Origin: an uncultured Porphyromonadaceae bacterium
GTDB taxonomy: Bacteria; Bacteroidota; Bacteroidia; Bacteroidales; Muribaculaceae
Assembly: GCA_947175665.1 (NCBI GenBank)
Contig: CAMWNR010000014.1
Coordinates: 1 to 32,579 of the forward strand
Length of the DNA: 32,579 nt
Direction of reading: 5' to 3'
Shown: one piece after another, positions 1 to 32,579 of the stretch
How positions within the stretch are numbered: the stretch's first letter is position 1
Layout of the letters: each line of letters opens with the position of its first letter
Translations under genes and position numbers: made by a program
Notes under the pieces: model-generated
What the model saw: only the letters and a program-made list of their open reading frames with translations
Database searches by the model: none
Told to the model about the DNA's origin: nothing

Positions 1-77
1 CTTAATAACTAATAACTGATACTTAATAACTAATAACTGATACTTAATAACTAATCACTAATACTTAACACTTAATC
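1..77. repeat. 21-bp tandem repeat array, downstream of ispE
   Basis: Three near-identical 21-bp units (cttaataactaataactgat plus a) run from the window edge, followed by a degenerate fourth built from taatcactaatacttaa. The array may continue beyond the window. It lies just past the ispE stop codon on the minus strand. A degenerate relative made of the same words occurs at 26303-26358, also beyond a stop codon. No hairpin or T-run is seen, so it is not an obvious terminator. Confidence 0.8.
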
Positions 78-83
78 TAAAAA

Positions 84-1034
84 CTACATTTTACAAATTA
101 CTTTAAAATCGACATCGAGGTTATCGAGTGCTTTGCGTGCATCAGATTCGCTCTCGTAGATGCCGTATAGTGCCGCACCGCTACCGGTCATAGAGGCGTA
201 AAGCGCACCGGTGGCATAGAGTGCATCTTTTAAGTGCTTTAGTTGTGGATACTGAGGAAACAATGATGTTTCAAAGTCGTTTTTCAAAAAATCTTTCCAT
301 TGATTGAGTGGCTTTTTCAATATATCTTTTATCGAAATATCAGGAATTTCAGGCCTTACCCCTGCAAATGCTTCCTTAGTAGAGATATACAGATCGGGTT
401 TTACGACTACACACCATTTCCCGTCTAAAATATTACTCATTTCTTCAAGTTTCTCACCGATACCTTCGGCGTATGCCGGACGGTTTTTAATAAATACCGG
501 GCAGTCTGCGCCCAATCTCAACGCCATCTGCTCCAGTTGCGTATCATCAAACCCTTTCAATCCTTTTTTCTTACCTATTTCATTTATCATGCGCAGGGTA
601 AATGACGCATCAGCGCTACCGCCACCCATCCCCGCTCCATCGGGCAATTGCTTGTAGAGAGTTATCATTATATCCCCTACACTGTTGTAAAAGGTATCTT
701 TTGTGCCTGATTGATTGTCAAATTCTTTAAATATTTCACGTGCCGCCCTGACTACAAGGTGTTTATCTATGCCGCATTGTACTTTATTGCCGAGAAAAAG
801 GTAAGCAATCCCCTTGTATTGCCCATCTCTTATAATCTCTTCATTATCCATTTCTGATGAAGATGAAGAAACCGGATTTATTTCAAGCATATCATTAAAT
901 CGCTCCGGATTTTCGGGGCGACCGTTGTATACACCTATAGGATAAAACATCGTCTCGAGAAGGTGATACCCATCTTCTCTTTTCCCTACGATATTTAGTC
1001 CGAGATTTATCTTGGCGTTGACAAATTGAATCAT
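84..1034 (-). CDS. ispE: 4-diphosphocytidyl-2-C-methyl-D-erythritol kinase
   Basis: This cytoplasmic GHMP-family kinase phosphorylates CDP-methylerythritol in the MEP pathway to isoprenoid precursors. The 316-residue product opens with NAKINLGLNI, typical of IspE. It has the glycine-rich ATP loop PDGAGMGGGSADAS at residues 131-144 and GADCPVF with the likely catalytic Asp at 177. A C-terminal TGSGAALYG motif completes the GHMP fold. It is about 30 residues longer than E. coli IspE. The extra length is mainly a polar, Ser-rich insertion near residues 37-65. The gene lies 74 nt downstream of the MATE gene on the same strand and may be cotranscribed. No convincing promoter of its own is visible. 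Confidence 0.95.
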   Translation of the reverse strand: MIQFVNAKINLGLNIVGKREDGYHLLETMFYPIGVYNGRPENPERFNDMLEINPVSSSSSEMDNEEIIRDGQYKGIAYLFLGNKVQCGIDKHLVVRAAREIFKEFDNQSGTKDTFYNSVGDIMITLYKQLPDGAGMGGGSADASFTLRMINEIGKKKGLKGFDDTQLEQMALRLGADCPVFIKNRPAYAEGIGEKLEEMSNILDGKWCVVVKPDLYISTKEAFAGVRPEIPDISIKDILKKPLNQWKDFLKNDFETSLFPQYPQLKHLKDALYATGALYASMTGSGAALYGIYESESDARKALDNLDVDFKVICKM

Positions 1035-1108
1035 ATATTTTCTTGATATTTTGCGAATTTATTACTTGTTTGTTCAGGTTGTGGAGTTGAGCAATATATA
1101 TAAGTATT

Positions 1109-2467
1109 TTATCGGGAGGTTGTTTTGTATTGCCGTATTGCAGAGGGATAAAGGAGTATCAACCCTATAGCGCGCACAGCAAGAAAAGTCAGAAAGCCTC
1201 CCCAGACTATAGGGTTTAATATCCGGGGGTCCGTGACACCGCACATTTTACTCACAAAATAAGTACCTAAAAATATCGAAACCGCTATAAAAGTTACAAT
1301 CAACATTTTACGCGTGGCTGTTATGCCAATATATATACCATCATATAGAAAGGCCATTACAGAGATTACAGGTATTACACCTACCACTATTCTCAACTCA
1401 GTCACCCCTTTTGCTATTTCAGATGATTCTGACAGCATCCATGCTATCTGTGGTGCAAAAATCAGATATACCGCTCCGAATGTTACCCCTATTGCTCCGC
1501 ACCAGCTCCATAACCTTCTTACCGTAGTGTGCATGTAGCGAAAGTTGCCGGCTCCTGCCAATCGACCGCAGAGGGCTTCTGCACTAAATGCAAATCCATC
1601 TGAAAAATATGAGAAGAAAAGAAACAGTTGCATAATTATCGCATTGACGGCAAGTACCTCATCACCCATTCTTCCGCCGAAAGTAGTCATGCCGAATGTG
1701 GCTCCCAATATACATGCCGAGCGCAACATTAAATCTGAGTTTACACGAAAGAATCGTTTTATATCTACCTGCTTTGACAATCCTTTTACAGATACCCACA
1801 ATCCCCTCTGCGAATAACGGTGAGCGAGCATACGGGCGAGTATTAACCCCAGTCCCAATCCAAACCAATTGGCTGTCAACGTACCTATAGCGACTCCGTA
1901 AAATCCCATGCCTGCCCCGAATACCAGCAGAAAACTCATAGCGATATTGACAACATTAACGCTTATCGCCATTATCATAGGGTAGAAAGTATTCTGCATA
2001 CCTATCATCCACCCCGTTATGGTCATCGTTGATAATAGGGCAGGCGCTGACATTATACTTATCATATAGTAACTTAATCCCAACCCTCCCGTTTCATGCG
2101 GAGGACTCATCAAGCCGATCATCAACTCTCCCAAGGGATAGGCAATAAGTATTATCAACATACCGAGCATTACGGCTATCAGAAATGATATGGTAAAGAT
2201 ACCGCGTGTCTGATGCATATTGCCGCGTCCTAATGCCTCGGCTGTCAAACCGGTGGTGCCGGCGCGCAGAAATCCCAGTAACCAATATACAGAGTTTACC
2301 ATCATGCTCCCTACGGCTATCGCGGCCACATACCTGTCGCTCCCTAAATGACCGGAGATATAGGTATCGCTCAGGCCGAGTATAGGCACTGTTATATTAC
2401 TGAATATAGCCGGAAGTGCCAAGGCAAGAATCTCTTTGTTGAGTCCTTTTTTCTCTTCGGCTTTCAT
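1109..2467 (-). CDS. MATE family efflux transporter
   Basis: This inner-membrane multidrug/toxin exporter of the MATE (NorM/DinF) type probably uses a Na+ or H+ gradient. The 452-residue product is almost wholly hydrophobic and fits about 12 membrane segments in two MatE halves. The first half opens with ILALALPAIFSNITVPILGL, and LGLSDTYISGHLG follows the usual N-terminal pattern. I start at the Met of MKAEEKKGLNKE (2467). It is preceded by a purine-rich stretch (ggggagtggtgagag), and the 36 residues that the frame could add upstream (to 2575) do not look like transporter sequence and would run across the promoter. The substrate is unknown. It is divergent from the DUF3822 gene. Confidence 0.9.
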   Translation of the reverse strand: MKAEEKKGLNKEILALALPAIFSNITVPILGLSDTYISGHLGSDRYVAAIAVGSMMVNSVYWLLGFLRAGTTGLTAEALGRGNMHQTRGIFTISFLIAVMLGMLIILIAYPLGELMIGLMSPPHETGGLGLSYYMISIMSAPALLSTMTITGWMIGMQNTFYPMIMAISVNVVNIAMSFLLVFGAGMGFYGVAIGTLTANWFGLGLGLILARMLAHRYSQRGLWVSVKGLSKQVDIKRFFRVNSDLMLRSACILGATFGMTTFGGRMGDEVLAVNAIIMQLFLFFSYFSDGFAFSAEALCGRLAGAGNFRYMHTTVRRLWSWCGAIGVTFGAVYLIFAPQIAWMLSESSEIAKGVTELRIVVGVIPVISVMAFLYDGIYIGITATRKMLIVTFIAVSIFLGTYFVSKMCGVTDPRILNPIVWGGFLTFLAVRAIGLILLYPSAIRQYKTTSR

Positions 2468-2538
2468 ACTCTCACCACTCCCCTCTATTTTACCGCTTAT
2501 ATCCATTATTCTATTATGGAGAGATGAATTTTTTTGAT

Positions 2539-2554
2539 TATCTTTGCAAATATA
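2539..2554. promoter_or_regulatory. Back-to-back divergent -7 boxes
   Basis: The plus-strand box TATCTTTG (2539-2546) directly abuts the minus-strand box TATATTTG (2547-2554, written CAAATATA on the plus strand). Both fit the Bacteroidota consensus TAnnTTTG. They would serve the DUF3822 gene (leader about 70 nt) and the MATE gene (leader about 75 nt). No good -33 element is seen on either side. The two polymerases could not both occupy the site, which would make the two genes mutually exclusive at any instant. Confidence 0.5.
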
Positions 2555-2622
2555 GCAATTTCTCACGGCTCCCATGCTGTAATCGCTGTAATATTTTATC
2601 CCACTGCAAACAATGTAGGTCC

Positions 2623-3465
2623 ATGAATACTGTAAATCCTCAAAATGTCATTATTACTCCGGCTGATTTTGCCGATACAGGTCAATGGCGATTGATAATA
2701 CATATCAGTCGTACAGGTATGGCTGCGTTTCTTAAGCATCTTTCTGACAATACAAAACCTATTGTCGAGATGTTTCGCAATAATTGGGATGAATCTGAAA
2801 ACAGTGACCTCCTCTCAAAAATAGAAAATTGCGTCTATGACCACCCGGGTCTCCTCGATGATTATTCTACCGATATCATTATCGATACTCCGATAGTGGC
2901 CTTTGCCCCATCTGAGATTATTGATAATGAGGAGAATATCGAAGAGACTATATTTTCCGCTCTTTATCCGGGGAGCGACCGCGAACTGATGACTGACCGT
3001 ATAGGTGATGTAACCGCTCTATTTTCGCTTTGCGATGGTCTTGACGGTTTCCTTTCACGCACAATTCCGGGAGCGAGATTAAGAAATAATCTGGCTATTC
3101 TGATCGAATATTTCTCAAATAAGAATTTGGGTGACGCCAGAGTATACGTGGATATTCACGGCAATAATGTTGATATATCAGCCTTCAATCAATCCGGTTT
3201 ATTGGCAGCCTCAACCCGCCGTTGGAAGCATGAGGATGATATAATATACATGATTTTCCAGGTGCTTAATGCATATCATATAGCACCCGAAAATGCCAAC
3301 ATATACCTCTCCGGCATGCCTGAGGTCAGAACTGCCATTACCCCGAAATTAAGGCAATTCTGCGGCTATGTAGTAAAAACCACTCTGCCGGAAATCGCCG
3401 AAAAATACAATCTCCCCTCAGCAGTAGCATTACTAATCAACAAATCCTCAACACCTCTCACCTAA
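2623..3465 (+). CDS. DUF3822 family protein
   Basis: This 280-residue soluble protein has no signal peptide. The block YVDIHGNNVDISAFNQSGLL with the following STRRWKHEDDIIYMIFQVLNAY matches my memory of DUF3822, a Bacteroidota family of unknown function with an actin/ASKHA-like look. It is typically found next to rsmD, as here. I start at the ATG at 2623 (MNTVNPQNVIITPADF). The 33 residues that could be added upstream are Cys-rich, unlike the rest, and overlap the promoter. The gene ends 73 nt before rsmD, and that gap holds 10-bp repeats. The function is unknown, and a link to ribosome assembly would be guilt by association only. Confidence 0.8.
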   Translation: MNTVNPQNVIITPADFADTGQWRLIIHISRTGMAAFLKHLSDNTKPIVEMFRNNWDESENSDLLSKIENCVYDHPGLLDDYSTDIIIDTPIVAFAPSEIIDNEENIEETIFSALYPGSDRELMTDRIGDVTALFSLCDGLDGFLSRTIPGARLRNNLAILIEYFSNKNLGDARVYVDIHGNNVDISAFNQSGLLAASTRRWKHEDDIIYMIFQVLNAYHIAPENANIYLSGMPEVRTAITPKLRQFCGYVVKTTLPEIAEKYNLPSAVALLINKSSTPLT

Positions 3466-3480
3466 AAGATAAATAACCCG

Positions 3481-3527
3481 AAATCAAGATAAATCAAGAT
3501 TAATCCGGTTAAATCAAGATAAATCAC
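3481..3527. repeat. 10-bp period repeat, locus 1
   Basis: Five consecutive 10-bp units of the type aaatcaagat or taatccggtt fill most of the gap between the DUF3822 gene and rsmD. They are the reverse complement of the units at 8401-8466 and 17301-17360 (ttgattaatc, ctgatttatc). Confidence 0.75.
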
Positions 3528-3538
3528 TACCTAAAATA

Positions 3539-4075
3539 ATGAGAATAATCCGAGGCAAATACGGGCGTCGCCGCTTCGAACCGCCCAAAAACATCACAGC
3601 CCGCCCCACCACAGATTTCGCACGCGAAAATCTCTTTAACGTGCTTGAGAATATGGATGAGGTTGAAGATAAAACCGTGCTTGATCTTTTCGGAGGCACG
3701 GGCGCTATTTCGTTTGAGTTTATATCCCGTGGCGCGCAGAGCGTAACTATCGTGGAGCAGGCTCGACCCCAGACAGGATTTATACGCAGTGTTAAGGAAA
3801 AACTCGGAGAGGAGAACCTGCACCTTATTTGCGGTGACGTATTCAGATATATCACCGCCGGCCCCAAGGCGTTTGATGTTATCTTTGCCGACCCTCCTTA
3901 CGATCATCCGCGTTTTGACGAAATCCCGCAACTGATCCTCAACTCGCGTCTCGTCAAACCGGGTTCGCTGGTTATTATCGAGCATTCGGGTAAGAAGGAT
4001 TTCTCTCAACTGCCGGGATTTTTTCAGCGCCGTGAATATGGCAGCGTTAATTTCTCTATGTTCCGTGTATCTTGA
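3539..4075 (+). CDS. rsmD: 16S rRNA (guanine(966)-N(2))-methyltransferase
   Basis: RsmD methylates G966 (E. coli numbering) of 16S rRNA during small-subunit assembly, using S-adenosylmethionine. The 178-residue product has the family start [13 protein letters not shown] and the [14 protein letters not shown] block (residues 21-34). The SAM-binding loop DLFGGTG is at 49-55 and the catalytic DPPY motif, typical of N2-guanine methyltransferases, at 118-121. Its length is normal for the family. It sits 47 nt upstream of ribBA on the same strand and downstream of the DUF3822 gene. No separate promoter is evident. Confidence 0.95.
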
Positions 4076-4122
4076 CTCCCTCTTTATTACTATTTATTAA
4101 TCAAGAAATTAAACTCCCAATA

Positions 4123-5337
4123 ATGGATAAAATAAAGTTAGATTCTATTGAAGAGGCTCTTGAAGATTTCAAGGCCGGTAAATTTGTAGTGGTCGTTGAT
4201 GACGAGGATCGCGAAAATGAGGGCGATCTTATCATAGCAGCAGAAAAAATCACTCCCGAAGATGTGAATTTCATGCTTAAGAATGCCCGCGGTGTATTGT
4301 GCGTGCCTATTACAAATGAGGCTTGTAACCGCCTTGACCTTCCTCATCAGGTGGGCGACAATACTTCTGTTCTCGGCACTCCCTTTACCGTTACAGTCGA
4401 TAAACTCGAAGGATGCTCTACCGGTGTGTCTATTCAGGATCGTGCCAATACCATTCGCCATCTTGCCGACCCGGATGCAAAACCTGAAGATTTCGGTCGC
4501 CCGGGTCACATCAATCCTCTTTATGCTCAGGATCGTGGTGTACTGCAACGTGCCGGCCATACCGAGGCTGCTGTTGATCTCGCCCGCCTCGCCGGTCTGC
4601 AACCTTGTGCCGCGCTTATGGAGATTATGAGCGATGACGGCTCTATGGCCCGACTCCCCGAACTCCGCAAACGTGCCGATGAGTGGGGTTTTAAACTTAT
4701 CTCAATCCGTGACCTGATCGCTTACAGACTTAAAAATGATAATATGCTCGAACGTGGCGAGGAGGTGGATATGCCTACCGCTTACGGTCATTTCCGACTT
4801 ATTCCATTTCGCCAGAAGGAGAATGGTCTGGAACATATCGCGCTTATAAAGGGTGATCCTACCCTCCCCGAACCGATGCTCGTTCGCATGCACTCCTCTT
4901 GTATGACAGGCGATATTTTCGGGTCTCAACGCTGCGAGTGCGGTGAGCAGTTGCATCTCGCCATGCAGGAGATTGAAAAGGAGGGTCGCGGTGCTGTAAT
5001 TTATCTTAATCAGGAGGGTCGCGGCATCGGCCTGATGGATAAAATCAAGGCTTACAAACTTCAGGAAAACGGTCTTGATACCATAGACGCCAATCTCCAT
5101 CTCGGTCATAAGGCCGACGAACGGGATTATGGTGTGGGTGCCGGAATCCTCAACGCGTTGGGTATCACTAAACTCAGACTCATGACTAATAACCCTATGA
5201 AACGTATCGGTCTGGAAGGTTATGGACTTGAAATCGTGGAGAATGTACCCCTCGAGGTGGCTCCCAATCCTTACAATGAGAAGTATATGCATACCAAGAA
5301 AACCCGAATGGGACACAATCTTCATAAAGTAGACTGA
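4123..5337 (+). CDS. ribBA: Bifunctional 3,4-dihydroxy-2-butanone 4-phosphate synthase / GTP cyclohydrolase II
   Basis: This protein supplies both precursors of riboflavin. The N-terminal RibB half (about 1-200) turns ribulose 5-phosphate into dihydroxybutanone phosphate. It shows the acidic metal-binding loop [11 protein letters not shown] (26-36) and GHTEAAVDL (145-153). The C-terminal RibA half opens GTP and shows [21 protein letters not shown] with zinc ligands Cys260, Cys271 and Cys273, and EGRGIGL. Both active sites look intact in the 404 residues. I start at 4123 ([13 protein letters not shown]), since family members begin here and the 17 codons available upstream look non-coding. The stop lies 2 nt before the next start, so cotranslation with the peptidase is likely. 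No FMN riboswitch is visible upstream. Confidence 0.96.
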
Positions 5338-5339
5338 TT

Positions 5340-8216
5340 ATGAATCGTTTAGGTTTTACCTCCGCATTAATCGCTTCTCTCTGCTTAGTATCTGCGGCGG
5401 CTAAGCGTCCGCTTGATCACGATGATTTTGACGCTTGGCAAAGTGTATATGTCAACAGCATAAGCAAATCCGGACTCTGGAGCATCTATAGCGTTAACCC
5501 TCAGGAGGGTGACGGCATTATGTCTATCAGAAATAATAAGACTGATAAGGTGATCGCTTTACCTCGCGGTTATAAACCTGCTTTTTCTGCCGATGAGAAG
5601 TGGGCGCTGGCTCTGATTAAACCTCTGTTTGCCGATACCCGCAAGGCCAAGATTGATAAGAAGAAGGATGCCGATCTCCCTAAGGATACTCTGGCTATTA
5701 TCAACCTTACTACAGGTAATATCGAAAAAATACCTTTTGTCACTTCTTATAAAATAGGTGAGAAAGGGGGCGATTTTTTCGCTTATCAGAGTTGTGACAC
5801 GCTCCACATCAAACCGGCGTATCTTAAGGATAAAGAGTCGGGACGCCCGCTGATAATCCGCTCGCTCTCGGCCCCTACCCGAAAAATTGTGAAGTGGGCT
5901 AAGAATTATGATTTCTCTAAGGATGGCCGACACATCTCGCTCCTGCTCAAGAAAAATGAGAAGGATAGTGTGGCTACCGACGGTGTAGCCCTCATCAACC
6001 TGCCGGATACATCTCTGGTGCTGTTCGATCGTGAGATGAAGAGTTATACCCTCCCCGTATTTAATGATCAGTCTGATGCCGTGGCTTATACCGCGACAAA
6101 TGACACTATCGATAGCGGTACCAAGAGATATGAATTGCGATATACGTCTATCGGAGATCTCCTGCAGGGTGCCACCCCTCAGAATATCCCGGTAATGTTT
6201 ACATCGGGGATACCGGTAAATCTCGCTCTCCCTAATGCTGCCAACCCTGATGAGCAAGCGGCTCTCGAAAAGCAACGGTCTACCGCCATGAAGGAGTCTG
6301 CCGGCGACGAACTCCTTATCAACCAGTATTCTACACCGGCTTTCTCTAAAAACGGTCGTTTCCTGCGCATCGGTGTGGCTCCGGTAATCGCTCCTGACGA
6401 TACTACCTTGGTAGATTTTGAGAAGGCTTCGCTCGATATCTGGAGATGGGATGCCCCCTATACTCCCCCACAGGAGAAGGCTAATCTCGCCAAATTGCGT
6501 GAGAGATCTTTACCGGTAGTTATTGACCTCAAGAATGGTTTCGGTCAGCATTTACTTACTAAAAATCAACTTGCCTCTGTCGAACCCTCTTTCGGATGGG
6601 ATGCCGAGTGGGTGTTGCTTCGCGATCCCTCCGATAGTATTATCAGCAAGCAGTGGAATTACCTTAACCCTGAGAAACTTACAGCCGTTAATGTCGTGAC
6701 CGGCAAACGTGTCGAAGCCGGTGTAGCCGATTATGATGCTTCGGCTCTTTCTCCCGATGGCAGATTCATCCTGATTTATCGTGACCGTAATTATTACGCT
6801 TTTGAAATCGCTACCGGCAAAACCGTTAATCTCACCGAGAATCTCCCCTATCCTATCTGGATTGAGGATGATGATCACCCTATGCCGTCACAACCTATCG
6901 GTATTGCCGCCTGGGGTAACAATGATGGCAGGGTTCTCGTTTATGATATGTTTGATATATGGGTTCTCGATATGACCGGTGCCACCGAACCGATTAATTT
7001 CACCGCCGGCTACGGTCGTAAAAATAATCTCAGACTCCGCTATCATAATCTCGATAAGGAGTCCGGTTCTCTCAAGCCCGGCGAACTGATGATCCTTGAT
7101 GTTATTGATAATAATACCAAGGAGCGCGGGCTGGCCACGACTAAATATACTCTGAAAAAGGGAGGCGTAAACCCCACCGTACGCCTGCTTGATAAATACA
7201 AGATAACTCAACTCACCAAGGCACAGGATGCCGAGCAATTTGTGTGGCAACGCGCCAACTTCAATACTCTCCCTGACCTATGGACTGTTCGCGGTCTGGA
7301 CTTTGCCAAAGCGCGTCAGATCACCAATGCTAATCCTCAAGCCGCAGAGATCTCCTGGGGTACCGCAGAATTGGTTGAGTGGTATGCCTACGATGGTAAA
7401 AAGGCGCAAGGCGTGCTTTATCTGCCGGAAGGGTTTGATCCCGTAAATGGCAGTTACCCTATGCTTTCGGTATTCTATGAGACCAACGCCGATGAACTCT
7501 ATATGCATTATACTATGGAACCCTCATGGAGTTGGGTTAATTACCCATTCTATGTGAGTCGAGGGTATGTGGTATTTGTTCCTGATATTCATTATACTGC
7601 AGGAGTCCCCGGCGAGTGCGCTTATAATTATGTATGTTCCGGTGTGGAGGAGATGCTTAAACGCTACCCTTCTATCGATCCTGAACGTCTCGGTATCGAC
7701 GGCCAGTCGTGGGGCGGTTACCAAACCGCTTACCTTGTCACCCGCACTAATATGTTTGCCTGCGCAGGCAGCGGTGCTCCGGTGTCAAATATGACCTCCG
7801 CTTACGGTGGAATACGTTGGGGTAGCGGTGATTCGCGTCAGGTACAATATGAAATGGGTCAGAGCCGTATAGGGCGGAATCTTTGGGAGTCTCCGTATCT
7901 CTATATCGCCAATTCTCCACTCTTCTTTGCCGACCGCGTAGAGACCCCGCTTCTGATTATGCATAATGATGCCGACGGTGCTGTACCCTGGTATCAGGGT
8001 ATCGAGTTCTTTATGGCATTACGCCGCCTCAATAAACCCGTATGGATGCTGCAATATAACGATGAGGCCCATAACCTCCGCGAGCGCCGTAACCGTAAGG
8101 ATATCACGCGCCGATTGCAACAATTCTTCGACCATTATCTTAAAGGCGAACCAATGCCGCGCTGGATGAAACAAGGCATATCACCCTTGCGCAAAGGTCA
8201 GGATTTTGGTTTCTGA
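5340..8216 (+). CDS. Secreted S9 family peptidase (prolyl oligopeptidase type)
   Basis: This is a large (958-residue) serine peptidase with an N-terminal signal peptide (MNRLGFTSALIASLCLVSAAA), so periplasmic or exported. Residues of roughly 40-670 would form the beta-propeller. The C-terminal alpha/beta-hydrolase domain carries the full triad: Ser790 in GQSWGG, Asp879 in HNDADGAVPW and His911 in NDEAHNLRERRN. Such enzymes usually cleave short peptides, as in DPP- or acylaminoacyl-peptidase-like proteins. The exact specificity cannot be read from sequence. The gene starts 2 nt after the ribBA stop. Its last codons and stop are repeated imperfectly downstream (8196-8270). Confidence 0.9.
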   Translation: MNRLGFTSALIASLCLVSAAAKRPLDHDDFDAWQSVYVNSISKSGLWSIYSVNPQEGDGIMSIRNNKTDKVIALPRGYKPAFSADEKWALALIKPLFADTRKAKIDKKKDADLPKDTLAIINLTTGNIEKIPFVTSYKIGEKGGDFFAYQSCDTLHIKPAYLKDKESGRPLIIRSLSAPTRKIVKWAKNYDFSKDGRHISLLLKKNEKDSVATDGVALINLPDTSLVLFDREMKSYTLPVFNDQSDAVAYTATNDTIDSGTKRYELRYTSIGDLLQGATPQNIPVMFTSGIPVNLALPNAANPDEQAALEKQRSTAMKESAGDELLINQYSTPAFSKNGRFLRIGVAPVIAPDDTTLVDFEKASLDIWRWDAPYTPPQEKANLAKLRERSLPVVIDLKNGFGQHLLTKNQLASVEPSFGWDAEWVLLRDPSDSIISKQWNYLNPEKLTAVNVVTGKRVEAGVADYDASALSPDGRFILIYRDRNYYAFEIATGKTVNLTENLPYPIWIEDDDHPMPSQPIGIAAWGNNDGRVLVYDMFDIWVLDMTGATEPINFTAGYGRKNNLRLRYHNLDKESGSLKPGELMILDVIDNNTKERGLATTKYTLKKGGVNPTVRLLDKYKITQLTKAQDAEQFVWQRANFNTLPDLWTVRGLDFAKARQITNANPQAAEISWGTAELVEWYAYDGKKAQGVLYLPEGFDPVNGSYPMLSVFYETNADELYMHYTMEPSWSWVNYPFYVSRGYVVFVPDIHYTAGVPGECAYNYVCSGVEEMLKRYPSIDPERLGIDGQSWGGYQTAYLVTRTNMFACAGSGAPVSNMTSAYGGIRWGSGDSRQVQYEMGQSRIGRNLWESPYLYIANSPLFFADRVETPLLIMHNDADGAVPWYQGIEFFMALRRLNKPVWMLQYNDEAHNLRERRNRKDITRRLQQFFDHYLKGEPMPRWMKQGISPLRKGQDFGF

Positions 8217-8270
8217 CAACAGGTCAGGATTTTGATCTCTGACAGTGGCCGGATTTTGGTTTTCCTGCCT
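8196..8270. repeat. Tandem repeat spanning the S9 peptidase stop codon
   Basis: Three degenerate units of about 25-26 bp begin at 8196, 8222 and 8247 (ggtcaggattttggtttctg and relatives). The first contains the end of the peptidase gene (GQDFGF, stop) and the others lie beyond the stop. This is consistent with slippage at the 3' end. Confidence 0.7.
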
Positions 8271-8298
8271 CAGAATTAAGGACTTTTTATTAATTACA

Positions 8299-8330
8299 AA
8301 TCGGGCTGCGCATCACTGCGCAGCCCGATT
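8299..8330. terminator. Shared hairpin terminator between convergent genes
   Basis: A perfect 14-bp stem (8299-8312 with 8317-8330) closes a TCAC loop. It stands between the convergent S9 peptidase and asparaginase genes. The T-tract is poor on both strands, so its efficiency is uncertain. Confidence 0.65.
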
Positions 8331-8400
8331 AATTCTACCATATTTAACTTAATAACGTAACGAATCTTTATAGTATATTATTTATTATATAGTGTTTTGC

Positions 8401-8466
8401 CTGATTTATCTTGAATTAGCCTGATTAATCTTGATTTAACCTGATTTATCTTGATTAATCTTGAAT
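8401..8466. repeat. 10-bp period repeat, locus 2
   Basis: Nearly seven consecutive 10-bp units (ctgatttatc, ttgaattagc, ctgattaatc, ttgatttaac and so on) lie between the shared terminator and the asparaginase stop codon. They have the same orientation as locus 3 (17301-17360) and are opposite to locus 1 (3481-3527). Confidence 0.8.
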
Positions 8467-8492
8467 TGGGAGAGAATATGGCTGGTTGGGTT

Positions 8493-9848
8493 TTAATCGG
8501 CGTCTTCCGAGGCCATTTCTCCGCAGATGGGGAGTACCATCTGCTCTTTTACGGCCTCTATGTCATCGGTCTGACCAAAGAGATGCATCAATTTTGTGAT
8601 TGCGGCCTCTGAGGTGAGATCTTTACCGCTTATTACTCCTGTTTTGGAAATCTCAAGTCCGGCTGCGTACAATCCGGGATTGACATGGCCGTTTTGACAC
8701 TGCGAGATGTTTACCACTACGATACCGCGCTCCACAGCCTCTTGTATTTCGCGTATAAACCACGGGTCGTTGGGACCGTTGCCGGCACCGAAGGTCTTTA
8801 TTATAATACCCTTTACACCGGGGGTATGAAACATGTGACGCACTACATTCTCCTGAATACCGGGAAAGAGATCTATCACCATCACATTGGTATCTATACC
8901 GTAATGCACCTTGAGCGGACCATTCATATCAGGCTTTAAAAGCACATCTTTATTGAAGTGTATACCAAGTCCGATGCTTGCAAGTGCGGGGTAATTGTTT
9001 GAGGAGAACGCGCAGAAGTTGTCTGAGGAATGTTTGGTACTGCGGTTACCGCGCCAGAGAAAGTCTTCAAACAGTATCGCTACCTCTCTTACCATCATAT
9101 TGCCATCACAATTTCTGGCTGATGCTATCTGCAACGCTGTTATGAGATTTTCCTCTCCGTCTGTTCGCACATCTCCGATAGGTAGTTGACTGCCGGTTAT
9201 AATTACGGGCTTGTTGAGACCCTGCAGCATGTAACTTAATGCCGATGCCGTGTAGGCCATCGTGTCGGTACCGTGCAGTACTACAAAACCATCGCAGTTA
9301 TCATAATTATCCTCAATGACCTTTGCTATCTGCTGCCAGTGTCCAGGATTCATCGACGATGAGTCTATCGGATTGACAAACTCTACACTCTCTATGTCTA
9401 TGTCAAGCAGTCGCAACTTAGGCACATTCTCAAGCAGATGATCGAAATTAAACGGCTCAAGAGTCTTGCTCTCCGGATTCTCCATCATACCTATGGTGCC
9501 TCCGGTGTATATGATCATTACTTTCGGGCGCTCACCATCTTTACCGTGAAGTGTGCTGACGGCATATTTCTGCGGAGGGCGTACTGAGGTTGTCATATTG
9601 CAGTGTAGATTAATTAGATTATTGACATTCGTCTTCGCTTTGGCTCTCGGGAGCATGCACAGTCGCAACTTAGGCACATTCTCAAGCAGATGATCGAAAT
9701 TAAACGGCTCAAGAGTCTTGCTCTCCGGATTCTCCATCATACCTATGGTGCCTCCGGTGTATATGATCATTACTTTCGGGCGCTCACCATCTTTACCGTG
9801 AAGTGTGCTGACGGCATATTTCTGCGGAGGGCGTACTGAGGTTGTCAT
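8493..9848 (-). CDS. ansA: Type I L-asparaginase with duplicated N-terminus
   Basis: The cytoplasmic-type enzyme hydrolyses asparagine to aspartate and ammonia. Conserved blocks are YTGGTIGMMEN (first catalytic Thr), LHGTDTMAYTASAL (second Thr motif) and ITGSQLPIGDVRTDGEENL. The normal family-length product would start at 9596 (MTTSVRPPQKYAVST, 367 residues). An exact 252-bp tandem copy (84 codons, no stop) sits directly upstream. The frame therefore stays open to ATGs at 9848 and 9908, giving 451 or 471 residues with two YTGGTIG segments joined through translated leader. The only good promoter lies outside both copies. Which start is used cannot be decided from sequence. An assembly artefact is possible. 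Confidence 0.85.
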   Translation of the reverse strand: MTTSVRPPQKYAVSTLHGKDGERPKVMIIYTGGTIGMMENPESKTLEPFNFDHLLENVPKLRLCMLPRAKAKTNVNNLINLHCNMTTSVRPPQKYAVSTLHGKDGERPKVMIIYTGGTIGMMENPESKTLEPFNFDHLLENVPKLRLLDIDIESVEFVNPIDSSSMNPGHWQQIAKVIEDNYDNCDGFVVLHGTDTMAYTASALSYMLQGLNKPVIITGSQLPIGDVRTDGEENLITALQIASARNCDGNMMVREVAILFEDFLWRGNRSTKHSSDNFCAFSSNNYPALASIGLGIHFNKDVLLKPDMNGPLKVHYGIDTNVMVIDLFPGIQENVVRHMFHTPGVKGIIIKTFGAGNGPNDPWFIREIQEAVERGIVVVNISQCQNGHVNPGLYAAGLEISKTGVISGKDLTSEAAITKLMHLFGQTDDIEAVKEQMVLPICGEMASEDAD

Positions 9849-9911
9849 ATTGCAGTGTAGATTAATTAGATTATTGACATTCGTCTTCGCTTTGGCTCTC
9901 GGGAGCATGCA
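9408..9911. repeat. Exact 252-bp tandem duplication
   Basis: Copy one is 9408-9659 and copy two 9660-9911. By eye they are identical at every base. The unit carries the 5' end of the asparaginase frame (63 codons plus 60 nt of leader) and is a multiple of three. The junction shows only 1 bp of shared sequence. Confidence 0.95.
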
Positions 9912-9942
9912 CGGCTCTCTGACCTCACGATTGACGACACTG

Positions 9943-9973
9943 CAAAGTTAACATTTTGCAATAAACTTACAAA
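9943..9973 (-). promoter_or_regulatory. Asparaginase promoter
   Basis: On the minus strand a -33 TTTG (9970-9973) is followed after 19 bp by a -7 TAACTTTG (9943-9950), a full match to the Bacteroidota consensus. Transcription would begin near 9937 and pass through both copies of the duplicated 5' end. Confidence 0.75.
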
Positions 9974-10040
9974 GTTTTTCAGGAGAAAAATAGTACCCCT
10001 CCTTTCATTTTTCCATACTTCACTTTCAAAAGGGCAGAAA

Positions 10041-10205
10041 TTAAGACCCCAACCCTCAAGAAATGTCAATGCCAGAGCGGCAAATTTTCGAGGGAATTTT
10101 GTCAATCTCAGAGGGAGCAATGCGAGCATTGTGACCGGAGAAATTGGCCAAATTCACCGGAAAGATGCGTCCCGGCATTAACATTTCTTGTGGGTTGGGG
10201 TCTTA
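10041..10205. mobile_element. Inverted-repeat element, long copy (MITE-like)
   Basis: This 165-bp non-coding element is bounded by imperfect inverted repeats of about 31 bp (29 matches), which begin ttaagaccccaaccc and end gggttggggtctta. The centre holds a GAGGGAG motif (10111-10117) and a perfect hairpin CAATGC/GCATTG (10118-10131). The right 32 bp are identical to the right end of the short copy at 14997-15064. No transposase and no clear target duplication are seen. It fills most of the gap between the HAD gene and the asparaginase promoter. It could be a MITE, a REP-like palindrome or a structured RNA. Confidence 0.6.
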
Positions 10206-10234
10206 GGTTTTAAACCTTTATTTATGTTTTATTA

Positions 10235-10954
10235 TTATTCAAGAATATCTATCAGTCGCTCATTTTCTGACATTCTGATAGAGGGTGCTTGCAAAATGTC
10301 GGTGGTTTCATATTCCGAATGCACGTTGTCTTGATTCCATAATACCTTTATGGTTTTCCACCCCAATAGATTTGGCATTATGAAATCTTTCCGTTCGTTA
10401 TCACCGATATATATAAATCTTTTTGCTTCGGGATACTTTCTGACTATTGATTGAAATGAGTCCGGTTGCGTTTTGTCAGCGTGTTGCTCTTCTGATATGT
10501 AGATATTATCGGCGGGGATATATTTATCAAGTTTAAGTGCCTTTATCTTGGACCGTTGGGTATTGCTTCTGCCATCAGTTACAAGTGCCATTACTACTCC
10601 CCGATTTTGCAATTGATCTAATGTTTCTTTTATACCCTCTGCAGGCAGGAGGTCTGACGGCAGGTGATTCCTATATAAATTTACTATATCGGCTACTGCG
10701 GTTTTGCGCGCTGAGGCATCTCTAAATTCTTCTTCTCCGCTGTCGGCTAATATCGCATCCAACAAATCAAAATAATTTTTCCGCTCTGTCAGATAGTGAT
10801 TCATCTTCTCTGCTATCCCCTTGAATTTCTCACCATATTTCTCGCTCAGTGTTTTCTCAATAAGTCTGAAACCGCTCCTGCAGAAATCGCGCTCGCGAAA
10901 TATAGTATCATCCAGATCCCACACCACTACCAAGCCGTGATAATTATAATCCAT
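10235..10954 (-). CDS. HAD family hydrolase
   Basis: This 239-residue cytoplasmic phosphatase-like protein belongs to the haloacid dehalogenase superfamily. Motif I is WDLDDT (nucleophile Asp13, acid/base Asp15). Motif II is VTDGRS, motif III is the Lys of ADKTQPDSF, and motif IV is IGDNERKDF, so it should be active. The helical insert after motif I indicates the HAD-IA, YjjG-like group. The substrate is not predictable, but small phosphorylated metabolites are usual. It lies 64 nt downstream of the DUF1460 gene on the same strand. Confidence 0.85.
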   Translation of the reverse strand: MDYNYHGLVVVWDLDDTIFRERDFCRSGFRLIEKTLSEKYGEKFKGIAEKMNHYLTERKNYFDLLDAILADSGEEEFRDASARKTAVADIVNLYRNHLPSDLLPAEGIKETLDQLQNRGVVMALVTDGRSNTQRSKIKALKLDKYIPADNIYISEEQHADKTQPDSFQSIVRKYPEAKRFIYIGDNERKDFIMPNLLGWKTIKVLWNQDNVHSEYETTDILQAPSIRMSENERLIDILE

Positions 10955-11018
10955 ATCTTAACAATACCTATCTAAAATCTCGCAATATAAAAAACTTGCA
11001 AGTCACCAACTCATCAAC

Positions 11019-11837
11019 TCATAAAACAAATCTCACCCATCGGAATCCGCTTATATATTTTGCGATCGAATTCATATAGCGGTCTAATGGTTCGGGTGTT
11101 ACCTCTACCTTACCTTGTTTGTTACTGAATAGTATGAGATGTATACCGTCCTTTTCCCTTTTGGCAATTCCCATCTCATACATATCGACACCATCTTGAT
11201 TAGGTACAAGTATTATCACATCACCATCCTTTATCTCCTCATCTATCGCTTTCTTTTTTATATCATGGCGCTGCAGATATGGTATACGACGGGTTCGGAA
11301 TCCCATTTCAGTCATTCTTACCTTGTCGTAGACTTCAGGATCTTTAAGCGCCGCGTATTCTTCTCTGTGGCGCGACAAGTAGTCGAGTGATTTATTTTTG
11401 GAGCGAGGTTCGATATATATCTCGGTCAATTCTTTCAGATTACCACGGTATATATTATCTGCTATCCAGTCTGACGTATGCCACATTATCGAGGGGAACC
11501 CCTTATCTTCTCCCATACGGCTGCTTAGTCTCACGAAGTCGTCTTGCACTTTGAGAGCATTGCCGTTGGCATCACCACCATTAAGGGCGATTGCGGCTAC
11601 GGTATTTACAAAGGTCATCGGCGTAAAGGCTTCAACATTCAACCTTAATGATGCTATTGAGTCTGTGGTGTAATATTCATCCCTTCCGGAACCCGCAAGA
11701 CTCTCGGCCACCATTACCATCCGCTTACCTAAACCACCCTCGTCCTTTACAATTTCAAGTAGTTCGGCCACATCTTTTGACACAGCGTAATTACCAAAAC
11801 CAACACATATCAGGAGTAAAAGCAAAATCTTTTTCAT
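11019..11837 (-). CDS. DUF1460 (amidase-like) exported protein, apparently inactive
   Basis: The 272-residue product has a signal peptide (MKKILLLLLICVGFGNYAVS). Its blocks LNVEAFTPMTFVNTVAAIAL, HTSDWIADN and DGDVIILVPNQDGVDMYEMG match the order of DUF1460 (PF07313), an NlpC/P60-like cysteine-peptidase fold related to cell-wall amidases. From memory, active members have a Cys in FDCxTFVE and His residues in GLDVSHVG and LHLLHAS. Here these positions read Pro73, Glu221 and Leu236. The catalytic Cys and His seem lost, so it may bind wall peptides rather than cut them. The family call is good but the residue mapping is unaligned. A -7-like box lies close upstream (11856-11863). Confidence 0.72.
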   Translation of the reverse strand: MKKILLLLLICVGFGNYAVSKDVAELLEIVKDEGGLGKRMVMVAESLAGSGRDEYYTTDSIASLRLNVEAFTPMTFVNTVAAIALNGGDANGNALKVQDDFVRLSSRMGEDKGFPSIMWHTSDWIADNIYRGNLKELTEIYIEPRSKNKSLDYLSRHREEYAALKDPEVYDKVRMTEMGFRTRRIPYLQRHDIKKKAIDEEIKDGDVIILVPNQDGVDMYEMGIAKREKDGIHLILFSNKQGKVEVTPEPLDRYMNSIAKYISGFRWVRFVL

Positions 11838-11855
11838 GGCATATATATTTTAGTA

Positions 11856-11863
11856 CAAATATA
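11856..11863 (-). promoter_or_regulatory. Possible -7 box for the DUF1460 gene
   Basis: CAAATATA on the plus strand reads TATATTTG on the minus strand, matching TAnnTTTG. It lies only 18 nt from the start codon, so the leader would be about 12 nt. No -33 element is found at the usual distance. Confidence 0.35.
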
Positions 11864-11971
11864 ATATTTTTCTACCAATAGATGATTAAGTAGCGTCATC
11901 TATCTATAAAAAAAGACCGGTTATAACAGCAGAAGCGCTTAATGTCTGTTCTGCAGGCTTCTTGCACCGAC

Positions 11972-12012
11972 AAAAAAAGAGGTTGTGTCGTAATTAAATC
12001 GACACAACCTCT
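11972..12012 (-). terminator. Enolase terminator
   Basis: A perfect 13-bp stem (11978-11990 with 12000-12012) has a 9-nt loop. On the minus strand it is followed by a run of seven T residues. It lies just beyond the enolase stop codon and separates enolase from the DUF1460 gene. Confidence 0.9.
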
Positions 12013-12067
12013 AAACATTGTAATATCGTGAAGTGCTTAGGGCTATAAAACCCTTAATCACTTATGA

Positions 12068-13372
<1,305 letters not shown>

Positions 13373-13425
13373 TTATTTTTAGTCTATTTTTGGATTTTCC
13401 TTAAGTCTATATTCTGGTATATTAA

Positions 13426-13467
13426 AGTCAGTGGCTATCAGCCTGTAGTATTCTCTGCCAACTGACT
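13426..13467 (-). promoter_or_regulatory. Hairpin in the enolase leader
   Basis: AGTCAGT (13426-13432) pairs with ACTGACT (13461-13467), extended by GGC/GCC across one bulge. A competing inner hairpin GGCT/AGCC lies in the loop. The structure sits at the very 5' end of the predicted transcript and may stabilise the mRNA. Confidence 0.4.
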
Positions 13468-13479
13468 CTCTTTCATCTG

Positions 13480-13487
13480 CAAATTTA
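13480..13487 (-). promoter_or_regulatory. Enolase -7 box
   Basis: CAAATTTA on the plus strand reads TAAATTTG on the minus strand, a full match to TAnnTTTG. No clear -33 TTG is found 19-21 bp upstream. The predicted start is near 13474. Confidence 0.5.
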
Positions 13488-13575
13488 ATAATTTTTTTTC
13501 ATACTGCCTATCGCATAAGTATTATTTTTTGTTGAATAGTCTTAACGAAACGATTTTTATTGTTAATTTTGAGGT

Positions 13576-14973
13576 ATGAAGCCTATCAATCCTCCCGTTC
13601 TGGCCGATGCGATAGTGAAGCATCTCCCTTTTACACCAAATCCTCTCCAAGATACCGTTATCGCTATGCTCGCTGACTTTTTGGGCGGCGATAATCCGCG
13701 CCGTATCTTTTTGTTAAACGGTTATGCCGGCTCGGGCAAGACCTCGCTTATGGGCGCTCTTATCAAGGCTCTCGCAGATATGAAGATACGCACGGTCACT
13801 CTCGCCCCTACCGGACGGGCGGCTAAAGTGGCTGCCAACTTTTCGGGTGGAAAGGCTTCGACTATTCATCGGCGCATCTTCCGACCGGAGTCTTCCGAAC
13901 CTGACGCCCGGTTTGTGCCGGCTCCTAACCCCTCTAAGGATACTCTCTTTATCATTGATGAGGCTTCGCTTATCTATGATAATCCGTCCAAGTCCTCATC
14001 GATTTTATATCAGGTACTGAGGTATATTTATTCCGCACCGGGGAATATTGCGATTTTGGTAGGCGATGTGGCGCAGTTGCCCCCGATCGGTATGTCGGGT
14101 ACTCCGGCCATGAATACCGACAGACTCTCCGCCATGGGACTCGCACCTGTGAAGTTTACCCTCGATCTCCCTATGCGTCAGGCTGAATCGAGCGGCATTC
14201 TCCATAACGCTACAAATATACGTCAGTTGATTTTTGCACCTCTTCCCGGTATGACCCCGGAACTCATAACTACCGGTTACCGTGATGTAGAGGTAATTTC
14301 AAGCGAGGATCTTGCCGATAAACTTTCTGACTCATGGAGCATGGTGGGCGTGGATAATACGGTCATTATCACCCGCTCTAATTATAGAGCCAATAAATAT
14401 AATGTGGCTATCCGTAATCTGGTCATGATGGCCGAGGAACCCCTGCAACAGGGTGATCGCATCGTTATCGCCAAAAATGATTATTTCTGGAGCAAGCGCA
14501 ATAAACTTAATTCTTTTATTGCCAATGGTGATATTGCCGAGGTAATATGGGTAGGCAAGACAGAAAAGATGTATGGACGCTATTTTACCGATGTCGAACT
14601 CCGCCTGCAATCTTCTGCGGCTCCTATAGGTGCAAAAATTATGTTGCGCAGCCTGATGTGCGAAGGTCCTTCGATCCCTAATGAGGAGATGGATAGATTT
14701 TACACTCACGTTCTCAGCGAACAGGAGGGGGAATTATCAGAAAGGATCAAGGCTACGATGGAGGATAATTTTTATAATGCTTTGCAGGCTAAGTATGGCT
14801 ACTGCGTGACTTGCCATAAGGCTCAGGGTGGTCAGTGGAATCATGTATATATCGATATGGCCGGTATCGACCCGGGCGCTATGGATGAGACTTTTTATCG
14901 CTGGCTCTACACCGCCATCACCCGATCAACCGAAAAGATATATTTCATCAATCCTACTTTGCCGGTAAGATAG
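13576..14973 (+). CDS. RecD/PIF1-like ATP-dependent DNA helicase
   Basis: This 465-residue superfamily 1B helicase is probably a DNA repair or recombination enzyme. Motifs in order are Walker A GYAGSGKT (49-56), Walker B FIIDEAS (about 125-131), VGDVAQLPPIG, the late YCVTCHKAQGGQW (motif V) and YRWLYTAITRSTEKIYF (motif VI). This is the RecD/UvrD-C arrangement without RecD2's long N-terminal region. Its role cannot be fixed from sequence. A -7-like box TAATTTTG (13564-13571) ends only 4 nt before the ATG, so the mRNA might be leaderless if that box is real. The gene is followed by the short inverted-repeat element (14997-15064). Confidence 0.88.
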   Translation: MKPINPPVLADAIVKHLPFTPNPLQDTVIAMLADFLGGDNPRRIFLLNGYAGSGKTSLMGALIKALADMKIRTVTLAPTGRAAKVAANFSGGKASTIHRRIFRPESSEPDARFVPAPNPSKDTLFIIDEASLIYDNPSKSSSILYQVLRYIYSAPGNIAILVGDVAQLPPIGMSGTPAMNTDRLSAMGLAPVKFTLDLPMRQAESSGILHNATNIRQLIFAPLPGMTPELITTGYRDVEVISSEDLADKLSDSWSMVGVDNTVIITRSNYRANKYNVAIRNLVMMAEEPLQQGDRIVIAKNDYFWSKRNKLNSFIANGDIAEVIWVGKTEKMYGRYFTDVELRLQSSAAPIGAKIMLRSLMCEGPSIPNEEMDRFYTHVLSEQEGELSERIKATMEDNFYNALQAKYGYCVTCHKAQGGQWNHVYIDMAGIDPGAMDETFYRWLYTAITRSTEKIYFINPTLPVR

Positions 14974-14996
14974 ATTCTCGGCACATAAGTAAGTAA

Positions 14997-15064
14997 TTAA
15001 GACCCCAACCCACAAGAAAATATGCCGACCTGGCATTAACATTTCTTGTGGGTTGGGGTCTTAA
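14997..15064. mobile_element. Inverted-repeat element, short copy
   Basis: This 68-bp palindrome has perfect 23-bp outer arms (ttaagaccccaacccaca plus agaaa, and the complement). The right 32 bp are identical to those of the 165-bp element at 10041-10205, but the centre is missing. It lies 24 nt past the helicase stop codon and could also work as a terminator hairpin for that gene, although no T-run follows. Confidence 0.65.
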
Positions 15065-15078
15065 AAAGTCTCCGCGCG

Positions 15079-15109
15079 TTGCAGATACCAAAAATTAATC
15101 TTAAATTTG
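15079..15109 (+). promoter_or_regulatory. OPT transporter promoter
   Basis: A -33 TTG (15079-15081) is followed after 20 bp by TAAATTTG (15102-15109), a full match to the Bacteroidota consensus. The predicted start is near 15115, leaving a leader of about 105 nt. Confidence 0.75.
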
Positions 15110-15126
15110 CGAGACCGCGCACCATT

Positions 15127-15158
15127 TTATAAGATGTCTTGCTTATAAGACGTCTTGC
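15127..15158 (+). repeat. Tandem 16-bp direct repeat in the OPT leader
   Basis: TTATAAGATGTCTTGC (15127-15142) is followed at once by TTATAAGACGTCTTGC (15143-15158), with one mismatch. The second unit contains the perfect palindrome AAGACGTCTT. It lies just downstream of the predicted start, where a bound repressor would block transcription. Confidence 0.6.
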
Positions 15159-15219
15159 GCTCTCAACTTAGAATTGCTTTTGTATCGATTATTATTAATC
15201 TAACTATAAATCCTTATTC

Positions 15220-17190
15220 ATGAAACAAGAACAGGACGAATCTATCATGACCCCGACCGGTTTGCCGGAAAACGCTTTTCGCGAATTGGGTCAGGACGAG
15301 GTGTACCGCCCCGTCATGTCGCCTGCACATGATCAGAAGGAGGTGACCCCGTATTCGGTTATCACCGGTCTGGTTATGGCTATTATCTTCAGTGCGGCGG
15401 CTGCCTATCTCGGATTAAAAGTAGGTCAGGTGTTTGAGGCCGCTATCCCTATCGCTATTATCGCTGTGGGTCTCTCCAATGCCTTGGGTAAGAAAAATGC
15501 ATTAGGTCAGAATGTTATCATACAGTCGATCGGTGCTTGCTCGGGCGTAATTGTGGCGGGTGCCATCTTTACACTCCCCGCTCTCTTTATCCTTCAGGCT
15601 AAGTACCCGGATATTACGGTGCAGTTTTACCAGATTTTCCTCAGTTCGCTGCTCGGTGGTATTCTGGGTATTCTGTTTTTTATCCCTTTCCGTAAATATT
15701 TTGTAAAGGATATGCACGGCAAATACCCCTTCCCCGAAGCAACCGCTACTACTCAGGTACTTATATCTGCTCAGGCCGGTGCTGAATCGGGTGAGGGTGG
15801 CCAGGCCAAAACCCTTATTATCGCTTCGCTCATAGGTGGTATTTATGACTATCTCGTAGCCACTTTCGGCTGGTGGGCTGAGACTGTGACCTCTACCGCC
15901 TCTACCTGGGGTACCACTATTGCCGAAAAGACCAAACTCGTTTTGAGTTGCAATACGGGTGCGGCTCTGCTCGGTCTGGGTTATATCGTAGGTCTTAAGT
16001 ATGCGTTTGTGATTTTTGCCGGTTCTATCTTTGTCTGGTGGATTGTAATACCGCTGATGGGTACTTACGGAGCACCCGAGATTGCCGCTATGGATCCCGA
16101 TATGATTTTCCGTGATTATGCTCGTATGATCGGTATCGGTGGTATCGCCATGGCCGGTGTCATCGGCATTATCAAGTCATGGCCTATTATCGTGCAGGCT
16201 GTAGGTTTGGCCGGTCGCGAACTCAAGGGTAAATCATCGGCTGCCAAGGAGGTGCGTTGGCAACTCGACATCTCGATGAAGCATATCGTCTTCTTTATCG
16301 TTCTTGCCCTGATTGCCGTGCTTCTTTTCTTCTGGTTTGGTGTCATCAATACTCTGTGGCAGGCAGTCGTAGCATGGGCTGTAGTGGTGATTATCGCTTT
16401 CCTATTTACTACTGTGGCGGCTAATGCCATCGCAATCGTGGGTTCTAACCCCGTGTCCGGTATGACTCTTATGACCCTGATTATCGCATCTGCAATTTTT
16501 GTAGGTATCGGCCTTAGCGGCACAAGCGGCATTGTTGCATCTATGGTGATAGGTGGTGTAGTCTGCACGGCTCTCTCTATGGCCGGCGGCTTTGTGACCG
16601 ACCTTAAAATCGGTTATTGGCTCGGTAGCACTCCCAAGAAGCAGGAGTCTTGGAAATTCCTCGGCACTCTCGCTTCTGCCGCTACTGTAGGTGGTGTTAT
16701 TATGGTCCTTAATCAGGTTTATGGATTTTCGGGCGATAACGCGCTGGTCGCTCCTCAGGCCAACGCTATGGCTAAGGTTATCGAACCTCTCATGATGGGT
16801 GGTGATACCCCTTGGATATTATATATGGTAGGTGCAATCCTTGCCGCTATTCTCAATTGGCTGGGCGTTCCGGCTCTTGCGTTCTGTCTCGGTATGTTCA
16901 TACCGTTGTCTCTTAACACTCCTATGCTTGTAGGTGGTGCGATCGCATACTTTGTAAGCAATTCTTCAGACGACAAGAGTGTCTGCGATAAGCGTCGTGA
17001 CCGTGGCACACTCCTTTCGAGTGGTCTTATCGCAGGTGGTGCATTATTCGGAGTATTTGCCGCCATTACCCGCTTTGCCGGATATGAGTACGTTAATCCC
17101 CTTTCGGAAGGCACCACACAGATCCTCGGTTGCGTAGCATACGCTCTGCTTATATGCTACCTTATATGGGATTCCAAGCGCGCCAAGTAA
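15220..17190 (+). CDS. OPT family oligopeptide transporter
   Basis: This 656-residue inner-membrane protein of the oligopeptide transporter superfamily moves short peptides or metal-chelate complexes using the proton gradient. A polar N-terminus of about 40 residues precedes about 15 hydrophobic segments. The first has the typical AAAAYLGLKVGQVFEAAIPI, and YPFPEATATTQVLI follows the third or fourth segment. The length fits the bacterial subgroup. It has its own promoter and a structured terminator, so it looks monocistronic. The substrate is unknown. A secreted S9 peptidase in the same window could supply peptides, but that link is speculation. Confidence 0.92.
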   Translation: MKQEQDESIMTPTGLPENAFRELGQDEVYRPVMSPAHDQKEVTPYSVITGLVMAIIFSAAAAYLGLKVGQVFEAAIPIAIIAVGLSNALGKKNALGQNVIIQSIGACSGVIVAGAIFTLPALFILQAKYPDITVQFYQIFLSSLLGGILGILFFIPFRKYFVKDMHGKYPFPEATATTQVLISAQAGAESGEGGQAKTLIIASLIGGIYDYLVATFGWWAETVTSTASTWGTTIAEKTKLVLSCNTGAALLGLGYIVGLKYAFVIFAGSIFVWWIVIPLMGTYGAPEIAAMDPDMIFRDYARMIGIGGIAMAGVIGIIKSWPIIVQAVGLAGRELKGKSSAAKEVRWQLDISMKHIVFFIVLALIAVLLFFWFGVINTLWQAVVAWAVVVIIAFLFTTVAANAIAIVGSNPVSGMTLMTLIIASAIFVGIGLSGTSGIVASMVIGGVVCTALSMAGGFVTDLKIGYWLGSTPKKQESWKFLGTLASAATVGGVIMVLNQVYGFSGDNALVAPQANAMAKVIEPLMMGGDTPWILYMVGAILAAILNWLGVPALAFCLGMFIPLSLNTPMLVGGAIAYFVSNSSDDKSVCDKRRDRGTLLSSGLIAGGALFGVFAAITRFAGYEYVNPLSEGTTQILGCVAYALLICYLIWDSKRAK

Positions 17191-17255
17191 CATCTTGACA
17201 ACATAACCCTATTCTTCTAAAATTCCGCTGCTCGGAAAGCGGGATGAAATCGTAA

Positions 17256-17306
17256 ACCCGCATCGATAGAAGTCGCAGACTTAAGACGATGCGGGTCTCT
17301 TTATTT
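17256..17306 (+). terminator. OPT transporter terminator
   Basis: ACCCGCATCG (17256-17265) pairs with CGATGCGGGT (17287-17296). Inside is a second small stem AAGTC/GACTT (17270-17274 with 17278-17282). The sequence ctctttattt follows. Confidence 0.8.
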
Positions 17307-17360
17307 AATCTTGAATTTGCCTGATTTATCTTGATTAATCTTGATTTAGCAGGATTATCT
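17301..17360. repeat. 10-bp period repeat, locus 3
   Basis: Six consecutive 10-bp units (ttgaatttgc, ctgatttatc, ttgattaatc, ttgatttagc and neighbours) start within the tail of the OPT terminator. The rest of the 17191-17572 gap (17361-17524) is AT-rich and shows nothing I recognise. Confidence 0.75.
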
Positions 17361-17524
17361 GTTTAGCGCAGTCGCGATCTCTTCGGGGTAGGATTGCACT
17401 AAGTTGCAAAAAAATAAGATTTCTTCTAAACTATTTTTCGCGCTGTGATGTTATATAGATGAAAGTAGATAAAAATCGTTTCATGATGTTAGGTTAGTTC
17501 GAAAAAGTTATTATGGAAAACATG

Positions 17525-17556
17525 AAATAAGGCCACCTGTGAAGGCGGCCTTATTT
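17525..17556. terminator. Terminator beyond the TonB-dependent receptor gene
   Basis: AAATAAGGCC (17525-17534) pairs with GGCCTTATTT (17547-17556) around a 12-nt loop. T-rich sequence lies on both strands. It is 16 bp from the receptor stop codon. Confidence 0.75.
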
Positions 17557-17572
17557 TTTATCTCTTTACCGA

Positions 17573-20017
17573 TTACATCTCCATATCTCCGTAGCCTGAG
17601 CCATCCATCGGTTCGGCGGCATTGCGGTTAGGTTTAGCCTTCATGTTGCCGAAGGAATATTTTACTGTCAACTGCAGTGTGCGTCCTCCGCGCCAACGCT
17701 CATCAAATTGTGTATAACCGATTCCGTCGACGGTACTTTTAAATTTGCGCGAGTTAAAGATATTACGGCAGTTGAGTGAGAATGACCAGTCACCGAGATT
17801 CTTGCGCAGACCGGCATCTACGCTCCAGCCTCCCTGACGTGAACCTTGCGCTGTGAGCATAGATGAGTTATAGTTACCGGTAGCCTGTAATGACATGCTC
17901 CAGGGGAGTTTTACCGATGCCATAACTCTGATATCCCACGCAAATGAGTCACGACCTTTTCCGGAGATAGGATAGTCATTACCCGCCGGTGATCTGAATA
18001 CCGTGCTCCAGTCTGATATATGATTATTATACAGATTCAGGGTTGTTGTAAGGTCAAGGATACGGAAGAGGTTGTTTTTACCTACTATCTCCACACCGGA
18101 ATTTAACTCTTTAGCCACATTGGCCCAGGTTGAGTACATCACATTACCTTCGAGATAGGAGATTCTGTTCATCACATTACTGCTTGTGCGCAGATAAGCG
18201 GATACCGACAATATGTGCGAGGTCCATGATTTGATGTAGTTCAGTTCAAATGCATTTGAATACTGAGGCTCGAGTTCGGGGTTACCGTACTGGATATTTG
18301 CGGGATCGGAAATATCTACAAATGAATTCAATTGACCTCCCCACGGGCGACGTATACGGCGTGTATAATTAATCTGCAATTCATTATCTTTAGGGAGCGA
18401 GTAACTCAGGAAAACAGATGGAAACAGTGCGAAATCGCGCTTCTTATACCACTCTTTATCACTTTCATTCTCACCGTATTCGAGCGATTTTGTGTTCACT
18501 TGCCACGCTTCACCTCGCACACCTGCAGAGAATGAGAATTTCTTTACTGTTCCACCGAGTGTGGCATATACTGCCGATATATTGTTGTCATAGATAAACC
18601 GGTTGTATAGATTCTCTACTATTTGCAACTCATTACCCGCATCACCCTCGTAGGTGGATACCGGAGTATTTTCGTGTGAGTAATTCCCTTGATAACCGGC
18701 TTCGAGTTTTAACCATGATGTCAATTGCTTGGCATAATCTATCTTGGCCTCTATGGAATTCATCAGCATTGACTGATTCTGCTCCTGATAAGTATCATCA
18801 TTTAGCATCGGGTCAAGAAAGGTATGCGCTTCATGAAATGTCCGGTCATTCGGGCCACCCCAATGGTTGTAACCCACCATGATGTCAAGTGTATGATTTT
18901 TACTCCATTCACGCTTGTACCCTAATTCGGCATGCGCACCCCGATTTACAGAGTGGTTGGTATTATGCGATAGATTGGTCTGCCACTGATCAGGTAGATT
19001 TGAGGTATAGTCGGTGTTGGTATAACCCCATCGGCGGCCAAACATTCCGAAGCCATTCAGATAAAACTGATCTTTATCGGTGAGATGATAAGTGGCACCG
19101 GCTCTGACGAATACATTATTGCCGTGGTTACGACTCTTACCATCGGAGTATAAGTAATCACCATTATCATAATCGCGACGGGATAAAGAACCACCTGTAT
19201 TGTGACGCATACGGAAACCTGCGCTCGCGTAAGCCTCCCATTTCGGTGAGTTAAAATTAAAACTCAATCCGGCATTACCTCCTCCTCTGGAGTTAACACC
19301 TAATTCTGCAGAGCCGAAATACCCTCCGCGTCTATCTTTTTTGAGTACGATATTGATTATACCCGATGTACCCTCAGGACTATATTTGGCCGAGGGGTTG
19401 GTGATAACCTCGATGCTTTCTATTGTTTCTCCCGGTATCTGCTCGAGTATCTGGGCACGGTTATCAGCAGTCAATCCTGACTCTTTGCCATTTATCCAGA
19501 TGGTTACCGATGAGTTGCCTCGCAGTGATACCTCACCATCCTGGTCTACCTCGACAGAGGGTATCGACTCAAGAAGTTCGGAGGCTGATTGACCGGCAGC
19601 CGCTATATTGGCATCTACCTGAAAGACTTTTTTATCAAGTTCAAAACGCATCTGCGATCTGATACCTTCAACCACAACCTCCTGAAGCACCTTGGTATCA
19701 TCGGCTAGTTTAAGTTCACCGATGCTTGCATTTTTACCTGCAACTGTCACCGGGCGCTCCTGTGATATGAGACCTACAGAGGATATGCGCACTATATATT
19801 TACCATCTTTCACTCCGGTAAGTGTAAAAGTTCCATCTTCGGCAGTCTCGGTACCGATGGCCAGAGGTTTACCCGAGGCATCGAGGAGTTGCACCGTAGC
19901 GAAATCGAGCGGTGTTCCGTCTGCTTTATTTAATGCTCTGCCGGTTATAGTGCCGTCAGCCCATGCAATAAGTGATGATACTGAAAGTATAGATAAAGTC
20001 AGCAACTTATTTTTCAT
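17573..20017 (-). CDS. TonB-dependent receptor / outer-membrane beta-barrel protein
   Basis: This 814-residue outer-membrane protein has a signal peptide (MKNKLLTLSILSVSSLIAWA). A carboxypeptidase-regulatory-like domain (about 22-105) starts GTITGRALNKADGTPLDFAT. A plug domain (about 120-225) includes SASELLESIPSVEVDQDGEV and SIEVITNPSAKYSPEGTSG. A large barrel continues to the C-terminus. This architecture fits the outer-membrane beta-barrel group close to TonB receptors (OMP_b-brl_3) rather than SusC. No susD-like partner lies beside it, so it is probably not a glycan-uptake locus. The ligand is unknown. The C-terminal tail is acidic and Met/Gly-rich (MDGSGYGDMEM). It forms a single-gene unit. 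Confidence 0.88.
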   Translation of the reverse strand: MKNKLLTLSILSVSSLIAWADGTITGRALNKADGTPLDFATVQLLDASGKPLAIGTETAEDGTFTLTGVKDGKYIVRISSVGLISQERPVTVAGKNASIGELKLADDTKVLQEVVVEGIRSQMRFELDKKVFQVDANIAAAGQSASELLESIPSVEVDQDGEVSLRGNSSVTIWINGKESGLTADNRAQILEQIPGETIESIEVITNPSAKYSPEGTSGIINIVLKKDRRGGYFGSAELGVNSRGGGNAGLSFNFNSPKWEAYASAGFRMRHNTGGSLSRRDYDNGDYLYSDGKSRNHGNNVFVRAGATYHLTDKDQFYLNGFGMFGRRWGYTNTDYTSNLPDQWQTNLSHNTNHSVNRGAHAELGYKREWSKNHTLDIMVGYNHWGGPNDRTFHEAHTFLDPMLNDDTYQEQNQSMLMNSIEAKIDYAKQLTSWLKLEAGYQGNYSHENTPVSTYEGDAGNELQIVENLYNRFIYDNNISAVYATLGGTVKKFSFSAGVRGEAWQVNTKSLEYGENESDKEWYKKRDFALFPSVFLSYSLPKDNELQINYTRRIRRPWGGQLNSFVDISDPANIQYGNPELEPQYSNAFELNYIKSWTSHILSVSAYLRTSSNVMNRISYLEGNVMYSTWANVAKELNSGVEIVGKNNLFRILDLTTTLNLYNNHISDWSTVFRSPAGNDYPISGKGRDSFAWDIRVMASVKLPWSMSLQATGNYNSSMLTAQGSRQGGWSVDAGLRKNLGDWSFSLNCRNIFNSRKFKSTVDGIGYTQFDERWRGGRTLQLTVKYSFGNMKAKPNRNAAEPMDGSGYGDMEM

Positions 20018-20174
20018 ACCTATTTTATCAAACTCTTTTTTATAATCAAATTAAAAATAAACGTAACTCCATAATAGACTATTTAAAATTTAAAAGGTTT
20101 ACACTACCCACAAAAAAAATAAGCATCCCGGACTTTCATTATATCGGTTAATTTTCACAAATTAGTTATCATCA

Positions 20175-20205
20175 TTGGGAGTATCACGATTTTTTGCTAA
20201 ATTTG
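20175..20205 (+). promoter_or_regulatory. fabD promoter
   Basis: A -33 TTG (20175-20177) is followed after 20 bp by TAAATTTG (20198-20205). The predicted start is near 20211, with a leader of about 62 nt. Confidence 0.75.
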
Positions 20206-20272
20206 TGGACTCAAATTAGATAATTACGACTATTTACTCAAAACAGATAATAACAACTTTAACGTAATAAGA

Positions 20273-21151
20273 ATGAAAGCATACGTTTTTCCCGGTCAGG
20301 GAGCACAGTTTGTAGGCATGGGCAAAGATCTTTATGATAATAATGAAGAAGCCCGCGCTATGTTTGAAAAAGCAAATGAGGTTCTCGGCTTCCGTATCAC
20401 CGATAAGATGTTTAATGGTACTGAGGAGGATCTTAAACAGACAAGCGTAACTCAGCCCGCTATTTTCTTGCACAGCGTTATTCTGGCTAAGTCGCTCGGC
20501 GATGAGTTCAAACCTGATATGGTTGCCGGTCATTCGCTCGGTGAGTTTTCCGCTCTCGTAGCAGCAGGCGCGCTCAGTTTTGAAGAGGGCCTGAAACTCG
20601 TGGCAAAACGTGCTCACGCTATGCAGAAGGCCTGCGACATCAAACCGTCTACAATGGCTGCCGTTCTCGCTCTTCCCGATGAGAAAGTCGAGGAACTTTG
20701 CGCTGAGGTTGATGATGTGGTGGCTCCCGCCAACTATAACTGTCCCGGTCAGGTAGTTATCTCCGGCACAATCGAGGGTATTGATGCCGCTTGTGAGAAA
20801 ATGCTTGCAGCCGGTGCTAAAAGAGCCCTCAAACTTAAGGTAGGTGGTGCTTTCCATTCTCCCCTTATGGCTCCTGCTCAGGAGGAACTGGCTGAGGCTA
20901 TCGAAGCAGCAGATTTCCATCAACCCGTCTGCCCTATTTACCAGAATGTAGATGGCAAACCTCATACTGATCCCGCTGAAATTAAGGCTAATCTGATCAA
21001 ACAACTCACTGCGCCCGTACGTTGGACTCAGGATGTGGAAGCAATGGTAGCCGATGGTGCAGATGAGTTTATCGAACTCGGTCCCGGTGCTGTACTTCAG
21101 GGTCTTGTCAAGAAGATTGCCCGCGGTGTAGCCACTTCAGGCAAACAATAA
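20273..21151 (+). CDS. fabD: Malonyl-CoA:acyl carrier protein transacylase
   Basis: FabD loads malonyl groups onto acyl carrier protein for type II fatty-acid synthesis. The 292-residue product begins [17 protein letters not shown], the classic start. It carries the nucleophile Ser88 in GHSLGE, His195 in GGAFHSPLM, and the final [17 protein letters not shown] block. The length is normal and both catalytic residues are intact. It stands alone rather than in a fab cluster and is separated from asd by an intrinsic terminator. Confidence 0.97.
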
Positions 21152-21163
21152 TATCTTCATATC

Positions 21164-21201
21164 AGATGGCTACATACTTTTTTTGTAGCCATCTGTTTTT
21201 T
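21164..21201 (+). terminator. fabD terminator
   Basis: AGATGGCTACA (21164-21174) pairs perfectly with TGTAGCCATCT (21184-21194), followed by gttttttatt. It lies 12 nt past the fabD stop codon and 34 nt before the asd start. Confidence 0.9.
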
Positions 21202-21234
21202 ATTACTTATTTATCTCAGGTAAAAGATACTTAT

Positions 21235-22254
21235 ATGAATATAGCCATAGTCGGTGCTTCAGGTGCAGTGGGACAGGAATTCCTCCGCGTTCTTGCAGAG
21301 CAAAATTTCCCTATCGACAATTTGCGCCTTTTCGGCTCAGAACGTTCGGCCGGTAGCACCATCTCTTTTAAAGGTAAAGATTATACTGTCGAACTACTCT
21401 CGGAGGATTCTGACTTTTCGGGTGTCGATATAGCATTTACTTCTGCCGGTGCCGGTACCTCCAAGAAGTTCGCTGACGTTATTACTCGCCACGGTGCGGT
21501 AATGATTGATAATTCATCCGCCTTCAGAATGGATGAGGATGTTCCTCTCGTCGTTCCGGAAGTTAATCCTGAAGACGCACTCGATCGTCCACGCAATATT
21601 ATCGGTAATCCTAACTGCACCACTATCCAGATGGTTGTAGCCTTGAAACCGATTCATGATCTGTCACCCATCAAGCGTGTACGTGTGGCTACATACCAGG
21701 CCGCATCGGGTGCCGGTGCTTCTGCAATGGCCGAACTTGAAAACCAATATGCCGAACTCCTGGAGGGTAAAGAACCCACAGTCGATAAATTCGCTCATCA
21801 ACTCGCATACAACCTTATACCTCAGGTAGATGTATTTGTGGATAACGATTACACCAAAGAGGAGATGAAGATGTATAATGAGACCCGCAAAATCATGCAC
21901 TCCGACGACATCAAGGTCTCTGCCACTTGCGTTCGTGTCCCGGTACTTCGCGCTCATAGCGAGGCTATCTGGGTCGAAACCGAGTCTCCTCTGGAGATTG
22001 CAAAAGTCAAAGACGCATTCGCTAATGCCCCGGGGCTGGTAGTGTGTGATAATCCCGCAGAAAAGGTTTATCCCATGCCGCTCGGTGCCGCCGGTACAGA
22101 TCCGGTGTACGTAGGCCGTCTGCGCCGCGACATTTCAGACGACTGCGGTCTTAGTTTCTGGGTGGTAGGAGACCAGATCAAAAAAGGCGCTGCGCTCAAT
22201 GCCGTACAGATCGCTCAGTGGCTCATCGCCAATGATCCTAAATTTAAGGCATAA
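21235..22254 (+). CDS. asd: Aspartate-semialdehyde dehydrogenase
   Basis: This enzyme reduces aspartyl phosphate to aspartate semialdehyde with NADPH, feeding lysine, diaminopimelate, threonine and methionine synthesis. The 339-residue product starts with the Rossmann motif IAVIGASGAVG variant ([15 protein letters not shown]). It has the nucleophile Cys128 in GNPNCTT and His241 in [12 protein letters not shown] use the ATG at 21235, because the frame upstream runs back through the fabD terminator and is not coding. I see no clear TAnnTTTG box after the terminator, so transcription may depend on readthrough from fabD or on a non-consensus promoter. Confidence 0.96.
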
Positions 22255-22268
22255 TTATCACTTACTAC

Positions 22269-22317
22269 ATAAATAAACAGAGGTCGGCACATAGCATACC
22301 GACCTCTGTTTATTTAT
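22269..22317. terminator. Bidirectional terminator between asd and a convergent gene
   Basis: A perfect 19-bp stem (22269-22287 with 22299-22317) closes an 11-nt loop. A-rich and T-rich flanks suit both strands. It serves asd (plus) and the Gly/Pro-rich protein gene (minus). Confidence 0.88.
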
Positions 22318-22330
22318 ACTGTTATAATTA

Positions 22331-22876
22331 TCACAGGTTGAAATAGTATGTACCGGTTGTGAGGGGTACATAGAAATCATAGGTCTGACCTCTTAGAAAG
22401 TATGAGGTATTAAAGGCTTGCTGGTCTACATTGCGGTTCCACATATCAGTCCAGGGATTCCATGCACTGAGTACCTGCACATTATAATATGCGCCATTGT
22501 ATGAATACGCCACTCTCATAGGTACAGTACGCCAAATACCTTGCGCGTCATACCCCACACCGACTACATTGGTAATACCGTTATTCATAACATTTGGCGT
22601 GACATTCACTATCACTGACGGTGAGGAATTCCAGCCACCTCCCCAAGGGCCACCCCACATAGGGCCACCGGCAGGAGGACCGGGGTTAAATCCCCCACCG
22701 CTACCAGGCGCCGGAGCCGACTGACCGGGTCCGGGATTCCAACCGATACCGTTAGAGGGTGCCGGATTAAAACTACCACCGCTACCTGGGGCCGGAGCGG
22801 AATTTTGTGCGTATACACCTGCAGCACTTATCAATCCTGCTATTGCTAATGCTATGTATCTCTTAATTTTTTTCAT
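22331..22876 (-). CDS. Secreted Gly/Pro-rich protein of unknown function
   Basis: I do not recognise this 181-residue protein. It has a signal peptide (MKKIKRYIALAIAGLISAAGVYA, likely cut before QNSAPAP), so it is exported. Residues of about 24-85 are low-complexity, rich in Gly, Pro, Ser, Trp and Asn, with two copies of SAPAPGSGG followed by FNP. A folded-looking region follows (about 86-181) with a beta-type pattern (VIVNVTPNVMNN, WRTVPMRVAYSYNGAYYNVQV) and many aromatics. It may be a surface or wall-associated protein with a flexible linker. It has no operon partner and no clear promoter. Confidence 0.75.
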   Translation of the reverse strand: MKKIKRYIALAIAGLISAAGVYAQNSAPAPGSGGSFNPAPSNGIGWNPGPGQSAPAPGSGGGFNPGPPAGGPMWGGPWGGGWNSSPSVIVNVTPNVMNNGITNVVGVGYDAQGIWRTVPMRVAYSYNGAYYNVQVLSAWNPWTDMWNRNVDQQAFNTSYFLRGQTYDFYVPLTTGTYYFNL

Positions 22877-23000
22877 ATCCTAATTATATTTTTTATTATA
22901 TCGTATTAATTGGGCGTTAATATTACATATCTCCAATATTACACCTCATTCAATATTAAAACCGATTTTTACCTCGGTTTGTTTTTTAAATCACCATATA

Positions 23001-23032
23001 TTTGTCTAATCACGTTTTTATTAGTAATTTTG
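23001..23032 (+). promoter_or_regulatory. glyS operon promoter
   Basis: A -33 TTTG (23001-23004) is followed after 20 bp by TAATTTTG (23025-23032). The predicted start is near 23039, giving a leader of about 130 nt. Confidence 0.75.
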
Positions 23033-23044
23033 CTTATTCAAGGG

Positions 23045-23116
23045 GGATTACATCCTGTCATTTCCATCTGAAAAGCCCTACCGGCTTTTTATTTGAGATA
23101 TGATAACGGGTAATCC
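23045..23116 (+). promoter_or_regulatory. Attenuator-like structure in the glyS leader
   Basis: An inner hairpin AAAAGCC (23071-23077) with GGCTTTT (23083-23089) is followed by further T residues, like an intrinsic terminator about 50 nt after the predicted start. It is enclosed by a possible outer stem GGATTAC (23045-23051) with GTAATCC (23110-23116). The arrangement suggests premature termination control or a small leader RNA. I see no T-box specifier or known riboswitch. Confidence 0.5.
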
Positions 23117-23170
23117 TGAATACTTAATAATTTAAGCATAATATTAACAATCTCATCATAACTTTTTAAG

Positions 23171-24715
23171 ATGGCTAAACAAGAAGACGTTTTCAAAACC
23201 ATTATCGCCCATGCCAAAGAGTATGGCTTTGTATTCCAGTCAAGTGAAATATACGATGGTCTTTCAGCAGTATACGACTACGGACAGAATGGTGTGGAAC
23301 TTAAGAATAATATCAAACGCTACTGGTGGGAAGCAATGACTATGCTTCATGACAATATCGTAGGTATTGATTCGGCAATCTTCATGCACCCCACCATCTG
23401 GAAGGCATCCGGTCACGTTGATGCTTTTAACGATCCTCTGATCGATAATAAGGACTCTAAAAAACGTTACCGTGCTGATGTCCTTATCGAGGATGAAATC
23501 GCCAAGTTTGATGAGAAAATCAATAAGGAGGTAGCCAAGGCTGCCAAGCGCTTCGGTGATTCGTTTGATGAGGCTATGTTCCGCCAGACTAATCCCCGTG
23601 TTCTCGAAAATCAGAAGAAACGCGACCAACTCCATGAGCGCTTCTCTGAAGCGATGAATAATAATGATCTCGCTGACCTTAAACAGATCATTCTTGATTA
23701 TGAAATAGTTGACCCTATTTCAGGTACCCGCAACTGGACCGATGTGCGCCAGTTTAATCTTATGTTCAAGACCGAGATGGGTTCTACAGCCGATGGCGCG
23801 ATGGATGTTTACCTTCGCCCGGAAACCGCTCAGGGTATTTTTGTCAACTACCTGAACGTACAGAAAACCGGCCGTATGCGTATCCCGTTCGGTATCGCTC
23901 AGATCGGTAAGGCTTTCCGTAATGAGATTGTAGCGCGCCAGTTTATATTCCGTATGCGTGAGTTTGAACAGATGGAGATGCAATTCTTCGTGCGTCCCGG
24001 CGAGGAACTCAAATGGTTTGACTTCTGGCGTAATACCCGCCTTAAATGGCACGAGGCGTTGGGTCTGGGCAATGAGAAGTATAGATTTCATGACCACGAG
24101 AAACTCGCTCATTACGCCAACGCTGCTACTGACATCGAGTTTCAGATGCCGTTTGGATTCAAGGAGGTCGAGGGTATCCATTCCCGCACCAATTTTGACC
24201 TCTCGCAACATGAGAAGTTCTCCGGTAAGAAAATTCAGTATTTCGATCCTGAATTAAACGAAAGTTATGTACCTTACGTTATCGAAACTTCTATTGGTGT
24301 AGACCGTATGTTCCTCAGCATCTTCTGCTCTTGCTACGAAGATCAGGATCTGGGCAACGGTGATCACCGCGTGGTATTGCACTTCCCGGCTGCTCTTGCT
24401 CCGGTAAAATGTGCTGTACTCCCGCTTGTGAAGAAAGACGGTCTCCCGGAGAAGGCCCGCGAAATTCAGCATAAACTCAGATTTGACTTCACTTGTCAGG
24501 TAGATGAGAAAGACTCTATCGGTAAGCGTTACCGCCGTCAGGATGCTATCGGCACTCCTTACTGTATTACCGTTGACCATCAGACTCTCGAAGATAACAC
24601 CGTAACTTTGCGTCACAGAGACTCTATGGAGCAGGAGCGTATCAATATTGATGATCTCGAGAAGATTCTTTCTGAGAAGGTTAATCTCAACACTCTGCTC
24701 AAGAAATTGCTGTAA
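23171..24715 (+). CDS. glyS: Glycine-tRNA ligase, dimeric type
   Basis: This class II synthetase charges tRNA-Gly. The 514-residue, single-chain form is the archaeal/eukaryotic-like alpha2 type rather than the alpha2beta2 enzyme of E. coli. Class II motifs are visible in the middle: YLRPETAQGIFVNYLN, FGIAQIGKAFRNEI (motif 2) and EFEQMEMQFFVRPGEE. IETSIGVDRMFLSIF forms motif 3, followed by an anticodon-binding domain (LAPVKCAVLPLVKKDGL). It is the first gene of a likely four-gene operon. Confidence 0.97.
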   Translation: MAKQEDVFKTIIAHAKEYGFVFQSSEIYDGLSAVYDYGQNGVELKNNIKRYWWEAMTMLHDNIVGIDSAIFMHPTIWKASGHVDAFNDPLIDNKDSKKRYRADVLIEDEIAKFDEKINKEVAKAAKRFGDSFDEAMFRQTNPRVLENQKKRDQLHERFSEAMNNNDLADLKQIILDYEIVDPISGTRNWTDVRQFNLMFKTEMGSTADGAMDVYLRPETAQGIFVNYLNVQKTGRMRIPFGIAQIGKAFRNEIVARQFIFRMREFEQMEMQFFVRPGEELKWFDFWRNTRLKWHEALGLGNEKYRFHDHEKLAHYANAATDIEFQMPFGFKEVEGIHSRTNFDLSQHEKFSGKKIQYFDPELNESYVPYVIETSIGVDRMFLSIFCSCYEDQDLGNGDHRVVLHFPAALAPVKCAVLPLVKKDGLPEKAREIQHKLRFDFTCQVDEKDSIGKRYRRQDAIGTPYCITVDHQTLEDNTVTLRHRDSMEQERINIDDLEKILSEKVNLNTLLKKLL

Positions 24716-24749
24716 GCAACTCAGATTTACCACCTTATCACTTTAAGAT

Positions 24750-25340
24750 ATGAAGAATTTAATAAATAAAATACTTGTCATTGCCGCTGTCATTGCTGCT
24801 TCTCTTTCGCTGACTTCGTGCAACTACAACTCGCTTGTAGAGGAGCAGCAGGGGGTAGACCAGTCGTGGGCTGAGGTTGAAAACCAATACCAGCGTCGCG
24901 CTGACCTGATACCTAACCTTGTAAATACCGTCAAGGGGTATTCGGCTCACGAGGAGGAGACTCTTGTTAAGGTTACCGAAGCAAGAGCAAAAGCAACCTC
25001 CATCTCTATTAATGCCGATGATCTTAACGAAGAGAATCTCGCTAAGTTCCAGCAGGCTCAAAGCGAACTCAGCGGTGCGCTCAAATCGCTCCTCGCGGTC
25101 TCCGAGGCATACCCCGACCTGAAGGCCAATGAAAATTTCATGAATCTTCAGACCCAACTCGAAGGTACCGAAAATCGTATTACTATCGCACGCCGCAACT
25201 ATACCGAGGCAGTGCAGAAATACAACACCGCTATCAAGAAGTTTCCAACTAATATCTATGCCGGCTGGTTCGGTTTTACTCCCAAACCTCAGTTTAAGGC
25301 CGAAGCCGGAGCGGAAAAAGCACCCGAAGTGAAGTTTTAA
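24750..25340 (+). CDS. LemA family lipoprotein
   Basis: This 196-residue LemA-type protein has a lipobox N-terminus (SLSLTSC, Cys about 24), so it is probably lipid-anchored, with a long helical body in the periplasm. The signature SLVEEQQGVDQSWAEVENQYQRRADLIPNLVNTVKGY and the ENRITIARRNYTEAVQKYN block match the family. The molecular role of LemA proteins is not settled. The gene follows glyS by 34 nt and precedes the FKBP gene by 30 nt. Confidence 0.93.
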   Translation: MKNLINKILVIAAVIAASLSLTSCNYNSLVEEQQGVDQSWAEVENQYQRRADLIPNLVNTVKGYSAHEEETLVKVTEARAKATSISINADDLNEENLAKFQQAQSELSGALKSLLAVSEAYPDLKANENFMNLQTQLEGTENRITIARRNYTEAVQKYNTAIKKFPTNIYAGWFGFTPKPQFKAEAGAEKAPEVKF

Positions 25341-25370
25341 ACTCTATTCTTCACCACTAACAGACTTATA

Positions 25371-25928
25371 ATGAATAATTTCACAAAGTTTTTACTCCCG
25401 GCTTCCTTACCGATATTGTTGCTTACTTCTTGTCTTAAAAATGATGAGGTTGACTATAACGAGTGGGCGGATCGCAATACTCAATACGTAGTCGATGCCG
25501 AAGCGAAAGTTAATGAGGATGGTAGCAAGGTTTATACCCGCCTTACTCCCGGTTGGGCTCCGGCGGCATTCACTCTCATCAAGTGGGATAATGACCGTAG
25601 CGAAACAGCAGGAAATCTGAGCCCGATGGATAACTCGCTTGTCGACGTTAAGTATGCTCTGGATAATATTGATGGTACCCGAATCTCGGATTCTTATTCC
25701 ATGACTACTTACGGCGAGGGGATATACCGCACCAGACCTAACCAGAATATCACAGGTTTCTGGTATGCACTTACACAAATGCGCATAGGTGATAAGGTGA
25801 CTTGCATCATGCCCGCGGCCGCCGGTTACGGCAATGTGGCTTACGGAAGCATTCCTCCTTATTCTACCTTGGTGTATACTATTGAGTTGGTAGATATCCC
25901 TGCTTACGAAATACCTCTGGGTCAATAA
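25371..25928 (+). CDS. FKBP-type peptidyl-prolyl isomerase lipoprotein
   Basis: The 185-residue product is a predicted lipoprotein (LLTSC lipobox, Cys about 21) with a C-terminal FKBP domain. The domain shows IGDKVTCIMPAAAGYGNVAYG and SIPPYSTLVYTIELVDI, the usual end of the fold. It would assist proline isomerisation and folding of envelope proteins. The first strands of the domain (VDVKYALDNIDGTRISDSY) are recognisable but divergent, so activity is likely but not certain. It is the third gene of the glyS operon, 11 nt before the next frame. Confidence 0.88.
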   Translation: MNNFTKFLLPASLPILLLTSCLKNDEVDYNEWADRNTQYVVDAEAKVNEDGSKVYTRLTPGWAPAAFTLIKWDNDRSETAGNLSPMDNSLVDVKYALDNIDGTRISDSYSMTTYGEGIYRTRPNQNITGFWYALTQMRIGDKVTCIMPAAAGYGNVAYGSIPPYSTLVYTIELVDIPAYEIPLGQ

Positions 25929-25972
25929 CATTAATAATTATGATTTTTAACCATATCTCAATACGCTCCCTG

Positions 25973-26299
25973 ATGAAAGTTTTGCCGGCATCTGCAGCAA
26001 TATTCGCTATGGCTTTTATGGCATCTTGCGGCAATACCGTTAAAGAAACTGAAAACAGCGAAGAGACTGCCGCCATGATCGAGGCGGCCCAGATCGAAGG
26101 TCGCGGTGCCGCACGTCGTGTCATTAACCGTACCTTTAACGACTCTTTGGCTCTGCAGGGCGCTATCCTTGAAGCCAATGCGGCAAAGTCAAAGTATCAG
26201 ATGGAGAATAAGCCTGAATGTGAAGCGGCTTTTGACTCCGCTTTTATCTCCACCATCCGTACTACTCGCCCCGACCTTGCGCGTCAACTGGCCAAGTAA
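25973..26299 (+). CDS. Small lipoprotein of unknown function
   Basis: I do not recognise this 108-residue protein. The N-terminus MKVLPASAAIFAMAFMASC is a lipoprotein signal with the modified Cys at 19. The mature part (about 90 residues) is charged and looks helical (ETAAMIEAAQIEGRGAARRV, GAILEANAAKSKYQMENKPE). The frame could begin 11 codons earlier (25940), just 11 nt after the FKBP stop. I prefer 25973 because it gives a standard signal peptide. Its place at the end of the glyS-lemA-FKBP operon and its lipid anchor suggest an envelope role. Confidence 0.75.
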   Translation: MKVLPASAAIFAMAFMASCGNTVKETENSEETAAMIEAAQIEGRGAARRVINRTFNDSLALQGAILEANAAKSKYQMENKPECEAAFDSAFISTIRTTRPDLARQLAK

Positions 26300-26302
26300 T
26301 GA

Positions 26303-26358
26303 CCTCAATAACTAATCACGTATACCTAATCACTATCACTAATACTTAATACCTAATA
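26303..26358. repeat. Degenerate taatcactaata repeat
   Basis: This run is composed of words such as caataactaatcac, cctaatcactatcac and taatacttaatacc, the same words as in the 21-bp array at 1-77. It lies between the small lipoprotein stop codon and the terminator. Confidence 0.6.
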
Positions 26359-26400
26359 AAGATGCACCGTATGTTACGATTACGGTGCATCTTGCTTTTT
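26359..26400. terminator. Bidirectional terminator overlapping a coding end
   Basis: AAGATGCACCGTA (26359-26371) pairs perfectly with TACGGTGCATCTT (26381-26393), followed by gcttttt on the plus strand. The last codons and stop of the minus-strand TIGR02757 gene (stop at 26380-26382) lie inside the right arm. The glyS operon and the convergent gene share the hairpin. Confidence 0.88.
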
Positions 26401-27162
26401 ACGGGTTTCTATCCCCAGCCCGAACAGAGCGTAGTCATACAGGCAGGGATCTTCAGGATTAAACCGACGAAGTTTTTCGGTCAGTTCAATTACGGTTTTC
26501 TTATCATTCCCCTTTCGGGTAATCAGACCTAACTCCCGGGCAGTGTTGCCGACATGCACGTCTAACGGGATATATAATTTTGACTTCGGTATCGATTGCC
26601 ACACTCCCATATCTACAATCCCATCATCGCGTACCAACCAGCGCAAAGCCATATTGACACGTTTCAATGCGGTAGTATCAAGATTCTGCGGCAAACCCCG
26701 ATTGTCGGTCACCCCGGCGTTAGCCTCCCTTATCTCTCTGTTAAGATGCGCCACCAATTCCCATGCAGGCAATTCTGTCTCACCTATCCGATGCGAGGCC
26801 CCGAATGCATCAAGCGAGTCATACTTGGCATAAATGCCACGCAATCCGCGCAGAAAATGTATCAGATTACGCGCAAAAAATGTGCGGTGGATATTCCTAT
26901 CCGGATCAAGCGACAGGTACCCCTCATCCATCACATAATGATACGGATCATCGCCCATCATATCAAGCAGGCGCTCTGCGTCTCTGCAAATCATCTTTCG
27001 GTTACCCCATGCTATCATAGCCGAGAGAAACGATACAATCTCTATATTACGCAGATCATCAAACCTGCGAGGGAACTGCACCGGATCATCGGCTATAAAG
27101 GCCGGGGAATTTATGCGTGCTGATTCCTCATCAAGAAGGCTCTTTAATTCTGAATCTTTCAT
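26380..27162 (-). CDS. TIGR02757 (DUF2400) family protein
   Basis: This 260-residue cytoplasmic protein has no signal peptide. The blocks FPRRFDDLRNIEIVSFLSAMIAWGNRK, DVHVGNTARELGLITRKGND and FNPEDPCLYDYALFGLGIE are those of TIGR02757, a conserved family of unknown function. The pattern of the last two blocks resembles helix-hairpin-helix base-excision glycosylases to me, but I cannot confirm this. The start overlaps the upstream GHL10 stop by one base (TAATG), so translation is probably coupled. Confidence 0.88.
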   Translation of the reverse strand: MKDSELKSLLDEESARINSPAFIADDPVQFPRRFDDLRNIEIVSFLSAMIAWGNRKMICRDAERLLDMMGDDPYHYVMDEGYLSLDPDRNIHRTFFARNLIHFLRGLRGIYAKYDSLDAFGASHRIGETELPAWELVAHLNREIREANAGVTDNRGLPQNLDTTALKRVNMALRWLVRDDGIVDMGVWQSIPKSKLYIPLDVHVGNTARELGLITRKGNDKKTVIELTEKLRRFNPEDPCLYDYALFGLGIETRKKQDAP

Positions 27163-28706
27163 TACTTACTTAACTTTAACTTTTTGGGTAGCGACTCACG
27201 GTTCATCCGATCGAGAGTAGTGACTACGTATGTCATACCTGCTACAGATTCGGGATCCATATCGTCCGAAATAAGCACACGAGTAAAAGGCGTGACCGCT
27301 ATTATAGTCTGCGGATCAGACAGATCGTCAGAATCTTCTCCGGCAAAGAAACCATATACCACATTCATTACGGCATCGGTCTCTTTCTGCACACTCCCCT
27401 CTTCAGGCATATCCCATTCAAGAAATGTCTTACCGTCATAGCGCTGTATCTGAATATTGCTGACCTGACGGGGTTTCACTTTTGTATTACCCCACATCGG
27501 CGGCAAGGCGATTGTAGACTGGTATTTATTGGCAAGCGAATCGGCTACACCTTTATAATTACCGGTAACCCAATATCCGTGCCACCACACATTGCCGTCT
27601 ACGTTCTTAAGTTGACGCGACAGGCGCACCTTGGTATCCAGTTCGTTTTTATCCTTATTCTTAGGATCAAGAGAGTCCATGGTGCGCTTGGTATCCTGAC
27701 CGATGTATAACTGCACCTTTTCCGGCACATTGTCATTCCACCATTTCACCAGTTTGCGACTCGGTGCCGCAGCAAGATCAAGACTCCAATAGAGTTGAGG
27801 TGCGAGATAATCTATCCACCCTTTTTCTGACCATAACAATACATCGGCATACAGATCATCATAATTCTGCAGTCCGGTCGATTCCGATCCCCGCGGATCA
27901 TTACGCTTGTTGCGCCAGATACCGAAAGGACTCACACCAAATCTAACCCACGGTTTTCTATCCTTGATAGTCTTTGACAACTGCTCTATAAGCAGATCCA
28001 CATTGTGGCGGCGCCAATCATTACGCTTCATACCGTTGCCGAACTTTGCAAACGATGCGGCATCAGCGTTAAAAGGATTACCGGCCGCCGGATAGGGATA
28101 GAAGTAATCATCTATATGTATGGCATCCACATCATATCGGCCCACTATATCATCTACTACCTTACATATAAAATCTCTATTTTCCTGATATGCGGGGTCA
28201 AAAAAGAGTTTGCCGTCATATTTGAAGTATCGCTCCGGATGCTTCTTGGAGTCATGGTCGGCCGGAATCACATCTTTTGACAGATTTGAAGATACTCTGT
28301 ATGGGTTGAGCCACGCATGAAACTCCATGCCGCGGTTGTGGGCTTCCTGCAATGTGAATTCCAACGGATCCCACTCAGGTACGGGAGCCTTTCCTCTGCG
28401 ACCGGTGAGCCATTGACTCCAAGGCTCAAGCGCTGAGGGATACATGGCGTCGGCACACGGCCTGACCTGAAAAATCACGGCATTACACCCTGCGGCCTGC
28501 AATTTATCGAGTTGATCCTGGATATAACTTTTGCATTTGTTGGTAGGCATATCCATATATTGCGACTGTCCGATGACATGCAACCACGCTCCTCTAAACT
28601 CACGTTTCGGGTTACTGATCTCGGCTGAATATGCCGCGCCGGCACCTCCGGCCAATGTTACTATCAAACCCAAAATAATCCGTAAAAACGTATCTTTTAT
28701 ATTCAT
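27162..28706 (-). CDS. GHL10 family glycoside-hydrolase-like exported protein
   Basis: The 514-residue exported protein has a signal peptide (MNIKDTFLRIILGLIVTLAG, then GAGAAYSA). The body is the GHL10 (PF02638) barrel: REFRGAWLHVIGQSQ, LQAAGCNAVIFQVRPCADAMYPSALEPWS, MEFHAWLNPYRV, VDAIHIDDYFYPYP and WVRFGVSPFGIWRN. The E. coli relative DigH cleaves peptide-free peptidoglycan glycan, so a cell-wall role is the best guess. A C-terminal region of about 110 residues looks like a fibronectin-type domain. A perfect 10-bp inverted repeat lies 7 nt upstream of the start codon and may regulate it. Confidence 0.9.
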   Translation of the reverse strand: MNIKDTFLRIILGLIVTLAGGAGAAYSAEISNPKREFRGAWLHVIGQSQYMDMPTNKCKSYIQDQLDKLQAAGCNAVIFQVRPCADAMYPSALEPWSQWLTGRRGKAPVPEWDPLEFTLQEAHNRGMEFHAWLNPYRVSSNLSKDVIPADHDSKKHPERYFKYDGKLFFDPAYQENRDFICKVVDDIVGRYDVDAIHIDDYFYPYPAAGNPFNADAASFAKFGNGMKRNDWRRHNVDLLIEQLSKTIKDRKPWVRFGVSPFGIWRNKRNDPRGSESTGLQNYDDLYADVLLWSEKGWIDYLAPQLYWSLDLAAAPSRKLVKWWNDNVPEKVQLYIGQDTKRTMDSLDPKNKDKNELDTKVRLSRQLKNVDGNVWWHGYWVTGNYKGVADSLANKYQSTIALPPMWGNTKVKPRQVSNIQIQRYDGKTFLEWDMPEEGSVQKETDAVMNVVYGFFAGEDSDDLSDPQTIIAVTPFTRVLISDDMDPESVAGMTYVVTTLDRMNRESLPKKLKLSK

Positions 28707-28713
28707 CTGCTTT

Positions 28714-28740
28714 ATTTTACACTTATTGATAGTGTAAAAT
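28714..28740 (-). promoter_or_regulatory. Perfect inverted repeat before the GHL10 gene
   Basis: ATTTTACACT (28714-28723) and AGTGTAAAAT (28731-28740) are exact inverted repeats with a 7-bp spacer. A second one, TTTGTAA/TTACAAA, lies at 28793-28808. They may be an operator, or a hairpin in the leader that hides the ribosome site. Confidence 0.5.
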
Positions 28741-28809
28741 TACAAAAAAAGCCCTAATTTGTAAAGGAATATTACACTCATAAAGATAAAATTTTGTAAT
28801 TTTACAAAC

Positions 28810-29014
28810 TGAAGTTGTTTAACCTAATTTCTTCGTTAAGATTTCGTCAGATTTTTGAGTGGATTTCTCCATCCGAAGAGGGAGTTTAGCGTGCTAAGCG
28901 ACCGATGAGGAGGAAGAAAGCCGCCAAAAAGATGGCGGAAGATTAATGAAGAGATTATAAAATTCAAAACATTTAACTATTATATTCAATCGTAAATAAG
29001 GTTAAACAACTTCA
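28810..29014. mobile_element. 205-bp inverted-repeat element upstream of valS
   Basis: The ends GAAGTTGTTTAACCTAATTT (28811-28830) and AAATAAGGTTAAACAACTTC (28994-29013) are inverted repeats with one mismatch, extended by one outer base pair. Inside are a GAGGGAG motif (28878-28884), a hairpin TTAGC/GCTAA (28886-28897), CGACCG, and a hairpin CCGCCA/TGGCGG (28921-28938). There is no credible coding frame, no transposase and no clear target duplication. It is MITE-like in form. It ends 21 bp before the valS start codon, so it must form the valS leader or carry its promoter. Confidence 0.6.
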
Positions 29015-29035
29015 CTAATTAAATGATATAATCAG

Positions 29036-31675
29036 ATGAGTGAACTCGCTACAGTATACAACCCCTCCGAGGTTGAACAGAAATGGTATGATTTCTGGAT
29101 GGAGCACGGGATGTTTCATTCCGAGCCTGACAATAGAGAACCTTATTGCATAGTGATCCCGCCGCCCAACGTAACCGGTGTGCTGCACATGGGCCACATG
29201 CTTAACAATACTATCCAGGACATATTGGTGCGTCGCGCTCGTATGCTTGGCAAAAACGCGCTTTGGGTACCCGGCACTGACCACGCCGCCATCGCTACAG
29301 AAACCAAAGTGATCGCCAAACTTGCCGAGCAGGGGATTAAGAAAACTGACCTTACCCGTGAGCAGTTTCTCGAACATGCCTGGGATTGGACCCGCAATCA
29401 CGGTGGCATCATCCTGACACAACTTCGTAAACTCGGTGCTTCTTGCGATTGGGAACGCACCGCATTCACTATGGATGATTTGCGCTCTAAAAGCGTCACA
29501 AAAGTTTTCTGCGATCTCTATGACAAGGGCCTTATATATCGCGGTCTGCGCATGGTTAACTGGGATCCCCAGAACCGTACTGCTATCTCTGATGATGAGG
29601 TTAATTATGTACAGGAAAATTCCAAACTTTATTACCTCAGGTATTATGTAGCCGATGATCCTCAGGGTCGATATGCCGTGGTGGCTACTACACGCCCGGA
29701 AACTATAATGGGTGATACCGCCATGTGTATCAATCCTAAAGATCCTAAAAACGAATGGCTGAAGGGTAAGAAGGTTATCGTACCTCTCGTAGGGCGCGAG
29801 ATTCCGGTGATCGAGGACAGATATGTCGATATCGAGTTCGGTACCGGTTGCCTTAAGGTTACCCCCGCGCATGATAAAAATGACTATATGCTCGGTAAGA
29901 ACCACAATCTGGATACTATCGACATTTTTAATGAGGATGGTACTCTCAATGACAATGGTGGTAAGTATGCGGGCATGGATCGTTTTGAGGTGCGTAAATT
30001 GATAGCCGTAGACCTGAAAAATGCCGGTCTAATGGAGAAGGAGGAGGATTATACCAATAATGTAGGTTACTCCGAGCGTACCAAAGTTGCCATCGAACCG
30101 CGCCTGTCGCTGCAATGGTTTATCAAAATGAAGCACTTCGCCGACATTGCGCTCGCTCCCGTTATGGATGATGACATCAAGTTTGTACCTGAAAAGTATA
30201 AGACCACTTACCGTATATGGCTTGAGAATATTCAGGATTGGTGCATAAGCCGCCAACTCTGGTGGGGTCATCGTATCCCGGCTTATTACTATACCGACGC
30301 CGAGGGTAACGAAAAGATCGTCGTTGCCGAAACTAAAGAAGAAGCACTCGAAAAAGCAATCCGGGAGAGCGGTCTACCCCTTGATCCGGACTCTTTGCGT
30401 CAGGATGAGGACGCTCTCGATACCTGGTTCTCTTCATGGTTATGGCCGATAACCCTCTTTAATGGTATTCTCGATCCGGGTAATAAGGAAATCAATTATT
30501 ACTATCCTACCGCGACTCTTGTGACCGGTCCGGACATTATCTTCTTCTGGGTAGCCCGTATGATTATGGCCGGCTACGAGTATGTAGGCAATAAACCTTT
30601 TGATAATGTTTACTTTACCGGTATTGTGCGCGATAAGATAGGTCGTAAGATGTCTAAATCGCTCGGTAATTCTCCCGACCCCATCGATCTCATAGATAAA
30701 TATGGCGCCGACGGCGTACGCATGGGCCTTATGCTTGCCGCCCCTGCCGGCAATGACATTATGTATGATGATGCTCTCTGCGAACAGGGTCGAAATTTCT
30801 GTAATAAGATCTGGAATGCTTTCCGACTTGTCAAAGGGTGGCAGACAGCCGAAATAGAACAGCCGGAAGCGGCTCGCCTCGGTATAGAGTGGTTTAAGGC
30901 CAAACTCAACGCTGCCGTTGTAGAGATAAATGACCTGATGGGTAAATTCCGTATCTCTGAGGCGCTCATGGTGGTTTATAAACTCTTCTGGGATGAGTTC
31001 TCTTCTTGGTTGCTCGAAGTTGTTAAACCGGCTTACGGCGCTCCGATTGATAAGACTACATACGATGCCGTACTCGAAGCATTCGATAATCTTCTCAAGA
31101 TGCTTCACCCCTTTATGCCGTTTATCACCGAAGAGTTGTGGCAACATCTTTATGACCGCAAAGAAGGGGAAAGCATAATGTATGCCCGTATGCCGCAACC
31201 GGATGCAACCGACGATAAGATTCTCGCTGATTTCGAAACACTCAAAGAGATTGTGGCCGGTATCCGAACTATCCGTAAGCAGAAGCAGATACCTCAGCGT
31301 GACCCATTATCACTTGAGATTAAAGGTGAACACATTTCTTCTCTTAACGCTGTATTGGTCAAGATGGGAAACCTCTCGGCAATCAATGTAGTCGAAGAGA
31401 AAGGCGCGATGTCACAAGGTTTTATGGTGGGCACTACCGAGTACGCCATACCGCTCGAGAGCAACATAAATGTTGAAGAAGAGATTAAGAAGCATGAGGC
31501 TGACCTTGAATATCAGAAGAAATTCCTCGCCGGTGTAGAGAAGAAACTCTCTAACGAAAGATTTGTATCTTCAGCACCCGAAAAGGTTGTGGCTATTGAA
31601 CGCAAGAAGCAGAGCGATGCCCTCGAAAAGATTGCCGCACTCGAAGCAGCCCTTGCGGCCCTCAAAGCCCTCTGA
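29036..31675 (+). CDS. valS: Valine-tRNA ligase
   Basis: This class Ia synthetase charges and proofreads tRNA-Val. The 879-residue product has the HIGH-type motif HMGH (51-54) after PPPNVTGVL and the editing-domain block [15 protein letters not shown]. It also has the class signature [22 protein letters not shown] (538-542, in [14 protein letters not shown]), an anticodon-binding helical domain and a C-terminal coiled-coil arm (about 810-879). The length is normal. No T-box is visible. The upstream gap is occupied by a 205-bp inverted-repeat element, and the downstream gap by a long repeat region. Confidence 0.98.
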
Positions 31676-31727
31676 TCTTGAGGCAATTCATATCTATCCA
31701 ATAAAGGAATCTACCGCATGGCAAATG

Positions 31728-31945
31728 GCGTAAGCCGCCTGCAGAGCAGATAGCGTATATAATCAAGCGTAAGCCGCCTGCAGAGCAGATAGCGTATATC
31801 ATCAGGCGAAAGCCGCCTGCAGAGCAGGTAGCGTATATCATCAGGCGTAAGCCGCCTGCAGAGCAGGTAGCGTATATCATCAGGCGTAAGCCGCCTGCAG
31901 AGCAGGTAGCGTATATAATCAGGCGAAAGCCGCCTGCAGAGCAGG
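31728..31945. repeat. 39-bp tandem repeat array
   Basis: Five full units start at 31728, 31767, 31806, 31845 and 31884, and a partial sixth starts at 31923. Units differ by a few bases (gcgtaagccgcctgcagagc is the common start). Each holds CCTGC-AGA-GCAGG or a near match, a small hairpin. At 39 bp (13 codons) the array is open in several frames, but I see no coding signal. Confidence 0.95.
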
Positions 31946-31951
31946 CATTCG

Positions 31952-32214
31952 GCATAGGCACGTATCAATCAAGGCCGGAAGGCCTTGATTGGTGCGTGTA
32001 TTCGCATAGCCCCACCATATATAAATGTGCCGCGTTAGCGGTACTTCTTAAAACGGGGACGGTGTTTAAGGGGTGTTAAAGGGGTGTTAAAGGGGTGTTA
32101 AAGGGGTGTTTACGTGGCGTTGAAGTACCGCTAACGCGGCACATTTATCGAGGTCGGGTATACCGATACACGCACCAGCAAAAATCAAAGATTTTTGCTG
32201 ATACGTGCCTATGC
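31952..32214. repeat. Nested palindrome with a central G-rich array
   Basis: Outer arms GCATAGGCACGTATCA (31952-31967) and TGATACGTGCCTATGC (32199-32214) are exact complements. So are TGGTGCGTGTAT (31990-32001) and ATACACGCACCA (32166-32177), and the 27-bp central arms 32021-32047 and 32122-32148. Two local hairpins also exist: 31959-31976 with 31981-31998, and 32169-32186 with 32190-32207. The centre (32064-32107) is four 11-bp units gttaaaggggt or close. There is no credible gene. Confidence 0.9.
32070..32106 (+). other. Possible G-quadruplex motif
   Basis: Four GGGG runs (32070-32073, 32081-32084, 32092-32095, 32103-32106) are separated by exactly 7 nt each, fitting a plus-strand quadruplex of four tetrads. 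A fifth GGGG lies at 32055-32058. The runs sit in the loop of the 27-bp inverted repeat. Confidence 0.55.
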
Positions 32215-32218
32215 TGAA

Positions 32219-32294
32219 ATCCCGCTACGCGGGATGGTCGCCCCAAGAATCGGTAATTACCTCGCATGTATCCGCTACGTGGGATGGTCGCCCC
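32219..32294. repeat. Direct repeat pair with an internal palindrome
   Basis: Two related 25-26 bp units (32219-32244 and 32270-32294) share GGGATGGTCGCCCC. The first begins with the perfect palindrome ATCCCGC-TAC-GCGGGAT. The second is degenerate in that arm (gct acg tgg). They follow directly on the nested palindrome. Confidence 0.8.
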
Positions 32295-32364
32295 GGGTTT
32301 CAACGTACGCTTTTAACACTCAAACGCACTTTTATACTTGACTTTCAATTTTTTGTCAAAAAAA

Positions 32365-32396
32365 TTTGCATTGTTGACAGTTTATTTTTAAATTTG
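32365..32396 (+). promoter_or_regulatory. Promoter of the last gene
   Basis: A -33 TTTG (32365-32368) is followed after 20 bp by TAAATTTG (32389-32396). The predicted start is near 32402, leaving an AT-rich leader of about 135 nt with no structure that I can recognise. Confidence 0.7.
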
Positions 32397-32536
32397 ACCG
32401 ATTACTTTAAATTAGTAGTTTACAGAACCATAACGGGCTAACCAATCCTATAAATTTACTAAATTAAGGTTAATTTTATAAACTGATATATCTGCTAAGA
32501 ATCTAATTTAATCTATTCCACTTGAAATTTAAATTC

Positions 32537-32579
32537 ATGAAGAAATTTCTACAACTTTACGTCACTTTATTGATTTCTC
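32537..32579 (+). CDS. Start of a probable exported protein (partial)
   Basis: The frame MKKFLQLYVTLLIS opens at 32537 and runs off the window. Two lysines followed by a hydrophobic stretch look like the beginning of a signal peptide, and a good promoter lies upstream. Nothing can be said about function. Confidence 0.6.
   Translation, partial: MKKFLQLYVTLLIS

Follow-up and report, generated by a model that had tools for sequence, protein, structure and literature searches.

A repeated palindrome behind valS in an uncultured Muribaculaceae bacterium is probably the gene-less copy of a mobile repeat whose three-hairpin ends flank Y1 transposase genes in relatives

What is the dense set of complementary sequences located behind valS in an uncultured Porphyromonadaceae bacterium (GTDB family Muribaculaceae)? 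The window analyzed here is the 32,579-nucleotide stretch 1-32,579 of contig CAMWNR010000014.1, and the initial annotation of positions 31952-32214 described three nested sets of complementary arms, two local hairpins, and a quadruplex-capable center. All three arm sets can be located: the inner arms (32021-32047/32122-32148) are 100% complementary over 27 nt, the middle arms (31990-32011/32156-32177) are 82% complementary over 22 nt with an exact core of 12 nt, and the outer arms (31933-31967/32199-32233) are 80% complementary over 35 nt with an exact core of 16 nt. Folded as RNA, the segment 31940-32300 has a predicted energy of -178.3 kcal/mol, which is far above chance (z -9.45), and none of 100 dinucleotide shuffles is equally stable. 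Both local hairpins are present as well (31959-31998 and 32169-32207). The span, on the other hand, has to be redrawn, as the true repeated unit extends from 31932 to 32235.

The element at 31932-32235 consists of two inverted halves, each with three hairpins, around a variable center. The left half, read on the plus strand, begins with an outer hairpin of type H1 (31932-31946; GCCTGC AGA GCAGGC), which forms helix 1 of the covariation alignment described below. It is followed by a stretch (31948-31958) that ends in TAGG (31955-31958), a candidate guide tetranucleotide in view of its conservation, and by a central hairpin (31959-31998) with an 8-bp stem, CACGTATC/GGTGCGTG, that includes two T.G pairs and carries a replaceable apex (31967-31990). 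The inner hairpin of this half lies at 32027-32044 (GTGCCGC GTTA GCGGTAC). The right half, on the minus strand, has its inner hairpin at 32125-32142, its central hairpin at 32169-32207 (apex 32177-32199), its TAGG stretch at 32208-32218 (the conserved TAGG at 32208-32211), and an outer hairpin of type H6 at 32219-32235 (ATCCCGC GTA GCGGGAT). The left end also has a satellite, a 39-bp tandem array on the plus strand (31727-31945) whose units contain the H1 hairpin and a spacer. Extra H1 copies adjoin some other elements of the genome too, and the right outer hairpin is repeated at 50-bp spacing over 32222-32294.

In the center (32048-32121), GGGG runs occur five times, four of them at a spacing of exactly 7 nt, and there is an 11-bp tandem repeat. 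The spacing reported by the initial annotation is therefore real; it results from the tandem repeat, which is found in this copy only among 21 distinct centers (obtained from 23 rows, two elements having been counted on both strands). The four-run motif is likewise peculiar to the window copy (1/21), the other centers having 0 to 3 GGGG runs, and a G-quadruplex was rejected as a conserved function on this ground.

The genome to which the window belongs is a 2.33-Mb draft in 166 contigs with a completeness of 99.2%. Searched against it with BLASTN, the segment returned 112 pieces; 35 stretches around these matches were retrieved and their copies compared. A model of the half-unit (R1) gave at least 54 matches in this genome, a lower bound because 60 of 666 candidates were scored. 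All copies follow one plan. The half-unit is ~115 nt long. Going inward, it comprises an outer hairpin (either GCCTGCAGAGCAGGC or ATCCCGCGTAGCGGGAT), TTCAGCATAGG, the central hairpin with the same 8-bp stem topped by a variable apex, a linker rich in C, and the inner hairpin GTGCCGCG(T)TAGCGGTAC. Full copies have two such halves in inverted orientation flanking a variable center, and 18 copies with both halves complete could be aligned. In 17 of these 18, each main type of outer hairpin is present once (one is shortened, on contig C34), while one side of the full copy on C66 bears a third type. There are 57 outer-arm sites in total; the stem could be judged in 53, and all 8 positions are paired in 51 of them, the two exceptions being at a contig end or without a 3' arm. 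TAGG precedes the central hairpin in 46 of 46 halves, and none of the 18 full copies lies within a stop-to-stop frame of at least 200 aa. Nine of the compared copies are at or near contig ends, and C34 carries near-identical cores with differing flanks. The same draft (G000) also contains a mini-element on contig C9 (locus L033, 1590-1680), in which one long perfect hairpin stands between the two outer hairpins, and, to the left of copies on contigs C58, C86, C30, and C99, another recurring hairpin-like sequence around GCGCTTGCTTCGCTCGCGC.

Variation among these copies indicates which fold has been maintained. When 46 halves, 45 of them distinct, were aligned with MAFFT, 98.1% of cells were in standard pairs, and both sides had changed at 14 of 31 pairs versus 8.8 in shuffles (0/500 as high); sliding the pairing along the alignment abolishes the signal. 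Covariation is found in helices 1 and 2; helix 3, the inner hairpin, is almost invariant and tells little within this genome. The lower stem of the central hairpin has changed on both local sides, from CACG/CGTG to CCCG/CGGG in five halves and from A-T to T-A in one, and the apices have been exchanged for quite different sequences that are nonetheless self-complementary. In the 18 full copies, local pairing of the lower stem is found in 288 of 288 cells, as opposed to 279 of 288 for the extended pairing between halves, as three copies carry local double changes that disrupt the latter. The difference is larger for the apices (337/360 local, 235/360 extended) and absent for the inner hairpin (252/252 versus 251/252), which does not discriminate. 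Covariation therefore supports local hairpins rather than a long cruciform, which was rejected as the conserved unit. The alternation between one extended cruciform and individual hairpins that had been suggested for this locus is accordingly not its conserved feature, though the extended form may exist, as folding predicts it for one strand of the whole element. In DNA folding of the window halves, all three hairpins form in both halves on the strand that reads from outside to inside, and less completely on the other strand (-30.8 versus -28.4 and -32.2 versus -28.7 kcal/mol).

Relatives of the element were found by structure. BLASTN of the segment detected none in 60 other genomes, and model R1 was positive in 6 of 61 genomes of a genus sample and 9 of 397 of a family sample, the own genome included in both. 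A second covariance model, R2, was built solely from copies of other species (57 rows, 53 distinct) and thus contains no sequence of the own genome, the copies of which it recovers at E 1.4e-20. This model is positive in 46 of the 397 family genomes (12 of 30 genera), that is, in 45 genomes besides the own one. Across relatives (10 other genomes), three helices covary over ~115 nt, with 95.0% of cells paired and both-side changes at 28 of 31 pairs, although these counts lean toward structure since the alignment (A2) was fitted to the model. TAGG precedes the central hairpin in 47 of 53 distinct halves; the same number of distinct rows (47 of 53) keep a T.G pair at one position of the stem, whereas the second T.G position is poorly conserved across species (UG 32, CG 16, UA 2). 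The initial annotation had considered that absence from relatives, or arms drifting without compensatory change, would indicate chance or decay; within the Bacteroidales, the search instead yielded relatives with double changes at nearly every pair, and its suggestion of a composite of palindromic repeats proved correct, in the form of a dispersed family with compensatory changes among copies and relatives. At the order level the signal is almost lost: 7 of 393 genomes matched, two of which are the own genome and another member of the family; the remainder are G616 at 2.5e-8 and four between 1e-4 and 1e-3. Used as an exact pattern, the outer arm had 0 matches in genome_contigs, from which records near the genome of the window may be absent, and its four loci in viral_contigs were all rejected as unrelated. 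No such element was seen when 730 nt behind valS were searched for the arms in 15 of 80 ValS relatives. Two loci of relatives may be recorded here: contig C14 of G256 holds eight element halves in ~8.5 kb (238-8672), and L141 (G034) contains an FopS small RNA (RF04319) above its gathering score at 111-182.

In relatives, the element often adjoins genes of the Y1 transposase family. The own genome has 0 matches to PF01797 (Y1_Tnp) at E 1e-3, but the domain was found at this threshold in 15 of 20 relatives' genomes tested, namely in 10 of 10 element-positive genomes and 5 of 10 others, some of the matches being a different, longer protein type. In G061, G069, and G204, a Y1 gene immediately adjoins elements. 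The G061 protein, which has 0 tblastn matches in the own genome at E 1e-6, matches 196 of the 397 family genomes at this threshold, and the best Y1 locus of each of 30 of these genomes was scanned with R2. Of these 30 loci, 21 have an element at E 1e-3, and in 20 it lies within 200 bp of the gene in the expected direction (plus on the left or minus on the right). Seven of the 20 are flanked on both sides, 10 on the left only, and three on the right only, with the inner hairpins toward the gene; 25 of 27 element-gene distances are 4-54 bp. At L222, the sole element is 173 bp away and in the opposite direction, and nine loci (L204, L209, L210, and L214-L219) have no element at E 1e-3. Several of the 30 loci end at a contig edge. 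Among 13 other Y1 loci, elements are present in three: L184 (the same gene as L221), L185, and L189. The last two differ from the rest, as L185 (G027; 1006-2694) belongs to a different Y1 subclade, also with Y---Q--HH, and has six element copies in the same direction, while at L189 (G070; 1000-2040 and 2107-2205) an element lies 67 nt from the gene for a PF01797 protein that is 346 aa long and of another type.

The linkage is also visible on a tree and across genomes. A tree was made of 36 Y1 proteins, namely all of the 30 except L197 (29 proteins) and 7 others. L185 was labeled as not flanked, although an element 48 bp to its left would make it flanked under the distance rule used for the others. 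On this tree, a branch of 15 proteins around the query (support 92/93, drawn open) contains 14 flanked ones, and the flanked label requires 6 changes versus 12.1 in shuffles. Of the 16 genomes that have a close Y1 protein, 13 are positive for the element, compared with 33 of 381 others (Fisher p 5.5e-11), where close means an E-value of at most 2.1e-36, a cut picked after the list was seen. Conversely, of the 46 genomes positive for the element, 17, including the own genome, are without a Y1 match at E 1e-6.

The flanked proteins themselves resemble single-strand transposases. Y1_Tnp was matched by the three tested (E 4.7e-20 to 6.7e-24), and NCBIfam transpos_IS200 was above its cut-off in two of the three. 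An HUH motif and Y---Q--HH are present in 20 of 20 flanked proteins, and the L197 protein is intact with both motifs. The closest solved relatives by sequence of the one protein tested are the transposases 2xm3 and 2xma (a weak match, E 0.005), which we take to be ISDra2 TnpA. According to a classification of Y1 proteins (PMC6006769), Y---Q--HH is the signature of TnpA-Y1 subclass 1.2, which occurs mostly in Cyanobacteria and Bacteroidetes; the flanked proteins agree with it in both motif and Bacteroidetes membership. The same source describes terminal structures as generally absent from subclass 1.2 and gives its REP entry as "no" (PMC6006769). Contrary to the reported absence of REP-like structures, an element is found within 200 bp at 20 of the 30 loci examined here.

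These data show a family of dispersed copies in which local hairpins are conserved, with close linkage to Y1 genes and the same inverted layout wherever both ends were found. Because the hairpin ends of the family so often adjoin Y1 genes in relatives, the palindrome of the window is most likely neither a chance product nor a regulatory RNA but a non-autonomous mobile sequence, and most likely of a REPIN- or MITE-like form. We consider it probable that it is a gene-less copy of a mobile repeat whose ~115-nt inverted three-hairpin ends flank, in relatives, a Y1 gene with the subclass 1.2 signature. The wider proposal, which we favor with somewhat less assurance, is a class of its own among mobile elements that use single-stranded DNA, so far seen mainly in one Bacteroidales family, that combines a Y1 protein of subclass 1.2 signature with inverted three-hairpin ends and seeds gene-less inverted pairs and single halves, the apices being replaced wholesale while self-complementarity is kept.

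A mechanism can be sketched by analogy. E. coli TnpA-REP works on a single strand and depends on two features, a tetranucleotide 5' of the hairpin and a conserved bulge of mismatched bases (PMC8266576). If the locus is exposed as single-stranded DNA, as may occur at a replication fork, each end would fold on its outside-to-inside strand; the Y1 protein would then recognize the central hairpin through its T.G pairs and the preceding TAGG, in parallel with TnpA-REP, and could cut and rejoin the strand, so that the pair is copied or moved. The copies of the own genome would be short gene-less derivatives that either are orphans by now or depend on a Y1 gene absent from the assembly. Such a gene may have been lost or may lie in a gap, as nine of the compared copies are at or near contig ends.

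Other explanations were weighed against this mobile-repeat reading. It is improbable, though not without points in its favor, that the repeats are an independent REP-like family that happens to lie near Y1 genes and is moved by another enzyme, or is spread by gene conversion or replication slippage only. The element-positive genomes without a Y1 match (the own genome and 16 others), the near-identical cores with differing flanks on C34, which fit gene conversion, and the extra outer hairpins beside some copies would suit such an origin. The immediate adjacency of element and gene, in one layout and in many genera, and the clustering of the flanked proteins on the Y1 tree speak against it. Similarly doubtful is a structured non-coding RNA or 3'-UTR element that would work through its hairpins once transcribed, for instance by affecting mRNA stability or termination. 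The strong covariation and the U.G pairs suit RNA and single-stranded DNA equally, and the position behind valS together with the absence of full copies from long frames is in keeping with an RNA. The halves, however, are mirror images, so that only one of them reads in the covarying orientation in any transcript; neighboring long frames are in mixed orientations (by crude frame calling); and the same kind of unit flanks transposase genes. A known Rfam RNA was rejected: at the curated threshold, the window had 0 matches, and none in 11 loci fell on an element. In these loci at E 1, the sole hit overlapping an element, the microRNA family mir-6579 at the element end in L158 (34.1 versus 47 bits), is deemed chance. 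Chance or decaying palindromes, or an assembly artifact, are hardly credible, for while the contig-end copies of a 166-contig draft might suggest them, they are contradicted by the covariation, that is, by compensatory changes between copies, and opposed by the fold stability and the matches in 45 further genomes.

As a mobile repeat, the element is close to several known systems. REP/REPIN sequences with their TnpA-REP/RAYT proteins (REPtrons) are also dispersed intergenic palindromes, single or in inverted pairs, with an own version in each genome, a flanking Y1 gene, and an imperfect hairpin preceded on its 5' side by a tetranucleotide. Numerous scattered palindromes between genes are found here too, the at least 54 halves of the own genome with 0 of 18 full copies in long frames, whereas inverted copies flanking a Y1 gene are found in relatives only (7 of 30 loci on both sides, 13 on one side). 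In contrast, REPs have one hairpin of 20-40 bp, rather than three over ~115 nt, with GT[AG]G rather than TAGG at the hairpin foot, and the REPtron protein is a TnpA-Y1 of class 2 with ..NP motifs rather than Y---Q--HH. The family is thus near REP/REPtron systems, yet it lacks three of their defining features (tag, size, and protein class). Elements of the IS200/IS605 family have a Y1_Tnp (PF01797) gene between hairpin ends, as do the relatives' loci here; their ends are hairpins on one strand without inverted repeats, they insert on the 3' side of a short fixed target, which is not duplicated, and their short derivatives are named PATEs. The ends described here differ in being inverted repeats of a three-hairpin unit (left plus, right minus), and this arrangement is at odds with the usual IS200/IS605 cycle, where both ends act on one strand; inverted ends are a puzzle here, as they are for REPINs. 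MITEs are defined by terminal inverted repeats that they have in common with an autonomous element, and by target-site duplication; here, shared inverted ends were observed at Y1-bearing loci of relatives. BIMEs and the pneumococcal BOX elements are likewise intergenic mosaics of hairpin modules; the module order here is fixed, and a transposase partner is present in relatives. In Bacteroidetes, subclass 2.6 proteins have been reported with "atypical secondary structures" beside the gene and copies elsewhere in the genome (PMC6006769), as is the case here. Their motif, YIH[QN]NP, differs from Y---Q--HH, and the structures may be alike.

As far as the literature was searched, it contains no account of this element, and Y1 subclasses are treated in PMC6006769 alone. 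As BLASTN found the element in 0 of 60 other genomes and a structural model in 46 of 397, hairpin-based mobile repeats may be missed elsewhere. Subclass 1.2 has been reported (PMC6006769) as generally without structures that mark an IS or REP, which leaves its substrate open. If the proposed reading is true, subclass 1.2 proteins would gain their first candidate DNA substrate, judging from the papers searched: a covarying, strand-asymmetric three-hairpin repeat beside genes of subclass 1.2 type is a concrete candidate for that role.
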